A stretch of DNA of 64,000 nt from Pedococcus sp. 5OH_020 (GTDB taxonomy: Bacteria > Actinomycetota > Actinomycetes > Actinomycetales > Dermatophilaceae). The DNA is taken from assembly GCF_027812955.1 (NCBI RefSeq), contig NZ_JAPYZV010000006.1, forward strand, positions 248,001 to 312,000, in the 5' to 3' direction. Below are positions 1 through 64,000 of this stretch, piece after piece (the stretch's first letter is position 1; each line of letters begins with the position of its first letter). A program made the translations under genes and the position numbers. The notes under the pieces are model-generated. The model saw nothing but the letters and a program-made list of their open reading frames with translations, searched no databases and was not told the DNA's origin.

Positions 1-362
1 GCCGGGTCGACCCAGCGGACCTCGAAGCGTCCGTCGCGTTCCGCGTCGAGCAGCGTGGCAACCGTGCCGTTGTACGCAGACCGGGGCGCGACTACGACGC
101 CGCCGTGGTCGACGAGCGAGAGCGCTGCGGCCACCGCCGCCATCCCCGAGGCGAAGACCAGCGCGTCCCCGCCTTCCAAAGAGCCGAGCGCCTCCTCGAA
201 GGCCGACCACGTCGGGTTCCCAGCCCGGGCATAGTTCACCGGTCCATCCGCCACATACGTCGACGAGAGCTCCAGGCGGGCGTTGACCCCCGCGCCGGGA
301 ATGCGCTCCTGGCGTCCGAGGGAGACCAGGCGGGTGGCGGGGGAGAGGTCTTGATGCGTCAC
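1..362 (-). CDS. Cys/Met metabolism PLP-dependent enzyme, N-terminal part
   Basis: N-terminal 120 residues of a trans-sulfuration-family enzyme (cystathionine gamma-synthase/lyase type); the rest lies beyond the left edge. Reading from a GTG at 362 gives a family-typical start, with LSSTYVADGPVNYARAGNP near residues 32-50 and then the cofactor-phosphate loop FASGMAAVAAAL near 70-81. The active-site lysine is outside the window, so synthase, gamma-lyase or methionine gamma-lyase cannot be told apart. It is divergent from ddl with a 74-bp gap. The family assignment is firm; the reaction is inferred. Confidence 0.85.
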   Translation of the reverse strand, partial: MTHQDLSPATRLVSLGRQERIPGAGVNARLELSSTYVADGPVNYARAGNPTWSAFEEALGSLEGGDALVFASGMAAVAAALSLVDHGGVVVAPRSAYNGTVATLLDAERDGRFEVRWVDP

Positions 363-422
363 GCGGTCAGCGTAGGCGGGTGGTGCAGCGTGCCGCGCGC
401 CCTGCCCGCCGAGCGGTCGGGA

Positions 423-436
423 TACGCTCGGCCGCG
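423..436 (+). promoter_or_regulatory. Leaderless promoter -10 for ddl
   Basis: TACGCT at 423-428 ends 8 nt before the ATG at 437, with no Shine-Dalgarno between. The same TANNNT-N6..8-start arrangement recurs before many genes here, which supports leaderless transcription and the choice of 437 over upstream starts. Confidence 0.6.
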
Positions 437-1567
437 ATGACTACGGACCAGCCCGCACCTCGCAGACCGCGCGTCGCCATCGTCTTCGGCGGCCGCTCCT
501 CGGAGCACGCGGTCTCCTGTGCCACCGCGGCGGGCGTGATGGGCGCCATCGACCGTGAGGCGTACGACGTCATCCCGGTCGGGATCTCGCGGGACGGCCA
601 CTGGGTGCTGGCAGACGCGGACCCCGAGCTGCTGAGCCTGACGCCCGAACGCAGTCCCGAGGTGGCCGGGCACGGTGCCGGCGTCGTGGTGCCGCTGGCG
701 ACAACGGACCGGACGCTGACCGCCCTCGAGCCGCAGCAGGTGCCCCGGAGCCTCGGCGAGGTCGACGTGGTGTTCCCCTTGCTGCACGGCCCGTTCGGGG
801 AGGATGGCACCATCCAGGGAATGCTCGAGCTGGCCGACATCCGGTATGTCGGGTCCGGCGTGTTCGCGTCAGCGGCGGGCATGGACAAGCACTTCATGAA
901 GGTGCTGTTCGCAGGCGCCGGGCTGCCCGTCGGACCGTACGCCGTCATCACGGACGCCCAGTGGACGCGGGACAGAGCAGCGGCCCTGGACGCCGTCTCC
1001 GCGCTGTCGTTCCCGGTGTTCGTCAAGCCTGCGCGCGCCGGCTCCAGCATGGGGATCTCGAAGGTCTCGACGCCGCAGGCGCTCGAGGCAGCCGTCGAGC
1101 TCGCCCGCGAGCACGACCCGAAGGTCATCGTGGAGCAGGGGATCGTCGGGCGCGAGATCGAGTGCGCGGTCCTGCAGGGGCGCGGCACGGACGGCCCTCG
1201 GGTGTCGCTCGTCGGGGAGATCGAGGTGACGGCCGCCGGTGGGCACGAGTTCTACGACTTCGAGGCGAAGTACCTCGACGACGGTGCCGTACTCTCCTGC
1301 CCCGCCAAGGTGCCGGACGCCGTGGCGGCGGAGGTACAGCGACTCGCCGGTGCGGCCTTCGATGCGCTCGGGTGCGAGGGGCTGGCACGGGTGGACTGCT
1401 TCTACACCGACGACGGCCGGGTGCTGATCAACGAGATCAACACCATGCCGGGGTTCACCCCACACTCGATGTACCCACAGATGTGGGAGGCGACCGGGTT
1501 GTCGTACCGCGACCTCATCGACGAGCTGATCCAGCTGGCGCTGACCCGGCCTGTCGGGCTGCGCTAG
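437..1567 (+). CDS. ddl: D-alanine--D-alanine ligase
   Basis: ATP-grasp ligase that joins two D-alanines for peptidoglycan precursors in the cytoplasm; 376 aa, normal for the family. The N-terminal domain carries FGGRSSEHAVS (residues 17-27), the Ddl signature. The ATP-grasp core has KPARAGSSMGISKV near 197-210, and the C-terminal metal and substrate motif EINTMPGFTPHSMYP lies near 335-349. The start at 437 is chosen because a -10 hexamer lies directly upstream and the upstream in-frame extension is not conserved-looking. It is followed by a convergent DUF3515 gene. Confidence 0.96.
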   Translation: MTTDQPAPRRPRVAIVFGGRSSEHAVSCATAAGVMGAIDREAYDVIPVGISRDGHWVLADADPELLSLTPERSPEVAGHGAGVVVPLATTDRTLTALEPQQVPRSLGEVDVVFPLLHGPFGEDGTIQGMLELADIRYVGSGVFASAAGMDKHFMKVLFAGAGLPVGPYAVITDAQWTRDRAAALDAVSALSFPVFVKPARAGSSMGISKVSTPQALEAAVELAREHDPKVIVEQGIVGREIECAVLQGRGTDGPRVSLVGEIEVTAAGGHEFYDFEAKYLDDGAVLSCPAKVPDAVAAEVQRLAGAAFDALGCEGLARVDCFYTDDGRVLINEINTMPGFTPHSMYPQMWEATGLSYRDLIDELIQLALTRPVGLR

Positions 1568-1608
1568 GCCCACTCGTCCACAGCGGCAGCGTCAACCTCA
1601 GCGGCGAG

Positions 1609-1656
1609 GTCAGTGGCAAGATCAGTGGCACGATCAGTGGCACGATCAGTGGCACG
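1609..1656. repeat. 12-bp tandem repeat between convergent genes
   Basis: Three exact copies of ATCAGTGGCACG (1621-1656) preceded by one degenerate copy (1609-1620). They sit in the gap between the ddl stop and the DUF3515 stop, with no coding role on the frames judged real. Confidence 0.75.
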
Positions 1657-1657
1657 G

Positions 1658-2137
1658 TCAGCTGCAACGACGTCCGTTCCCGGGCAGCGCCTCCGCGACG
1701 GCTCGGAACGCCGGCAGCAGCAACGGCTCCGGTTTGTAGGCATCGGGCACGAGCACCTCGAGGGCGGGGGTGCGGCCGAAGGTCGTGAACCTCACCCCGT
1801 CGCTCAGCGGCTCGGCGACCCAGTCGACGCCGTCTACCGCCAGGCACTCCTGCTCGGTGGGCCCCAGGGCCGGCCAGCCGCAGGTCGCGATGATCGCCGG
1901 GTCGCCCCAGGCGGCGGCGTCGGTCCGCACCGCGGGAGCCTTGACGGTGACCGGGCGAGCAGCACGGCCCCCGACCGTGGCAGGCCACTTCGCCGTGGCG
2001 GGCTCGCACTCCTTGGCATGGGGTGGAGGGCTGACCCTCACCGAGCTGGAACAGGCGGACAGAACACCACCGGCGACCCCGAGGACGAGGAGGCCGGTGG
2101 TCAGGCGCCCTGCCCGGGGGCGGGCGCCGGGCAGCAC
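1658..2137 (-). CDS. DUF3515 family lipoprotein
   Basis: Predicted lipoprotein of 159 aa. The N-terminus has basic residues, a hydrophobic stretch (LTTGLLVLGVAGGVLSAC) and a lipobox cysteine at about residue 29. The mature part is an actinobacterial DUF3515-type domain with TCGWPALGPTEQECL in the middle. The function is unknown; the family is commonly found near ddl and thiL in actinobacteria. GTG at 2137 starts just after the stop of the AsnC-like gene, so the two are probably co-transcribed. Confidence 0.8.
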   Translation of the reverse strand: MLPGARPRAGRLTTGLLVLGVAGGVLSACSSSVRVSPPPHAKECEPATAKWPATVGGRAARPVTVKAPAVRTDAAAWGDPAIIATCGWPALGPTEQECLAVDGVDWVAEPLSDGVRFTTFGRTPALEVLVPDAYKPEPLLLPAFRAVAEALPGNGRRCS

Positions 2138-2141
2138 GAGG

Positions 2142-2378
2142 TCAGACGTGGACGACGGTGCAGGTCAAGGTACGGGTGATGCCGGGGACGTCCTGGATCT
2201 TGGCGATGACGAGCTTGCCGAGCTCGTCGACGGTGTTGGCCTCGACGCGCGCGATCACGTCGTAGGGGCCGGTGACGTCCTCCGCCAGGACCACCCCGGC
2301 AATGCCGGCGATGGCCTCGGCCACGGTCGCCGCCCTGCCGACTTCGGTCTGGATCAGGATGTAGGCCTGCACCACCAC
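2142..2378 (-). CDS. Stand-alone Lrp/AsnC ligand-binding domain protein
   Basis: 78-aa protein consisting only of the regulator-of-amino-acid-metabolism (RAM) fold of Lrp/AsnC proteins (AYILIQTEVGRAATVAEAIAGI, then GPYDVIARVEANTVDELGKLV). No helix-turn-helix is present. In full-length family members the RAM domain binds amino acids and mediates oligomerisation. Alone it may be a small effector sensor or a partner of a full-length Lrp; this is inference. It lies upstream of the DUF3515 lipoprotein on the same strand and is divergent from thiL. Confidence 0.85.
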   Translation of the reverse strand: MVVQAYILIQTEVGRAATVAEAIAGIAGVVLAEDVTGPYDVIARVEANTVDELGKLVIAKIQDVPGITRTLTCTVVHV

Positions 2379-2517
2379 GAGCTACCTCAGCTTTCCGGTT
2401 GGCCGGGACATCGGCGTCCCGAGAGAACCCGACCGCGGCGGAGCCCGCGGCCAGGGCAGACGCTACCGTGCCCGTGTCCCACCCGTCTCCCCCGGGGAGC
2501 CTCGAGGAGGTCAAGTG

Positions 2518-3495
2518 ATGGTCACGGCCCGGCGCACGTTGGCGCAGGTCTCCGAGTCGGCTCTGCTGGCCCAGATCCTGCCGTTCTTCGTTGGGCATGA
2601 CGCGGTCCTCGTGGGGCCCGGCGACGACGCCGCGGTGCTCGCGTCCGACGGGGCGGTGGTCGCCACCACCGACTCCATGGTTCGGGGCCGGGACTGGCTG
2701 GACGAGTGGTCCTCCGCGCCGGACGTGGCAGCCAAGGCGCTCACGCAGAACCTCGCGGACGTGGCCGCCATGGGCGCCGTGCCCACCTCCATCCTGGTGA
2801 GCCTCATCGCCGACCCGCAGACCCCGGCGGACTGGGCGGTCGACTTCGCGCGAGCGCTGGGCGAGGGTGCCCGCGGGGCCATGGTCGCCGTGGCCGGGGG
2901 CGACCTGTCGTCGGCCGGACCGGGAACCGTGGTCGTGTCGCTGACGGCTCTCGGTGACCTTCAGGGCCGCCCGCCGGTCCTACGCAGCGGTGCGCGCGCG
3001 GGTGATGTGCTGGCCGTCTGCGGGACGCTCGGCCGCTCCGCCGCGGGTCTGTCGCTGCTGCGCGCCGGCGTGGACCCCCACGAGCGGCACGGCGGGACGA
3101 GGCAGCAGTGTCTCGAGCATCATCTGCGACCGCGGGCCCCTCTGGCAGCGGGGCCCCAGGCGGCGGTCGCCGGGGCCACGGCGATGCTCGACGTGTCGGA
3201 CGGCCTACTGAGGGACGGCGCTCGGCTCGCCGATGCCAGCGGGGTGCGGTTGGCCCTGGAACGCTCGTTGCTGGCGCCATACGCCGCTGCCCTTGAGCCG
3301 GCCGTCGGCGACGCGGCGTGGGACTGTGTGCTGGCCGGGGGAGAGGAGCACAGCCTGCTGGCGACGTTCCCCGGGGGAGTGCCCGAGGGCTGGCGCCGGC
3401 TGGGCCGCGTCGAGGCCGGTTCCGGCATCACCCTCGACGGCCGAGCCCAGGAGCCCCGCGGCTGGGACCACTTCGACCCTTCCGGTTCGAGGTAG
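2518..3495 (+). CDS. thiL: Thiamine-monophosphate kinase
   Basis: Phosphorylates thiamine monophosphate to thiamine pyrophosphate, the last step of cofactor synthesis. 325 aa, AIR-synthase-type fold. The N-terminal motif VGPGDDAAVLA near residues 30-40 and TTDSMVRGRDWLDEW near 50-64 bind Mg-ATP, and LTQNLADVAAMGA near 75-87 and AVAGGDLSSAG near 122-132 are family signatures. AGGAGG at 2505-2510 lies 7 nt before this ATG; a GTG at 2515 is the alternative. A hairpin terminator follows. No TPP riboswitch is visible upstream. Confidence 0.93.
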   Translation: MVTARRTLAQVSESALLAQILPFFVGHDAVLVGPGDDAAVLASDGAVVATTDSMVRGRDWLDEWSSAPDVAAKALTQNLADVAAMGAVPTSILVSLIADPQTPADWAVDFARALGEGARGAMVAVAGGDLSSAGPGTVVVSLTALGDLQGRPPVLRSGARAGDVLAVCGTLGRSAAGLSLLRAGVDPHERHGGTRQQCLEHHLRPRAPLAAGPQAAVAGATAMLDVSDGLLRDGARLADASGVRLALERSLLAPYAAALEPAVGDAAWDCVLAGGEEHSLLATFPGGVPEGWRRLGRVEAGSGITLDGRAQEPRGWDHFDPSGSR

Positions 3496-3573
3496 AACGC
3501 CGGTGACCACCGTCGTGCTTCCCTCGAACCGGAGGGTGGGGCGGGGTTGGGGCGGCAGGAGGGCGAGAACAGC

Positions 3574-3605
3574 GAAGCCGACCTCCCGGGTGGGAGGCCG
3601 GCTTC
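3574..3605. terminator. Hairpin terminator between thiL and rpmB
   Basis: Inverted repeat GAAGCCGACCTCC / GGAGGCCGGCTTC with one mismatch and a short loop, between two convergent genes. It can act in both directions; there is no long T-run, as is common in high-GC actinobacteria. Confidence 0.7.
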
Positions 3606-3628
3606 GGTATGCCGGGGGCTGAGTCAGG

Positions 3629-3823
3629 TCAGCGCTTGACCTTGCCCGCCTTGAGGCACGAGGTGCAGACGTTGAGCCGCTTCGGAGTCACGCCCGCGTC
3701 GCCCACCAGCGCCTTGACGCGCTGGATGTTGGGGTTCCAGCGACGCTTGGTGCGGCGGTGCGAGTGCGAGATGTTGTGACCGAAGCCCGGTCCCTTGCCG
3801 CAGACGTCGCAGTTGGCAGCCAC
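3629..3823 (-). CDS. rpmB: 50S ribosomal protein L28
   Basis: 64-aa L28 of the large ribosomal subunit. It begins [20 protein letters not shown] and ends CLKAGKVKR, covering the whole family length. Four cysteines (CDVC near the start and a later CTSC) mark the zinc-binding (C+) form. It is transcribed alone, leftward, from a promoter at 3922-3951, and is bounded downstream by the thiL/rpmB hairpin. Confidence 0.95.
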
Positions 3824-3921
3824 GGGTGTTCTCCTGAACTAGATGCGTACGAAACCTGAGATCCCCCTCTTCCTCGGTGCAGGCACGGGCCAGCCACGCA
3901 GAGGTCCACGGGAACCGGTCA

Positions 3922-3951
3922 AGCGTAGCCGAGGTGTGGCGCAACGGCCAA
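3922..3951 (-). promoter_or_regulatory. Promoter for rpmB
   Basis: On the minus strand TTGGCC (3951-3946) and TACGCT (3927-3922) are separated by 18 nt, a good sigma-70-type match. It leaves a leader of roughly 90 nt before rpmB. Confidence 0.55.
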
Positions 3952-3990
3952 AACGAGGCTGGTGACGGCACCGGGGACTAGCCTGCCACC

Positions 3991-5676
3991 GTGCTCGATG
4001 CCCTCTCCGCCGTGGATGCGCGGCGGTGGGCCGTGCTCACCCGGGCGGCCTTCGCCGCGCGCCGCGCGGAGATCGACGCGCTCAACGTCTACCCGGTGCC
4101 GGACGGCGACACCGGCACCAACCTCTACCTGACGCTCGACGCCGCCCTCGACGCGGTCCGCACCGAGCACGAGCGTGCCGGCGTCCTGGGGACCGCCACC
4201 CTCGGGCAGGAGTGCTCGGCCCTGTCTCGCTCCATGCTCCTGACCGCTCGGGGGAACTCGGGGGTGATCCTGAGCCAGCTCGTCCGCGGGTTTGCGGAGG
4301 CCGTCGCGCACAGCGGTGTAGTGGCGGCCGACGCCGCCGTCATCGCCGACGGTCTGCGCAGAGCCAGCGAGCGTGCCCACGCGAGTGTGACGCGGCCCAC
4401 CGAAGGCACGATCCTCACCGTGGCGAGAGCGGCCGCAGAGGCCGGGACGGCCGCCGAGGGCGACGGCCTCGTCGCCGTGACGGAGCGTGCACTCGACGCG
4501 GCGACCCGGGCGTTGAAGGCGACCACCGCGCAGCTGCCCGCGCTCGAGCAGGCAGGCGTCGTGGATGCCGGCGCCGCCGGCTACGTCCTACTGCTCGAGG
4601 CCCTGGCTCGGGTGGTCCATCAGGACGGCGCCCACCTGGGGGAGCGGATAGAGCCCTTTGCGGACGACCCCTCCCTTCGTCGTCGCAAGGAGTGGGGCCA
4701 GGTCGGCGCAGTGGTGCACCCGTTCGGGAGCACCGACGCCGCCGCGGGCGTCCCGGACGGCGTCCCCGGCGGTCCGGCATACGAGGTGATGTACCTGCTG
4801 CGGGACAGTGACGAGGCGCGGGTGGCGGTGCTTCGCCAGACCCTCGACGACCTGGGCGACTCGCTCCTCGTGGTGGGCGGCCCGGACCTGTGGAACGTCC
4901 ATGTCCACGTGGAGGATGTGGGGGCCGCCATCGAGGCCGGGCTGGATGCCGGGCGCCCGTACCGGGTGCGGGTGACCCACTTCGCCGACCAGCTGGCGCA
5001 CCGCAGACCCGCCACGGGCGTCGCGGTGGTGGCCTGCGCGGCTGGTCCCGGGCTGCGCGACGTCTTCACCCAGGCCGGCGCAGTCGTCGTGTCCAGCGGG
5101 CCCGGGCGGCGGGCCTCGGCCGGTCAGCTCCTGGACGCCGTCCGCGCCTGCCATGCCCTGGCCGTCATCATGCTGCCCAACGACCGGGACACCGAGATGG
5201 CGGCGCAGGCTGCGGCGAGCGCCGCGGAGCAGGACGGCCTCGACGTGCACCTCGTGCGGTCGCACACGGCGGTGCAGGGGCTGGCGGCCCTCGCGGTGTT
5301 CGACCCGACCCTCAGCGCGGCCCGCAACGCGGCGCAGATGAGCCATGCCGCGGCGGCGACCCGGCACGGCGCGGTGGCGGTGGCCGACAAGCAGGCGCTG
5401 ACGAGCGCCGGTCCCTGCCAACCGGGTGACGTGCTCGGCGCGGTCGCCGGCGACGTCGTCATCGTCGGCCACGACCTCGCAGAGGTCGGCTCCGACGTCG
5501 TGGCACGGCTCCTCGCCGGCGGGGGCGAGCTCGTCACGGTGGTCGGCGGGGCGCAGGCACCGGAGGGTCTCGCCGGCGAGGTCGGCCGCCGCATCCAGCT
5601 GGCCCATCGGGACGTGGACGTGACCGTGATCGACGGCGGGCAGCCGCACTACCCCCTGCTCGTGGGAGTCGAGTAG
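3991..5676 (+). CDS. DAK2/DhaL-domain protein, FakA-like fatty acid kinase subunit
   Basis: 561 aa. The N-terminal DhaL-type nucleotide domain has NVYPVPDGDTGTNLYLTL near residues 31-48 and ARGNSGVILSQLVRGF near 86-101, the Mg-ATP binding segments. The remaining half matches the YloV/FakA C-terminal region. In Firmicutes FakA phosphorylates fatty acids held by FakB (DegV-like) proteins; the same role here is inferred, and no FakB gene is adjacent. The GTG start at 3991 follows TAGCCT by 6 nt, so it is probably leaderless. recG follows after 2 nt, a conserved pairing. Confidence 0.88.
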   Translation: MLDALSAVDARRWAVLTRAAFAARRAEIDALNVYPVPDGDTGTNLYLTLDAALDAVRTEHERAGVLGTATLGQECSALSRSMLLTARGNSGVILSQLVRGFAEAVAHSGVVAADAAVIADGLRRASERAHASVTRPTEGTILTVARAAAEAGTAAEGDGLVAVTERALDAATRALKATTAQLPALEQAGVVDAGAAGYVLLLEALARVVHQDGAHLGERIEPFADDPSLRRRKEWGQVGAVVHPFGSTDAAAGVPDGVPGGPAYEVMYLLRDSDEARVAVLRQTLDDLGDSLLVVGGPDLWNVHVHVEDVGAAIEAGLDAGRPYRVRVTHFADQLAHRRPATGVAVVACAAGPGLRDVFTQAGAVVVSSGPGRRASAGQLLDAVRACHALAVIMLPNDRDTEMAAQAAASAAEQDGLDVHLVRSHTAVQGLAALAVFDPTLSAARNAAQMSHAAAATRHGAVAVADKQALTSAGPCQPGDVLGAVAGDVVIVGHDLAEVGSDVVARLLAGGGELVTVVGGAQAPEGLAGEVGRRIQLAHRDVDVTVIDGGQPHYPLLVGVE

Positions 5677-5678
5677 GC

Positions 5679-7916
5679 GTGGTGGACGAGAGCACCCGCC
5701 TGTCCGCGGTGGTCTCCACGGCGGCTCCGCGCCTGGCCAAGGAACGCGACCTCCACACCGTCGGCGACCTGCTGCGCTACTGGCCCCGGCGTTACAGGAG
5801 CAGGGACGCCGACCTGTCGGCCCTTCACGTCGGCGAGTACGTCGTCGTGGTGGCGGACGTGAAGCAGGCGGTCACGCGCCCGATGAGGAACCGCCGGGGC
5901 CGCATCCTGACGGTCACCATCACCGACGGCTCCTTCGACATGGAGGTGACCTTCTTCAAGCCCTACGGGCACGAGGAGCGGCTGGTGCCCGGGGCGCGGG
6001 CCGTCTTCGCCGGCGAGGTGAGCCGGTACGGGCAGAAGTGGCAGCTGGCGCACCCCGACTACCAGATCCTTGCTCCGGAGTCTGAGGGGCTGGACAAGGA
6101 CCGCGGCCTGATCCCCATCTACCGGCGCGTCCCCAAGCTGCAGAACTGGACCATCGTGGACAGCCTCAACCTGGTCTTCGACCAGCTCGGGGACGTGCCC
6201 GACGTCATCCCGGCGGACGTGCGCCGCCGTCGACGGCTGCCCGACCGGCTGGAAGCGTTGCGGGGGATCCACCAGCCACGGGACTGGCCACACGTCCAGG
6301 CGTCCCGGCGGCGGCTGCGCTACGAGGAGGCCTTCGTCCTGCAGACGGTGCTGGCAAAGCGCCGGCGGGAGCAGGCACTGGAGAAGACCGTCGCGCGGCG
6401 TCCCCGGGAGGGGGGGCTGCTGGCCGCCTTCGACGAGCGTCTGCCGTTCGACCTGACCCAGGGGCAGCGCGAGGTGGGCGACGTGCTGGCCAGCGAGATG
6501 GCCCGCGACACACCGATGCACCGGCTGCTCCAGGGCGAGGTCGGCTCGGGGAAGACCGTGATCGCGCTGCGGGCGATGCTGGCCGTGGTCGACGCCGGAG
6601 GTCAGGCCGCGCTCCTGGCGCCGACCGAGGTTCTCGCAGCCCAGCACCACCGGTCCGTCACGCAGATGCTGGGAGACCTCGCCGAGGGCGGGATGCTGGG
6701 CGGCAGCGAGATCGGCACCCGGGTCGCCTTGCTGACCGGCTCACAACCCACGTCAGCGCGCCGCCAGGCGCTGCTCGACGTCGCCTCGGGTGACGCGGGC
6801 GTCGTCATCGGCACGCACGCGCTGATCCAGCAGGACGTCTCCTTCTTCGACCTCGCGCTGGTCGTCGTGGACGAGCAGCACAGGTTCGGCGTGGAGCAGC
6901 GAGATGCCTTGCGGGAGAAGGGAAAGCAGCCGCCGCATGTGCTGGTCATGACGGCCACGCCGATCCCCAGGACTGTGGCTATGACCGTCTTCGGTGACAT
7001 GGAGACCTCCACGCTGCGCGAGCTGCCGGCCGGTCGCTCCCCGATCGCGACGCACCTGGTGCAGGGGGGCAACTCGCGATGGGTGGAGCGGACCTGGGAA
7101 CGGGTGGGCGAGGAGGCGCGGCAGGGCCGCCAGGCGTACGTGGTGTGCCCTCGGATCGGCGGTCCGGTGGACATCGGCCCGAGTGGGGCCGCTCCGCAGG
7201 AGGAGGAGATCGTTGACACGCCACCCGAGCCCGAGGACGTCCTGGACCGGACGGAGGACCTGCGGGACAGGTCGGAGGACACGCAGGACAGGGCCGAGCC
7301 GCGCGAGTGGGCCAGCGTCTACGCCGTGGAGGCGGCGCTGCGGCGGCTGCCGGCGCTGGCGGGCCTCGACATCGGGGTGCTGCACGGCCGGCTGTCTCCG
7401 GAGGAGAAGGACCTGGTGATGGGACGCTTCGGCGGCGGTGAGATCGACGTGCTCGTGTCGACCACCGTGATCGAGGTCGGCGTCGACGTGCCGAACGCGA
7501 CCGTGATGGTCGTCATGGACGCGGACCGTTTCGGGGTGTCCCAGCTGCATCAGCTGCGTGGCCGGGTGGGCCGAGGACGGCATCCGGGTCTGTGCCTCCT
7601 GATGACCGACACGGAGGCCCAGACCGCGCTGGAGCGGCTCGCCGCGGTGGCGGGAACCACGGACGGTTTCGAGCTGGCCCGGCTCGACCTCGAGCAGCGC
7701 CGGGAAGGCGACGTCCTGGGCTCCCGGCAGTCCGGCGGGCGCAACCAGCTCGAGTTCCTGTCCATCCTGCGCGACGAGGAGCTGGTGGAGCAGGCGCGCG
7801 AGGACGCCGTGGCGGTCGTCGAGGCCGACCCGCTCCTGGCACGTCATCCGGAGCTGGCCGCGGCCGTCGCGGACCGCATCGACGAGGAGCAGGCGGCCTT
7901 CCTCGAGCGCGGGTGA
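5679..7916 (+). CDS. recG: ATP-dependent DNA helicase RecG
   Basis: Superfamily 2 helicase that remodels stalled forks and recombination branches. 745 aa. An N-terminal OB/wedge domain is followed by Walker A GEVGSGKT near residue 285, DEQH near 395 and motif VI QLRGRVGRG near 624. An acidic, repetitive linker rich in D, E and R (about residues 497-542) interrupts the C-terminal helicase domain. GTG 5679 lies 2 nt after the upstream stop, indicating co-transcription. No missing catalytic motif was seen. Confidence 0.96.
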   Translation: MVDESTRLSAVVSTAAPRLAKERDLHTVGDLLRYWPRRYRSRDADLSALHVGEYVVVVADVKQAVTRPMRNRRGRILTVTITDGSFDMEVTFFKPYGHEERLVPGARAVFAGEVSRYGQKWQLAHPDYQILAPESEGLDKDRGLIPIYRRVPKLQNWTIVDSLNLVFDQLGDVPDVIPADVRRRRRLPDRLEALRGIHQPRDWPHVQASRRRLRYEEAFVLQTVLAKRRREQALEKTVARRPREGGLLAAFDERLPFDLTQGQREVGDVLASEMARDTPMHRLLQGEVGSGKTVIALRAMLAVVDAGGQAALLAPTEVLAAQHHRSVTQMLGDLAEGGMLGGSEIGTRVALLTGSQPTSARRQALLDVASGDAGVVIGTHALIQQDVSFFDLALVVVDEQHRFGVEQRDALREKGKQPPHVLVMTATPIPRTVAMTVFGDMETSTLRELPAGRSPIATHLVQGGNSRWVERTWERVGEEARQGRQAYVVCPRIGGPVDIGPSGAAPQEEEIVDTPPEPEDVLDRTEDLRDRSEDTQDRAEPREWASVYAVEAALRRLPALAGLDIGVLHGRLSPEEKDLVMGRFGGGEIDVLVSTTVIEVGVDVPNATVMVVMDADRFGVSQLHQLRGRVGRGRHPGLCLLMTDTEAQTALERLAAVAGTTDGFELARLDLEQRREGDVLGSRQSGGRNQLEFLSILRDEELVEQAREDAVAVVEADPLLARHPELAAAVADRIDEEQAAFLERG

Positions 7917-8070
7917 GCGGCACACGGCCTTCTTCGAGCGCGGGTGGCCTTCACTGACCGCGCATCCCGCGGGCGGCCACAGCATGACCCCGTCTGGCTC
8001 GGTGCTCAGTCCTCGTGACGCGCCCGCCGCACCCCTGGGCGGCAGGCTCACCGCGCCATACGCTGGGGCC

Positions 8071-8847
8071 GTGCTGCTGGCCTATGACGACGACGGTTCC
8101 GGTCGCGCCGTCCTGCTGCTTCACGCCGGTGTGGCTGACCGCCGTATGTGGGACCCGGTCGTGCCGTCTCTGAGCCACAGCTTCCGAGTGGTCCGACCGG
8201 ACCTGCGCGGGTTCGGTGAGACCCCGTTGCCGCCCGAGGAGTATGCGGACGCAGACGACCTCGACGCGCTGCTGGACAGCCTGGGGATCACCGATGCGGC
8301 TGTCGTGGGTTCGAGCTTCGGTGGCCGCGTGGCGCTGGAGCTTGCCACGCTGCATTCGGCACGGGTGTCGTCCCTCGTGCTGCTGTGTACCGCGTTGCGT
8401 GGCGTCGAGCCGACCCCCGATGTCCTGGCCTTCGGCCAGGAGGAAGGGCGCCTGCTGGAGGCGGGCGACGTGGACGGCGCGGTCGAGCTCAACGTCCGGA
8501 CCTGGCTGGGCCCCGAGGGCGACGACTCGGCACGCCAGCTCGTGGCCTCCATGCAGCGGCGCGCTTTCGAGGTACAGCTGGCGGCCGACGTGCTGGTCCC
8601 GCGTCCGGTGCAGCGCACGGTCGAGGTGCGCCCCGAGGACATCTCGGTCCCGACGACCGTCGTGTCCGGCGGCCACGACCTCCAGCTCTTCCGCGACGTC
8701 GCTGCCCGGCTGGCACGGGAGGTGCAGGGTGCCGACGCCGTGGAGCTGGCGTGGGCCGGGCATCTGCCATCCCTGGAGCGCCCCGACGCCGTCCTGGCCC
8801 TCCTGCTCGACGTGCTGCGCGACGACCCGACCGTCCACGCGCCCTGA
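8071..8847 (+). CDS. Alpha/beta-fold hydrolase
   Basis: 258-aa alpha/beta hydrolase. The oxyanion region LLLHAGVADRRMW lies near the start, the nucleophile elbow GSSFGG near residues 79-84, and a C-terminal histidine in GHLPSLERP near 230. The nearest well-known relatives are 3-oxoadipate enol-lactonase-like esterases; the substrate is unknown. A longer form from 7984 is open, but TACGCT at 8059-8064 sits 6 nt before GTG 8071, which supports a leaderless start here. Confidence 0.8.
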   Translation: MLLAYDDDGSGRAVLLLHAGVADRRMWDPVVPSLSHSFRVVRPDLRGFGETPLPPEEYADADDLDALLDSLGITDAAVVGSSFGGRVALELATLHSARVSSLVLLCTALRGVEPTPDVLAFGQEEGRLLEAGDVDGAVELNVRTWLGPEGDDSARQLVASMQRRAFEVQLAADVLVPRPVQRTVEVRPEDISVPTTVVSGGHDLQLFRDVAARLAREVQGADAVELAWAGHLPSLERPDAVLALLLDVLRDDPTVHAP

Positions 8848-8896
8848 CCATCGGCGCCGCACAGGAGCATCAGCCGCGGCGCTGTACGGTGCCGCA

Positions 8897-9472
8897 GTGA
8901 CCCGGATCATCAGCGGTCGGGCTGGAGGGCTCCGGCTGGACACTCCGGCTGGTCCGAACACCCGGCCGACCAGTGACCGTGTGCGAGAGGCGCTGTTCTC
9001 GCGTCTGGAGCATCTGGAGGTGCTCAGGGGCGCCCACGTTCTGGACCTGTACGCGGGGTCGGGAGCCCTGGGCCTCGAGGCGGCGAGCCGCGGGGCGGCG
9101 AGCGTGCTACTCGTCGAGGCGGACCGGGGCGCCGCAAAGGTCACCCAGGCGAACGCAAGGGCCCTGGGACTGCCCGGGATCTCGGTACGACATTCCTCGG
9201 TGTCCCGCGTCCTGGCGGGCCGACCGGGCACTCCCTGCACGCTCGTGTTCAGCGACCCGCCGTACGACCTCAGCGAGGACGCGCTCGCCGACGACTTCAC
9301 CGCGCTGGTGGAGAACGGGTGGCTCGTGCCCGAAGCCCTCGTCGTGGTGGAGCGGTCGTCACGCTCGCCGGAGCCCCGGTGGCCCGGCACGTGGGAGCGC
9401 GAGGCCGAGCGCCGCTACGGCGAGACCAAGATCTGGTTCGCGGGTCGGCGGCATCCCGGCGAGGTGGCCTGA
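8897..9472 (+). CDS. rsmD: 16S rRNA (guanine(966)-N(2))-methyltransferase
   Basis: Methylates G966 of 16S rRNA. 191 aa with the SAM-binding loop DLYAGSGALGLEA near residues 48-60 and the catalytic SDPPYDL near 118. The N-terminus RIISGRAGG...RPTSDRVREALF is the RsmD hallmark. TACGGT at 8885-8890 stands 6 nt before GTG 8897, so the start is probably leaderless. Its close association with coaD downstream is typical of bacteria. Confidence 0.94.
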   Translation: MTRIISGRAGGLRLDTPAGPNTRPTSDRVREALFSRLEHLEVLRGAHVLDLYAGSGALGLEAASRGAASVLLVEADRGAAKVTQANARALGLPGISVRHSSVSRVLAGRPGTPCTLVFSDPPYDLSEDALADDFTALVENGWLVPEALVVVERSSRSPEPRWPGTWEREAERRYGETKIWFAGRRHPGEVA

Positions 9473-9542
9473 CGACCTGACCGTTCAGCCGCGTCGCCAT
9501 GGGCCGGACGGGTGGCACCGCCGCAGGTGAGAGGCTGGGGCC

Positions 9543-10097
9543 ATGACGCACCACGACATCCCCCGACCCACCCAGGGTGATGTGGTCGACCTCATCCTGG
9601 ACGACCACCGCCTGTTCGAGAGCCTGCTGCGCGACCTGCGTGACGCCACGGCGGACCGCGAGGCCGCCCGCGCGGTGCTCGCCGACATCCTCATCGCCCA
9701 CGGGGAGGCGGAGGAGGAGAAGGTCTACAACCAGCTGAACAGCAAGCGCGCGATCACCAAGGAGGAGGCCGACCACGGTGAGGAGGAGCACGCTGAGGGG
9801 AACGAGAAGCTGCTCGCCCTCCTGGAGTGCAAGGGCACCGACACCCAGAAGTTCGACGACGCCGTCGAGGCGCTCGCCACCGCTCTGAACCACCACATCG
9901 GCGAGGAGGAGCAGACCATCCTCAACCCGGCCCGGACCGAGGTGTCCGAGCAGGTGCGGCGCGACCTCGGGACGGCGTGGGTGACCCTGCGCAACCGGCT
10001 GCTGGACGACGGTGCGGGCGCCGTGGAGAACGTGCGGAGGATCGTGGCTCGTGCCCATCGCGAGGGGCTGCTCCCTGCGGACGACGACGAGGAGTGA
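9543..10097 (+). CDS. Hemerythrin HHE cation-binding domain protein
   Basis: 184 aa. Spaced His and Glu ligands of the HHE fold are visible: DDHRLFESLL near residue 20, AHGEAEEEKVY near 50, and NHHIGEEEQTIL near 118. Such proteins hold a di-iron centre and are linked to O2, NO or oxidative stress sensing; which applies here is unknown. The C-terminal third is a plain helical extension. It is inserted between rsmD and coaD, which are often direct neighbours. Confidence 0.85.
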   Translation: MTHHDIPRPTQGDVVDLILDDHRLFESLLRDLRDATADREAARAVLADILIAHGEAEEEKVYNQLNSKRAITKEEADHGEEEHAEGNEKLLALLECKGTDTQKFDDAVEALATALNHHIGEEEQTILNPARTEVSEQVRRDLGTAWVTLRNRLLDDGAGAVENVRRIVARAHREGLLPADDDEE

Positions 10098-10136
10098 GAG
10101 CGGTGTGGCGGCACCTGCGCTGCTAGGTTGCCGCCT

Positions 10137-10634
10137 GTGAGCACTCCGGCGGCCAGGCGATGCGTGTGCCCAGGCTCCTACGACCCCGTGACGCTGGGCC
10201 ATGTGGACGTCATCCGGCGAGCGGCAGCGCTGTACGACGAGGTCGTCGTGGCCGTCCTGCACAACCCGGCCAAGCGAGGCACGTTCAGCCCACAGGAGCG
10301 TCGGGAGCTGGTCATGGCCTCCTGCGGCGACCTTGCGCAGGTGCGCGTCGAGATCTTCGCCGACCGGCTCCTTGTGGACGTCTGCCGGGAGCTGGGCGCC
10401 GCCGCCATCGTCAAGGGGGTGCGCGGTGGCAGCGACTTCGCCTACGAGCTCCCGATGGCGCTGATGAACCGCCACCTCAGTGGTGTGGAGACGGTGTTCC
10501 TGCCCGGGGACCCACGGTTCGAGCACATCTCCAGCTCGTTGGTGAAGGAGGTCGCACGCTATGGCGGCGATGTCGGCGGCCTGGTCGCCGACGAGGTGCG
10601 TGACGCCTTGTCGGCAAGGCTCCACGGGCACTGA
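10137..10634 (+). CDS. coaD: Phosphopantetheine adenylyltransferase
   Basis: Transfers AMP from ATP to 4'-phosphopantetheine in coenzyme A synthesis. 165 aa. The nucleotidyltransferase motif GSYDPVTLGH is at residues 13-22 and ISSSLVKEVARYGGDV near 128-143, both complete. GTG 10137 is preceded by TAGGTT at 10124-10129 with 7 nt between, which points to a leaderless mRNA and rules out the in-frame ATG 9 nt upstream. Confidence 0.95.
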   Translation: MSTPAARRCVCPGSYDPVTLGHVDVIRRAAALYDEVVVAVLHNPAKRGTFSPQERRELVMASCGDLAQVRVEIFADRLLVDVCRELGAAAIVKGVRGGSDFAYELPMALMNRHLSGVETVFLPGDPRFEHISSSLVKEVARYGGDVGGLVADEVRDALSARLHGH

Positions 10635-10748
10635 GTCGGCGCCATACCGGAGGTCGGTGACAGGCACGGGCACACGATGCAGGACGGCCCAGGGGACGGG
10701 TGCAGGAGGCAGTCCAGGCCCGGACGGACCGGACGCCCCGGCTCGCAT

Positions 10749-10778
10749 TTGGGCGAGGGGGTCGTGCTCGGGTAACCT
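10749..10778 (+). promoter_or_regulatory. Promoter for the DUF177-rpmF-rnc-mutM operon
   Basis: TTGGGC (10749-10754), 18 nt, TAACCT (10773-10778). It lies in the 204-bp gap after coaD and gives a leader of about 55 nt with GGAG before the DUF177 ATG. Nothing else was recognised in this gap. Confidence 0.5.
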
Positions 10779-10838
10779 CGTGCGTCGGTCTACGTCCTTC
10801 GTCTGGCGCAGGCCGATCCTTCGACGTCTTCTGGAGCC

Positions 10839-11435
10839 ATGGACCACCTCAACCCCCGATCGCCGCTGGTCTTCGACACCACGGCACTAGGTCGGCGACC
10901 CGGTTCGATGGAGCGCCTCCGGCGTACGGTCGATGCCCCTGTCGACTTCGGCACGGACGTCATCGCCGTCCCGCAAGGGGCGCCGGTCGAGCTGGAGCTG
11001 AGGCTCGAGTCCGTCGTCGAGGGCGTCCTGGTCACCGGCTCCGTCACCGCCCGCGCCACCGGGGCCTGCGTGCGGTGCCTGGACCCGGCCACCCACGAGG
11101 TCGTTGCGGAGTTCCAGGAGCTGTTCGCCTACGCCGACCGCGTGGCACACCACCGTGAGGTGGGTGACGACGACAGCGAGACCCAGGAGCACAAGCTCGA
11201 CGGCGTTCTGTTCGACCTCGAGCCGGTGCTCGTGGACGCCGTGGTGCCGGCACTGCCGTTCCAGCCGGTGTGCCGGGACGACTGTCCCGGGCTGTGCTCC
11301 GAGTGCGGAGCGCGGCTGGCCGACGACCCCGGCCACCGGCACGACGTGATCGACCCACGCTGGTCAGCGCTCACCGCGCTGACCGCCGACTCCCGCACCA
11401 CCACCCTGAGCAACACCGAAGAGAAGAGGAACTGA
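10839..11435 (+). CDS. DUF177 (YceD-type) protein
   Basis: 198-aa DUF177 protein, the family encoded directly upstream of rpmF across bacteria and implicated in 23S rRNA or large-subunit accumulation. CVRC near residue 71 and a second cysteine cluster [13 protein letters not shown] near 145-157 suggest metal binding. GGAG lies 6 nt upstream of ATG. rpmF follows one nucleotide after the stop, indicating one operon. Confidence 0.9.
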
Positions 11436-11436
11436 C

Positions 11437-11631
11437 GTGGCTGTCCCGAAGCGGAAGATGTCGCGCTCCAACACCCGTTCGCGCCGCGCGAACTGGAAGA
11501 CGACCGCGACCACGCTCACCACGTGCCCCCAGTGCAAGGCTCCGACGCAGCCGCACGTGGCCTGCCCGTCGTGCGGCACCTACAAGGGCCGTCACTACAC
11601 GCCGGCCGAGCGCACCGAGCACCAGGGCTGA
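11437..11631 (+). CDS. rpmF: 50S ribosomal protein L32
   Basis: 64-aa L32. It opens [20 protein letters not shown], and two CxxC pairs (CPQC, CPSC) form the zinc ribbon of the C+ form. GTG start with GAAGAGAGGAAC upstream. Part of the DUF177-rpmF-rnc-mutM operon. Confidence 0.96.
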
Positions 11632-11648
11632 GCGAACCCGAACCGCGC

Positions 11649-12452
11649 GTGACCTCTCCTGCGTCCCCCGCCGGGGACAGCGCGACGCAGCGGCCCGTCG
11701 AGGGGTTCGCCCACCACCTCACCGAGGTGGTGGGAAGCCCGATCGACGAGTCGCTGCTTCTGCGCGCCCTGACGCACCGCTCCTACGCCTACGAGAACGG
11801 CGGTCTCCCGAACAACGAGCGGCTGGAGTTCCTGGGCGACTCCGTCCTGGGTCTCGTGGTGACGGACACCCTGTACGCCGCGCATCCGGACCTGCCGGAG
11901 GGGCAGCTGGCCAAGCTCAGGGCTGCGGTCGTCAACATGCGGGCCCTCGCCGACGTGGCGCGCACCCTGGGTGTCGGCGACCAGGTGCTCCTCGGTCGTG
12001 GCGAGGAGAGCACGGGGGGCCGCGACAAGGCCTCGATCCTCGCCGACACGATGGAGGCGGTCATCGGGACGGTCTACCTCTCGGCGGGCATGTCGGCGGC
12101 GGCCACGCTGGTCCATCATCTCCTCGACCCGTTGATGGCCCAGAGCGCGACGCTCGGCGCCGGGCTCGACTGGAAGACCAGCCTCCAGGAGCTGTCTGCC
12201 GCCACCTCCCAGGGCGTGCCCGAGTACCGGGTCGAGGAGGAGGGGCCCGATCACGCGAAGACGTTCCACGCCCAGGCGCTCGTGGGCGCGGAGGTCCTCG
12301 GGTCCGGCACCGGGCGCTCCAAGAAGGAGGCCGAGCAGAAGGCTGCCGAGCTGGCCTGGCGCGCGCTCAGCGACCTAGCCGCGGGCGACGCCGGTGGGGA
12401 CTCAGACGTGACGGTCAGCCCGGAGGACGCCGCAGCGGGCTCGCCCTCCTAG
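11649..12452 (+). CDS. rnc: Ribonuclease III
   Basis: Double-strand-specific endoribonuclease for rRNA and mRNA processing. 267 aa. The catalytic signature [14 protein letters not shown] is near residues 54-67, with acidic partners in [12 protein letters not shown] near 135. A double-stranded RNA-binding domain (about 177-245) ends in [16 protein letters not shown]. The C-terminal tail is low-complexity. GTG 11649 is chosen because it follows rpmF by 17 nt; longer in-frame starts overlap rpmF. Confidence 0.95.
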
Positions 12453-12471
12453 GTGAGTCGCGACATACGCC

Positions 12472-13383
12472 ATGCCTGAGCTGCCCGAGGTCGAGGTCGT
12501 CCGGCGCGGTCTGGCCGCCCATGTCGTGGGCCGGACCTTCGCACGCGCCGAGCTCCGCGGCGCGCGGGTCGCCCGCCGACACACGCCCGGGCCACTGGAT
12601 CTGGCGCTGCGCCTCGAGGGGAACCACGTAGAAGCGGCCCGGCGCCGTGGCAAGTACCTCTGGCTGGTGCTGCGTACGCCCGACGGCTCCCGTCAAGGTC
12701 TCGTGACGCACCTCGGCATGAGTGGGCAGCTGCTCGTGGAGCCCGCGGACGCTCCTGAAGAGAAGCACCTGCACGCCCGGTTCTCCTTCACCGACGGCGA
12801 CCCCGAGCTCCGGTTCGTCGACCAACGCACCTTCGGCGGGATGGCGCTCGCCGAGCTCACGGACGCGCGGGTCCCGGAGTCCATCGCCCATATCGCCCCC
12901 GACCCGCTGGAGGAGGCGTACGACCAGGCGAGCGTCGTCCGGCGGATGAAGTCGCGTGACTCCGCAGTGAAGCGGGCGCTGCTCGACCAGTCGCTGGTGT
13001 CCGGTGTCGGCAACATCTACGCGGACGAGGCGCTGTGGAGGGCGCAGGTGCACGGCGAACGGGTGTGCTCGGCGCTGACCGGGGCCACGCTGAACCGCAT
13101 CCTGGACCACGCGCGTGAGGTCATGGTGGCAGCGCTCGGCCAAGGAGGGACGAGCTTCGACGCGCTCTACGTCAACGTCAACGGCGCCTCGGGGTACTTC
13201 GACCGTTCCCTGCACGCGTACGGGCAGGAGGGTCGGCCCTGTGACCGGTGCGGCGCCCTCATCCGTCGGGAGCCGTTCATGAACCGCTCCTCGTTCTCCT
13301 GCCCACGCTGCCAGCCGCGTCCCCGGCGGCGCCCTGCCGCGATGCGGCCGCCGGCTGTTGGCGGTAGGACAGGAGAGAGGTGA
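12472..13383 (+). CDS. mutM: Formamidopyrimidine-DNA glycosylase
   Basis: Base-excision repair glycosylase and AP lyase for oxidised purines such as 8-oxoguanine. 303 aa. The catalytic N-terminus [13 protein letters not shown] is intact, the lysine of [10 protein letters not shown] is near residue 60, and the C-terminal zinc finger CDRCG ... CPRC spans about 258-281. The remaining tail is basic. It follows rnc by 19 nt in the same operon, a common actinobacterial pairing. Confidence 0.96.
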
Positions 13384-13389
13384 TGGGGT

Positions 13390-13686
13390 ATGCGCGAGGA
13401 CGAGCCGGCGCGGGCCGCGATCTGGGTGCACGGGCGGGTGCAGGGCGTGGGGTTCCGGTGGTGGGCGCGGGCGCGCGCCCTCGAGCTGGGCCTCGTCGGC
13501 TACGCCCGTAACACTCCCGACGGGCGGGTGGAGATCGTGGCGCAGGGGCCACCCGACAAGGTCCGTGAGCTCGTGCGGCTGCTCGAGGAGAAGCCGACGT
13601 CGCAGCGGCGTCCGGGGGACGTGACCACCTGCGTGACCAGCTGGGGGCCGGCGCGTGAGGGTCTGGTGGACTTCCTGGAGAAGTAG
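13390..13686 (+). CDS. Acylphosphatase
   Basis: 98-aa acylphosphatase that hydrolyses carboxyl-phosphate bonds. The signature VHGRVQGVGFRWWA (about residues 13-26) supplies the catalytic arginine, and NTPDGRVEI near 41 supplies the catalytic asparagine. It starts 6 nt after mutM, with GAGAGAGG upstream. Confidence 0.93.
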   Translation: MREDEPARAAIWVHGRVQGVGFRWWARARALELGLVGYARNTPDGRVEIVAQGPPDKVRELVRLLEEKPTSQRRPGDVTTCVTSWGPAREGLVDFLEK

Positions 13687-13785
13687 CTCCATTGACCCCG
13701 GGTTGACCGCCTGTCACCCTGAGAGACGGCCCCCAACAGCGGATACCCCAGGACGGTACGTGCACCGCCTGTGGAAGGAGTCAAC

Positions 13786-13977
13786 ATGGCCAAGGCCCTG
13801 GTCGGCTACCGCGTCGCCTACGACCAGAGACTGATGCTCGAAGCGCTCGAGCTTCGCCGTCGCGTGGCGGACCTGGAGCATCTGGTGGACCGCCTCCAAC
13901 GGGACAACGACCAGCTCCGTGAGGATCTGAGACAGCCGGACGTCGTCGGCGCCGGCGCGCCTACGATTGCCGGGTGA
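13786..13977 (+). CDS. Small coiled-coil protein, unknown function
   Basis: 63 aa, nearly all one amphipathic helix: LEALELRRRVADLEHLVDRLQ followed by a charged stretch. GGAAGGAG lies about 6 nt upstream of ATG 13786. The stop overlaps the GTG of the chorismate mutase by 4 nt, which suggests translational coupling. No enzymatic motif is seen; it may be a small scaffold or partner protein, but this is a guess. Confidence 0.65.
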   Translation: MAKALVGYRVAYDQRLMLEALELRRRVADLEHLVDRLQRDNDQLREDLRQPDVVGAGAPTIAG

Positions 13978-14270
13978 CGCAGCCCGCCTCGACGCCCTCG
14001 GAGCTCGTGCGGCTGCGCGCCAGCATCGACAACATCGACGCCGCGCTGATCCATCTGCTCGCCGAGCGGTTCAAGTGCACCCAGCAGGTGGGTGAGCTCA
14101 AGGCCCGAGAGGGTATGCCGCCTGCTGATCCGGCGCGTGAGGAGGCCCAGATCGCGCGCCTGCGTGGGCTGGCCGACGAGGCGGGCCTCGACCCGACCTT
14201 CGCCGAGAAGTTCCTCAACTTCGTGATTGCCGAGGTCATCCACCATCACGAGGCCATCGCCCACGGCTGA
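13974..14270 (+). CDS. Chorismate mutase, AroQ type
   Basis: 98-aa all-helical AroQ-class chorismate mutase that converts chorismate to prephenate for Phe and Tyr. LRASIDNIDAALIHLLAERF and the conserved arginine and lysine of VGELKAREGMPPADPAREE are typical, as is the C-terminal FVIAEVIHHHEAIA. GTG 13974 follows TACGAT by 6 nt, so it can also be expressed from its own leaderless promoter. A tandem palindrome array follows directly. Confidence 0.88.
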   Translation: MTQPASTPSELVRLRASIDNIDAALIHLLAERFKCTQQVGELKAREGMPPADPAREEAQIARLRGLADEAGLDPTFAEKFLNFVIAEVIHHHEAIAHG

Positions 14271-14285
14271 GCCCCGCCCTTGTGC

Positions 14286-14420
14286 CCGAAGTCTGGGACT
14301 TCGGGGTGACACGCCGGTATGGAGCCCGAAGTCCCAGACTTCGGCACGGCAGGGCTGCAGTCCGAAGTCCCAGACTTCGGGGTGACACGCCGGTATGGAG
14401 TCCGAAGTCCCAGACTTCGG
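14286..14420. repeat. Tandem palindrome array (four 19-bp palindromes)
   Basis: Four copies of CCGAAGTCCCAGACTTCGG, the first inverted, at 14286-14304, 14326-14344, 14362-14380 and 14402-14420. The pairs 1-2 and 3-4 enclose the same 21-nt spacer beginning GGTGACACGCCGGTATGG, so the array is a duplicated roughly 76-bp unit of palindrome, spacer, palindrome. It lies between the chorismate mutase stop and the smc promoter and could act as terminator hairpins or be a REP/BIME-like element. Confidence 0.85.
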
Positions 14421-14533
14421 CGGGGCAGGGGTCGCGGCGCGCCGTGGCTGGTCGTCGAGGTCCCTGGGCGTGATCTTCCCCGCCGGTACAGTGAGCGCGG
14501 TCCGCACCGCCGACGAGAGACGACTGACAGCGC

Positions 14534-17500
14534 ATGTATGTCAAGAGCCTGACCCTGAAGGGCTTCAAGTCCTTCGCCTCGGCCACCACCATGCGACTCG
14601 AGCCCGGCATCACCTGCATCGTCGGCCCCAACGGCTCCGGCAAGTCCAACGTCGTCGACGCGCTCGCCTGGGTGATGGGCGAGCAGGGTGCCAAGAGCCT
14701 GCGCGGCGGCAAGATGGAGGACGTCATCTTCGCCGGGACTGCCGGGCGCGCTCCGCTGGGCCGGGCAGAGGTGACCCTGACGATCGACAACACCGACGGC
14801 GCCCTCCCGATCGACTACACCGAGGTGACCATCGCCCGGACGATGTTCCGCAACGGGGGCTCCGAGTACGCCATCAACGGCACGGCCTGCCGGCTGCTGG
14901 ACGTCCAGGAGCTGCTCTCGGACTCGGGCATCGGCCGGGAGATGCACGTCATCGTGGGCCAAGGTCAGCTCGACGCCGTGCTCCGGGCCACGCCGGAGGA
15001 GCGCCGGGGGTTCATCGAGGAGGCCGCCGGGGTCCTCAAGCACCGCAAGCGCAAGGAGAAGGCGCTTCGCAAGCTGGAGTCGATGGAGGCGAACCTCACA
15101 CGGGTCAACGACCTGACGGGGGAGATCCGCCGACAGCTGGGTCCGCTCGGCCGGCAGGCAGAGGCGGCCCGCAAGGCCGCGGTCGTCCAGGCCGACGCAC
15201 GCGACGCCCGGCTGCGTCTGCTCGCGGACGACCTTGTCCAGCTCACCTCCACGCTGGAGCAGGAGGTGGCCGACGAGTCCGCCCTCATCGCGAGGAGGAG
15301 CGAGCTCGAGGAGAGCCTGCTGGCGCTGCGGAGCCGGCTGGCCACGCTCGAGCAGGAGGCCCACGACGCGGCGCCGGAGCTGGCGCGCGCGCAGGACCGC
15401 TGGTTCGCCCTTCAGCAGCTGCGCGACAAGCTCGGCTCGACCGAGGCGCTCGCGGGGGAGCGTGTCCGTCTGCTCCGGCAGGACACCCAGGACGAGCAGA
15501 CCTCCGGACGCGACCCCGAGGAGCTGCGGGCGCAGGCGGCCGAGGCGCGACGCCAGGAGGAGTCCCTCCTGGCCGAGGTCCGCGAGGCGGGTACCGCACT
15601 GGCTGCCGCGGTAGCGGCGCGCGAGGCGGCCGAGCAGGCGTACGCCGCCGAGCAGCAGCGCCTTCAGCGGCTCGCCCGTGCGGCGGCCGACCGTCGGGAA
15701 GGTCTCGCCAAGCTGGCCGGTCAGGTGGCGGCACGCCGCAGTCGGATCGAGGCCGGGGAGGCCGAGATCGGCCGTCTGCGCGAGGTCGTGGCCGCGTCCC
15801 TCGAGCGGGCTGCGGCAGCGGAGAACGAGTTCACGACCCTGGAGACCTCGGTCGCCGTCGACGAGGAGGGCGAGGAAGGCCTGGACAGCGCCTACGAGAG
15901 GGCGGCGGCGCGACTGGCCTCGGTCGAGGCCGAGGTGGAGCAGCACCGAGACGCCGAGCGTGCCGCAGAGCGCGACCGCACCACTGCGGTCGCCCGCCTG
16001 GAGGCGCTCGAGCTGAGCCTGTCCCGCAAGGACGCCGCCGCCACGCTGCTGGCCGCTGCGGACGCCAGCCACGGCATCCTCGGCTCGGTGGCCTCCCTCG
16101 TGCAGGTCAAGGGCGGTTACGAGGCCGCGGTCGCTGCGGCGCTGGGCTGGGCCGGTGACGCCCTCGCCGTGCAGAGCACCGACCATGCCGCGCGCGCCCT
16201 CGCGAGCCTGCGCGCCGACGAGGCGGGGCGTGCGGCGTTCCTCGTCGGCCAGACCGCGCGCTCGAGCGACCCCTCGTCGTGGCCGGCCCTCGACGGCTCT
16301 GCCGTCTGGGCGCGAGATGTCGTCGAGGCCCCCGCCACCGTGCGTCCCGCCGTCGAGCAGTTGCTGGAGCGGGTCGCCCTCGTGCCGGACCCGACTCTCG
16401 CCGCGTCCCTGGCCGCGAGCGCAGACGTCACTGCCGTCACGGCTGATGGCGACGTGTTCGCCCCAGGATTCGTCCGGGGCGGCAGCAGCAACGCGCCGAG
16501 CCTCATCGAGATCCAGTCAGCCGTCGACGAGACTCGCGACCGCCTGACGGAGGCCACCCGACGCGGGGAGCAGGCGCGCTTCGCACTCGCGACGGCGGTC
16601 GAGCGTCAGCGGGTGGCCGCGGACGAGGTCGAGGCTGCTCTGGAGCGCCTGCACGAGTCCGACGCCAAGATGGCCGCGGTGGCCGAGCGCCTCGGGCACC
16701 TCGGGGGCACCGTCCGGTCGGCCCGGGCCGAAGCGGAGCGGACCGAGCGCGCCATCGCGGACGCCGGCGCAGCCCTGGAGGCCGACCGAGCGGAGCTCGC
16801 CGGACTAGTGGAGCGGCTCGACGAAGCCGGCGTCGAGCCGGGGGAGGCTCAGGATCCCTCCACCGACGAGCGCGACCGGCTCGAGGTCGAGGCGAGACGG
16901 GGACGCACGGTGGAGACCGAGCTGCGGCTGACGCTGCGTACCAAGGAGGAGCGCGCTCGGGCGCTCAAGGGGCGGGCCGACTCTCTCGAGGGCGCGGCGC
17001 GTAACGAGCTCGCGGCGAGGGAGCGGCTCGCGGCCCGGCAGGAGCGCCGCCGCCGCGAGGCGACGGTGGCGGAGGGGGTCCGCCGGGGTGCCGCGTACGC
17101 CGCCACCATCGTCGCCTCGGCCCTGGACCGGGCTGCGGCGCAGCGGGCCCAGAGCGAGCGGTCCCGGACGGAACGGGACGAGCTGCTCAGCCGAGTGCGT
17201 CGTGAGGCGACCGTGCTCCAGGACGAGCTGCGCGACCTGACCGACACCGTGCATCGCGACGAGGTCGCTCGGACCCAGCAGCGGCTGCGGATCGAGGCGC
17301 TGCAGGCGAAGGCCCTGGACGAGCTCGGGATCGACCCGGCCGTTCTGGTGGAGGACTTCGGACCGCACCAGCTCGTCCCGTCCGTCGGCGGACCCGAGGA
17401 CGACCCCGGCGCGCTGCCCGAGCCGGCGCCGTTCGTGCGCGAGGTGCAGGAGAAGCGGCTTCGCAAGGCTGAACGGGCGCTCAGCGCCTTGGGGAGGGTC

Positions 17501-18103
17501 AACCCGCTGGCCCTGGAGGAGTTCGCCGCCCTCGAAGAGCGGCACAAGTTCCTCACCGACCAGCTGGAGGACCTCAAGAGGTCCAAGCGCGACCTCCTCG
17601 ACATCGTCCGCGAGGTCGACGAGCGGGTCGAGCGAGTCTTCACCGAGGCGTTCCACGACACTGCGGCGCAGTTCGAACAGGTCTTCGGTCGCCTGTTCCC
17701 GGGGGGCGAGGGCCGGCTGACGCTCACCGACCCGGCCAACATGCTGACCACCGGCATCGAGGTCGAGGCGCGGCCGCCCGGCAAGAAGATCAAGCGGCTC
17801 TCGCTGCTCTCCGGTGGCGAGCGCTCCCTGGTCGCGGTAGCGCTGCTCGTGTCCATCTTCAAGGCCCGCCCGAGCCCGTTCTACATCATGGACGAGGTCG
17901 AGGCCGCGCTCGACGACGCGAACCTCGGCCGGCTCATCACCCTCTTCGAAGAGCTGCGTGACTCGAGCCAGCTCATCGTCATCACGCACCAGAAGCGGAC
18001 CATGGAGGTCGCCGACGCCCTGTATGGCGTGTCGATGCGTGGCGATGGCGTCACCACCGTCGTGTCGCAGCGGATCCGGGACGTGGCGGCCAAGACCGCC
18101 TGA
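14534..18103 (+). CDS. smc: Chromosome segregation protein SMC
   Basis: 1189-aa structural-maintenance-of-chromosomes ATPase that compacts and segregates the nucleoid with ScpA/ScpB. Walker A GPNGSGKSNVVDAL is at residues 32-45. Long coiled coils flank a hinge at about 510-690 that is rich in glycine (GILGSVASLVQVKGGYEAAV, FVRGGSSNAPSL). The C-terminal head has signature LSLLSGGERSL near 1088 and Walker B FYIMDEVEAALDD near 1115. No break was seen. A candidate -10 TACAGT lies at 14487-14492. Confidence 0.97.
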   Translation: MYVKSLTLKGFKSFASATTMRLEPGITCIVGPNGSGKSNVVDALAWVMGEQGAKSLRGGKMEDVIFAGTAGRAPLGRAEVTLTIDNTDGALPIDYTEVTIARTMFRNGGSEYAINGTACRLLDVQELLSDSGIGREMHVIVGQGQLDAVLRATPEERRGFIEEAAGVLKHRKRKEKALRKLESMEANLTRVNDLTGEIRRQLGPLGRQAEAARKAAVVQADARDARLRLLADDLVQLTSTLEQEVADESALIARRSELEESLLALRSRLATLEQEAHDAAPELARAQDRWFALQQLRDKLGSTEALAGERVRLLRQDTQDEQTSGRDPEELRAQAAEARRQEESLLAEVREAGTALAAAVAAREAAEQAYAAEQQRLQRLARAAADRREGLAKLAGQVAARRSRIEAGEAEIGRLREVVAASLERAAAAENEFTTLETSVAVDEEGEEGLDSAYERAAARLASVEAEVEQHRDAERAAERDRTTAVARLEALELSLSRKDAAATLLAAADASHGILGSVASLVQVKGGYEAAVAAALGWAGDALAVQSTDHAARALASLRADEAGRAAFLVGQTARSSDPSSWPALDGSAVWARDVVEAPATVRPAVEQLLERVALVPDPTLAASLAASADVTAVTADGDVFAPGFVRGGSSNAPSLIEIQSAVDETRDRLTEATRRGEQARFALATAVERQRVAADEVEAALERLHESDAKMAAVAERLGHLGGTVRSARAEAERTERAIADAGAALEADRAELAGLVERLDEAGVEPGEAQDPSTDERDRLEVEARRGRTVETELRLTLRTKEERARALKGRADSLEGAARNELAARERLAARQERRRREATVAEGVRRGAAYAATIVASALDRAAAQRAQSERSRTERDELLSRVRREATVLQDELRDLTDTVHRDEVARTQQRLRIEALQAKALDELGIDPAVLVEDFGPHQLVPSVGGPEDDPGALPEPAPFVREVQEKRLRKAERALSALGRVNPLALEEFAALEERHKFLTDQLEDLKRSKRDLLDIVREVDERVERVFTEAFHDTAAQFEQVFGRLFPGGEGRLTLTDPANMLTTGIEVEARPPGKKIKRLSLLSGGERSLVAVALLVSIFKARPSPFYIMDEVEAALDDANLGRLITLFEELRDSSQLIVITHQKRTMEVADALYGVSMRGDGVTTVVSQRIRDVAAKTA

Positions 18104-18166
18104 GCCGTGGTGGTCACCGCGGCGGGTCGATTTGAGCCTGGCTCCCGCGCAAGGCACCCTTGGGCC

Positions 18167-18430
18167 ATGGTTCCTCTCATCATCGCGATGCTGCTGTGCG
18201 TCGGTCTCGCCGTGGCCGTCGTGGCGCTCGTCGCCGTGCCGGCCCGCCGCGAGGGCCGTGACCTCCTCACGCCGCAGGGCGAGGAGATCGTCGCCCTCGT
18301 GCGGGAGAAGACCGAGACGACCATCGACAAGACGGGCGACGTGCTGACAGCCACGCGCGACAAGGTCGCCGAGACGGTGACCTCCGTGGCGTCCAACGGT
18401 GACGAGGCTGAGCGCCGCCAGGTCAGCTGA
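18167..18430 (+). CDS. Small single-pass membrane protein
   Basis: 87 aa. An N-terminal transmembrane helix (VPLIIAMLLCVGLAVAVVAL, residues 2-21) is followed by a charged helical cytoplasmic or extracytoplasmic tail with repeated T/K/D pattern (KTETTIDKTGDVLTATRDKV). ATG 18167 is preferred over a GTG at 18107 because the hydrophobic segment then begins at the N-terminus. The function is unknown; actinobacteria often carry a small membrane protein between smc and ftsY. Confidence 0.65.
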   Translation: MVPLIIAMLLCVGLAVAVVALVAVPARREGRDLLTPQGEEIVALVREKTETTIDKTGDVLTATRDKVAETVTSVASNGDEAERRQVS

Positions 18431-18462
18431 GCCGCCCGTCGGCCCAGGTCAGTGCCACTTTG

Positions 18463-18500
18463 CCGCCAGCGCCCATGACATTTGTCATGGGCGCTGGCGG
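18463..18500. repeat. Perfect 18-bp inverted repeat
   Basis: CCGCCAGCGCCCATGACA, a 2-nt centre TT, then its exact complement. It can form a very stable hairpin downstream of the 87-aa gene and upstream of the BNR protein. It is a terminator candidate, though it lacks a T-tract, or a protein-binding palindrome. Confidence 0.8.
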
Positions 18501-18565
18501 TGTTCCCCGGGGATGCTTGCCCGGGCCCGACCGGGCCGTGCAGCACCTCTCGGAGGAGAACGCGG

Positions 18566-21256
18566 ATGGCATCACTCAGTGTCCGCACCCGTCGGCTGAT
18601 CGCCGGTGGATGCGGAATGGCCCTCGTCGCTGGGGCCGCAGCCGGCTTCGCAGGGCGCCATGAGCTCAACGAAGCATGGCTGAAGTACCAGTGGCGGGAC
18701 CGTCACTACAACGCGGCAGTCATGGAGAAGGCCCTCATGATCGCCGGCGGCAACCCGGCCGAGGCTCAGAACGAGTCCAAGGAAGCCGCCACCATCGCAG
18801 AGCAGTTCGCGCAGGCGCGGACCGCGCCGGGCATCGTCGCTCCCGGGGCCTACGGCAGTGCCTACACCCAGCTCCAGTCGCTGCCCCGTACGGCGGGCTC
18901 CTGGCGTGAGGTCACCAAGGTGCCCTACAACGCCGACGACCCCCGCTACCGGGACTGGAACTCGAACTCCTCCGGTGGCGCCGGGTATGTCACCGGTCGG
19001 GTGACCGGGCTCGCCGCTGACTCCAGCGACCACGTGTATGCAGCGGGCGCGAACGGCGGCGTATGGCGCTCCTCCCAGGGCGGCGGCGCCTGGACGCCGA
19101 TCGCGGACTCGCTGCCCTCCCTCAGTGGAGGAGACCTGCGGCTCGCCGGCGACAGCTCGCTCTGGTACGCCACCGGCGAGGCAAACACGGGTGGCACCTC
19201 GTACGTCGGTGCGGGGGTCTTCCGGCTGGACAACCCCGCCACGGGCACCTTCGCCCCGACCGACCGGGTCGGCGGCAAGGAGCTGGAGTCCACCACCATC
19301 GGTCGCATCAGGTTCGGCGGTAGCACCGTCTTCGCCGCCACGAACCGCGGCATCTGGTATCACGCCCAGGGCACGAAGGCCGGCGCCTGGACCTTCGCGT
19401 TCGCGCCGAACATGTCGTGGATGCCGCAGATCAAGGACGATGCCGGCACGACGCTGGTACCCGCAGGGTCCAACTGGTCCGGCGACACCGCGTCCGGAGC
19501 GACCAACGCGGCATACAAGAACATCGTGAACGACATCGCTGTCGACCCGGCCAACCCGAAGCACGTCATCGCCGCCATCGGGTGGCGCTCGGGCGACACC
19601 TACAACGGCTTCTACGAGACGTCGGACTTCACCCAAGGCCCCTCAAGCTGGCACAAGCTGCCGGTGACGCTGGGCGGCATCACGAACACCTCGGACGTGG
19701 GCTACACGACGTTCGCCTTCAGCAAGAGCGGTGACCGGCTCTACGCCCTGGTACAGCAGCCGAGCAAGATCAACGCCTCGTCCTCGCTGGCCGGGATCTT
19801 CGTCTCCAAGACGGGTTCGCCGAGCGGTCCGTGGAACAAGATCGCCGACACCCAGCAGCTGCACAACAGCGGGTCCGCGCTGGACCGCAAGGGGTATGGC
19901 GTCGGTGTGCAGGCCTGGTACAACCAGTTCCTGCAGGTCGACCCCACCAACCGCGACCATGTCTGGGCCGGGCTGGAGGAGGTCTTCGAGACCAAGGACG
20001 CCGGGTCCCACTGGTCGGCCGTGTCGCCGTACTGGAACTTCGGCTTCCCGTGCTGGAGCCTCGACGACGCCAAGAACACCTGCCCGCTCGCGGGCCACTC
20101 CGACCAGCACTCGGTCGCCATCGGCACCAAGGCAGGCAAGCAGTTCGTCTTCTTCGGCAACGACGGAGGCGTCTACCGGCGCCCGGTCAACGGGCAGGTC
20201 AACGCCAACGGCAACGCGACCGACCTCGAGTCGGTGACCACGGACGGCACCATGGACGCGCTGCAGTACTACTCGGCGTCGGTCGGCAAGGACACCAGGA
20301 ACGGCACGGGGGTCGTCCTGTCGGGTGGCCTCCAGGACAACGGGGTCTCGAACCTCTTCAGGGTCCAGCCGGACGGGTCCAACGGCGACACCGAGATGGG
20401 GTCGAGCTTCGGCGGGGACGGCGGTGACGGGGCCGCCGATCCGCGCAACGGCTGCAACCAGCTGCAGGAGTACGTCAACCTGGCGGTGAAGATCACCAAC
20501 ACCTGCGCGCTGAACAAGGGTGCCCTCAGCGTGGACCAGGCGACCTCCTGGTCGCTGGACCCCGGTGACCCCTCGCCGAGGTTCATCGCTCCGATCGCGC
20601 TGGACTCCGGCAACCCGGACCACTTCGTCTTCGGTGGCCGGTACGTCTACACGGGGACGAAGGGCTGGACGGCCACGCGCAGCGCCTCGGACCTCGACAA
20701 GGCCTTCGACCTCGGCACCGGGCACTCGGCCACCGCCGTGTCGATGCACAACGGCGTGTCGTACGTGTCCTGGTGTGGTCCCTGCAACAACGCCGGGTTC
20801 ACCCGGGGGATCGCGACGAACGCGGGCGGCCAGTGGCACCAGCTCACGCTGGGCACCTCCTTCCCGAACCGGTTCGTCCAGGGGCTGGCCATCGACGCCA
20901 CGAACACCGACCACGCGTATGCCGCGGTCAACGGCTTCTCCCGTCGGTTCACCGAAGGCCCGGGGGCCGGCGTCGGACACCTGTACGAGACGACGGACGG
21001 CGGTGCCCACTGGAACGACATCAGTGCCAACCTGCCCGACGTGCCGGCGAGCAGCGTCAAGCGGCTGTCCACCGGCGCGCTCGTCCTGGGCACCGACCTG
21101 GCGGCGTTCTACCGGGCACCGGGCGCCACCACCTGGCAGGTGCTCGGGACCGGGCTGCCCCTCACGGTGGTCATGAAGGTCGAGGCAGCACCTGACGGCA
21201 ACCTGTACGCGGCGACCCACGGGCGCGGGATCTGGAGCATCCCCGCTCCGCGCTGA
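18566..21256 (+). CDS. Secreted BNR/sialidase-like beta-propeller protein
   Basis: 896 aa. A signal-peptide-like N-terminus (RTRRLIAGGCGMALVAGAAAG) is followed by a helical stretch and then a large propeller with repeated Asp-box-like elements: NGGVWRSSQGGGAWTPI near residue 160, ETKDAGSHWSAV near 475 and ETTDGGAHWNDI near 810. This resembles the VPS10/sortilin-like and exo-alpha-sialidase superfamily. No sialidase Arg triad was confirmed, so an enzymatic role is unproven; it may be an extracellular glycan-binding or adhesive protein. GGAGGAG precedes ATG 18566; an upstream in-frame ATG would start inside the palindrome. Confidence 0.75.
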   Translation: MASLSVRTRRLIAGGCGMALVAGAAAGFAGRHELNEAWLKYQWRDRHYNAAVMEKALMIAGGNPAEAQNESKEAATIAEQFAQARTAPGIVAPGAYGSAYTQLQSLPRTAGSWREVTKVPYNADDPRYRDWNSNSSGGAGYVTGRVTGLAADSSDHVYAAGANGGVWRSSQGGGAWTPIADSLPSLSGGDLRLAGDSSLWYATGEANTGGTSYVGAGVFRLDNPATGTFAPTDRVGGKELESTTIGRIRFGGSTVFAATNRGIWYHAQGTKAGAWTFAFAPNMSWMPQIKDDAGTTLVPAGSNWSGDTASGATNAAYKNIVNDIAVDPANPKHVIAAIGWRSGDTYNGFYETSDFTQGPSSWHKLPVTLGGITNTSDVGYTTFAFSKSGDRLYALVQQPSKINASSSLAGIFVSKTGSPSGPWNKIADTQQLHNSGSALDRKGYGVGVQAWYNQFLQVDPTNRDHVWAGLEEVFETKDAGSHWSAVSPYWNFGFPCWSLDDAKNTCPLAGHSDQHSVAIGTKAGKQFVFFGNDGGVYRRPVNGQVNANGNATDLESVTTDGTMDALQYYSASVGKDTRNGTGVVLSGGLQDNGVSNLFRVQPDGSNGDTEMGSSFGGDGGDGAADPRNGCNQLQEYVNLAVKITNTCALNKGALSVDQATSWSLDPGDPSPRFIAPIALDSGNPDHFVFGGRYVYTGTKGWTATRSASDLDKAFDLGTGHSATAVSMHNGVSYVSWCGPCNNAGFTRGIATNAGGQWHQLTLGTSFPNRFVQGLAIDATNTDHAYAAVNGFSRRFTEGPGAGVGHLYETTDGGAHWNDISANLPDVPASSVKRLSTGALVLGTDLAAFYRAPGATTWQVLGTGLPLTVVMKVEAAPDGNLYAATHGRGIWSIPAPR

Positions 21257-21278
21257 CCGCTCGCTGTGCACCCACCGG

Positions 21279-21310
21279 AGGCCCCGGCCGCGTGAGGCGG
21301 CCGGGGCCTT
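21279..21310 (+). terminator. Hairpin terminator after the BNR gene
   Basis: A 13-bp perfect stem (AGGCCCCGGCCGC / GCGGCCGGGGCCT) with a 5-nt loop, between the BNR stop and the ftsY start. Confidence 0.8.
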
Positions 21311-21337
21311 CCGCGTCGTGATGAGAGGATGGCGCGC

Positions 21338-22540
21338 GTGATCGATCAGCTGTGGGAATGGGTTGTCATCGCCATCGGCATCCTCGTGGTGCTCGGTGGC
21401 CTGCTCGTCGGGCTCATGCGTGGCCGGGGAGGCCGCAGCCGGTCCGCACCGGCGCCGGGACGCGGGACCGACGTACTGCCCGGCGTGGGAGACGACGCCG
21501 AGCCACCGCGGGACGCGCCGAAGAGGTCGGTGCAGGACGCGGGATCGGTCGACACGCTGCCGGCCCCGGAGGAGTCGCTCGCGACCCCCGCCCCGGCGCC
21601 GACCATCGAACGTCCGGAGTCCGCCCGAGGACGCCTGACCCGGTTGCGGGCGCGGCTCGCCCGGTCGAACTCGGCGCTCGGGCAGGGCCTGCTGGCCCTG
21701 CTGTCCCGGGGGGGGTTGGACGAGGAGGCATGGGAAGAGGTCGAGGACACCCTGATCCGCTCGGACCTCGGCGTGGAGGCCACCACGGAGCTGGTGGACA
21801 GCCTGCGCGCCAAGGTCAAGGTCGAGGGCACCACGGATGAGGCCACCGTCCGGGGGTGGCTGCGCGAGGACCTGCTCCGCCTCGTCGACCCGTCACTGGA
21901 CCGCACCGTGGCCAGCAGCCGGGCGCAGGGACGGCCCGCGGTGGTCCTCGTCGTGGGGGTCAACGGGACCGGCAAGACGACGACCGTGGGAAAGCTCGCC
22001 AGGGTGCTCGTGGCGGAGGACAAGGACGTCGTTCTCGGCGCCGCCGACACCTTCCGCGCTGCCGCGGCGGACCAGCTGGAGACCTGGGGCACCCGGGTAG
22101 GGGTGCCGACGGTGCGCTCGGACCGCGACGGGGCGGACCCGGCGGCCGTAGCGTTCGACGCGGTGAAGGCAGGCGCCGAGATGGAGGCTGACGTCGTCCT
22201 GGTCGACACTGCCGGGCGGCTGCACAACAAGGTCGGACTGATGGACGAGCTGGCCAAGGTCAAGCGGGTCATCGAGAAGCAGAGCCCGATCGACGAGGTC
22301 CTGCTCGTCCTCGACGCCACGACCGGACAGAACGGGCTGCGCCAGGCGGAGGTCTTCGCCCAGGTGGTGGACGTCACCGGGATCGTGCTCACCAAGCTGG
22401 ACGGGACGGCCAAGGGGGGCATCGTCGTCTCGGTCCAGCGCAAGCTGGGGGTGCCCGTCAAGCTCGTGGGGCTGGGCGAGGGGCCGGACGACCTTGCCCC
22501 GTTCGACCCGGAGGCGTTCGTCGACGCTCTGCTTGACTGA
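21338..22540 (+). CDS. ftsY: Signal recognition particle receptor FtsY
   Basis: SRP receptor GTPase that docks Ffh-ribosome complexes at the membrane. 400 aa. An N-terminal membrane helix (VVIAIGILVVLGGLLVGLM) precedes an acidic, proline-rich linker (A domain), then the NG domain with GVNGTGKTTTVGK near 206, DTAGRLHNK near 289 and TKLDGTAKGG near 354. Start: GTG 21338 is 7 nt after GAGGAT, a hexamer also found before rimM; ATG 21329 is the alternative. The 3' end overlaps the convergent lipase-maturation-factor gene by about 80 bp. Confidence 0.94.
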   Translation: MIDQLWEWVVIAIGILVVLGGLLVGLMRGRGGRSRSAPAPGRGTDVLPGVGDDAEPPRDAPKRSVQDAGSVDTLPAPEESLATPAPAPTIERPESARGRLTRLRARLARSNSALGQGLLALLSRGGLDEEAWEEVEDTLIRSDLGVEATTELVDSLRAKVKVEGTTDEATVRGWLREDLLRLVDPSLDRTVASSRAQGRPAVVLVVGVNGTGKTTTVGKLARVLVAEDKDVVLGAADTFRAAAADQLETWGTRVGVPTVRSDRDGADPAAVAFDAVKAGAEMEADVVLVDTAGRLHNKVGLMDELAKVKRVIEKQSPIDEVLLVLDATTGQNGLRQAEVFAQVVDVTGIVLTKLDGTAKGGIVVSVQRKLGVPVKLVGLGEGPDDLAPFDPEAFVDALLD

Positions 22541-23972
22541 GCGACACCGGTCCACTGAGCGAAACCGGATCCAGGAACTCCCCGGCGAGCTCCCGGTGCC
22601 ACCACGCGCCGGTTCCTCGCCGCTCGCGCCACGTCGTGAACCGGTACCGGTAGAGCCGCGCACGCACGACCTCGGGTGGGCTGTCGGGGAAGGGGTTGTA
22701 CCTCAGCAGCCGTAGCGTGGTGCGGTCGTTGTGCAGCAGCTTGAGCGCGAGGCGGGAGAACCAGGGACGCGCGTACGCGGGTGACAGCGCGGCGAACCAC
22801 ATCAGCCAGTCCAGGCGCAGGTGGTAAGGCGCGTACTGGCGCGGCCTGCGACGGGGGTCTCCCGGCTTTCCCTTGAACTCGTACTCCCGCCACCCCAGCA
22901 GGCCCTCCAGCGACCGTCGCGCGCCTTCGACCACGATCTCGTACCGCACCTTCGTGACACTTCCGAACGCGCCATACGTGTTCACCAGGTGCAGGGGGTC
23001 GAACGACGCGTTCATGGCCTGGCGGCCCGAGAGCAGGTTCCGCGCCGGCCGGTAGCTGAGCACGACCACGAGAACGAGCACCGCGCAGACGAGCACCACC
23101 CACCACAGCGGCATCCGTCCTCCATCCGCGGGCGGTCGGGCTGCCAACACCAGGCTCCAGAACCGGTCCGGTACGGCAGGGAGCGCCAGCACGATCGCCG
23201 TCCAGTTGAGCCAGGAGAAGTTGCCGCTCAGGACGAGCCAGAGCTGGGTCAGCACCATGACGCCGGCGCACGCGCCTGCCACCGGCTGGGGGAGGAAGAG
23301 CCCGAAGGGAAGCACGAGCTGTGTCAGGTGGTTGGCAGCCACCTCCACCCGGTGTAGGGGCTTGGGAAGGTGGTGGAACCACCAGCTGAGCGGTCCCGGC
23401 ATGGGCTGCGTCTCGTGGTGGAAGTCCAGGCACGTCAGGTCGCGCCAGCAGCGGTCGCCCCGGAGCTTGATCAGCCCCGCCCCGAACTCCAGGCGGAAGA
23501 GCAGCCACCGGACCGCGACGAGCACTGGGAAGGGTGGCGTGGTCTGGGCGTTGCCGAGGAAGACGGCCAGGAACCCCGCCTCGAGCAGCAGCGACTCCCA
23601 GCCGAAGCCATACCAGATCTGCCCCACGTTGACGATGGACAGGTACGCAGCCCACAGCAGCAGCCACGCCAGCATCGTCAGCGGTAGGGGCAGTCGCTCC
23701 GTCACGCCGAGGAGGGTGGCCGCCGCCACGACTGCCCCGGTCCCTGCCACGACAGCGAGGAGGCGGTCCGAGTAGCGCCAGTGGAACAGGCTGGGCGACC
23801 GCCGGAACGGAACCCTGCGGACGAAGTCCGGGATAGGGGTGAGCCCTTCCGTCCCCAGCAGCGCGCGCGACTGGGTCAGGGCCACGACGAACGCGACGAG
23901 GTAGACCGCCGCCAGCCCTCGCTGGAAGGCCAGGCGGGCCAGCCAGTACCCGTCGCCCGCGAACCACTCCAC
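22458..23972 (-). CDS. Lipase maturation factor family membrane protein
   Basis: 504-aa polytopic protein of the LMF family. In animals LMF1 folds lipases in the ER; the bacterial homologues have no assigned function. Recognisable segments are WYGFGWESLLLEAGFLAVFLG near 125, FRLEFGAGLIKLRGDRCW near 160 and a conserved LVNTYGAFGSVTKVRYEIVVEG near 330, after several transmembrane helices. GTG 23972 follows TAGCGT by 8 nt; a TTG at 23981 is the alternative but lies against the -10. It is divergent from the 154-aa gene, and its tail overlaps ftsY. Confidence 0.85.
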   Translation of the reverse strand: MEWFAGDGYWLARLAFQRGLAAVYLVAFVVALTQSRALLGTEGLTPIPDFVRRVPFRRSPSLFHWRYSDRLLAVVAGTGAVVAAATLLGVTERLPLPLTMLAWLLLWAAYLSIVNVGQIWYGFGWESLLLEAGFLAVFLGNAQTTPPFPVLVAVRWLLFRLEFGAGLIKLRGDRCWRDLTCLDFHHETQPMPGPLSWWFHHLPKPLHRVEVAANHLTQLVLPFGLFLPQPVAGACAGVMVLTQLWLVLSGNFSWLNWTAIVLALPAVPDRFWSLVLAARPPADGGRMPLWWVVLVCAVLVLVVVLSYRPARNLLSGRQAMNASFDPLHLVNTYGAFGSVTKVRYEIVVEGARRSLEGLLGWREYEFKGKPGDPRRRPRQYAPYHLRLDWLMWFAALSPAYARPWFSRLALKLLHNDRTTLRLLRYNPFPDSPPEVVRARLYRYRFTTWRERRGTGAWWHRELAGEFLDPVSLSGPVSLSQAERRRTPPGRTGQGRPAPRPAPRA

Positions 23973-24065
23973 CGAGGTCAACGCTACGACGGCAGGCTCC
24001 TCGTCGCCTGGCGCAGCTGGCCGACGCTGCCCCTCGGCCGCGCACCGATGGCCTAGCCTGGGCCG

Positions 24066-24530
24066 GTGGACACGGGGGTCATCCGGCTCGGAGCAGCGTC
24101 GAAGGCGTGGCGGGCTGCGGTGGTGGCCATGCTCGCCGGCCTGTTCTGCGCCGGCTCCCTCGTGGGGGACGACCCGTGGTGGCCATTCGGTCCGTGGCGG
24201 ATGTTCTCGACCTCACAGGCCTCGACCGGCTCGGTGGTGTCGACGGGGATCGAGGTGCAGACCGCACAGGCGCCGCGGGACTGGGTCCCGGCGCCACTGA
24301 CGCCGGACACCGTCGGTCTCAACCGAGCCGAGATCGAGGGCCGGATCCCGCAGATCGTGGCCCACCCCTCACGGCTCGGGACGCTCGCCGCCAGCCATGC
24401 CGCGCTGCGTCCCGGCGCACCGGCGTGGACCGCGCTTCGCGTCGTCCGGCGACAGATCGTGGTCGTGGACCGCAAGCCGACCGGTGAGGTGCGGCAGCAG
24501 ACCCTTGCCCAGTGGTCGGCAGGCCCGTGA
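24066..24530 (+). CDS. Membrane-anchored protein with DPWWPFGPWRMFS motif
   Basis: 154 aa. An N-terminal hydrophobic helix (AAVVAMLAGLFCAGSLV) is followed by the striking motif DPWWPFGPWRMFSTS at about residues 36-50, then a soluble domain with no known signature. The GTG start is 6 nt after TAGCCT (24054-24059), so it is leaderless. Its stop overlaps the HTTM start by 4 nt, so the two proteins probably function together. No biochemical role can be assigned. Confidence 0.75.
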   Translation: MDTGVIRLGAASKAWRAAVVAMLAGLFCAGSLVGDDPWWPFGPWRMFSTSQASTGSVVSTGIEVQTAQAPRDWVPAPLTPDTVGLNRAEIEGRIPQIVAHPSRLGTLAASHAALRPGAPAWTALRVVRRQIVVVDRKPTGEVRQQTLAQWSAGP

Positions 24531-25510
24531 CTGCCGACGGCCGCGTCGCCATCGACCCTCCAAGCGGCGTGGACACTTCCGGTGCCGCCGACCCTCCCGG
24601 TGCCGCCGACACGCCCGCCGGCCGCGACACCGGAGTGCGGACCCCGCGTCTGGGGCGTTGGCTGTTCGACCCGGCTCCGATGTCCCGCTTGGCAGCGCTG
24701 CGGCTGCTCGTCTTCGGCTTCGTGGTCGTGGACGTGCTCGGGCTGCACACGTCCGGCTGGTACCACGGCTGGGCCGACCCGGTCTGGTACGAGCCACTCC
24801 TGCTCGGCGACGCGCTCCACCTCCCGGCTGCATCCGTCGCGCTGGTCGAGCTGCTGAGGTGGGGCTCCGTCGCGGCCGCCCTGGCCGCGATGACCGGCCG
24901 GGCCCCACGGCTGCTCGGCTGGACGGTGGCCGTGGGGTGGACCTGGTACCAGTACGTCGCCTTCAGCTACGGCAAGGTCGACCACGACCGGGCCGACTTC
25001 GTGGTCGCCCTGGCGCTGCTGCCGACCGTGGGGCTGGCGCACCTGTCCGACCGACGCCGCAGCGAGGCGGCGGGCTTCGCCCTGAGGGCGGTGCAGCTCG
25101 CGGCTGTGGCGACGTACTTCCTGTCGGCCTGGGCCAAGGTGCGCTTCGGCGGCTGGGAGTGGGTGAACTCCGCCACCATGGTCCGCGCCGTGGTGCGCCG
25201 CGGCACGCCGTGGGCCCGGTGGCTGCTCGACGTACCGTGGACGTTGCACTGGTTCCAGTGGGTCCTCTTCACGGCGGAGCTCACGGCGCCCGTCATCTTC
25301 CTCCTCTCCGAGCGCTGGCGCCGCAGGGCGGTCGCCGGCTGGTTCGTGTTCCACGCCATGACGTATGCCGCCATCACGATCGCCTTCTGGCCGCACCTGG
25401 TCATGATGCTCGCCTTCCTGCCGCTGGAGCGAGGGGCCGAGTGGCTGCGCGAGCGACTGCCGCGACGCGTGGCAGCCACCCTCCGGTCGGTGTCAGGGTG
25501 GTCCTCGTGA
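24527..25510 (+). CDS. HTTM-domain integral membrane protein
   Basis: 327 aa. A Pro/Ala-rich N-terminal tail of about 35 residues precedes a multi-pass domain resembling HTTM, the domain shared with vitamin K-dependent gamma-carboxylase. Typical elements are LAALRLLVFGFVVVDVL near 57, FSYGKVDHDRADFVVALAL near 145, and LSAWAKVRFGGWEWVN near 200. The start GTG overlaps the previous stop (GTGA). The carboxylase activity of the vertebrate enzyme is not implied; the substrate is unknown. Confidence 0.8.
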   Translation: MTADGRVAIDPPSGVDTSGAADPPGAADTPAGRDTGVRTPRLGRWLFDPAPMSRLAALRLLVFGFVVVDVLGLHTSGWYHGWADPVWYEPLLLGDALHLPAASVALVELLRWGSVAAALAAMTGRAPRLLGWTVAVGWTWYQYVAFSYGKVDHDRADFVVALALLPTVGLAHLSDRRRSEAAGFALRAVQLAAVATYFLSAWAKVRFGGWEWVNSATMVRAVVRRGTPWARWLLDVPWTLHWFQWVLFTAELTAPVIFLLSERWRRRAVAGWFVFHAMTYAAITIAFWPHLVMMLAFLPLERGAEWLRERLPRRVAATLRSVSGWSS

Positions 25511-26163
25511 GTCCCGGAACCACCAGAGCCGAGCACGCTGCCGCCTTCCTCTCCGCCGTGGAGGTGACCTGGGACCTCGCCTGTGCCGAGCAGGTGAGGG
25601 ACGCGTGGGCGCAGGAGAGCTCGTGCGCCGGGATGACCGTCGGCGGCCTGGCGAACCATCTGATCAACCAAGCCGTGAACACGGCCCTGCTCCTCGGCCG
25701 GCCGCCGCAACCGGAGCCGCCGATCGCCCTGCTGGACCACTACCACCGCGCCGCCTGGGTCTCCGCCTCGCCCGACGACGACGTCAACGTCGCCATCCGC
25801 GACGGGGACAACGCCCGGGCCGAGGCAGGACGGGACGTGGTGCTGGCACGGGCGCGCGAGGCGATCGACCGGTTGCCCGCTGCGCTGGGGGCGCAGCGCG
25901 AGCCCGACACGGTGCTCATCCCCTGGCAGGGGTGGGCGCTGTCCACGCAGGACTTCCTCACGACCCGGATGATGGAGATGGTCGTCCACGGGGACGATCT
26001 CGCGTCCAGTGTCGGGCTCGAGACGCCCCAGTACGGTGAAGCAGTGCTCGGGCCCGTGCTCGGCCTGCTCACCGGCGTGGCGGTGCGGCGACACGGAGAG
26101 GCGGCAGTGGTGCGTGCCCTCAGCCGCCCACAGCGCGCACCCGCGACCGTGTCGGCCTTCTGA
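25507..26163 (+). CDS. MDMPI/DinB-like four-helix protein
   Basis: 218-aa protein of the mycothiol-dependent maleylpyruvate isomerase N-terminal (DinB-like) superfamily. CAGMTVGGLANHLINQAVN near residues 38-56 holds the first metal-ligand histidine, and TTRMMEMVVHGDDLASSVGL near 155-174 the HxxD-type pair. Many relatives are uncharacterised metal-dependent, mycothiol-linked enzymes. It starts inside the HTTM stop (4-nt overlap), making it third in the 24066-26163 operon. Confidence 0.78.
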   Translation: MSPGTTRAEHAAAFLSAVEVTWDLACAEQVRDAWAQESSCAGMTVGGLANHLINQAVNTALLLGRPPQPEPPIALLDHYHRAAWVSASPDDDVNVAIRDGDNARAEAGRDVVLARAREAIDRLPAALGAQREPDTVLIPWQGWALSTQDFLTTRMMEMVVHGDDLASSVGLETPQYGEAVLGPVLGLLTGVAVRRHGEAAVVRALSRPQRAPATVSAF

Positions 26164-26232
26164 GAGGCGGCCGGTCCAGGATGCGAGACGGTGGCCGCGC
26201 CTTTACCTGATGCTTACGGTCGTGGGACCGCG

Positions 26233-26270
26233 CTAACACGGCTGTAACACAGGAAGGCGCTGCCGGAAAC
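26233..26270 (+). promoter_or_regulatory. GlnR-type operator upstream of amt
   Basis: CTAAC (26233), GTAAC (26244) and GAAAC (26266) sit on an 11-bp grid (0, 11, 33), matching three of four half-sites of the actinobacterial GlnR consensus GTNAC-N6-GAAAC-N6-GTNAC-N6-GAAAC. The fourth position (26255, AGGCG) does not match. An identically spaced array precedes glnD. Confidence 0.7.
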
Positions 26271-26293
26271 CGCCGCCCTGCACAGTTCTGGCC

Positions 26294-28044
<1,751 letters not shown>

Positions 28045-28064
28045 CCGGCCTGCCCCAGACAGCG

Positions 28065-28098
28065 GTGGCGCCCAGAGTCAGAAGGCTCTGGGCGCCAC
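28065..28098 (+). terminator. Hairpin terminator after glnB
   Basis: A 13-bp perfect stem GTGGCGCCCAGAG / CTCTGGGCGCCAC with an 8-nt loop. It separates amt-glnB from glnD, which has its own operator downstream. Confidence 0.85.
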
Positions 28099-28117
28099 TG
28101 CCTGCCGTCCGGGACGG

Positions 28118-28155
28118 CTAACACACACGTAACACACGCGCGCACTCTCCGAAAC
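28118..28155 (+). promoter_or_regulatory. GlnR-type operator upstream of glnD
   Basis: CTAAC (28118), GTAAC (28129) and GAAAC (28151) share the exact 11-bp grid of the amt box, and the surrounding CTAACAC and GTAACACA words are identical. The likely regulator is a GlnR orthologue outside the window. Confidence 0.7.
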
Positions 28156-28169
28156 CGCGGGGAGCGACA

Positions 28170-30557
28170 GTGGGAGGCATGACGATCGACACCACCGACC
28201 TGGCGGCCCGCCGCCTGGACCTGGCGGGGGCCCGGGGGTTCCACGTCCCGGGCGCCGGGCCTGCCCGACGCTCGGCGATCTCGGCGCTCACCAGGCAGTG
28301 GCTGACGCAGGTATGGCAGGACGCCACGGACTCCCGCGCGACCGAGGGGATCGCGCTCGCCGCCGTCGGCAGCCTCGCCCGAGGTGACGCCGGACCGCTC
28401 AGCGACGTAGACCTGGTCCTGCTCCACTACGGGCGCTCGCTCAGCGGTGAGGACCTGCGCGGGCTGGCAGACCGGATCTGGTACCCGGTGTGGGATGCCG
28501 GGGTGCGGCTCGACCATGCCGTCCGCACGGTGAACCAGTGCCGCACCGTGGCGTCGGGGGACCTCGCCGCAGCCGTCGGGCTGCTGGACCTCGAGTGCAT
28601 CGCCGGTGACGCCGAGGTCGTGACCGCCGCCAGGTCCACGGTGGCCCACGACTGGCGCGCCAACGCCCGTCGACGGCTTCCCCAGCTCGTCGAAGGGCTC
28701 AAGGCCCGGCACGCACGACATGGCGACCTGGCGCAGAGCCTCGAGGCCGACCTGAAGGAGGCCCACGGCGGGCTCCGCGACATGACCGTCCTCAACGCCC
28801 TGGCGGCGGCCTGGCTCACCGACCGACCCCACGGGGGCGTCGACGAGGCGCACCAGGTGCTGCTCGACGTCCGCGACGCCGTCCACGTCGTGACCGGCAA
28901 GGGCCGAGACAGGCTGACGCGCGAGGACCACGACGCCGTGGCAGCCCTGCTCGGCCAGCCCGACGCCGACGACATGCTGACCACCGTGGCGACTGCGGGG
29001 CGGACCGTCGCCTTCGCCCTCGACGGCACGGTGCGCCGGGCGGGCCAGTCGCAGCGGGCTCGCGCGCTTCGGGTGGGCCCACGCCGACCGCAGCTCAACC
29101 CCCTGGGCTTCGGGATGTTCGAGCACGACGGCGAGGTGGTGCTCGGACCCCGCAGCACGCTGTCCACCGACCCGCTGCTACCGCTGCGGGCGGCGGTCGT
29201 GGCCGCGCGGAACAACCTCCCGATCGCCCCCACCACGCTGGCGAACCTTGCCGGGCAGACGCCAAGGCTCGAGGAGCCGTGGCCCGAGATCGCCCGGGAC
29301 CTGTTCGCTGACCTGCTGGCCACCGGCCCAGGCCTGGTGAGCGTGTGGGAGGGGCTGGACCAGGCCGGCCTCGTCGACCGTTGGCTGCCGGAGTGGGCGG
29401 CAGTCCGCTCCCGTCCCCAGCGCAGCGCCGTCCACCGTCACACGGTCGACCGGCACCTCATCGAGACGGTCGTCATCGCCGGTGGGCTCGTCCGCGCTGT
29501 GAGCCGAGCCGACCTGCTGCTGCTGGCGGCCCTGCTGCACGACATCGGCAAGGTGCCTGGGGCGCACGACCACGCCGCCACGGGCGCGCCGCTGGCCCGT
29601 GCCATCGTCACCCGCCTCGGATACTCGGCTGAGGATGTGGAGGTCGTGACCACGCTCGTGCGCGAGCACCTGACGCTCATCGACCTGGCGACCAGGCGCG
29701 ACCACCAGGACCCCGGGACGGTCGGCGCCGCGCGCGACGCGGTGGGTGGCTCCCGTGAGGTGTTCGACCTGCTCGTCGCCCTGACGGAGGCCGACGCGTC
29801 CGCCGCCGGGCCGCAGGCCTGGACCGACTGGCGGGCCACCCTGCTGCGCCAGCTCGCCGAAGCGGCGCGTACAGGCTGGGAGGAGGGCAGCGTGCCGCAG
29901 CCCGGCAAGGCTGTGACCGTCGGTGCGCAGGAGCTGCAGTCGGTGGCCGCGGGTGAGCCCCGCGTCGTGGTGCGCCCACAGGGCGGCTCCTACCGGATCG
30001 ACGTCTTCGACCGCGACCGGCTGGGACTGTTCGCCGACACCGCCGGGCTGCTCGCGGCATACGGCCTGGTCGTCAGGACCGCGATCCTGCGGACCATCGA
30101 AGGCGTCGCCGCCAACGAGTGGCACGTCGAGAGCCCGAGCAACGAGCCACCGGACGAGCAGCGCATCGTGCGCGGGCTGCAGCGGCTGGCCCAGGGTGAC
30201 CGAGCGCCACTGGGGCTCCTGGACCGGCGCCGACAGTTCGCCGCCCGCCCCAGTGCCAGCGCGGGCACCGGCTCGCCGGGTCAGGCTCGGGCCCTCGTCG
30301 TCCCGCACGCGTCCCAGGACGCGACGGTCATCGAGGTGAGGGCGCAGGACCGCCCGGGCCTCCTCCACGAGCTCGGGATCGGCTTCGCGAAGGCAGGGCT
30401 GTCCGTGCGGTCGGCGCACATCGCCACGTATGCCGGGCAGACGCTGGACACCTTCTACGTCACCGAGTTCGGTGGGCGCCTGCTCTCGCCCGCCAAGGTG
30501 GCGCAGACCGTCGCCATGGTCATCGACACCTGCGACGGCACGCTTCCCTCCGCCTGA
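28170..30557 (+). CDS. glnD: PII uridylyl/adenylyl-transferase GlnD
   Basis: Bifunctional nucleotidyltransferase and hydrolase that modifies PII in response to glutamine. 795 aa. The nucleotidyltransferase core AVGSLARGDAGPLSDVDLVLL is near residues 65-85. The HD domain LLAALLHDIGKVPGAHDHA near 450 catalyses removal. Two ACT domains (about 600-680 and 712-795) bind glutamine. GTG 28170 has GGGGAG 6 nt upstream; ATG 28179 is the alternative. It is separated from amt-glnB by a terminator but has the same GlnR-like operator. Confidence 0.95.
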   Translation: MGGMTIDTTDLAARRLDLAGARGFHVPGAGPARRSAISALTRQWLTQVWQDATDSRATEGIALAAVGSLARGDAGPLSDVDLVLLHYGRSLSGEDLRGLADRIWYPVWDAGVRLDHAVRTVNQCRTVASGDLAAAVGLLDLECIAGDAEVVTAARSTVAHDWRANARRRLPQLVEGLKARHARHGDLAQSLEADLKEAHGGLRDMTVLNALAAAWLTDRPHGGVDEAHQVLLDVRDAVHVVTGKGRDRLTREDHDAVAALLGQPDADDMLTTVATAGRTVAFALDGTVRRAGQSQRARALRVGPRRPQLNPLGFGMFEHDGEVVLGPRSTLSTDPLLPLRAAVVAARNNLPIAPTTLANLAGQTPRLEEPWPEIARDLFADLLATGPGLVSVWEGLDQAGLVDRWLPEWAAVRSRPQRSAVHRHTVDRHLIETVVIAGGLVRAVSRADLLLLAALLHDIGKVPGAHDHAATGAPLARAIVTRLGYSAEDVEVVTTLVREHLTLIDLATRRDHQDPGTVGAARDAVGGSREVFDLLVALTEADASAAGPQAWTDWRATLLRQLAEAARTGWEEGSVPQPGKAVTVGAQELQSVAAGEPRVVVRPQGGSYRIDVFDRDRLGLFADTAGLLAAYGLVVRTAILRTIEGVAANEWHVESPSNEPPDEQRIVRGLQRLAQGDRAPLGLLDRRRQFAARPSASAGTGSPGQARALVVPHASQDATVIEVRAQDRPGLLHELGIGFAKAGLSVRSAHIATYAGQTLDTFYVTEFGGRLLSPAKVAQTVAMVIDTCDGTLPSA

Positions 30558-30604
30558 AGACGGCCCACTCCTGCCGACCGGACGCCACCAAGGCTGCCCC
30601 TCCG

Positions 30605-30669
30605 GACCGGACTCAGGAAGTTGTGCGTGTCGGCCCGCTCGCCGTGCCGACACGCACAACTTCTGGAGT
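30605..30669. repeat. Long palindromic intergenic repeat, copy A
   Basis: A 17-bp perfect stem (30618-30634 with 30646-30662, core TTGTGCGTGTCGGC) and 11-nt loop, extended outward with mismatches and beginning GACCGGACTCA. It closely resembles copy B at 40450-40520. It lies after glnD and before the ffh promoter, so it could terminate glnD. Confidence 0.85.
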
Positions 30670-30763
30670 TCTGTGGGGTGGGCGCCGGTCGTCTGTGCTG
30701 GATGCGGTCCGCTGGGCTGGATGCTCGTCGTGGGGCAGCGCCGGGGCGGTTAACCTTGGGCGC

Positions 30764-32365
30764 GTGTTCACCAGCCTTTCCGACCGCCTGACCGCCACCT
30801 TCAAGAACCTCCGGGGGAAGGGGCGGCTCTCCGAGTCCGACGTCAACGCGACGATCCGCGACATCCGTCTCGCGCTGCTCGACGCGGACGTGTCGCTGCC
30901 CGTGGTGAAGAAGTTCACCCACGCAGTGCGCGAGCGCGCCCTCGGGGCCGAGGTCTCCGGCGCGCTGAACCCGGGCCAGCAGGTCGTCAAGATCGTCAAC
31001 GAAGAGCTGGTCGACATCCTGGGGGGCCAGACCCGCACGATCCGGTTCGCCAAGAACCCGCCGACCGTCATCATGCTGGCCGGTCTGCAGGGTGCGGGAA
31101 AGACCACGCTTGCGGGCAAGCTGGCTCGGTGGCTCAAGGAGCAGGGCCATACGCCGATCCTGGTTGCCGCCGACCTCCAGCGGCCCAACGCCGTCACCCA
31201 GCTCCAGGTGGTCGGGGAGCGTGCCGGCGTGCCGGTCTTCGCGCCCGAGCGCGGCAACGTCGGCGGTCACGACGCCGTGGGCCCCACCGGCGAAGGGACC
31301 CGGTCGTTCGGCGACCCGGTCGCCGTCTCGAGAGCGGGTATCGACCACGCGCGGCGCAGCCAGTACGACGTCGTCATCGTCGACACCGCGGGTCGCCTCG
31401 CGGTCGACACGGAGCTCATGCAGCAGGCCGCCGACATCCGGTCGGCGATCCAGCCCGACGAGGTGCTCTTCGTCATCGACGCGATGATCGGGCAGGCCGC
31501 GGTCGACACCGCGCTGGCCTTCCAGGAGGGGGTGGACTTCACCGGCGTCGTGCTGTCCAAGCTCGACGGCGACGCTCGGGGTGGCGCCGCGCTCTCGGTC
31601 GCCTCGGTCACCGGACGGCCGATCATGTTCGCCTCGACCGGCGAGGCGGTCAAGGACTTCGAGGTCTTCCATCCCGACCGGATGGCCTCCCGCATCCTCG
31701 ACATGGGCGACGTGCTCACCCTCATCGAGCAGGCGGAGAAGGCGTTCGACGCCCGCCGGGCCCAGGAGATGCAGCGCAAGTTCCTGGCCGAGGAGGACTT
31801 CACCTTCGATGACTTCCTCGACCAGATGGCGGCCCTGAAGAAGATGGGCGGGCTGAAGTCCATGCTCGGCATGATGCCCGGCATGGGCCAGATGAAGGCG
31901 CAGCTCGACAACCTGGACCCCAAGGAGTTCGACCGCGTCGAGGCCATGGTGCGTTCGATGACGCCTTTCGAGCGCAACCACTCCAAGCAGATCAACGGCT
32001 CTCGTCGGGCGCGGATCGCCAAGGGCTCGGGAGTCGAGGTGTCGGAGGTCAACGCGCTGCTCGAGCGGTTCACCGAGGCCCAGAAGATGATGAAGCAGCT
32101 CGCCCGTGGCGGCGGCATCCCGGGGATGCCCGGCATGCCTGGGATGGGCGGTGGCCGGAAGCGCCAGCAGCAGCCGCAGCGCAAGAAGTCGAAGTCGGGG
32201 AACCCCGCCAAGCGTGCGGCGCAGGAGCGCGCGGCCGCCGAGCGGCCATCGGCGCCGAAGGCGTCTGGGGGAGCGGCCTTCGGAGCCGGCTCGCAGCCCG
32301 ATGCTCGGCCGGACCTCGATCCCACCCAGCTCCCGGCCGGGTTCGAGAAGTTCCTCGGGCGGTGA
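30764..32365 (+). CDS. ffh: Signal recognition particle protein Ffh
   Basis: SRP GTPase that binds signal sequences on ribosomes and docks with FtsY. 533 aa. Its NG domain has GLQGAGKTTLAGKLA near 106-120 and DTAGRLAVDTELM near 207. The methionine-rich M domain (about 310-440) includes KQINGSRRARIAKGSG. A roughly 14-residue Gly-rich insertion follows VPVFAPERGN near residue 160. The tail after 445 is basic and low-complexity. GTG 30764 lies 7 nt after TAACCT (30751-30756) and is probably leaderless. Confidence 0.95.
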   Translation: MFTSLSDRLTATFKNLRGKGRLSESDVNATIRDIRLALLDADVSLPVVKKFTHAVRERALGAEVSGALNPGQQVVKIVNEELVDILGGQTRTIRFAKNPPTVIMLAGLQGAGKTTLAGKLARWLKEQGHTPILVAADLQRPNAVTQLQVVGERAGVPVFAPERGNVGGHDAVGPTGEGTRSFGDPVAVSRAGIDHARRSQYDVVIVDTAGRLAVDTELMQQAADIRSAIQPDEVLFVIDAMIGQAAVDTALAFQEGVDFTGVVLSKLDGDARGGAALSVASVTGRPIMFASTGEAVKDFEVFHPDRMASRILDMGDVLTLIEQAEKAFDARRAQEMQRKFLAEEDFTFDDFLDQMAALKKMGGLKSMLGMMPGMGQMKAQLDNLDPKEFDRVEAMVRSMTPFERNHSKQINGSRRARIAKGSGVEVSEVNALLERFTEAQKMMKQLARGGGIPGMPGMPGMGGGRKRQQQPQRKKSKSGNPAKRAAQERAAAERPSAPKASGGAAFGAGSQPDARPDLDPTQLPAGFEKFLGR

Positions 32366-33195
32366 CGGGCGCTCCGCGGCTGCATACGCTCTCCGTGGGT
32401 CGGTCGGGCCCGCGGGTCGCGTTCCTCCACGGGCTCTTCGGACAGGGGCGCAACTGGACCCAGATCGCCAAGGCGCTCGCCGGACCGGACGGTAACGACG
32501 CGCGCTGCGCCCTGGTCGACCTGCCCGACCACGGTCGCTCACCCTGGTCGAAGGAGTTCTCGCTCGAGGCGTACGCCGAGGCGGTCGCCGGCACGTTGCG
32601 TGCGGTCGACCCGGCCGAACCGTGGGTTGTCGTGGGGCACTCGCTGGGCGGGAAGACCGCCATGATGTTGGCGCTGGAGCACCCGGAGCTCGTCAGCCGG
32701 CTCTGCGTCGTCGATGTGGCGCCCAAGAGCTATGGGACACTCGAGCGCTTCAGCGGCTATATCCAAGAGATGCAGGACCTACCGCTCGACCAGCTGAGCA
32801 GCAGGGCGGACGCCGAGGCCCGGTTCGACGAGCCGAACGCGGGCGTCAAGGCGTTCCTGCTCCAGAACCTGCGTCGTCACGGCGACGGCTGGCGTTGGCA
32901 GGCCAACCTCGACCTCTTCGCCGCCGATGCCGCCTCCGGTTCAGACTCGCGGATCGCCGACTGGCCGCTGGACCCCGAGGACGTGACGCCGTACGGGGGC
33001 CCGGTCCTCTGGGTGGCCGGCTCGGACTCGGCGTACATCGGCGACGAGGACCTACCGACGATGCGAAGGTTCTTTCCGAAGGTGCGGCTGCTGACCGTGA
33101 AGGGTGCCACGCACTGGGTGCACACCGACGCCCCGGAGGTCATGGCGCAGGCCCTGCGCCGGTTCGTCGCGCCGCTGGCCTCGGAGGCTCGCTAG
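32362..33195 (+). CDS. Alpha/beta hydrolase (YbfF-type esterase)
   Basis: 277-aa alpha/beta hydrolase. FLHGLFGQGRNW near residues 21-32 forms the oxyanion side, VVGHSLGGKTAMMLA near 90-104 carries the serine nucleophile, and THWVHTD near 251 the histidine. HGLFG-GRNW and DLPDHGRSPWS are typical of the YbfF/ABHD11 esterase group; the natural substrate is unknown. The GTG start overlaps the ffh stop by 4 nt, so it is co-translated with ffh. Confidence 0.85.
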   Translation: MTGAPRLHTLSVGRSGPRVAFLHGLFGQGRNWTQIAKALAGPDGNDARCALVDLPDHGRSPWSKEFSLEAYAEAVAGTLRAVDPAEPWVVVGHSLGGKTAMMLALEHPELVSRLCVVDVAPKSYGTLERFSGYIQEMQDLPLDQLSSRADAEARFDEPNAGVKAFLLQNLRRHGDGWRWQANLDLFAADAASGSDSRIADWPLDPEDVTPYGGPVLWVAGSDSAYIGDEDLPTMRRFFPKVRLLTVKGATHWVHTDAPEVMAQALRRFVAPLASEAR

Positions 33196-33206
33196 GGTCG
33201 GATGCC

Positions 33207-34298
33207 ATGACGGGACCGGTGCTGCACCTGAAGGGCGAGATCCTCGTCGGTCCGCACGAGGTGCGGCCGGAAGCCTGGGTGGTCGGCGGCCGGCTCACGT
33301 TCGAACGACCGACCACCGCCGGCCCGCAGGTCCAGACCCTGCACGGCTTCGTGCTCCCTGGGCTGGTCGACGCGCACTGCCACGTCGGGCTGGACGCGCA
33401 TGGTGCCGTGGACGACGAGACCGCGCAGGCGCAGGCCGTGGCCGACCGCGACGCCGGCGCGCTGCTCATCCGGGACGCCGGCTCACCCGCCGACACGCGG
33501 TGGATGGACGACCGCGAGGACCTGCCCAAGATCATCCGAGCCGGGCGGCACATCGCTCGGACCCGGCGCTACATCCGGAACTACGCGTGGGAGCTCGAGC
33601 CCGATGAGCTGGTCGACCGGGTGCGGCTTGAAGCGAAGGCCGGGGACGGCTGGGTGAAGCTCGTCGGGGACTGGATCGACCGGGACACCGGGGACCTCTC
33701 ACCCTGCTGGCCGGTCGACGTCCTCACCGACGCTGTCGCCGCAGCGCACGAGGAGGGCGCGAGGGTCACGGCGCACTGTTTCGGCGAGGCCTCGCTCTAC
33801 GACTTCGCGGCTGCGGGCACGGACTGCGTCGAGCACGCGACGGGGCTCGAGACGGAGACCATCGCGCAGTTCGCCGAGCAGGGCATCGCCATCGTCCCGA
33901 CCCTGGTCAACATCGCCACGTTCCCCGCCATCGCTGAGCCCGCCAAGGAGAAGTATCCCGCCTACCACCAGCGGATGATCGCCCTCCACGACCGGCGTTA
34001 CCAGACCATCGGCGCGGCGCGCGACGCGGGCATCGCGGTGTACGTCGGCACCGACGCGGGCGGCTCCCTGCGGCACGGCCTGGTGGCGGACGAGGTCGTC
34101 GAGCTCACCCGCGCGGGGTTCGGTGCCGCGGAGGCGCTGTCCGCGGCCACCTGGGGAGCCAGGGCCTGGCTCGGCAGGCCGGGGCTCGAGGAAGGTGCCG
34201 ACGCCGACCTGGTGGTGTACGACGTCGACCCGCGACGGGAGATCCGTGCGCTCCAGGCGCCGTCTCACGTGGTTCTTCGGGGCGCGGACCTCTCCTGA
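33207..34298 (+). CDS. Metal-dependent amidohydrolase
   Basis: 363 aa, amidohydrolase superfamily (imidazolonepropionase/prolidase-like). The metal motif DAHCHVGLD is near residues 54-62, a likely metal-bridging lysine lies in GWVKLVGDW near 151, histidines in RVTAHCFGEASLYDFA near 186 and CVEHATGL near 207, and the catalytic aspartate in VGTDAGGSLRHG near 283. The reaction is unknown. ATG 33207 is 8 nt downstream of TAGGGT. It has no obvious pathway neighbours. Confidence 0.85.
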   Translation: MTGPVLHLKGEILVGPHEVRPEAWVVGGRLTFERPTTAGPQVQTLHGFVLPGLVDAHCHVGLDAHGAVDDETAQAQAVADRDAGALLIRDAGSPADTRWMDDREDLPKIIRAGRHIARTRRYIRNYAWELEPDELVDRVRLEAKAGDGWVKLVGDWIDRDTGDLSPCWPVDVLTDAVAAAHEEGARVTAHCFGEASLYDFAAAGTDCVEHATGLETETIAQFAEQGIAIVPTLVNIATFPAIAEPAKEKYPAYHQRMIALHDRRYQTIGAARDAGIAVYVGTDAGGSLRHGLVADEVVELTRAGFGAAEALSAATWGARAWLGRPGLEEGADADLVVYDVDPRREIRALQAPSHVVLRGADLS

Positions 34299-34413
34299 CC
34301 GGAGGATGTCCCGCCCCGGCGCCTGAGGGCTGACCGACGTACGCGCTGCGGCGCTCGACGTGCGCCCGTGAGCCGGTACGGCCCTCCATCCACGATGCGA
34401 GACATAAGCCGAC

Positions 34414-34464
34414 GTTATTTGACCGATAACGCGATGCTATCCAAACTCCTAGTTGTCACATAGG
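34414..34464 (+). promoter_or_regulatory. AT-rich regulatory region of the sulfate operon
   Basis: The 227-bp gap before the sulfate-binding protein contains the window's most AT-rich intergenic stretch. It holds GTTAT-N7-ATAAC (34414-34430), which includes a TTGACC -35-like word, and CCTA-N9-TAGG (34448-34464). These palindromes are plausible operators for a sulfur regulator such as the nearby Rrf2 protein; this is inference. The rest of the gap shows nothing recognisable. Confidence 0.4.
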
Positions 34465-34525
34465 AAATGTGCCGACCTTCCGGGCCGGCCTCCCCCGGCC
34501 GGTCCGGGACACCAAAGGAGCACCC

Positions 34526-35566
34526 ATGAGCCGTCATCCTCGCCTCGCCCTGGCCGCCACCGCGACCGTCGCCGCGATGGTGATGACGGCCTGTGCCGGC
34601 GGTGGGGCCAGTGACGCGACGGGGGCGGGGGCCGACGCCGAGAACGCGGCCGCCAGGACGAGCACCATCGACCTCTACGCGTACGCCGTCCCGAAGGTCG
34701 GCTACGACAAGATCATCCCCGCCTTCAACCGGACGGCAGCAGGCAAGGGCGTCCAGTTGCAGCAGTCGTACGGTCCGTCCGGGGACCAGTCCCGCAAGGT
34801 CGCCGCCGGAGCGCAGGCCGACTTCGTGAACTTCTCGGTCGAGCCCGACATCACCCGCCTGGTCGACGCCGGCCTGGTGGCCAAGGACTGGAACGCCAAC
34901 CAGTACAAGGGGATCCCGTTCGGCTCGGTCGTCACCATCGTCGTGCGCAAGGGCAACCCCAAGGGCATCAAGGACTGGGACGACCTGCTCAAGCCGGGCG
35001 TCGAGGTCGTCACGCCGAACCCCTTCAGCTCCGGCAGCGCGAAGTGGAACCTGCTGGCGCCGTATGCGGCAAAGAGCAACGGCGGCAAGAACCCCAAGGC
35101 CGGTCTGGCGTTCATCGAGAAGCTCGTGACGGGTCACGTGAAGGTGCAGCCCAAGTCGGGGCGGGAGGCGACCGAGACGTTCCTCCAGGGCACCGGCGAC
35201 GTCCTGCTGAGCTACGAGAACGAGGCGTTGTTCGCCGAACGCAGCGGCGACCCGGTCCAGCACGTCACCCCACCCTCGACGTTCAAGATCGAGAATCCCA
35301 CGGCGGTGCTCAGCACCAGCAAGAACCTCGCGACGGCCAAGGCGTTCAACGACTACCTGTTCACGCCGGAGGCGCAGAAGCTCTGGGCCCAGGCCGGCTT
35401 CCGCCCGGTGGACCCAACTGTCGCCCGCGAGTTCGCCGCCGACTTCCCGCAGCCTGCGAAGCTGTGGACCATCGAAGACCTCGGCGGGTGGAAGACCGTG
35501 GACGGCACGCTCTTCAAGAAGGAGACCGGCTCGATCGCGGTCATCTACGACAAGGCCACGAAGTAG
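34526..35566 (+). CDS. Sulfate ABC transporter substrate-binding lipoprotein
   Basis: 346-aa periplasmic-type sulfate/thiosulfate-binding lipoprotein (Sbp/CysP/SubI family). The signal sequence ends in a lipobox with Cys at residue 23 (VMTACAGG). Family motifs are YGPSGDQSRKVAAGAQADFVNFS near 88-110, TPNPFSSGSAKWNLLAPYAA near 165 and ETFLQGTGDVLLSYENEA near 217. AAAGGAG lies 7 nt upstream of ATG. First gene of a four-gene import operon. Confidence 0.93.
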   Translation: MSRHPRLALAATATVAAMVMTACAGGGASDATGAGADAENAAARTSTIDLYAYAVPKVGYDKIIPAFNRTAAGKGVQLQQSYGPSGDQSRKVAAGAQADFVNFSVEPDITRLVDAGLVAKDWNANQYKGIPFGSVVTIVVRKGNPKGIKDWDDLLKPGVEVVTPNPFSSGSAKWNLLAPYAAKSNGGKNPKAGLAFIEKLVTGHVKVQPKSGREATETFLQGTGDVLLSYENEALFAERSGDPVQHVTPPSTFKIENPTAVLSTSKNLATAKAFNDYLFTPEAQKLWAQAGFRPVDPTVAREFAADFPQPAKLWTIEDLGGWKTVDGTLFKKETGSIAVIYDKATK

Positions 35567-35568
35567 GC

Positions 35569-36438
35569 ATGACGGCGACGACCGCCACCGCGCGCAGGGA
35601 CGACACGATGGTGTCGTCCCTGCCGCCGCGCCCGACGCCGCAACGCCAGTTCTCCGCGCGGCCGCTCGGAGTCGGCCTCGTGGGCCTGTGGCTGAGCGTC
35701 ATCGTGCTGCTGCCCCTCGCGGCGCTGACCGTCACGTCGTTCGGGGACGGTGTATCCGGGTTCTGGGACGCGGTCACGGCCCCGGTGGCCCTGGCCTCCC
35801 TCGCGGTGACGGTCGGCCTGGCCGCCGTCGTCGCGCTGCTCAACGCAGCGATGGGCACGCTCATCGCGTGGGTGCTCGTCCGCGACGACTTCCCGGGCAA
35901 GCGGGTCGTCAACGCGCTGATCGACCTGCCGTTCGCACTGCCGACGATCGTGGCCAGCATCGTCCTGCTCTCGCTCTACGGGCCGAACAGCCCCGTGCAC
36001 GTCCACCTCAACGCCACGCGCCCCGGCCTCGTCGTGGCTCTGGCCTTCGTGACCCTGCCATTCGTCGTGCGGTCCGTCCAGCCGGTGCTCATCGAGGTGG
36101 ACCGGGAGGTGGAGGAGGCCTCGGCCTCGCTGGGGGCGTCGAACTGGACGACCTTCCGGCGCGTCGTCCTGCCGACCCTGGCGCCGGCGATCATCAGTGG
36201 CACTGGCCTGGCGTTCGCCCGGGCGATCGGCGAGTACGGGTCGGTGGTGCTCATCGGCGGCAACATCCCGCGCAGGACGCAGGTGGCGTCGCAGTACATC
36301 CAGCAGCAGATCGAGATCGACCGGCCGGTCAACGCGGCGGCGGTGTCCGTCGCGCTGCTCGTCATCGCGTTCCTCACCCTGTTCGTGCTGCGCGTCGCCG
36401 CCGGACGCAGCCGGCGCCGCGAGGAGGAGTCCTCGTGA
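35569..36438 (+). CDS. cysT: Sulfate ABC transporter permease CysT
   Basis: 289-aa inner-membrane permease (CysT/CysU) with about six helices. The binding-protein-dependent transport signature for contacting CysA is EASASLGASNWTTFRRVVLPTLAPAI at about 182-207, preceded by DLPFALPTIVASIVLL. ATG is 2 nt after the binding-protein stop. Pairs with CysW. Confidence 0.93.
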   Translation: MTATTATARRDDTMVSSLPPRPTPQRQFSARPLGVGLVGLWLSVIVLLPLAALTVTSFGDGVSGFWDAVTAPVALASLAVTVGLAAVVALLNAAMGTLIAWVLVRDDFPGKRVVNALIDLPFALPTIVASIVLLSLYGPNSPVHVHLNATRPGLVVALAFVTLPFVVRSVQPVLIEVDREVEEASASLGASNWTTFRRVVLPTLAPAIISGTGLAFARAIGEYGSVVLIGGNIPRRTQVASQYIQQQIEIDRPVNAAAVSVALLVIAFLTLFVLRVAAGRSRRREEESS

Positions 36439-37238
36439 AGACCTCGACCGCGACGCGGCTGGGCCTGCGCACCGTCGCCCTGGGCTATCTCGTCGTGCTG
36501 CTCGCGGTGCCTATCGTCCTCATCCTCTGGCGCACCCTCGGTGAAGGCGTCGGCGCGTTCCTGGAGTCGGTGCGCACCCCGGCCGCCATCTCGGCCCTCA
36601 ACCTGTCGCTGCTCATCGTGGCGATCGTGGTGCCGCTCAACGTGGTCTTCGGGGTCGCGACAGCGCTCGCGTTGGTCCGGGGGCGGTTCCGAGGGCGCGG
36701 ACTCGTCCAGGCGGTGGTCGACCTCCCGTTCGCCGTGTCGCCCATCGTCGTGGGCGTGTCGCTCATCCTGCTGTGGGGTGCGGGCGGGTGGCTGGGCGGC
36801 GTGGAGAAGCTCGGGTTCAAGGTGATCTTCGGACTGCCCGGCATGGTGATCGCGACGCTGTTCGTCACACTGCCCTTCGTCGTGCGCGAGGTCGAGCCGG
36901 TGCTCCACGAGATCGGCACCGACCAGGAGCAGGCCGCAGCCACGCTGGGAGCCAGCTCGGCGCAGACCTTCTGGCGGATCACGCTTCCGGCGATCCGGTG
37001 GGGCCTCACGTATGGCGTGGTGCTGACGGTCGCCCGGGCGCTCGGGGAGTTCGGCGCCGTGATCATGGTGAGCTCGGGGTTCCCCGGCGTGTCGCAGACG
37101 CTGACTCTGCTGGTCCATTCCCGCTACATCGACGACCACAACACCTACGGCGCGTATGCCGCCGCCACCCTGCTGATGGGTCTGGCCGTGGTGACGCTGC
37201 TGCTGATGACCCTGCTCGACCGCAAGAGGAGTACCTGA
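36435..37238 (+). CDS. cysW: Sulfate ABC transporter permease CysW
   Basis: 267-aa second permease of the sulfate importer. [20 protein letters not shown] near residues 96-115 and the EAA loop [21 protein letters not shown] near 165-185 are CysW-like. GTG 36435 overlaps the cysT stop by 4 nt, so the two subunits are translationally coupled. Confidence 0.93.
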
Positions 37239-38248
37239 TGATCAGCGTGACAGGAGCCCGGAAGAGCTACGGGAACTTCGCGGCCCTCGACGACGTGACC
37301 CTCGACATCCCGGCGGGCACCCTCACCGCGCTGCTCGGCCCCAGTGGGTCCGGCAAGTCCACCCTGCTGCGTTCGATCGCCGGCCTCGAGCGGCTCGACG
37401 CCGGCAGCATCGTCATCGGCGGCCAGGACGTCACCCAGGTGGCGCCGCAGAAGCGAGGCATCGGTTTCGTCTTCCAGCACTACGCGGCGTTCAAGCACAT
37501 GACGGTCCGGGACAACGTCGGCTTCGGCCTGAGCATCCGCAAGCGCCCGAAGGCGGAGATCGCCCGCAAGGTGGACGACCTGCTCGAGATCGTCGGCCTG
37601 GACGGGTTCCAGCACCGTTACCCGGCCCAGCTCTCGGGAGGTCAGCGCCAGCGAATGGCCCTGGCCCGGGCGCTCGCGGTCGACCCGGAGGTGCTCCTGC
37701 TCGACGAGCCCTTCGGCGCCCTCGATGCCAAGGTCCGCGCCGACCTGCGTCAGTGGCTGCGCCGGCTGCACGACGAGGTGCACGTGACCACCGTGCTGGT
37801 GACCCATGACCAGGAGGAGGCACTCGACGTCGCGGACCGGATCGCGGTGCTCAACAAGGGCAGGATCGAGCAGGTGGGAGACCCCGTCGCCCTGTACGAC
37901 CGCCCCGCCAACGACTTCGTGATGTCGTTCCTCGGGTCGGTGGCCAGGCTCGGCGGACAGCTCGTCCGCCCGCACGACATCGCCCTGCACCGCAGCCGCG
38001 AGCGGGCCCAGTCCCTCGACGCCCGCGTCGGTGGTTCGCCAGGGGTCATCGAAGCGGTCGTCGAGCGCGTGGTCCGCCTGGGCTTCGAGGTGCGCGTCGA
38101 CCTGCGCGCGGACTCGGGGGAGCGGTTCGCCGCGCAGGTCACGCGCGCCGAGGCCGACGCCCTGGACCTGCGCGTGGGCGAGACGGTGTACGCCCGGGCC
38201 ACCCAGGGCCCCGACGTGACGGAGACCGAGCCGGCCCTCGCCATCTGA
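37238..38248 (+). CDS. cysA: Sulfate ABC transporter ATP-binding protein CysA
   Basis: 336-aa ATPase of the sulfate importer. Walker [10 protein letters not shown] at about 33-41, signature [15 protein letters not shown] near 131, Walker [15 protein letters not shown] near 151, H-loop VTHDQEEAL near 188. A C-terminal TOBE-like domain (about 250-330) follows. ATG shares its A with the cysW stop codon. No SAM riboswitch is visible in the operon. Confidence 0.94.
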
Positions 38249-38287
38249 GTCCTGGGCGGCCGCACACCGCTGACGTGCCGCGTGCCC

Positions 38288-38330
38288 GGCATGCGGTGGG
38301 GTGGGCATGCGGTGTGCTCGGCATGCGGTG
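38288..38330. repeat. 16-bp phased direct repeats before the Rrf2 gene
   Basis: GGCATGCGGTG occurs at 38288, 38304 and 38320, exactly 16 bp apart. Each copy contains the palindrome GCATGC. The last copy overlaps the expected -35 region of the Rrf2 gene, so it could be an autoregulatory operator. Confidence 0.65.
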
Positions 38331-38356
38331 GAGGCCTGGTGCGGGACAATGCCCCC

Positions 38357-38821
38357 GTGGACATCTCGGCGCGCACGGAGTATGCAGTCAGGGCGATGCT
38401 CATCCTTGCCGAAGCCGCCACGACCGGTGCAGGTCCGGTGAGCGTGGAGACGCTCGCCTTCCGCCAGACGCTGCCGCGAAAGTTCCTCGAGGCGATCGCC
38501 GCGGACCTGAAGACGGCAGGACTCGTCAAGAGCACCCGCGGCGCCCGGGGTGGGTACTCGCTGACCCGCGAGGCGCGCGACATCTCGCTCGGCGACGTGT
38601 TCCGCGCCGTCGACGGTCCGCTCGCCGAGGTTCGGGGGCTGCGCCCGCACGAGACCCAGTACGAGGGCGTGGCGGAACATCTGCCGACGGTCTGGGTCGC
38701 CGTGCGCGCCAGCCTGAGGGCCGTTCTCGACGAGACCAGCCTGGCCGACGTGCTGGGTGGACAGCTGCCGCGCCGCGTGGCCGAGATGGCAGCGGATCCG
38801 GACGCCTGGGTCAGCAGATGA
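38357..38821 (+). CDS. Rrf2-family transcriptional regulator
   Basis: 154-aa winged-helix regulator. VDISARTEYAVRAMLILAEA is the Rrf2 N-terminus, the recognition helix region is LPRKFLEAIAADLKTAGLVKSTRG, and RGGYSLTREARDISLGDVFRAVDG forms the wing. It has no cysteine at all, so it cannot hold an Fe-S cluster and resembles CymR-type sulfur regulators. Its position just after cysA supports control of sulfate uptake (inference). GTG 38357 lies 6 nt after GACAAT, probably leaderless. Confidence 0.85.
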   Translation: MDISARTEYAVRAMLILAEAATTGAGPVSVETLAFRQTLPRKFLEAIAADLKTAGLVKSTRGARGGYSLTREARDISLGDVFRAVDGPLAEVRGLRPHETQYEGVAEHLPTVWVAVRASLRAVLDETSLADVLGGQLPRRVAEMAADPDAWVSR

Positions 38822-38894
38822 CCTCGGCGCCTGGGTCAGCAGACCACCTTCGCGCCCCGACGGACCCCAGCGCCCCGGCCCGTATGATCACGCG

Positions 38895-40433
38895 GTGACA
38901 GACCCGACCACCGAGCCCTTCGGCGATGGCCCCCCGGACCGTCCGGGGATCGACCCGCGCGACCTCGCGACCGCGCTGCGGGTCCTGGAGCTGCTACCCA
39001 CGCTCGAGGCCGACCACCCCGACATCCAGACGGTCAAGCGCGCCATCGGGCGCATGTACAAGCAGGTGCGCAAGGCCCGCCGCCGCGAGGCCAAGCAGCC
39101 TCAGGTCGACCACGACGAGGCCGTGCTGGCGCTCACGGCGACGGGCTCGCCACTACGCATCGACGACGAGACCCTAGGCATCCAGCTCGTGTCCTCGGCG
39201 TCCGGTGCCCACGCCGGCGAGCTGATGAAGGCGCGTGGCTGCTACATCTGCAAGACGGAGTACACCCTCGTCGACGCCTTCTACCACTGGCTCTGTCCGC
39301 GGTGCGCAGCTGTGAGCCATGCCAAGCGCGAGCAGCGCACGGACCTCACCGGCCGGCGTGCCCTGCTGACCGGTGGTCGGGCCAAGATCGGCATGTACAT
39401 CGCACTGCTGCTGCTGCGGGACGGTGCGCACCTCACCATCACGACGCGCTTCCCGCGCGACGCGGCGAGGCGCTTCGCGGCCCAACCGGACTCCGCCGAG
39501 TGGCTCCACCGGCTCAAGGTGGTGGGGATCGACCTGCGGGATCCCACCCAGGTCGTCGCGCTGGCTGACGAGGTGGCCGCCGCCGGCCCGCTCGACATCC
39601 TCGTGAACAACGCCGCGCAGACGGTTCGACGCTCGCCCGGGGCGTACGGACAGCTGGTCGACGGTGAGGCTGCGCCGCTGCCCGACGGGGTGGAGCTTCC
39701 TGAGCTCCTCACCTTCGACCGCATCAGCGAGGCACATCCCGCGGCCCTGATCGGTACGCTGCGCGGGCAGCAGGTCGCGCATCACGAGGGGGAGAGTGCC
39801 GGGCAGGCCACGCAGTCGCGCGCGGCGCGATCCGCGGCGTCGATGACCGCGCTGGCTCTTTCGGCCGGACACGCCAGCCTGGAGGCACACCTCGCAGGGA
39901 CGGCGGTGGACGCCGGCGGGCTGCTTCCGGACAGCCAGGTCAACAACTCGTGGACCCAGAAGGTGGACGAGGTCGACCCGCTGGAGCTCCTCGAGGTCCA
40001 GCTGTGCAACGCCACGGCACCGTTCATCCTCATCTCAAGGCTGCGACCCGCCATGCGGGCGGCAGTGGCGACCGGTGCGCGACGGGCCTACGTGGTGAAC
40101 GTCTCGGCGATGGAAGGCCAGTTCTCGCGACGCTACAAGGGGCCCGGCCACCCGCATACGAACATGGCCAAGGCCGCGCTCAACATGTTGACCCGCACGA
40201 GCGCAGGGGAGATGTTCGAGACTGACGGCATCCTGATGACCGCCGTCGACACGGGGTGGATCACGGACGAGCGGCCGCACCACGAGAAGCTGCGCATGGC
40301 AGCGGAAGGTTGGCACGCGCCGCTGGACCTCGTGGACGGGGCCGCGCGCGTGTACGACCCGATCGTCCGCGGCGAGGCCGGCGAGGACCTGTACGGGTGC
40401 TTCGTCAAGGACTACGCCCCGAGCCCCTGGTAA
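38895..40433 (+). CDS. SDR-like protein with N-terminal zinc ribbon
   Basis: 512 aa. The first 110 residues are helical and charged. A zinc ribbon follows with cysteines at about 116, 119, 134 and 137 (CX2C-X14-CX2C). Then comes a Rossmann short-chain-dehydrogenase domain from about 150, with nucleotide loop LTGGRAKIGMYIAL and LVNNAAQT. The usual YxxxK catalytic pair is TNMAK here, so the catalytic tyrosine is replaced by threonine; the serine of VVNVSAMEG is present. A roughly 80-residue insertion splits the fold near 255-335. The reaction is unknown and it may not be a classical oxidoreductase. GTG 38895 follows TATGAT by 6 nt. Confidence 0.82.
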   Translation: MTDPTTEPFGDGPPDRPGIDPRDLATALRVLELLPTLEADHPDIQTVKRAIGRMYKQVRKARRREAKQPQVDHDEAVLALTATGSPLRIDDETLGIQLVSSASGAHAGELMKARGCYICKTEYTLVDAFYHWLCPRCAAVSHAKREQRTDLTGRRALLTGGRAKIGMYIALLLLRDGAHLTITTRFPRDAARRFAAQPDSAEWLHRLKVVGIDLRDPTQVVALADEVAAAGPLDILVNNAAQTVRRSPGAYGQLVDGEAAPLPDGVELPELLTFDRISEAHPAALIGTLRGQQVAHHEGESAGQATQSRAARSAASMTALALSAGHASLEAHLAGTAVDAGGLLPDSQVNNSWTQKVDEVDPLELLEVQLCNATAPFILISRLRPAMRAAVATGARRAYVVNVSAMEGQFSRRYKGPGHPHTNMAKAALNMLTRTSAGEMFETDGILMTAVDTGWITDERPHHEKLRMAAEGWHAPLDLVDGAARVYDPIVRGEAGEDLYGCFVKDYAPSPW

Positions 40434-40449
40434 CCCCCACGCCTCTCCC

Positions 40450-40520
40450 GACCGGACTCACGAACTTGTGAGTGTCCGCCCGCGCGCGAGGCCGACACTC
40501 ACAAATTGCTGAGTTCGGTC
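40450..40520. repeat. Long palindromic intergenic repeat, copy B
   Basis: A 71-bp imperfect palindrome: outer arms GACCGGACTCA / TGAGTTCGGTC (one mismatch) and inner stem TTGTGAGTGTC / GACACTCACAA. It shares arms and design with copy A (30605-30669). It sits after the SDR-like gene and before the rpsP promoter region. Confidence 0.85.
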
Positions 40521-40580
40521 GAAGGAAGGGGAGGGGGAACCGGGGAGGGGAGGGTGGTCGGGGCACCTCGCCGGGTCTGG

Positions 40581-40586
40581 CACAAT
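40581..40586 (+). promoter_or_regulatory. Candidate -10 of the rpsP operon
   Basis: CACAAT within GGCACAATGG. The rplS promoter has GGCAGAATGG, so both ribosomal-protein promoters share this core. The leader to rpsP is about 130 nt; no strong -35 was recognised. Confidence 0.4.
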
Positions 40587-40716
40587 GGTGCGCTGTACCC
40601 GTCCAGGCACGGATGAGAGCTCCTCCTGGCTGGAACGCCTACACCGAGCCCCGGCACCCCGCGCGATCCCGTGTGCGGTCTCGCCGCGCTCACAAGAGAA
40701 ACAGGAGACCGCCACT

Positions 40717-41286
40717 GTGGCTGTCAAGATTCGTCTGAAGCGGATGGGCAAGATCCGCACCCCGTTCTACCGGGTGGTCGTCATGGACTCGCGCACCAAG
40801 CGCGACGGCCGGGCCATCGAGGAGATCGGCAAGTACCACCCCACCGAGGACCCCTCGGTCATCGACATCGACTCCGACCGTGCGCAGTACTGGCTGACCC
40901 AGGGGGCACAGCCCACCGAGGCTGTGGCCGCGCTGCTCAAGGTCACCGGTGACTGGCAGAAGTTCAAGGGCGAGCCCGGCGCGGAAGGCACCCTGAAGGT
41001 GAAGGAGGCCAAGCCGAGCAAGCGAGAGCTCTACGAGGCCGCCATCGCCGCCGCTGGGAAGGATGCCGCGGGCACCGACGGTGCCACGACCCCGCGCAAG
41101 CGTGCGGCCAAGAAGGCAGACGAGGCCCCTGCTGCCCCCCAGCCCGACCAGGCCCAGGCCGAGAACCCCGAGAACGTCGCGGCCATCGAGGACGCGGTCG
41201 AGGCTGAGGTTGTTCGTGAGGCTGAGGCCGAGCGTTCCGCCACCTCCGAGAGGGGCGACGAGCCGGTCCCGGGCCAGGGGTCCTGA
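40717..41286 (+). CDS. rpsP: 30S ribosomal protein S16
   Basis: 189 aa. The S16 fold occupies residues 1-85 ([31 protein letters not shown]...). A long Ala/Glu/Lys-rich tail of about 100 residues follows, beyond the roughly 80-90 aa of enteric S16 and seen in many actinobacteria. GTG 40717 has AGGAGA upstream. First gene of rpsP-khpA, with rimM-trmD after a hairpin. Confidence 0.95.
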
Positions 41287-41288
41287 CC

Positions 41289-41531
41289 GTGCTGGAGGAG
41301 GCGCTCGAGCACCTCGTCAAGGGCATCGTCGACCACAAGGACGACGTCGCCGTACGACGCAAGGAGCTGCGCCGCGGTGAGGTGCTGGAGGTGCGGGTCC
41401 ATCCCGACGACCTCGGCCGCGTCATCGGCCGGTCGGGGCGGACCGCCAGCGCACTGCGCACCGTGTTGGGCGCCCTCGCCGGTGGCCACACCGTCCGCGT
41501 CGACATCGTCGACACGGACAAGCTGCGCTGA
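41289..41531 (+). CDS. khpA: KH-domain RNA-binding protein KhpA
   Basis: 80-aa single KH-domain protein. The RNA-contact loop is VIGRSGR (GxxG = GRSG) near residues 45-51. KhpA usually pairs with KhpB/Jag in RNA binding linked to cell size and division control. GTG start 2 nt after the rpsP stop; the rpsP-khpA-rimM order is conserved in Gram-positives. Confidence 0.93.
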   Translation: MLEEALEHLVKGIVDHKDDVAVRRKELRRGEVLEVRVHPDDLGRVIGRSGRTASALRTVLGALAGGHTVRVDIVDTDKLR

Positions 41532-41577
41532 CCGTCGAGGCCACTCCACCGCTCGCACTACGGGCAGACCACACGAC

Positions 41578-41611
41578 GAAGGGGCCGCCAGGATGTCCTG
41601 GCGGCCCCTTC
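41578..41611 (+). terminator. Strong hairpin after khpA
   Basis: A 16-bp perfect stem (GAAGGGGCCGCCAGGA with its complement) and a 2-nt centre. It splits rpsP-khpA from rimM-trmD, and rimM has its own leaderless-type promoter, so it probably acts as a terminator or attenuator. Confidence 0.85.
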
Positions 41612-41644
41612 GTCGCGTCGGGACCACCTGAGAGGATCTTGCGT

Positions 41645-42190
41645 ATGTCCGACGCTCCCCAGCTTCTCGTCGCCCGCATCGGCAAGCCCCACGGGCTGCG
41701 CGGGGAGGTCACGGTGCAGACGCACACGGATGACCCCGAGCGGAGGTTCGTCGCGGGCACCGTCTTCGCCACCCAGGCCGTAGCAGGCTCAGGCGTCCCA
41801 CGGGCGCTGACCCTCCGCACGGCGCGGCAGCACCGCGCGATCTGGCTGCTGGGTTTCGACGAGGTTCCCGACCGCACCGGCGCGGAGTCGCTGCGCGGCA
41901 CGAGACTTCTCGTGGACGTCGCCGAAGTGACGGAGCCCGCCGACGACGACGGCTACTACGAGGACGAGCTCGTGGGTCTGTCGGTGGTCACCGTCGACGG
42001 CGACGCCGTCGGCGAGGTGACCGGGCTGGAGACCGGGACGGCCCAGGACCTACTGGTCGTACGGCTCAGCTCGGGAGCGGAGGCCCTCGTGCCGTTCGTC
42101 ACGGCGATCGTTCCCGAGGTCGACGTCGAGGGCGGGCGAGTGGTCATCGACCCGCCCACCGGGCTGCTCGAGCTCAACGAAGGCGGTTGA
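41645..42190 (+). CDS. rimM: 16S rRNA processing protein RimM
   Basis: 181-aa ribosome maturation factor that binds S19 and helps 30S head assembly. N-terminal RimM domain [28 protein letters not shown]-terminal PRC barrel with [16 protein letters not shown] near 100 and [24 protein letters not shown] near 143. ATG 41645 lies 6 nt after GAGGAT (41633-41638), a candidate leaderless -10. Confidence 0.94.
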
Positions 42191-42192
42191 CC

Positions 42193-43407
42193 GTGCGCCT
42201 GGACGTCATCTCGATCTTTCCCCAGTACCTCGCACCCCTCGAGCTCTCCCTCATCGGGCGGGCCCGTCGGGAGGGGCTGCTCGACCTGCGGGTCCACGAC
42301 CTGCGGGACTTCACGCAGGACCGCCATCGCACGGTGGACGACACGCCGTACGGTGGCGGCGCTGGGATGGTGATGACGCCGGAGCCATGGGGACTGGCCC
42401 TGCGGCAGGTGGTCCGCTCAGGCAAGGGCGAGCCGCCCCCCCGACTCGTGGTGCCTGGTCCAGGGGGCGCACCGTTCACCCAGGCGATGGCTCGGGCACT
42501 GGCTGCGGAGCCGTGGCTGGCGTTCGCGTGCGGGCGCTACGAAGGGATCGACGAGAGGGTCTACGAGCATGCGGCGCAGGACCTGGGCCTCGAGGTCTCC
42601 GTCGTGTCGCTGGGCGACTACGTCCTCAACGGCGGTGAGGTGGCGGTGCTCGCGATCGTGGAGGCCGTCGCCAGACTCCTGCCCGGGGTGGTGGGCAACG
42701 CCGACTCTCTGGTCGAGGAGTCGCACGAGGACGGGCTGCTCGAGTACCCGGTCTATACCAAGCCCGCGTCCTGGCAGGCGGCCCCTGGCGTCCGTCGCGA
42801 CGTACCACCCGTCCTGCTGTCCGGGGACCACGCTGCCATCGCGTCCTGGCGGCAACAGCAGCGCCTCGAGCGCACCGCGGCCCGGCGCCCCGACCTGCTG
42901 CACCCTTCGCAGGCCGTCGCGGTCGCGCCCGGGGCCGATGCGCTGGCCGGCCTGGACCTGGCTGTGGCCACGCCTGCAGACGCCGCCGAGCTCATGACCC
43001 TGACCCGAGCCTGCTGGGCCCCTGAGATGGCGCAGCAGGGGACCTGCGGCGCAGCGCAGGAGACCTTGCAGGACGTCATCGCCGGACTGGCGGTATGGCG
43101 CACCTGGACCGTTCGCAGCCAAGGGCGCCTGGTCGCCTCGGTGCGGACGCGCCCCTCGCCGGACGACCCGAGCCGCTGGCAGATCGGGCGTCTCATGGTG
43201 GCGCCGGACCTGCAGGGCCGCGGGCTCGGGAGGGCGCTGCTTGCGTTCGCTGAGGCGGACGCGCCGTCAGGCACGACGACGTACTGCCTCGACACCAGCA
43301 CCCGCTCCCAGACGAACCTCCGGATGTTCCGTAAGGCCGGGTACCGGGTCGCCACGCCTCAGGGGGCCCAGCACGGGACCGTCGTCGTCAGCAAGGCTCG
43401 TCGGTGA
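42193..43407 (+). CDS. trmD: TrmD tRNA (m1G37) methyltransferase fused to a GNAT domain
   Basis: 404 aa, about 150 longer than usual TrmD. The N-terminal part (1 to about 240) is a full SPOUT methyltransferase that makes m1G37 in t[15 protein letters not shown], the knot [12 protein letters not shown] near 110, [15 protein letters not shown] near 138 and [16 protein letters not shown] near 175. From about residue 256 there is a GNAT acetyltransferase with acetyl-CoA loop [15 protein letters not shown] near 334-348 and [12 protein letters not shown] near 378. The acceptor of the GNAT half is unknown. GTG 42193 is 2 nt after the rimM stop. The tail overlaps the convergent APH gene. Confidence 0.92.
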
Positions 43408-44281
43408 GCAGTGCCGTGAGGGTATGGTGCGCCAGCCGCGACAACACGGGGTTCGTCACCCGGTAGTAGTCGAGGCAGCCGACCGCTCGCGCGAAGGCCC
43501 ACGCCTTGCCGCGCTCCCATCGGGCGTCGTCGACGTCGAGCGACTGTCGGAAGACGCGTCGTGCTGGCGGTTCCAGCAGGTTCCAGGCCGGCATGAGGTC
43601 GATCGCTGGATCCGCGGGCGCCAGGCCGCCCACGTCGATGACGGCAGCGAGGCGGCCACCTCGCATGAGGAGGTTCCCGGGCATGAGGTCCCGGTGGGCC
43701 CACGTGTCCGCCTCGGTCCGGGCGGCTGTGCGAAGCCTCTGCCACAACCGTTCCAAGGCCCGCACGTCGATGAGATCGCGGCTCCGGCGAAGCGCGGTGT
43801 CGACGTAGTCGTCCTGCAGTGGAAGCGGTCCGCCGCGGCCCTGCCCCGCGAAGCTGCACCCTTCGACGTCCATGGACCAGAGAGCTGACACGACCGCTGC
43901 CAGGTCCTCGGCGAACGCTCTGGAGGCTGCCACGCCGGCGTGCGACGCGGTCGCTCCCGGGAGCCAGCCATACACGGCCCATGGCAACGGGCAGGTGGCG
44001 GTGGGCCCGCCGAGCATCAGCGGTTCGGGGGTCGGCACGGGAAGGCGGCCGAGCAGGCGTCGAGCCGCAACGGCCTCCTCGGCGAGCAGGAGCCGACCGG
44101 CCTCGACGTCGTCTCCTTGGAGAGGGAACCGCAGCACCAGGTCGGGACCGAGCCGGAACAGCTGCGTCACCGTGCCGTGCGAGGGAACCCGGCGCAGCGG
44201 CAGACCCTCGCACTGGGGGAGCCGCTCGGCGACCAGCCCGGCCACAGATTCCAGACCCAGGTCGAGCTGGTCGGCATGCAT
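43388..44281 (-). CDS. Aminoglycoside phosphotransferase (APH)-family kinase
   Basis: 297-aa APH/choline-kinase-fold protein. The catalytic loop is [11 protein letters not shown] near 195 and the Mg-binding segment [16 protein letters not shown] near 214. The nucleotide-binding beta strands include [12 protein letters not shown] near 54. Such proteins phosphorylate small hydroxyl compounds; antibiotic resistance cannot be inferred. ATG 44281 is preferred over an ATG at 44374. It overlaps the 3' end of trmD by 20 bp. Confidence 0.82.
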
Positions 44282-44394
44282 CGGCACCCGGGCAGCATGC
44301 GCGGGGCGACCCGCCCGTCGCAACCGGTTTGGCTGCTTTCGCCCAGCCTGCCGAGGCAGCCCATCTCGACGCACTCAGTCCGCGAACGCACTCG

Positions 44395-44440
44395 GTCCGG
44401 TAACGTCCTCAGTCCGGTAACGTCCTCAGTCCGGTAACGG
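44395..44440. repeat. 17-bp direct repeats
   Basis: GTCCGGTAACGTCCTCA occurs at 44395 and 44412, with a third copy truncated after GTCCGGTAACG at 44429. It lies between the stop of the FetB-like gene and the start of the APH gene, in the leftward transcript. Confidence 0.7.
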
Positions 44441-44469
44441 TCTGGTCCGGCGTCGTCGGGCCAGCGCCC

Positions 44470-45228
44470 TCAGTCCCGCAAGGCGGCCCGCAGGTCCCGG
44501 GGGACGAGGCGCCGGGCCGCGATGAGCCGTTCCGCGACCGCCACGGTGACCGTCTGCGCCGCCATGATGCCGAACAGCACCAGCACCTGAGCCGTAGCTG
44601 CCTGCACGGGGGAGCCACCCCCGAGCATGACGCCGATGAAGGCCCCGGGAAGCGTGACGACACCGGTGGTCCGCACCTGGTCCAGGCCGGGGAGCAACGC
44701 CTCGGGGGCTCGACGGTGGACGATCTCGTGGATCGCCTGGCTCGGCAGCAGCCCGAGCGAGAGGCACGCCTCGTACTGGCCGTGCTCCTCGCGAAGGGCG
44801 GCGAACGCCCGCCGCCCGACCAGCGTGTGGGCGGTCATGGCGTTGCCGACGATGATGCCTGCCACGGGGATGACGGCGATGCCCTGGAGGGGGATCGTCC
44901 GGGTGGCCAGCACGACCGCCACGACAGGTAGCACCCCAGCCGCCATGGCGACCGCGGCAGCAGCCCACGCGGTCTGTGCCTCGACCCGGCGGGTCGTGGT
45001 GAGAACGCCCATCGCGAACATGACGCAGACCAGCGCGATCGACAGTGCGAGGCTCCGTACGACGGCGGCGATGAGCAGCGCGGCGACGCCGAGCTGAGCG
45101 ATGGCGCGCACTGCGGCCACCAGCACTGGTCGCTCGAGCCCGTAGCCGCTGCCGCGATGCGCTGCGAGAGCGATGCCCAGCAGGACGGCAAGCGCGAGGG
45201 CGACGGGCCAGCCCGGGTCGATGGTCAC
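44470..45228 (-). CDS. FetB/UPF0014-family ABC permease-like protein
   Basis: 252-aa membrane protein with about seven hydrophobic segments. Family motifs include LIAAVVRSLALSIALVCVMF near 52, VAGIIVGNAMTAHTLVGRR near 122-140 and RTTGVVTLPGAFIGVMLGGGSP near 188-209. In E. coli FetA-FetB exports iron under stress. No FetA-type ATPase is adjacent here, so the partner, if any, lies elsewhere. Divergent from the LacI-type gene. Confidence 0.85.
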   Translation of the reverse strand: MTIDPGWPVALALAVLLGIALAAHRGSGYGLERPVLVAAVRAIAQLGVAALLIAAVVRSLALSIALVCVMFAMGVLTTTRRVEAQTAWAAAAVAMAAGVLPVVAVVLATRTIPLQGIAVIPVAGIIVGNAMTAHTLVGRRAFAALREEHGQYEACLSLGLLPSQAIHEIVHRRAPEALLPGLDQVRTTGVVTLPGAFIGVMLGGGSPVQAATAQVLVLFGIMAAQTVTVAVAERLIAARRLVPRDLRAALRD

Positions 45229-45294
45229 CGGACAACGCTAGCGACGCAGGAGGTGTGCCCGGCGATGGGCCCGTGGGAAGTACACCGCAGGGCC

Positions 45295-45354
45295 TTGACG
45301 CGCCTCAGAGAGGTTCTGTATCGTTCTACTAGAACGTTCGAGTAGAACGATACA
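45295..45354 (+). promoter_or_regulatory. Promoter with tandem LacI-type operators
   Basis: TTGACG (45295-45300), 18 nt, TATCGT (45319-45324) form a strong promoter. Two 15-bp odd palindromes, CGTTCTACTAGAACG (45322-45336) and CGTTCGAGTAGAACG (45335-45349), overlap by 2 nt. Together they lie in a 38-bp inverted repeat (45317-45354) that covers the -10 and transcription start. This fits autorepression by the LacI-type gene at 45369. Confidence 0.8.
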
Positions 45355-45368
45355 GACAGGAGGACACG

Positions 45369-46427
45369 ATGGGACGGGTCACGTTGAAGTCCGTCGCAGA
45401 GGCGGCCGGAGTGTCCGTCTCCACCGTGTCCAACGCCTACAACAGGCCGGGGCAGCTGTCGGCCGAGGTACGGCAACGCGTGCTGGAGACGGCGAGGTCA
45501 CTGGGGTATGCCGGGCCGGACCCGGCCGCTCGCAGCCTCCGGTCCCAGCGCGCGGGCGCCATCGGCCTGCTTTTCACCGAACGGCTGAGCTATGCGTTCT
45601 CGGACCCGTACTCCGTCGGGATGCTGGCGGGGCTGTCGGAGGTCGCCGAGGCCCATCGCACGGGTCTCCTGCTGATCCCGCTCGCCTCCCCGGACTCCAG
45701 TACGCCGCAGGACGTGGAGCTCGATGCGGACACCATGCGTCAGGCCGTCGTCGACGGCGTCGTCGCCTACTGCGTCGACGCCGACCACCCGGCCCGGCAG
45801 GTGGCTCTCGACCGAGGTCTGCCGATGGCCTCGACCATCGAGCTCGACGACGACCGGCAGCGGTACGTCCTCATCGACGAGGACGGAGCGGCCAAGGCCT
45901 TGGGTCGGCATCTGCGAGAGCTGGGTCATCGGAACGTCGGCGTCGTGGTCAACAGTCGTGAGCCTGCTGGTGCTGCCACCCTGCTGAGTGCCGACGACGA
46001 GGAGGACCTGTACTACGACTCCCGGCTGCGTCTGCGAGGCCTGCGCCAGGCACTGGGCCCGCAGGCGCAGGTGACGGCGGTGTCGGCAGGTCACAACTCG
46101 CAGGAGGCGGGCCGGACGGCCGCCCGGTTCCTGCTGGACCGGCCCGACCGGCCGACGGCCATCGCCTGCACCAGTGACGTGCTCGCCCTCGGCGTCCTGG
46201 ACGCGGTCAAGGCCCGCGGGCTGGCCCCGGGTCGCGACGTGTCCGTCAGTGGGTTCGACGACATCCCCGCGGCCCGGGCGGCGGACCTCACCTCGGTCCG
46301 CCAGCCCATCGCCGAGAAGGGCCGGCTGCTCGGGCGGATGCTCCTCGACCCGCAGTTCACCCAACGCAAGGTCGTCCTCGACACCGAGCTGGTCGTCCGG
46401 TCCAGCACCGGCCCGGCACCGCACTGA
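45369..46427 (+). CDS. LacI-family transcriptional regulator
   Basis: 352 aa. Helix-turn-helix TLKSVAEAAGVSVSTVSNAYN with hinge helix RSLRSQRAGAIGLL, then a periplasmic-binding-protein-like effector domain. SVSGFDDIPAARAADLTSVRQPI near 287-309 is the typical C-terminal segment. The inducer is unknown, since no sugar operon is adjacent. AGGAGG lies 7 nt upstream of ATG. A tandem operator over its own promoter suggests autoregulation. Confidence 0.92.
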   Translation: MGRVTLKSVAEAAGVSVSTVSNAYNRPGQLSAEVRQRVLETARSLGYAGPDPAARSLRSQRAGAIGLLFTERLSYAFSDPYSVGMLAGLSEVAEAHRTGLLLIPLASPDSSTPQDVELDADTMRQAVVDGVVAYCVDADHPARQVALDRGLPMASTIELDDDRQRYVLIDEDGAAKALGRHLRELGHRNVGVVVNSREPAGAATLLSADDEEDLYYDSRLRLRGLRQALGPQAQVTAVSAGHNSQEAGRTAARFLLDRPDRPTAIACTSDVLALGVLDAVKARGLAPGRDVSVSGFDDIPAARAADLTSVRQPIAEKGRLLGRMLLDPQFTQRKVVLDTELVVRSSTGPAPH

Positions 46428-46492
46428 GTCGTCGACTACGGCGTCACCAGAACATCCACATCACTCAGACACCACTGGAAAGGACAAGCACG

Positions 46493-46702
46493 ATGAACGA
46501 CCTCATCGCCCTCAGCATCATCCGCAGCACCTCCGCCTCCGGCCTGGCCCAGTCGGCCCTGCCCCAGGCGGCCGTCACCGACGACGGCTACGCCCCCGCC
46601 CCCAACGGCGCGACCGTCCGGCGCTCGCTCGCGACGACGCTTCGGTCCGTAGCCTCGCTGGAGCGCCGCTGGGCCGACCGGCTCGACCCGGTTGCCGGCT
46701 GA
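46493..46702 (+). CDS. Small hypothetical protein downstream of the LacI-type gene
   Basis: 69 aa: MNDLIALSIIRSTSASGLAQ, then an Ala/Pro-rich middle and a basic helical tail ERRWADRLDPVAG. GGAAAGGAC precedes ATG at good spacing. The product is not recognised. It may be a co-regulated target of the LacI-type repressor because it lies 65 bp downstream with no terminator seen. Confidence 0.5.
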   Translation: MNDLIALSIIRSTSASGLAQSALPQAAVTDDGYAPAPNGATVRRSLATTLRSVASLERRWADRLDPVAG

Positions 46703-46744
46703 CGCGGCGCAGCCACGCGACATACCCACGGGGGTGATCGCCGA

Positions 46745-46774
46745 TTTCGGCAGCGACCCCGGCCGTGGCAGAAT
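46745..46774 (+). promoter_or_regulatory. Promoter for rplS
   Basis: TTTCGG (46745-46750), 18 nt, CAGAAT (46769-46774, within GGCAGAATGG). It leaves a leader of about 150 nt before rplS, where an L19 leader structure might lie; I could not identify one by eye. Confidence 0.45.
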
Positions 46775-46930
46775 GGCTCCTCGCGCCTGCTTGACCAGCG
46801 CCCCTGCCACAGGGGGAGTGACCGGGCACCGTCCCAGCCACGCGGCGAGTCCTGCACCCGGCGTACTCGAGACCAGCACCACCCAACCACCCTGGGCGAC
46901 CTGTGGCGCCGAGAAGAAAGCGAACCCCCC

Positions 46931-47290
46931 ATGCAGCGTTTCGACGAGATCGACAAGCCGTCCCTGCGCGACGACATCCCGGCCTTCCGCGCCGGTGACA
47001 CCGTGAACGTCCACGTCAAGGTCGTGGAGGGCACCCGCTCGCGCGTCCAGGTCTTCAAGGGTGTCGTGATCCGTCGGCACGGCGGAGGTGTGGGCGAGAC
47101 CTTCACCGTCCGGAAGGTCTCCTTCGGCGTCGGCGTGGAGCGGACCTTTCCGCTGCACACGCCCATCATCGACAAGATCGAGGTCGTGACCCGCGGGGAC
47201 GTGCGTCGCGCGAAGCTGTACTACCTGCGCGACCTGCGTGGCAAGGCCGCCAAGATCAAGGAGAAGCGAGAGACGACCCCGGCGAAGTAA
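46931..47290 (+). CDS. rplS: 50S ribosomal protein L19
   Basis: 119-aa L19 at the 30S/50S interface. [29 protein letters not shown] and [38 protein letters not shown] are complete. GAGAAGAAAG lies upstream. It normally sits directly after trmD; here four genes intervene and it has its own promoter. Confidence 0.96.
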
Positions 47291-47360
47291 GGGCCGTCGT
47301 CTCTCCCCTCGGGCCTGCCGTCACGCCCGACACAGACCCGAGGGTTAGGCTCCGGATGCG

Positions 47361-48104
47361 ATGAACCACCGACCGGAACCACCCCAGCAGGACCCGGCCG
47401 CCGCGTCAGCAGTGCCTGACGCGGCGCCCGCATCTCGGCGTCCGCGACAAGGCCCTTCGTGGCTCGTGCTCGCCGGTGTCGCGCTGGTCGCCATGATGCT
47501 CGTCCGAGGGTTCCTCGTGCAGTCCTTCTACGTCCCTTCGGGGTCGATGGAGCACACCATCGAGCCGGGTGACCGGATCCTGGTGAACAAGCTCATCGGT
47601 GGGAGCAGCCTGCGCCGTGGAGACGTCGTCGTGTTCGACGGCACGACCACGTTCGCCGCTGCGGACCTCACTCCCCCGCAGGACCACGGGCTGGCGGGAA
47701 GGGTGCTCGGCCGCGCCGCCTCCCTGGTGGGCGTCGAGCTGGGTGAGCAGGACTTCGTCAAGCGGGTGGTCGGGCTCCCGGGCGACCACGTCGTCTGCTG
47801 CGACCCCGACGGCCGCCTGACCATCAACGACACCGCTGTCACAGAGCCGTACATCCACCCTGGGGACAAGCCCAGCGACCTGACGTTCGACATCACCGTG
47901 CCGCAGGGCAGGCTGTGGGTCATGGGGGACCATCGCAGTGACAGTGCCGACTCCCGGGCGCACCTCGGCGACCCAGGCGGTGGCACGGTGGGGGTCGGCG
48001 ACGTGATCGGTCGCGCGAGCCTGACGTACTGGCCGTTGTCCAGGGCAGGCGGGTTCGACACCCCGAAGGTCCTGGCCGACATCCCGAGAGCAGGAGCACG
48101 GTGA
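47361..48104 (+). CDS. lepB: Signal peptidase I (first copy)
   Basis: 247-aa type I signal peptidase that removes Sec/Tat signal peptides outside the membrane. One transmembrane helix (SWLVLAGVALVAMMLVRGFLV, about 33-53). Catalytic serine in VPSGSMEHT near 61, catalytic lysine in FVKRVVGLPGDHV near 134, C-terminal VMGDHRSDSADSR near 191. TAGGCT at 47346-47351 precedes ATG by 9 nt. The second paralogue starts in its stop codon. Confidence 0.93.
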   Translation: MNHRPEPPQQDPAAASAVPDAAPASRRPRQGPSWLVLAGVALVAMMLVRGFLVQSFYVPSGSMEHTIEPGDRILVNKLIGGSSLRRGDVVVFDGTTTFAAADLTPPQDHGLAGRVLGRAASLVGVELGEQDFVKRVVGLPGDHVVCCDPDGRLTINDTAVTEPYIHPGDKPSDLTFDITVPQGRLWVMGDHRSDSADSRAHLGDPGGGTVGVGDVIGRASLTYWPLSRAGGFDTPKVLADIPRAGAR

Positions 48105-49285
48105 GCCCCACGCCCGGTCCGGAGTCGCAGGACCGTTCGCGGGCATCCCAGGAGGCGCGGCATGCGCCCGCCGCTTCGAGCGGTCACGACCGCGCGGCCG
48201 CCGCTGAGAACGCCCGCTCCGACACCACCGCGTCTGACACCACCGCGTCTGACACCACCGCGTCTGACACCACCGCGTCTGACACCACCCCCACCCCCGC
48301 CAGTGGCCTGGCGGTGCTCGGTGCGGCCGTCAAGGAGTTCGCCATCGTCGTGGGGATGGCTCTGGTCCTCTCCTTCATCGTGAAGACGTGGCTGCTGCAG
48401 GCGTTCTACATCCCCTCCGGCTCCATGGAGGACACGCTGGTCCTGAACGACCGGGTGATCGTCAGCAAGCTCACTCCCGGCCCGCTGCAACTCAGGCGTG
48501 GGGACATCATCGTCTTCGCCGACCCGGGGGACTGGCTCGACCCGGTGCCGCAGGCGCCGCATGGCCAGGTGGCCACCATCCTCCGCGAGGCGATGACGTT
48601 CGTCGGGCTCCTGCCGGACAACTCCGAGAACCACCTCATCAAGCGGGTCATCGGGCTGCCAGGCGACCACGTGGTGTGCTGTGACGAGGGTGGCCGGATC
48701 ACGATCAACGGTGCGCCCATCAGGGAGCCGTACCTGAAACCTGGCGACGCGGCCAGCGAGCAGGACTTCGACATCACGGTGCCACGGGGCCGGGTCTGGG
48801 TCATGGGCGACCACCGCTCCAACTCCGCCGACTCACGGGCGCACGACGGCCCGGACGAGAACGGCACCCAGGGTTCCGTCGACGAAAGGCTGATCGTGGG
48901 TCGCGCGGTGGCGCTGGTCTGGCCGCTGGACCACCTCGCGTGGCTCTCGAACCCGACGTCGACCTTCGCCAGCGTCCCTCGCCCGACGGGCACCGACACC
49001 CGGCCGGGCGGACAGCCTTCGCACACGACGCCCGGACAGTCGGGAACCAGCACCCCGGTCGAACCCACCCGCTTCGGAAGCGCAGGCTGGGGCCGCACAG
49101 GGTCCGGAAACGCAGGGTCCGGAAACGCAGGGTCCGGAAACGCAGGGTCCGGAAACGCAGGTTTCGGAAGCGCAGCATGGAAGAGCACCGGGTTCAGAAC
49201 GACCGGCGACGGCATCGTGGGGGCGTTCGCGAACGCCGTAGCGGCAGGGTCGCGGCCTCCTCAGCTCTTGCCTGGGGAAGACTGA
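48101..49285 (+). CDS. lepB: Signal peptidase I (second copy) with two repeat tails
   Basis: 394-aa type I signal peptidase. A cytoplasmic N-terminal tail carries five SDTTA-type units (residues about 40-64). The transmembrane helix follows at about 84-104, then catalytic serine in IPSGSMEDT near 108, lysine in [13 protein letters not shown] near 181 and [13 protein letters not shown] near 235. After residue 300 an exported, low-complexity tail has GSGNA repeats. It overlaps the first lepB by 4 nt. The tails are unusual for LepB. Confidence 0.92.
48218..48292 (+). repeat. 15-bp tandem repeat coding SDTTA
   Basis: Five units of TCTGACACCACCGCG (first and last slightly diverged) inside the second lepB. 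The period is a multiple of three, so copy number can change without a frameshift. Confidence 0.9.
49100..49174 (+). repeat. 15-bp tandem repeat coding GSGNA
   Basis: Four exact units of GGGTCCGGAAACGCA (49100-49159) plus one diverged unit, in the exported C-terminal tail of the second lepB. Also frame-neutral in length. Confidence 0.9.
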
Positions 49286-49289
49286 GGGC

Positions 49290-50048
49290 ATGCCGGGGCC
49301 AGCACCACCGCAGCGAAGCCGCAAGCCGAGCCTGCGCGTCGAACGGGCGTTGCAGCGGGACGGGCACCGGATCCTGGCCGGGATGGACGAGGTCGGTCGC
49401 GGGGCACTGGCCGGTCCGGTCACCGTGGGGGTCGTGCTCATCGACGAGACGTGTCGCAGCGCGCCGACCGGCGTCAAGGACTCCAAACTGCTCACGCCTG
49501 CCGCCCGGACGGCGATGGTGCCCAAGATCAGGCGATGGGCCCTGTCGTACGCAGTCGGGCATGCCTCGCCGGCCGAGATCGACGAGGTCGGCATCATCGC
49601 GGCCCTTCGGCTCGCCGGCTGTCGCGCCCTGGCCGCCGTGGACGTCGAACCCGACCTGGTGATCCTGGACGGCAACCACGACTGGCTCACGGCTCCGGGC
49701 TCCGTCGGTCTGCTGGCGTTCGCGGACGGCTCCGAGTCCCGTACCCCACCGGTGACCACGATGATCAAGGCGGACCTCAAGTGCTCCTCGGTGGCGGCGG
49801 CCTCCGTGCTGGCCAAGGTCGAACGGGACACGCTGATGGTGGGACTGGCTCCGTCGCATCCGGTGTACGGCTGGCACGAGAACAAGGGGTATGCCGCGCC
49901 GGAACATCTCGCGGCCCTGGAGGCGTACGGCGCCACCGAGCTCCACCGTCGCTCGTGGCGGCTCCCCGGAGTGGCGGGAGATGATGGGTATGCGGTGCTG
50001 GAACAGACACTGCAGCAGGTGGATCGACCGGAGATGAGTGCGCGATGA
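49290..50048 (+). CDS. rnhB: Ribonuclease HII
   Basis: 252-aa RNase HII that removes ribonucleotides from DNA. The DEDD acidic residues appear in [14 protein letters not shown] near 31-44 and [10 protein letters not shown] near 128; [19 protein letters not shown] near 158 contributes the third. The extended C-terminus [25 protein letters not shown] is seen in actinobacteria. ATG is 4 nt after the lepB stop. Confidence 0.94.
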
Positions 50049-50362
50049 GCTCTGAGGATCTCGAGAAGTACGAGTCGGAGATGGAGCTGCAGCTCTATCG
50101 CGAGTACCGGGACGTCGTAGGGCTGTTCTCCCATGTCGTGGAGACGGAGCGGCGGTTCTACCTGTGCAACTCCGTCGACGTGAAGGTGCGCTCGGACGGC
50201 GGTGAGGTGTACTTCGACGTGACGATGCAGGACGCCTGGGTGTGGGACATCTACCGTCCGGCTCGGTTCGCCAAGCAGGTGCGCGTGGTGACGTTCAAGG
50301 ACGTCAACGTCGAGGAGCTGGCGAAGTCCGAGCTCGAGCTGCCGAAGGGCCCCGGCTTCTAG
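50045..50362 (+). CDS. DUF2469 protein
   Basis: 105-aa actinobacteria-specific DUF2469 protein. [24 protein letters not shown] and [23 protein letters not shown] are near-invariant in the family. No function is known; it is consistently encoded between rnhB and yraN. The ATG overlaps the rnhB stop. A 210-bp gap with only short imperfect repeats follows. Confidence 0.93.
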
Positions 50363-50572
50363 AGGTCCGAAGGACCCGGCTTCCAGATCTGGACGTGCGT
50401 GAGAACCTGGCTTCTCGACGTCCGGAGGACCTGATCTCTGGACCTGAGCTCGGCCCCTTCTTCGAGCCCGATACGGCCGGCGCCTGTCCCCACGCGCCCG
50501 CCCACGGCCGGGCCCTCCACAGGTCAGCTCCGACCCGCCTCGCACGCAGACGTCCGGCTGTTGGATCGGGGG

Positions 50573-50959
50573 ATGGCAACCGACACCGCACAGCTCAACG
50601 GTGACCCTCGACGCGCCTTGGGACAGTACGGCGAACGGCTTGCGGCCAGGTACCTGCGGGACTGCGGCCTGAGCATCCTGGACCGCAACTGGCGGTGCGC
50701 CCACGGCGAGATCGACCTCGTCGCCCGCGACGCTGACTGCCTGGTCTTCTGCGAGGTGAAGACCCGTCGCAGCGAGCGGTTCGGCGCGCCGGTGGAGGCG
50801 GTCGACCGACGCAAGGCGGCGCGACTTCGGCGGCTGGCCGCTGCCTGGCTGCAGGAGCACGAGGTGCGCCCTGGCCGGATCAGGATCGACGTGATCGGCA
50901 TTCTTCGGCCGCCCCAAGGCCCGGCGGTCGTGCGTCATCTGGTCGGAGTGGGGCCATGA
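50573..50959 (+). CDS. YraN/UPF0102 endonuclease-like protein
   Basis: 128-aa UPF0102 protein with a Holliday-junction-resolvase-like nuclease fold. GQYGERLAARYLRDCGLSILDRNWR, HGEIDLVARD (acidic) and FCEVKTRRSERFG (ExK) form the PD-(D/E)XK core. Its role is uncertain, and it is genetically linked to dprA and comM. ATG 50573 lies 6 nt after TTGGAT (leaderless-like). Confidence 0.9.
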   Translation: MATDTAQLNGDPRRALGQYGERLAARYLRDCGLSILDRNWRCAHGEIDLVARDADCLVFCEVKTRRSERFGAPVEAVDRRKAARLRRLAAAWLQEHEVRPGRIRIDVIGILRPPQGPAVVRHLVGVGP

Positions 50960-52389
50960 GCTTCGGGCAGACCAGGTCGGTCACTCTCGAAGGGCTGTCC
51001 GGCTCGGTCGTCGACGTCCAGGCACATCTGTCCGGGGGTCTTCCTGCCTTCATGCTCGGAGGGCTGCCCGACGCTGCGTGTGCCCAGTCACCGAACCGCG
51101 TCAAAGCAGCCGCCGCCAGTATCGGACGTTCCCTGGCGCAGGACCGGATCACCGTCAACCTCTCCCCGGCCTCCATCCCGAAGAACGGCAGCGGCTTCGA
51201 CCTGCCCATCGCTCTGGCGGTGGTCGCCGCACTCGGCATGGTCCCGCCTCGACGGCTCCGCGACGTGGTTCATCTCGGCGAGCTCGGGCTGGACGGCAGC
51301 GTGCGTCCGGTTCGTGGAGTTCTGCCCGCAGTCCTCTGTGCCGCCAGGGCGGGCGTCCGCGACGTCGTCGTCCCGGCCGGCAACGCGGCGGAGGCGCTGC
51401 TCGTACCCGACGTACGGATCCACGCCGTGTCGCATCTGGCCGAGCTCGTCAAGGCCTACACAGGGACCGGTGAGACGCTCTCGATCGGAGCAGGTGACGT
51501 GAAGGGCGAGCTGCCTCGGCACAGAACCGTCCCGGATCTGGCCGACGTGGTCGGGCAAGAAGAGGCAAGGACGGCTCTCGAGCTCGCCGCGGCGGGAGGC
51601 CACCACCTGTTCCTCCTAGGGCCCCCGGGATCGGGCAAGACCATGCTGGCGGAGCGGCTCGTGTCCATACTGCCCAGGCTCACGCGGGACCAGTCGATCG
51701 ACGTGCTGGCCGTGCGCTCGCTGTTGGGGGTCACCGCCGCCGAGCTGGAGGTGGAGGGTGTCGCGCCGTTCGTCGCCCCGCACCACAGTGCGACGCAGGC
51801 CGCCATCATCGGTGGGGGAAGTGGTGCGGTGCGTCCGGGCGCCATCTCGCAGGCGCACCATGGCGTCCTCTTCCTGGACGAGGCCCCGGAGTTCCGCACC
51901 GGAGCTCTCCAGGCGCTGCGTCAGCCGTTGGAGTCAGGAGCCGTCGTGGTGGCCCGGGCCCGGACGACAGTGCGGTTCCCGGCACGGTTCCAGCTGGTGA
52001 TGGCGGCCAACCCGTGCCCGTGCGGGTTGGGGTTCGGCAAAGGCATCGGGTGCAGCTGCACACCGCTGGCCAAACGGAGCTACCTGGGCAGGCTCAGCGG
52101 CCCGCTCCTGGACCGGGTCGACCTTCAGGTGCAGGTCCCGGCGGTCACCCGGTCCGCGCTGGCCGGGGAGGCCGGTGAGTCGAGTGCTGTCGTGGCGGCC
52201 AGAGTCGCGGAGGCCCGCCGCGTCCAGGGAGACCGCTGGGGGGCTGCGCCATGGGCTCTCAACAGCCAGGTGCCGGGCGGGCACCTGCGCCGCGGACGGT
52301 GGCGCCTGCCGAGCAGGGTCACCAGGGACATCGATGGTTCCCTGGACCGCGGCCAGCTCACCCTGCGTGGTTATGACCGAGTCCTGCGG
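50956..52389 (+). pseudogene. comM: comM/YifB Mg-chelatase-like ATPase, 5' part split by an integrated element
   Basis: The first 478 codons of a 511-codon ComM, an AAA+ helicase-like ATPase that aids branch migration in natural transformation. LonC-like N-terminus GGLPAFMLGGLPD, Walker A GPPGSGKTML near 223, Walker B VLFLDEAPEF near 304, and cysteine cluster ANPCPCG...CSC near 353. It reads normally to RGYDRVLRLG, where the C-terminal helix bundle should continue. Instead the frame enters the integrated element and runs on to a stop at 52728, adding about 112 unrelated residues. The true 3' end is at 60808-60909. The ATG overlaps the yraN stop. Confidence 0.92.
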
Positions 52390-52400
52390 CTGGGGAGGAC
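52381..52400 (+). other. attL (left comM/element junction)
   Basis: comM sequence GTCCTGCGGC joins element sequence TGGGGAGGAC. The shared word GCTGGG starts at 52389, with the inferred crossover dinucleotide CT at 52390-52391. Confidence 0.8.
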
Positions 52401-52415
52401 TATAGACTTGCACTT

Positions 52416-53819
52416 GTGCGAGCCATTGTCTACCTCAGAATCTCGAAGGACGCGACCGGCCTTCAGGCTGGTGTGTCCCGTCAGCGCGAGGACTGCGAGA
52501 AGCGATGTCGTGATCGCGGCTGGCCCATCGTGTCGGAACAGGCTGACAACGACATGTCTGCCAGCAGTGGCCGTCGTCGCCCCGGCTTCGAGGCCATGCT
52601 CGAAAGCCTCGAGCGCGGGGAGGCGGACGTCATCGTGGCATGGTCCCTGGACCGTCTGCAGCGGAACCGACGCGACGAGCTCAGGCTCTACGAGCTGTGC
52701 AAGTCCCGGGGAGCGGTCCTCTCGCTGATCAACGGACCTGAGCTGGACTTCACGACGGCAACGGGGGAGATGGTGGCCGACCAGCTCGGCATGGTGGCCC
52801 GATTCGAGGTGCGGATGAAGTCAGACCGGCAGGTTCGCCAGCAGGAGCAGGCCGCGGCCAACGGCCAGCGGGTAGGTGGCCGGCGCCCATTCGGTTACGA
52901 GCAAGACGGCACAACCGTCCGGCCGAGGGAGGCCGTGGCAGTCGTGGCGGGCTATGACGCACTTCTAGCAGGCGTGCCGCTCGCCCAGATCGCCCGCGAC
53001 TGGAACGCCGCGGGGCACGTCACTGGGCAGTCACGCTGGAAGGGCGAGCACAAGGGCCAGCCGTCGCCCTGGCGCGCAGACTCAGTTCGTGCGGTTCTGC
53101 GCAACCCTCGGTACGCAGGCAAGCGCGCCCACAAGGGGCAGGTCGTCGCCAACGCCATGTGGCCGGCGCTCGTGACTGAGGAAACGTGGCGGGCCGCCGT
53201 GGCGCTCCTGTCAGATCCGACGCGGAGGGCTGGACCGAGAGGCAACGCCCGCTCGCTGCTGTCGTCGCTGGCCCTCTGTGGCGTCTGCGGGTCGGCGGTT
53301 CAGTCGGGCGGCGCGGCGCGGCCGGGCGTCCGTGGGTATCGCTGTGGTGGGTCCACCGGACACTTCGCCCGGATGGCGCAGCCGGTCGATCGGTTCGTAT
53401 CTGCGGTCATGGTTGAACGACTCTCGCGCCCGGACGCGGCAGACCTTCTTGTCGACGAGAACAAGGTGGACATCGACGCGCTGCGAACTGAGGCCGTGGC
53501 CCTCCGACAGCGGCTCGACGCGCTCGCGACTGACTTCGCGGACGGCTCCCTCACCGCCTCCCAGCTCAGGACCGCTACGGCACGCGTCAGGGCGCGCCTG
53601 GGCGACGTAGAAGGCCGGATGGCAGACGCGGGCAGGGTCGACGTCCTGGGGCCGCTTGTGGCCGCTGACGATGTGCGCGCAGTCTGGGATGGGCTGAGCA
53701 TGGCACGGCGGCGCGCTGTCATTGACGCGCTCGCGACGATCCGGCTGCACCCGGTAGGACGGGGGACCAGGACGTTCAGACCGGAGACGGTGGGCATCGA
53801 TTGGAAGGGGTCAGGATGA
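52416..53819 (+). CDS. Large serine integrase
   Basis: 467-aa large serine recombinase. N-terminal resolvase domain with catalytic serine in VYLRISKD (Ser10) and WSLDRLQRN near 76-84. Recombinase domain GGRRPFGYEQDG near 153, zinc ribbon LALCGVCGSAV ... YRCGG near 286-310, and a coiled-coil segment near 347-400. It is complete and probably active. GTG 52416 follows TAGACT (52403-52408) by 7 nt, so its mRNA is probably leaderless and its -10 lies only about 12 nt inside the element. It catalyses integration into comM. Confidence 0.95.
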   Translation: MRAIVYLRISKDATGLQAGVSRQREDCEKRCRDRGWPIVSEQADNDMSASSGRRRPGFEAMLESLERGEADVIVAWSLDRLQRNRRDELRLYELCKSRGAVLSLINGPELDFTTATGEMVADQLGMVARFEVRMKSDRQVRQQEQAAANGQRVGGRRPFGYEQDGTTVRPREAVAVVAGYDALLAGVPLAQIARDWNAAGHVTGQSRWKGEHKGQPSPWRADSVRAVLRNPRYAGKRAHKGQVVANAMWPALVTEETWRAAVALLSDPTRRAGPRGNARSLLSSLALCGVCGSAVQSGGAARPGVRGYRCGGSTGHFARMAQPVDRFVSAVMVERLSRPDAADLLVDENKVDIDALRTEAVALRQRLDALATDFADGSLTASQLRTATARVRARLGDVEGRMADAGRVDVLGPLVAADDVRAVWDGLSMARRRAVIDALATIRLHPVGRGTRTFRPETVGIDWKGSG

Positions 53820-54184
53820 GTCGCCCTGACCCTTCAGCAGCGCTTTGGGAGATGCTGAGCACTGCTGCCGGTGTGGAGCCAGAGCCGCTGCTGAAGGTGA
53901 TCTGTCGGCCGTGTGGCCGGTCAATCGCGGTCGTCCATCGCACGCCACACGGGCCGCTGTGGGTCGGCTACCTCCGCAACCCGGCTGCGCAACAGTTGCA
54001 CAGCGAGGATTCCCGCATAGCCCAGTGGCTCGACCACCGCCTTATGGGCGAGTGCCGGTGTCGCGTGCCCTATCCGGCGCCCCAGCCCGGGTGGCCGGAC
54101 TCGATACCCCGGCTGCACTACGTCGACACAGACGAAGTGAAACGGGCGCTGACGAGCGGCAAGCGCCGAGTCCTGATCGGCTGA
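53816..54184 (+). CDS. Element protein downstream of integrase, unknown
   Basis: 122 aa, with cysteine pairs KVICRPCGRS near residue 27 and GECRCRVP near 80 that could bind a metal. The ATG overlaps the integrase stop (ATGA), so it is co-translated with it. A role as the recombination directionality factor is conceivable from position only. Confidence 0.7.
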   Translation: MSRPDPSAALWEMLSTAAGVEPEPLLKVICRPCGRSIAVVHRTPHGPLWVGYLRNPAAQQLHSEDSRIAQWLDHRLMGECRCRVPYPAPQPGWPDSIPRLHYVDTDEVKRALTSGKRRVLIG

Positions 54185-54222
54185 GCGCCACGGTGACCGC
54201 TTACGCGGACAACCGAGCGACC

Positions 54223-54233
54223 GCTGCTATCAT
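54223..54233 (+). promoter_or_regulatory. Extended -10 promoter for the element operon
   Basis: TGC directly precedes TATCAT (54228-54233), the TGN extended -10 form, in a 137-bp gap. It leaves a leader of about 80 nt before the gene at 54322 and probably drives the rightward run. Confidence 0.5.
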
Positions 54234-54321
54234 CTAAATCACAACTTCACCGCACTAACCGTCGCCGGGACTGCAAGCCGAACCGAGCCGCCTAGGGCAG
54301 GGTGGCCGATTCGAGGCACTC

Positions 54322-54513
54322 ATGGGCAATTCGGCCCCCCAGTCCCGAGAGCACATGCGCGAGCTGGGTCTCGTCGGTGCTAGGAGCAGGAAGATCGCCG
54401 CGGTTGAGCGGAGGATCAAGGATCTCGTCGACTCAGCGCCACCGCTGAGCGCTGAGCAGCGAGATCGCCTCGCCCTACTTCTCCAGGGTGGCGGCGCGAA
54501 TGACGCCGCCTGA
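54322..54513 (+). CDS. Small element protein, unknown
   Basis: 63 aa, basic N-terminus (MRELGLVGARSRKIAAVERRIKDLV) then an acidic helix. GAGG 6 nt upstream of ATG. It overlaps the next gene by 14 nt. It could be a small DNA-binding or regulatory protein; no motif proves it. Confidence 0.6.
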   Translation: MGNSAPQSREHMRELGLVGARSRKIAAVERRIKDLVDSAPPLSAEQRDRLALLLQGGGANDAA

Positions 54514-54850
54514 CAAGAGAATCCGCCCCGCGGGCAACGGGACGGACTCAGAGATCACGGGCGGGCGATCTGCTCACAGTGTAGCCGAGACGTCCGACTC
54601 TCTCGTGACGGCTGACGGTCGTGTCTGGACGCATCGCGAGTGGGTCGCCTACTTGGATGGCTGGCTGTCGGGCTACGTCAACGGCGAGGCGGTGGGATAC
54701 GACCGGGGATACGTCGCGTGCGACGGCGAGATCGCCACTATTCAGCGAGAGGCAGCGCGCATTGTCCACGCGATGGCGAACATTCCCGAGCGCGACCGTG
54801 CGGCTGATGAGGCCGCGGCTGAACGCCGCTCCGCGAGGTGGGCCCAGTGA
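54500..54850 (+). CDS. Element protein, unknown
   Basis: 116 aa. The central segment WTHREWVAYLDGWLSGYVNGEAVGYDRGYVACDGEIA is Tyr/Gly-rich and helical, and the C-terminus is charged. No recognised domain. It overlaps both neighbours, which supports expression. Confidence 0.65.
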   Translation: MTPPDKRIRPAGNGTDSEITGGRSAHSVAETSDSLVTADGRVWTHREWVAYLDGWLSGYVNGEAVGYDRGYVACDGEIATIQREAARIVHAMANIPERDRAADEAAAERRSARWAQ

Positions 54851-55062
54851 ATCGGCTCTATGTCTGGGGGTTGGCGGAGAACGTCAAGTACAGCCTGCTC
54901 CGTGGTCACCTGGGTGACTGGCTGAAGGCCGAGGCCATCCCCGCTCAATGGACGCCCAGGCTGCACGGATGGTGCGTGCGCACCGAGAGGGTGGGCGACC
55001 TGATCGCCAGGGCCGAGCATGCCGGCTATCAGGTGAGGATGAGGGGGGTGCTTCCCCGGTGA
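54847..55062 (+). CDS. Small element protein, unknown
   Basis: 71 aa, compact and basic (LLRGHLGDWLKAEAIPAQW ... RVGDLIARAEHAGYQVRM). The GTG overlaps the previous stop and its own stop overlaps the next GTG, both by 4 nt. No known domain. Confidence 0.65.
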   Translation: MNRLYVWGLAENVKYSLLRGHLGDWLKAEAIPAQWTPRLHGWCVRTERVGDLIARAEHAGYQVRMRGVLPR

Positions 55063-55538
55063 GCTGGCTCCGCTTCGACGACGACTTCACCGAATGGCAG
55101 GAGTGGGACCGTGCCCACGTCGAGGCCCGGTGGGCGTACATCTGCCTCGTGCAGGCGTGCTCCCGCGGGAAGTACTGGGACGGGCGCCTGCCCAAGGCCC
55201 GGGCCATCGCAGCGCTCGCCGCCCAGGTCGACGACCCACAGCAGTGCATCGAGCGGCTGGCGATCCTGTCACTCGTCCACGAGGTGCGCTCCGAGCGTGT
55301 GGTGGAGCTGCCGCGCATCCACGAGCACGTCCCTGCTCCACACATCCGTAACGCCAAGGAGCAGACCAAGATGCGCATGCGTCGCAAGCGTGCCCACGAC
55401 ACGGGCGACCACTCCCTGTGCACGTCTGGCCGGTGCTCGGAGGTGGGCTCTGTTACGCCACTTGTGACGCGTCACATCGGGACGGGACGGGACGGGACGG
55501 GAAAAGCACTCCCGCCGAACGCAGAAGGTGCGTCATGA
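55059..55538 (+). CDS. Replisome-organizer-like phage protein
   Basis: 159 aa. The N-terminus SWLRFDDDFTEWQEWDRAHVEARWAYICL has the W-x(K/R)-(L/F)DD-x-F opening of actinophage winged-helix replication or DNA-binding proteins, followed by a helical domain. The C-terminal third is basic (KMRMRRKRAHDTGDH) then low-complexity. Its 3' end contains a perfect GTGACGCGTCAC palindrome and four GACGG repeats (55464-55501), a possible origin inside the initiator gene. Function inferred from the family pattern. Confidence 0.65.
   Translation: MSWLRFDDDFTEWQEWDRAHVEARWAYICLVQACSRGKYWDGRLPKARAIAALAAQVDDPQQCIERLAILSLVHEVRSERVVELPRIHEHVPAPHIRNAKEQTKMRMRRKRAHDTGDHSLCTSGRCSEVGSVTPLVTRHIGTGRDGTGKALPPNAEGAS
55464..55501. 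repeat. Palindrome plus GACGG iterons, candidate element origin
   Basis: GTGACGCGTCAC (55464-55475) is a perfect 12-bp palindrome, followed by four tandem GACGG units from 55481 to 55500. It lies inside the 3' end of the replisome-organizer-like gene; the 5-bp period is not frame-neutral, so it is unlikely to be selected for protein sequence alone. Confidence 0.5.
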
Positions 55539-55657
55539 CGACCTCGGGGGCGGTATCGAGCCGCAACGATCTCGCCTCGCTGCACCCGCGCGTCGCACTC
55601 TCGGTCTCCCCAAGGCCGAAACCAACGGCCCTTGAAACCATCGCTAGGAGGCCCTGA
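55535..55657 (+). CDS. Very small element ORF
   Basis: 40 aa: MTTSGAVSSRNDLASLHPRV, then Pro/Arg-rich. ATG overlaps the previous stop by 4 nt and its end carries AGGAGG, the ribosome site of terS. It may be translated mainly to couple the neighbours. No function is visible. Confidence 0.4.
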   Translation: MTTSGAVSSRNDLASLHPRVALSVSPRPKPTALETIARRP

Positions 55658-56019
55658 TGGCCGAGAAGATCCCCCGACCTCCCGCCGGCTTGCGGGGCTC
55701 CGGTCGTGCCCTGTGGCGCGCTGTGCTGAACCACTACGAGCTCGATGAGCATGAGACGACCATCTTGCGGGAGGCGTGCCGCACCGCCGACAGCCTCGAC
55801 GGTTTGCAGACGCTGCTGGAGAACGAGGGGCTGATTTCGGAGTCGTCGCAGGGTTCGCGTGTGCATCCGGCGCTGGTGGAGCTGCGTCAGCAACGCATCA
55901 CGTTCGCTCGGCTCTTGACGGCGCTTCGCATCCCGGCCGGGGAGACGCCCGTCATCGGTCGCACGCAACACCGCGGCGGCCCTCGTGGCGTCTATGGCAT
56001 CACTGGCGGTGCGTCGTGA
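55657..56019 (+). CDS. P27-like phage terminase small subunit
   Basis: 120-aa small terminase (TerS) that recognises phage DNA for packaging. PRPPAGLRGSGRALWRAVLNHYELDEHETTILREACRTAD and the later VHPALVELRQQRITFARLLTALRIP match the actinophage P27-family pattern. AGGAGG lies 6 nt upstream of ATG. No large terminase follows, although TerL is the usual neighbour in complete phages, so this TerS may redirect a helper phage's packaging. Confidence 0.82.
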   Translation: MAEKIPRPPAGLRGSGRALWRAVLNHYELDEHETTILREACRTADSLDGLQTLLENEGLISESSQGSRVHPALVELRQQRITFARLLTALRIPAGETPVIGRTQHRGGPRGVYGITGGAS

Positions 56020-56183
56020 GGCGCCGAGTGAAGCCTGTCGACCGGGTGCCCGTCAATCTGGCGCGGTTCGATGAGGCCGAGTGGTCCGGGGAGGTTCCCG
56101 CGGGGGCTCCGGGGTCGCCTACACAGTGGGCGCGGCTGCGGTGGAACCGGGCGCGGTCCCGGGCTATGCGGGGGCTGTCATGA
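56016..56183 (+). CDS. Small basic element protein
   Basis: 55 aa, GTG start in the terS stop codon, basic at both ends (RRRVKPVDRV ... RWNRARSRAMRGLS). Its stop overlaps the next ATG. Unknown. Confidence 0.5.
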   Translation: MRRRVKPVDRVPVNLARFDEAEWSGEVPAGAPGSPTQWARLRWNRARSRAMRGLS

Positions 56184-56392
56184 GGCGTCGTGCGCCGAAG
56201 CCGGACCCGCAGAGGGACCCACCGGAGAAGCTGCTGCGCTACGACGCACGCGACTGGCCCGAGGCCGCCTGCCATCCGGAGTGCGCGTTCTGGGAGGCAG
56301 CGACCGAGTGGGCTCGGCAGCACCCCGACGACGCGGACTACGACATCGTCGGTGGCGGCCCGGACACCCCGTGGCACCCGGAGCTGGTATGA
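56180..56392 (+). CDS. Small element protein, unknown
   Basis: 70 aa, Asp/Pro-rich, with LRYDARDWPEAACHPECAFWEAATEW in the middle; the two cysteines and histidine (CHPEC) could bind metal. Start and stop both overlap neighbours by 4 nt. Confidence 0.55.
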   Translation: MRRRAPKPDPQRDPPEKLLRYDARDWPEAACHPECAFWEAATEWARQHPDDADYDIVGGGPDTPWHPELV

Positions 56393-56769
56393 GACGCCGA
56401 CCGCCGCCGATGCGCGCCGCAGACATGCCACCGGACCGGCTGCTGGCCTATCTGGAGGCCGACTGGCTGCCGCTGGTCGACCCGAGCGAGTACGACCCGG
56501 ACCGACACCGGAACATCACCGATGGCCGTCACGTCGGCGCCCCCAGCCTCTCGCAGAGGCAGTGGTGCAGAAGCCAGGCGCAACGGCTGTGGGCCCGTGC
56601 CCGCTTGGACTGGCTGGACCAGCACGGCTGGCCAGGCGGCCTCGACGCCATCGACCTGCTGCGCCAGAGCTTGGAGACCAGGCGGGCGCTGCGCTTTCCA
56701 CACAACTTCCCGGGCCAGCCGGGACGAGGGGCCATCTGGCCCAGCAACCATGAAGGGGAAACACCATGA
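56389..56769 (+). CDS. Element protein, unknown
   Basis: 126 aa with conserved-looking PPDRLLAYLEADWLPLVDPSEY and a Trp/Arg-rich helical centre (RQWCRSQAQRLWARARLDWLDQHGWPGG). No domain recognised. ATG overlaps the upstream stop and its stop overlaps the next start. Confidence 0.65.
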   Translation: MRRRPPPMRAADMPPDRLLAYLEADWLPLVDPSEYDPDRHRNITDGRHVGAPSLSQRQWCRSQAQRLWARARLDWLDQHGWPGGLDAIDLLRQSLETRRALRFPHNFPGQPGRGAIWPSNHEGETP

Positions 56770-57317
56770 CTGAGATGAGAGTTCGAGCCGGTGGCGGCTG
56801 GAACACGGACTACACCCGTATGTCGTACTCGCTGCGATCCCAGGTCGAGAGCGCGGACAGGGCATTCGCGCGGGAGACCGCGAACGCCGAGCGCGAGCGC
56901 GCCGCCCGGGCAGCCGCATTCCGCGACGGCGCCGTGCGCGCCTCCATCGCGGCCGCACTCGACCGTGGCGAGCACGTCGACCTGCGTCAGGCGTGGGCAG
57001 ATGGTGGCGTGGGTCGCACCCACGCCGAAGTGCTGGCCGAGGCCTCCGCCCGCATGGATCTCGACGACCGCCGCCAAGCATGGCGCCGCGCCAAGGAGGG
57101 CGCCGCGCTGTCGGACGCTGAGTGGTCCGAGCAGAACAGCGCCGACAACAGCGCACCGGACACGATCAGTGACGAGGCCAGGGAGCGCGCCGAGAAGCGG
57201 GCGGCACGGGCTGCCAATCGCGAGTTCGTCACCAGGGCGTGGAACGTCACAGAGTCGGTCCTCGGCGTTGAGCGTGCGAACGGCAGGCTGCCCGGTGGCA
57301 CGAGGCGGACGCGATGA
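56766..57317 (+). CDS. Element protein with long charged helices
   Basis: 183 aa, rich in Ala, Arg and Glu with helical, coiled-coil-like stretches (SADRAFARETANAERERAARAAAF). Such composition is common in phage scaffold-type or minor structural proteins, but nothing specific is shown. Coupled to neighbours on both sides. Confidence 0.6.
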   Translation: MTEMRVRAGGGWNTDYTRMSYSLRSQVESADRAFARETANAERERAARAAAFRDGAVRASIAAALDRGEHVDLRQAWADGGVGRTHAEVLAEASARMDLDDRRQAWRRAKEGAALSDAEWSEQNSADNSAPDTISDEARERAEKRAARAANREFVTRAWNVTESVLGVERANGRLPGGTRRTR

Positions 57318-57478
57318 CCGGGGCAGAGGACCGCGACGAGACCGGGGCACGTCCCGCCGAGGTGGTCCACGCCGAGCAGGTCGCAGGGTTCGCCGAAGCA
57401 ATCAAGGCCGCGACGGGCGCCGTTCAGGCGCAGCAGTCGCAGGCGCATGGGTTCCTGTCTGGACCGGGGCAAGGGTGA
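57314..57478 (+). CDS. Short element ORF between coupled genes
   Basis: 54 aa, starting in the previous stop codon (ATGA) and ending in GTGA shared with the next gene. Acidic first half, Gln/Ala-rich second half (GAVQAQQSQAHGF). The double 4-nt overlap argues that it is translated. Confidence 0.5.
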   Translation: MTGAEDRDETGARPAEVVHAEQVAGFAEAIKAATGAVQAQQSQAHGFLSGPGQG

Positions 57479-57879
57479 CGGTCGACGGACAGGACCGGCC
57501 TTCGGGCCGGCGCGAGGCCGTGGCGGGCGCCTCACTCCCGCCCGCCGCGGCCTCAGCGCGTCCCATGACCGACGACGCCAACCCGTACGACTTCGCCGAG
57601 GCGACCCGCGCCGGCATCGCCATCCTCACGGCTGCCTTCGTCGCCACCGAGCACCCAGGGTTCCGAGATGACCCGCCCGCCGAGTCCGCGATGGAGGCGC
57701 TGAACGGGTACCTGCTCGAGGACGCGGAGCAGCCGGACGCGCACGCGTTCGCAACGGCCTACGTGGGCATGCTGGCCGTCGCTGGGGAGCTGCTGGTGCT
57801 CCTGCATGAGGTCACGGGTGAGGAGCCGGCGCACCTCTTGCAGGCGCTCGCCAAAGCGCTAGAGAACCAGGAGAACTAG
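57475..57879 (+). CDS. Element protein, unknown
   Basis: 134 aa from GTG 57475, or 104 aa from ATG 57565. The helical core DANPYDFAEATRAGIAILTAAFVATEHP and a Leu-rich C-terminus (AVAGELLVLLHEVTGEEPAHLLQAL) are visible. Acidic. It lies just before the gp10-like tail gene, where actinophages often have small head-tail genes. Confidence 0.6.
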   Translation: MTVDGQDRPSGRREAVAGASLPPAAASARPMTDDANPYDFAEATRAGIAILTAAFVATEHPGFRDDPPAESAMEALNGYLLEDAEQPDAHAFATAYVGMLAVAGELLVLLHEVTGEEPAHLLQALAKALENQEN

Positions 57880-57881
57880 GC

Positions 57882-58469
57882 ATGTTGTTCGCAATGATCG
57901 GGCGATTCATCATCCAGAAGCTGGTCAAAGACCTGATCCAGCACATCGTCAAAGACATCGTGATCAACGGCATCGCCAAGGAGATGAAGGCCCTGGCCGG
58001 CCGGTACGCCGGGGTCCACGTTGAGGTCAAGGGCTCGGAGGACTTCTACAAGGCCAGCCGGGCGCTGAAAGGTGCCGGGCCGGAGCTGCGTAAGCGGGTG
58101 AACGCCGAGATTCGCACCGTCGCCCGGCCGATGATCAACCAGGCCCGCGCCGCAGCCCGCGCCCAGCTGCCGCACCATGGCGGCCTCGCCGCCCAGGTCG
58201 CCAGCGAACCGATGCGGGTGCAGATCCGCACGGGCGCCGACACGGCCGGCGTGCGCATCGTCGTCGGCCGACGCCGCGGGGGGGCCCAGTCCACGAACCG
58301 TGGCGTGATTCGTCACCCGGTGTACGGGAACCGGAACGCGTGGGTGACGCAGAGGGTCCAGCCCGGCTGGTTCGACGACTCCATGAAGTCGCAGGCGCCA
58401 GCGGTGCGCCGGGCCATTGAGAGGGCGATGGAGCAGACCCTCGCCGAGATCGTGCGAAAGGCCCGCTGA
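57882..58469 (+). CDS. HK97 gp10-like minor tail/head-tail protein
   Basis: 195 aa. After a hydrophobic N-terminal helix, the SEDFYKASRALKGAGPELRKRVNAEIRTVA segment, the HPVYGNRNAWVTQRVQPGWF motif near 147-166 and a terminal helix fit the HK97-gp10-like minor tail fold. A structural tail gene is unexpected in an element with no other tail or capsid genes; it may modify helper virions or be a relic. Confidence 0.7.
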   Translation: MLFAMIGRFIIQKLVKDLIQHIVKDIVINGIAKEMKALAGRYAGVHVEVKGSEDFYKASRALKGAGPELRKRVNAEIRTVARPMINQARAAARAQLPHHGGLAAQVASEPMRVQIRTGADTAGVRIVVGRRRGGAQSTNRGVIRHPVYGNRNAWVTQRVQPGWFDDSMKSQAPAVRRAIERAMEQTLAEIVRKAR

Positions 58470-58594
58470 TGGCCCCGCGCCCTGAGCCCGGCTGGCACTA
58501 CGACGCCGACGCGCTACGCCGACCCGTGCAGCCGGACAACCCGCTACAGGTGAGCGCTCCGGCGCTCGATGAGGCCATGGGCCGCGGGCTGTGA
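58469..58594 (+). CDS. Very small element ORF
   Basis: 41 aa, ATG overlapping the gp10-like stop: MAPRPEPGWHYDADALRRPV, then Pro-rich. Last gene of the coupled run; the 153-bp gap after it is AT-richer and may hold a promoter. Confidence 0.45.
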   Translation: MAPRPEPGWHYDADALRRPVQPDNPLQVSAPALDEAMGRGL

Positions 58595-58747
58595 TGGGCA
58601 CCGTCCCGAGGGGTGCCGCGGTCGAGGTGGTCTGACGTGCTACCGGGGAATCCCGCAAGGAATGGGTCACAAATCTCACGTTTCATAGACAGGGCCTTGG
58701 GCATGAGGGCACAATCCACTAACCGGCATCGAGAGGGGGCTGAGCAC

Positions 58748-58969
58748 GTGAGCACGCACTCGCACCCGCTTGCGCATGCAATCAAGGAAGGCGCTGCTCG
58801 TCAGGCGTCGGCTCAGATCAGGGATGCCTCCCGGGCGCTCAAGGGCATGGCGTCGGACCTGTCTTACGCCAGGGCGCAGCGCCGCGGTGAACGGCTCGCC
58901 AAGCAGATGCGGCGTGAGGGCTCGCTTCAGGCCAAGTCGCCCCGCAAGGTGATCCACCTGCCCAAGTGA
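58748..58969 (+). CDS. Small basic protein paired with GNAT
   Basis: 73 aa, basic and helical (AIKEGAARQASAQIRDASRALKGMASDL ... RRGERLAKQMRREGSL). GTG start; its stop overlaps the GNAT GTG by 4 nt. The arrangement resembles a toxin-antitoxin or accessory cargo pair, but no antitoxin DNA-binding fold is evident. Confidence 0.6.
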   Translation: MSTHSHPLAHAIKEGAARQASAQIRDASRALKGMASDLSYARAQRRGERLAKQMRREGSLQAKSPRKVIHLPK

Positions 58970-59520
58970 CTACAAGGCTGACTTGGGCAGATGCCACGCC
59001 CGAGGATGCTCCCGACCTGGACAACTTCTGCTGCACGCCGCCAAAGGAGAAGTCATCCACCGCCGTGGGACGGATGGAGTACCCCAAGCTGCCTGAGGCC
59101 AGGGCACAGAGCATTGTGCGCAGCCTGAAACTCTCCAAAGCGGCGCGCACAGGCCAGCGAATTTGGGTGGGGCGGGACTCGCTGGGCGTGGCTGCAGTGG
59201 CGTCATGGAAGTGGATTGAGCGTGACCTGGCAATAGTGTGCGTCGTCGCGCTTTCACGGCGCCTTCGCGGGCATGGTCTGACGTACACCAGAGAAATGGT
59301 GGATACCGCCACGGCGCAGATCAGTGGAGACGCCGCGGACCGCGGGCTGAGAGAGTTCCAACTGATTGCCTATATCCACAAGGACAACCGACCCAGCCGG
59401 GCCTTCGCCAACCGTTTCGAGATGGACCAGCTCACTGACCCAGACAAGGACGGTTACGCCCTTCATAGCGTCACCTTGCCTGCAGGTGAGACGGATCGGA
59501 TGCCATCCCCGAGTGGATGA
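58966..59520 (+). CDS. GNAT-family acetyltransferase
   Basis: 184 aa. The acetyl-CoA loop RRLRGHG (R-x-x-G-x-G) follows a beta strand LAIVCVVALS near residues 88-97. The C-terminal half has LREFQLIAYIHKDNRPSRAFANRFEM, the usual Asn-Ser-helix of GNATs. The N-terminus has an unusual CC pair near 22. It follows the 73-aa gene in a two-gene unit, probably cargo. The acceptor is unknown. Confidence 0.75.
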   Translation: MTTRLTWADATPEDAPDLDNFCCTPPKEKSSTAVGRMEYPKLPEARAQSIVRSLKLSKAARTGQRIWVGRDSLGVAAVASWKWIERDLAIVCVVALSRRLRGHGLTYTREMVDTATAQISGDAADRGLREFQLIAYIHKDNRPSRAFANRFEMDQLTDPDKDGYALHSVTLPAGETDRMPSPSG

Positions 59521-59960
59521 ATGGGCTGCGGCTGACCGGGTACGCGCATTCGGAGACCGCCCCCGTGGGTCCAGCAGCGAGGACACGGTGGCGGTCGCCT
59601 CGGATGCAGCGTAAGTCGGCCCGCCACAAGCGGCAAGCACCGCCAGAAGTTGGCGCTACCGCGCTGCGAGTCCGGCGCACGCGCCCCCATCAGCCTGGCA
59701 GGGGGTCCCGTGATGGGGACGCGCAGGACCAACCATCCTCGCACCCATCCCGGGCCGATATGGCCCGTCTGAGCCATTGCTTTTGGCGCGGCACAGCGCG
59801 CATGCTCACGGGTGGGAGTTAAGCGCCCACGCCTGAGGGGGTTCGAGGCGTGGGCGCTTCGCTGTCCGCTGGACCGTGGCCGCAAGACTCGCACGTAGTC
59901 ATCATCAGGGGACACCGTTGAGCCATCGACTTGACTACTTGGGACGGCAAGGCTTCACCT
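59521..59960. other. Gene-poor stretch inside the element
   Basis: 440 bp with no convincing gene. Open frames on both strands lack ribosome sites and protein-like composition. The only clear structure is the hairpin at 59821-59859; a weak TAGTCAT near 59897 could be a -10 for the zinc-finger gene. Confidence 0.6.
59821..59859 (+). terminator. Hairpin terminator inside the element
   Basis: A 14-bp perfect stem AAGCGCCCACGCCT / AGGCGTGGGCGCTT with an 11-nt loop, about 300 bp past the GNAT gene. Likely ends the rightward transcript. Confidence 0.85.
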
Positions 59961-60167
59961 GTGACACGTCGCTCTGAGGTCGTGACGGACAATCTGTGTC
60001 CGGCATGCGGCAAGGCCGTGGAAACCACGACGGTGACCGGTCGGAGGGCCGACCATCGCCTCACCATCCATGTCCACCCGGAGCCGAATGCGGCCGAGCG
60101 CTGCCGCTACGACGCAGGGCCCGAGGTCGGCGCTCTGGCCATCGACAAGTTCCCGGGTGACACGTAA
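59961..60167 (+). CDS. Small zinc-finger-like element protein
   Basis: 68 aa (78 aa if started at TTG 59931). TDNLCPACGKAVETTTV offers a CxxC, and a later HVHPEPNAAERCR adds His and Cys ligands for a possible zinc site. Start uncertain, no strong ribosome site. A facing hairpin separates it from the leftward gene. Confidence 0.5.
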   Translation: MTRRSEVVTDNLCPACGKAVETTTVTGRRADHRLTIHVHPEPNAAERCRYDAGPEVGALAIDKFPGDT

Positions 60168-60178
60168 GCCAGAAATGT

Positions 60179-60224
60179 GGCGCACCCCCTCAGAGCCGGG
60201 GAAGGCGAGTCGAGGGGGTGCGCC
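60179..60224. terminator. Bidirectional hairpin between convergent genes
   Basis: A 13-bp perfect stem GGCGCACCCCCTC / GAGGGGGTGCGCC around a 20-nt loop, between the zinc-finger gene and the leftward gene. Confidence 0.75.
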
Positions 60225-60255
60225 CAGCAGCACGAATGCTGCTCTTTGTGAGATT

Positions 60256-60696
60256 TTACTCCTGCTGCCCGTCAAGGGCCTCGCGGGCGGCCCCGCGGCG
60301 CTGGTACTCCCGGCCCGCGTCGAATGCCGCGGTCACGTCTGAGGCCGCACCGTGCTCTGCTCGGTGGATGCCCCGGGCCGCGACCTGCAAGTGCTCCGCT
60401 GCGAACTTGAGCACGTCGTCGACCTCGAGCCCTGCCGGGATGCTGGTGACGACCTCGGCAAGACCTTCCTCGTCCAGTACGACGAGGACGAGCCCGCCCG
60501 GGCCGTGCGCTGGCAGGTCCGCGCTGATCTTGTCGCCCCGACGCAGGACGTAGTTGAGGTCTTTGTTCTCCCACCAGTCGACCGCGTAGACGCCCTCGGT
60601 TATCGCTAGACGCTGCGCCCGGATCTTGAGCTCCGGCGTCTCGCTGGGGGTCTTCTGAGTATTCGAGCTCACGTGCTTGTTGTTGTCGTGCGTCAT
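60256..60696 (-). CDS. Leftward gene at the right end of the element, unknown
   Basis: 146 aa. Polar N-terminus, then TEGVYAVDWWENKDLNYVLRRGDKISADLPAHGPGG and VVTSIPAGLEVDDVLKFAAEH. No DNA-binding motif is obvious. It is the only gene opposing the rest and sits next to attR, the position often taken by regulators or excision factors; this is inference. ATG 60696 has GTGGGA upstream; GTG 60708 is possible. Confidence 0.65.
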   Translation of the reverse strand: MTHDNNKHVSSNTQKTPSETPELKIRAQRLAITEGVYAVDWWENKDLNYVLRRGDKISADLPAHGPGGLVLVVLDEEGLAEVVTSIPAGLEVDDVLKFAAEHLQVAARGIHRAEHGAASDVTAAFDAGREYQRRGAAREALDGQQE

Positions 60697-60797
60697 GCTT
60701 GTTCCCACGATGGTTCATCTCCTGTGTAGGTGAATCGTCCAGGCCCTTGCCGGTGGTCACGCGCCGGCTTGGGCCGGTCTAACCTCTGCTGGTTAGT

Positions 60798-60820
60798 TGC
60801 CCTCCCGCTGGGTTGGACCG
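60798..60820 (+). other. attR (right element/comM junction)
   Basis: Element sequence CCTCCCGC joins comM sequence TGGGTTGGACC. The shared GCTGGG is at 60807-60812, with the inferred crossover CT at 60808-60809. Joining this comM side to the left half restores the reading frame exactly. Confidence 0.8.
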
Positions 60821-60909
60821 TGGCCGACCTCGAGGGACGTTCCAGCCCGACGCGCGACGATCTCGGCACTGCCCTGACCCTGCGGAACCACGGACCCGTC
60901 GCGGCATGA
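60808..60909 (+). pseudogene. comM: comM/YifB, 3' part
   Basis: 33 codons and a stop that complete ComM: LGWTVADLEGRSSPTRDDLG then TALTLRNHGPVAA, the expected C-terminal helices after RGYDRVLR. No start is available, so it is not expressed as comM while the element is present. Its TGA overlaps the dprA ATG, showing the original comM-dprA coupling. Confidence 0.9.
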
Positions 60910-62024
60910 ACGGTGCCACCGGTTGGACGCGGCGGGTGCCGCCGGGGGAGCGCACCGCCCGCATCGCGTGGGCACGGCTGGTTGAGCCCGCCGACGCCGG
61001 CGCCGTGAGGCTGGTCGAGACGCTGGGACCCGAGGAGGCGCTGCGCGGGCTGGATCCGGCGTCGCCTCTGGGCACCCGCATCGCTCCCCGGCTGGCGACG
61101 CTGGACGTGGAGCGGGACCTCGAGATCGCCGGGCGGCTCGGCGCACGGGTCATCATCCCGGACGACCCGGAGTGGCCCCAGGGGCTGAGATCCCTGACCG
61201 CCCCTCCGTGGTGTCTGTGGGTTCGGGGCCCAGTGCAGCTGGCCGACGTCTGCGAACGCAGCGTGTCGATCGTCGGCGCGCGAGCGGCCACTGGGTACGG
61301 CGTGCACCAGGCCAGGGAGCTGGCCGCCGGCCTCGTCGATCGGGACTTCATGGTGGTTTCCGGAGCCGCGTACGGCATCGACGGGGCAGCCCACCAAGGC
61401 GCTTTGGCCGGCGATGGCCTGACCGTCGCCGTGGTCGCGGGCGGCATCGACCGGCCGTATCCCGCCGGTCACGCGTCCCTCCTGGCGCGGATCGCGGAGT
61501 CCGGGGCCGTCCTGACCGAGGTGCCGCCTGGATCCGCGCCCACGCGATGGCGCTTCCTGAGCCGCAACCGGGTCATCGCGACCCTGAGCCAGGGCACCGT
61601 CGTAGTCGAGGCTGGCCTGCGCTCGGGGTCTCGCAACACCGCGAACCAGGCTCGCGAGCATCAAAGGGTGGTGTGCGCGGTGCCCGGTCCGGTCACCTCC
61701 GCCGCCTCGGCCGGCTGCCACGAGCTACTGCGTGAGGAGGGAGTCATCCTCGTGACCGATGCCGACGAGATCGTCGAGGCCGTGGGTCAGATCGGCGAGC
61801 TTGCATCGCCCAAGCGCGGGCGCAGCAGCCCGCAGGACGCTCTGAGCGAGCTTCAGCAGGTGGTGTACGCGGCCCTACCGGTCAGTGCCACGGCGTCTGT
61901 GGACCAGCTCGCCCAGCGTTCCGGCCGCTCGACGGGAGAGGTTCGTTCCTCACTGGGCATCCTGTCGGCGGGTGGCTTGTGCGAGCGCCGGGACGATGGC
62001 TGGCGGAAGCGACGGACATCGTGA
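60906..62024 (+). CDS. dprA: DNA processing protein DprA
   Basis: 372-aa DprA that loads RecA on incoming single-stranded DNA in transformation. Rossmann-like core: CERSVSIVGARAATGYG near 115-131, VSGAAYGIDGAAHQGAL near 153, GGIDRPYPAGH near 178 and FLSRNRVIATLSQGTVVVEA near 216-235. A C-terminal winged helix (about 310-370) follows. ATG overlaps the comM stop; with the element inserted it has lost its upstream coupling and must rely on a promoter in or near the element's right end. Confidence 0.95.
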   Translation: MNGATGWTRRVPPGERTARIAWARLVEPADAGAVRLVETLGPEEALRGLDPASPLGTRIAPRLATLDVERDLEIAGRLGARVIIPDDPEWPQGLRSLTAPPWCLWVRGPVQLADVCERSVSIVGARAATGYGVHQARELAAGLVDRDFMVVSGAAYGIDGAAHQGALAGDGLTVAVVAGGIDRPYPAGHASLLARIAESGAVLTEVPPGSAPTRWRFLSRNRVIATLSQGTVVVEAGLRSGSRNTANQAREHQRVVCAVPGPVTSAASAGCHELLREEGVILVTDADEIVEAVGQIGELASPKRGRSSPQDALSELQQVVYAALPVSATASVDQLAQRSGRSTGEVRSSLGILSAGGLCERRDDGWRKRRTS

Positions 62025-62172
62025 CGTTGGCGCCGGACGGGCCGCTTCGACCGCCGGCAGTGACAGCATCGGCCCACGTCAGCCTCATCCGACCCCCATC
62101 CGGACGGGGTGGCGGCTTGTGTACCGCCGGGCGGTTTGCGACCGTGACAGTGTGGCCGCGGAGGGGGAGTCG

Positions 62173-63075
62173 ATGGCCGAGGCGCTCGTTGCCTTCGAGC
62201 GACACCTGCGCAGTGAGCGCGGCCGGTCGGAGCATACGATCCGCGCCTACGCGGGGGACGTCCGAAGCCTCGTGGCCTTCCTCGAGGAGCACTGCGGAGC
62301 GGACGGCCTGGCTGCCGTGACGCTTCGTGACCTGCGGGCATGGCTGGCCGCACTGGCCCAGTCGGGCGCGGCCCGGGCAACCATCGCTCGTCGCTCCGCA
62401 GCAGCGCGAAGCTTCCTGGGCTGGGCGACCAGGACGGGCCGAATCTCAGCCGATCCCTCCCTTCGACTCGTTGCGCCAAAGCGCGTGGCGCACCTACCCG
62501 AGGTCCTCAAGCAGTCCGAGGCGACGGCGCTCCTCGACGTGGCGGCGGTGGCCAGCGATGACCACGACCCGCTGCATCTGCGGGACCGCGCAGCTCTGGA
62601 GCTGCTCTACGCCACCGGCATCCGCGTGGGGGAGCTGACGTCGCTCGACGTCGACGACGTGGACCGGGACGGAAGAGTCGTGCGGGTCATGGGAAAGGGC
62701 GGCAAGGAGAGGACCGTGCCCTTCGGCGTGCCGGCCGCCGAGGCTCTCGGCGCCTGGCTCTCGGCGGGCCGCCCTGAGCTCCTGGGACCCGAGAGCGGTG
62801 TTGCGCTGTTCCTCGGACGCCGTGGCCGCCGCGCCGACCCACGCCAGATCAGAGCGGCACTGCATGCGCTGTTGGCCTACGTCCCACAAGCCCCCGACCT
62901 GGGGCCCCACGGTCTTCGTCACAGTGCCGCGACGCATCTGCTGGAAGGGGGCGCAGACCTCAGGCTCGTCCAGGAGCTCCTGGGTCACGCATCCTTGGCG
63001 ACCACCCAGATCTACACCCACGTGTCGGTCGACCGCCTCAGGCACTCCTACCGTCAGGCCCATCCCCGCGCCTGA
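62173..63075 (+). CDS. xerC: Tyrosine recombinase XerC
   Basis: 300-aa chromosomal dimer-resolution recombinase. N-terminal SAM-like domain FERHLRSERGRSEHTIRAYAGDV. Catalytic residues: Arg in ATGIRVGEL near 155, Lys in GKGGKERTVP, HGLRHSAATHLL near 246-257, LLGHASLATTQIYTHV with nucleophile Tyr near 281. GGAGGGGGAG precedes ATG. Its place after dprA matches the housekeeping actinobacterial XerC, not the element. Confidence 0.93.
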   Translation: MAEALVAFERHLRSERGRSEHTIRAYAGDVRSLVAFLEEHCGADGLAAVTLRDLRAWLAALAQSGAARATIARRSAAARSFLGWATRTGRISADPSLRLVAPKRVAHLPEVLKQSEATALLDVAAVASDDHDPLHLRDRAALELLYATGIRVGELTSLDVDDVDRDGRVVRVMGKGGKERTVPFGVPAAEALGAWLSAGRPELLGPESGVALFLGRRGRRADPRQIRAALHALLAYVPQAPDLGPHGLRHSAATHLLEGGADLRLVQELLGHASLATTQIYTHVSVDRLRHSYRQAHPRA

Positions 63076-63130
63076 GACCGGCCCAGCGGCCGGGCGCGCC
63101 GCGGGACGTACAAGGGCCGGACAGGAGAAG

Positions 63131-63196
63131 ATGAACGGGTCATCGACGCGGGCGCCGCGGGCGAGCCATCCGGAGAGGAACGAGAGCGCGGAGTGA
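63131..63196 (+). CDS. 21-aa leader ORF coupled to the DUF3152 gene
   Basis: ATG with AGGAGA 2 nt upstream encodes MNGSSTRAPRASHPERNESAE and its TGA overlaps the GTG of the next gene. It may serve translational coupling; the peptide itself is probably irrelevant. Confidence 0.4.
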   Translation: MNGSSTRAPRASHPERNESAE

Positions 63197-64000
63197 GCAC
63201 CACCGTCCCGAACCGACCACCGCGTCACCCGCGACGCCGGCTGAACCGGCAGGTCAGGCTACGTCGTACGGTGGCGTCAACCGTCGTCCTGCTTCTGCTC
63301 CTCGGCGGCGGCCTCACGTGGAGGAGCCGACACGGACACGTTCCGACAGCAGGCCATCCCGTCGCGACGACGACCAGTGCCGCAGGCAGCGGCCGGACCC
63401 CCGCGTCGAACACCGAGGACGGCTCCACCAGCTCCGAGACGACGACGTCGGGGACGCCGAAGGTGCCCCAGCACGGCAACGGGAAGGTGCACGTCGTCTC
63501 TGTACCTGATGCCCCCGTGTCGGCGTCCGGCCGAACGGTCCGGTACACCGTCGAGGTCGAGGGTGGTCTCGGGGTGGACGAGGGCGACGTGGCGGCGGCC
63601 ATCCAGGCAGTGTTGCTGGACCCGCGAGGCTGGCAGAAGGTCGACGGCGTCCGGTTCGTCAACGTCCCTCCCGCAGAAGCGTCGTCCGGGGCGCAGGTGG
63701 ACATCAGGGTGACGTTGGCCAGCCCCGGCCTGACCGACCAGCTGTGCGCCCCCATGCGCACGCTGTCCCAGGTCTCGTGCTGGAACGGAGGCAGGTCGGT
63801 CCTCAACTTCCGGCGGTGGGCGCTGGGCGACGACAGCTACGGGGGGGACGTGGCTCGCTACCGGACCTACCAGGTCAACCACGAGGTCGGCCATGGTCTG
63901 GGGCACCAGCACCGCAGCTGTCCGGGCAAGGGCAGGCGCGCTCCGGTGATGCTGCAGCAGACGCTGGACCTCGCGGGGTGCACACCCTGGCCGTTCCCCT
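63193..64000 (+). CDS. DUF3152 putative secreted metalloprotease, 5' part
   Basis: The first 269 residues of a DUF3152 protein, cut by the right edge. An N-terminal transmembrane or signal helix (TVASTVVLLLLLGGGLTW, about 28-45) is followed by a Ser/Thr-rich linker and then the catalytic-like domain. The zincin motif HEVGHGLGHQH lies near residues 231-241, as in archaemetzincin-type peptidases. Activity is inferred. GTG 63193 overlaps the 21-aa leader ORF. Confidence 0.85.
   Translation, partial: MSTTVPNRPPRHPRRRLNRQVRLRRTVASTVVLLLLLGGGLTWRSRHGHVPTAGHPVATTTSAAGSGRTPASNTEDGSTSSETTTSGTPKVPQHGNGKVHVVSVPDAPVSASGRTVRYTVEVEGGLGVDEGDVAAAIQAVLLDPRGWQKVDGVRFVNVPPAEASSGAQVDIRVTLASPGLTDQLCAPMRTLSQVSCWNGGRSVLNFRRWALGDDSYGGDVARYRTYQVNHEVGHGLGHQHRSCPGKGRRAPVMLQQTLDLAGCTPWPFP

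Follow-up and report, generated by a model that had tools for sequence, protein, structure and literature searches.

TrmD–GNAT fusion proteins in Actinomycetota: a tRNA m1G37 methyltransferase carrying a C-terminal acetyltransferase domain

The trmD locus and its two-domain product

The window, a stretch of 64,000 nucleotides from Pedococcus sp. 5OH_020, contains on its forward strand a single reading frame, open throughout, in which a TrmD runs on into a GNAT domain (Table 1). The gene order is rpsP, a KH-domain gene, rimM and trmD-GNAT, with 2 nt between the rimM stop codon and the trmD start. Here trmD is separated from rplS by three genes, encoding an APH-like protein, a UPF0014 protein and a LacI-type regulator (43388-46427), and after rplS comes a signal peptidase gene. 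The APH-family gene is convergent with trmD-GNAT, and the ends of the two genes overlap by 20 nt (43388-43407). The ribosomal protein S16 of this locus, of about 189 aa, carries its S16 domain near the start only, and a long Ala/Glu-rich tail comes after it.

Table 1. Coordinates of the trmD-GNAT gene, its parts and its neighbours in the window (residues numbered as in the fusion protein).
Feature	Position	Strand	Description
rpsP, ribosomal protein S16	40717..41286	+	Probable GTG start, AGGAG upstream; PF00886 on 40735-41283
KH-domain (KhpA/KhpB) gene	41289..41531	+	PF13083
rimM	41645..42190	+	Probable ATG start; PF01782, PF24986 on 41648-42187
Shine-Dalgarno-like AAGGCGG	42180..42186	+	6 nt 5' of the GTG start; sequence
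trmD-GNAT fusion gene	42193..43407	+	404 aa, GTG start, stop codon within the end coordinate; same frame in the 80/80 kept relatives (best 80 of 529)
TrmD part, residues 1-238 (tRNA m1G37 methyltransferase, SPOUT)	42193..42906	+	NF000648 4.5e-86, TIGR00088 3.1e-70; PDB 6w14 7.7e-74
Linker, about residues 239-254, after RRPDLLHPS	42907..42954	+	Sequence alignment; DSSP of structure model
GNAT acetyltransferase part, residues 255-404 (domain about 255-402)	42955..43404	+	PF00583/PF13508 above cutoff
Acetyl-CoA loop QGRGLG, residues 341-346	43213..43230	+	Sequence
Phe379 codon	43327..43329	+	Tyr in 92/102 unique fused sequences
APH-type phosphotransferase-family gene	43388..44374	-	PF01636
rplS, ribosomal protein L19	46931..47290	+	PF01245

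The original prediction of a complete TrmD was confirmed, since residues 1-238 score above the cutoffs of both NCBIfam equivalog models (NF000648, 287.6 bits against 220; TIGR00088, 236.1 bits against 195). The in-frame GNAT domain with a good acetyl-CoA loop was likewise recovered: PF00583 (40.8 bits, cutoff 20.7), PF13508 (38.0 bits, cutoff 27) and PF13673 all exceeded their cutoffs, with the Pfam GNAT models aligning to residues 303-385 and QGRGLG at residues 341-346. In an alignment of 74 TrmD sequences, D180 of the fusion protein is conserved in at least 90% and is presumably the catalytic aspartate, D169 of E. coli TrmD. The SAM-site motifs of TrmD are also present, and G114-R115-Y116-E117-G118, S139, G141-D142-Y143-V144 and N146-G147-G148-E149 are invariant in the 74 aligned sequences; passages of one study give the consensus of this site as CGRYEGxD and a second motif of 11 residues (PMC5217690). 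The fusion protein is the sole TrmD of the genome (4.43 Mb, 32 contigs), and its N-terminal part, as the only TrmD of the cell, should make m1G37 in tRNA.

The original prediction had named a sequencing error, or an internal start yielding two separate proteins, as grounds for giving up the fusion. A sequencing error is ruled out by the same frame, which runs through both domains in 80/80 loci kept (372-419 aa), these being the best 80 of 529 relatives, biased to close relatives, so that 80/80 is not a frequency. Within the scanned residues 225-300 of the window protein, a script found no Shine-Dalgarno-like word at the in-frame start codons at 258, 268 and 279, and the TTG at 292, with AGGA upstream, falls inside the GNAT domain. 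An in-frame start codon near the linker occurs in 71 of the 80 relatives, accompanied by a word of at least 4 bases in 24 and of at least 5 bases in 5, and no conserved second start near the linker was seen among the 80 by this simple Shine-Dalgarno word match. The scattered in-frame starts alone, with the 4-base words of those 24 relatives, speak for an artefact or for two separately made proteins, through a frameshift error or an internal start. Such an explanation was rejected, and its probability is negligible in view of the shared frame and of the lack of a conserved internal ribosome-binding site. Judged from sequence, the product is a genuine two-domain protein.

TrmD is essential in the bacteria studied so far, and is called so in the title of PMC5217690. 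It also serves as a drug target, and structures with bound inhibitors were numerous among the fold-search matches listed. When compared with the single-domain mycobacterial TrmD (PDB 6w14/5zhi), the fusion protein is alike over its whole N-terminal 238 residues but has an extra C-terminal GNAT, about 165 residues with the linker; in many unfused actinobacterial TrmDs a C-terminal tail resembling LDxxDLxVLAEEGW stands where the fusion has the GNAT. The described TrmD fusion, in the available text of two reports, is TrmD-Tm1570, a double SPOUT protein (PF01746-PF09936, PDB 8b1n), which also places a second enzyme domain at the TrmD C-terminus (PMC11187310, PMC1829167). Its second domain, however, is another knotted SPOUT and not a GNAT, and PF09936 is absent from the Pfam matches of the window protein (E up to 1). 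No paper on a TrmD-GNAT fusion was found in titles and abstract openings, although the architecture may still be recorded in domain-architecture databases, and the available portions of PMC5217690 and PMC1282579 do not mention one. Within the limits of this literature search, the fusion is undescribed. Among the putatively essential proteins reported in the available part of a transposon study in Schaalia are some with GNAT activity and no match among known essential genes; trmD is not named there (PMC12369343).

Structure prediction had been proposed as a check. In the AlphaFold2 model of the full-length protein, the GNAT blocks at 251-404 have a mean pLDDT of 74-97, the GNAT part thus being confident in most blocks, but the placement of the GNAT relative to TrmD is not confident (pTM 0.53). 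TrmD itself is poorly modelled, with residues 169-187 below pLDDT 50 and an rmsd mostly of 6-7 to known TrmDs, and TrmDs alone were among the matches listed in fold searches with the full-length model. When the GNAT domain was folded by itself from a single sequence, the model was of low quality (pLDDT 54). Sequence searches of the PDB returned, beside TrmDs, weakly scoring GNATs of many kinds, the best at 6.5e-10 (1y9k).

Two fusions and their distribution

By the match table, TrmD extends into a GNAT of the window's kind, here called type 1, in 125 of the 149 genomes of the window's family. The statement that TrmD usually has a single domain must be qualified accordingly, since most genomes of this family carry the fusion. 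Among the remaining 24 genomes, 21 have a match that ends after TrmD, one has a fragment (G091), one a weak match only (G108) and one none (G085); 20 of the 21 TrmD-only genomes were read by sequence, and in all 20 the protein stops within 231-266 aa without a GNAT. Broader samples were drawn, all within Actinomycetota. Type 1 was present in 8/10 genomes of the window's family and 1/1 of a further family (f87, at a contig end) in an order-level sample of 139 genomes, and in 4/4 of the window's family and 8/8 Nocardioides in a class-level sample of 138. A genus of the same family as Nocardioides (g64) has it in 0/3 genomes, two read by sequence and one from the table. Three species of Ornithinimicrobium are fused and five are not. 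In the window's own genus, Pedococcus bigeumensis has the fusion with 76% identity to the window's copy, and the frame is kept open in eight same-genus relatives of 72-76% identity. Within its lineage the fusion is thus widespread, and it extends over whole actinobacterial groups.

Because many Nocardioides and window-family fusions have a common junction, RRPDLLHPS or RRPDLLHAS, a single type-1 fusion event, followed by losses or transfer, appears more likely than two events. The number of losses is not certain, since many branches of the TrmD tree are weak and its bootstrap did not settle. Auraticoccus, of the Propionibacteriaceae, also carries type 1, and its TrmD groups in the window's family in the TrmD tree (89/86), which hints that this fusion came by transfer.

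A second fusion, to a different, PaiA-like GNAT (type 2), was found in two other families, in 18 of the 19 genomes sampled (f89, 9/9; f81, 9/10), as proteins of 415-485 aa (loci L212-L220, L228, L229, L244, L245 and L247-L251). The remaining locus, L246 of genome G567 in family f81, encodes a TrmD with a long C-terminal tail matched by neither GNAT profile, perhaps a decayed domain or a third kind of domain. In the other 109 genomes of the order-level sample, 37 read by sequence stop at 229-320 aa without a GNAT, and the other 72 were assigned from the match table, where a third kind of GNAT would escape notice.

When two type-2 fusions (L213 and L228) were scanned against the NCBIfam GNAT models, the best was that of PaiA, the spermidine/spermine N1-acetyltransferase (NF053587), at 55.2 and 52.2 bits (7e-15 and 6e-14) and below its cutoff of 250. 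Standalone relatives of the type-2 GNATs, at 43-55% identity, were found in 8/59 genomes, and the same model was the best for three of these standalone proteins, one of them in the window's genome; all five proteins score 52-80 bits against the cutoff of 250, and the window's type-1 GNAT has no match to the model at E 0.1. The standalone PaiA-like GNAT of the window's genome (L269:971-1561; G000:C1:123215-123727, minus strand) is 55% identical to the L213 GNAT.

The type-1 profile matches standalone GNATs at 1e-26 to 1e-49. On 11 type-2 fusions it gave 7 matches at 1.5e-7 to 8e-4 and none at 1e-3 for the other 4; a much smaller search with seven type-2 proteins added later matched five of them, at 2e-10 to 6e-5. 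The longest branch of the GNAT tree, about 3 (2.1 + 0.9 across the midpoint root), parts type 1 from type 2 with support of 100/100, and the seven type-2 proteins used in the TrmD tree form one clade (98/83). The two types still belong to one superfamily (hhalign probability 98.7). On the profile scores and the two trees, TrmD has therefore gained a GNAT on at least two occasions, each from a different subfamily, and a single common origin was not supported, given the weak cross-profile matches and the long branch of the GNAT tree. This double origin is the interesting part of the finding.

Conservation and probable activity of the GNAT domain

In 102 unique type-1 fused sequences the glycines of the acetyl-CoA loop are kept (G342 in 97, G344 in 100, G346 in 98), and the strict pattern [QR]xxGx[GA], present in the window as QGRGLG, occurs in 78. 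Outside the loop, the conserved positions are W275 (92), E278 (89), E290 (97), R308 (96), R333 (97), Y379 (92) and G383 (100). The tyrosine that serves as general acid in GNATs lies at the start of helix 4 and is not universal among them; we take Tyr379 to be this residue. It is absent from 10 of the 102 sequences, among them the window's copy, where Phe379 takes its place, Phe being found there in 2/102. This copy also has Ala-Ala at 287-288, positions at which Ile (66) and Pro (80) prevail among the 102. With Phe379 and no Ile-Pro at 287-288, the activity of the window copy may be reduced or changed, and Phe379 together with the altered segment could even mean little or no activity in this organism.

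Selection was assessed on the 40 lowest-divergence pairs of 213. The dN/dS of the GNAT was below 0.69 in all 40, and 0.12-0.36 in the 12 closest, and TrmD gave the lower value in 38 of the 40; the window GNAT against four relatives gave about 0.31-0.62, with dS nearly saturated. The GNAT is under purifying selection, weaker than that on TrmD.

These observations bear on two alternatives. According to the first, in the window's lineage the GNAT would be a domain without function that is being lost, as might be read from its dN/dS above that of TrmD, from degenerate CoA loops in a few copies (L084, L092, L234, L235), from the absence of the domain in at least 20 genomes of the family and from Phe379 with the changed segment 276-292 in the window copy. 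Decay of this kind is unlikely, however, as dN/dS stays below 1, the frame is open in all eight same-genus relatives, and QGRGLG, E278 and E290 are intact in the window copy. According to the second, the GNAT would bind acetyl-CoA without turnover that matters and tune the activity or stability of TrmD to the acetyl-CoA state. The retention of the CoA-loop glycines while the rest varies, and the lack of Tyr in 10/102 sequences including the window's copy, are consistent with such a sensor, but most members conserve Tyr379 and the pocket residues as expected of catalysis, and we know of no precedent for an acetyl-CoA sensor on TrmD; this explanation is quite improbable.

Relation of the acetyltransferase to TrmD

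The GNAT has not simply moved elsewhere in the relatives that lack it. No type-1 GNAT was found at another place in the 20 TrmD-only genomes of the family (best match 5e-5), so that relocation was rejected (20/20 without a copy), and in nine fused genomes the same search gave no second type-1 GNAT with a match better than 8e-5. A pseudogene remnant was likewise rejected: with the GNATs of the three fused Ornithinimicrobium as queries, none was found downstream of the unfused trmD in 20 loci, the three weak matches reaching E 0.67 at best.

Two specific roles were also considered. RimI, the ribosomal protein S18 alanine N-acetyltransferase, belongs to the same superfamily, but the fused GNAT matches its model (TIGR01575) only weakly, at 18.1 bits against a cutoff of 86.4. 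A separate RimI-like gene is present in 23/23 genomes, above the cutoff in 19, the window's genome among them, and the four genes below it (76-85 bits) are from two Nocardioides (both of those tested), one g64 genome and one type-2 genome; it is thus unlikely that the GNAT substitutes for RimI. An RNA-binding GNAT was not supported by charge, the mean net charge of type-1 GNATs (+1.6, against -1.7 in standalone relatives) not being strongly basic.

Coupling of m1G37 formation to another modification, which the original prediction had suggested, is possible. In a coupled enzyme, TrmD would dock the tRNA anticodon arm or an intermediate of ribosome assembly, and the tRNA, its aminoacyl group or a bound protein would be acetylated by the tethered GNAT. 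Several observations are in line with this: GNATs of different subfamilies have been captured at the C-terminus of TrmD, at least twice, in fusions common to whole families; W275, E278 and E290, beyond the CoA loop, are kept; and the domain is retained lineage-wide under purifying selection. The gene also sits with rpsP, rimM and rplS in a translation gene cluster. The next probed gene after trmD-GNAT is rplS in 26/26 Nocardioides loci (208-336 nt from the match end in 22 of these), an adjacency that would fit a translation role; it is likewise the next probed gene in 17/20 TrmD-only loci of the window's family, and UPF0014 is in 35/54 non-Nocardioides fused loci. Accessory domains, for the most part nucleic-acid-binding or nuclease ones, are found on other SPOUT enzymes, as stated in available passages of PMC1829167. 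We nevertheless regard a coupled enzyme as a tentative proposal, considering the modest charge of the type-1 GNATs, the loss of the domain from 20 family genomes without replacement, the occurrence of the same GNAT subclade on FMN reductases, the missing Tyr of the window copy and the number of GNATs in these genomes, which makes chance capture plausible. A narrower form, in which m1G37 formation is physically linked to acetylation at the anticodon loop, on a nucleotide, the charged amino acid or a tRNA-bound polyamine, would explain why a GNAT was captured at least twice; the polyamine is considered because the type-2 GNAT is PaiA-like. This form is doubtful, and if true it would mean a bifunctional methyl/acetyl enzyme of tRNA modification that has become fixed in entire families of actinobacteria.

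Two fusions of TrmD to different GNATs in one phylum can be seen as natural experiments, which suggest that the methylation of tRNA and the chemistry of acetyl-CoA may have a link so far unseen; this link is made testable by the fused and unfused species of Ornithinimicrobium that stand side by side. If there is no link, the case warns against inferring the substrate of a GNAT from its fusion partner.

The reading that we prefer, at a probability of about 0.5, is that the GNAT is an accessory N-acetyltransferase, tethered to TrmD but acting separately. It is favoured because both domains score above cutoff, the fusion is conserved across the lineage under purifying selection, the GNAT is absent without replacement in some relatives, a second capture has occurred, and FMN-reductase fusions exist. 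The C-terminal GNAT would then be an acetyl-CoA-dependent enzyme, probably catalytically active, which in most of the lineage would be kept so by selection on its own substrate, probably a small amine or peptide; it would be co-produced with TrmD from the ribosomal-protein/tRNA-modification gene cluster, and TrmD would presumably not need it, with no obligate coupling between the two. The two captures by TrmD count against this accessory role, as they may reflect a functional link. Repeated capture need not mean such a link, however, because GNATs are plentiful in these genomes, each of which gave 7-29 matches to the RimI model.

The FMN-reductase fusions seen are two only (PF03358-GNAT; L117:856-1947 and L120:1489-2586). 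Their GNAT is of the same subclade but has a different N-terminal partner, and it nests within the TrmD-fused clade with modest support (81/87); the signature RCCW..EA..N..(I)PALHES of the TrmD-fused GNATs is found in L120 and nearly so in L117. These proteins argue against a substrate dictated by TrmD. Taken with the TrmD-only genomes, they suggest that the GNAT has, or formerly had, other partners and that TrmD works without it. At a further locus (L123:1438-2223), a single open frame encodes an antibiotic biosynthesis monooxygenase domain (PF03992) and, after it, a related GNAT.
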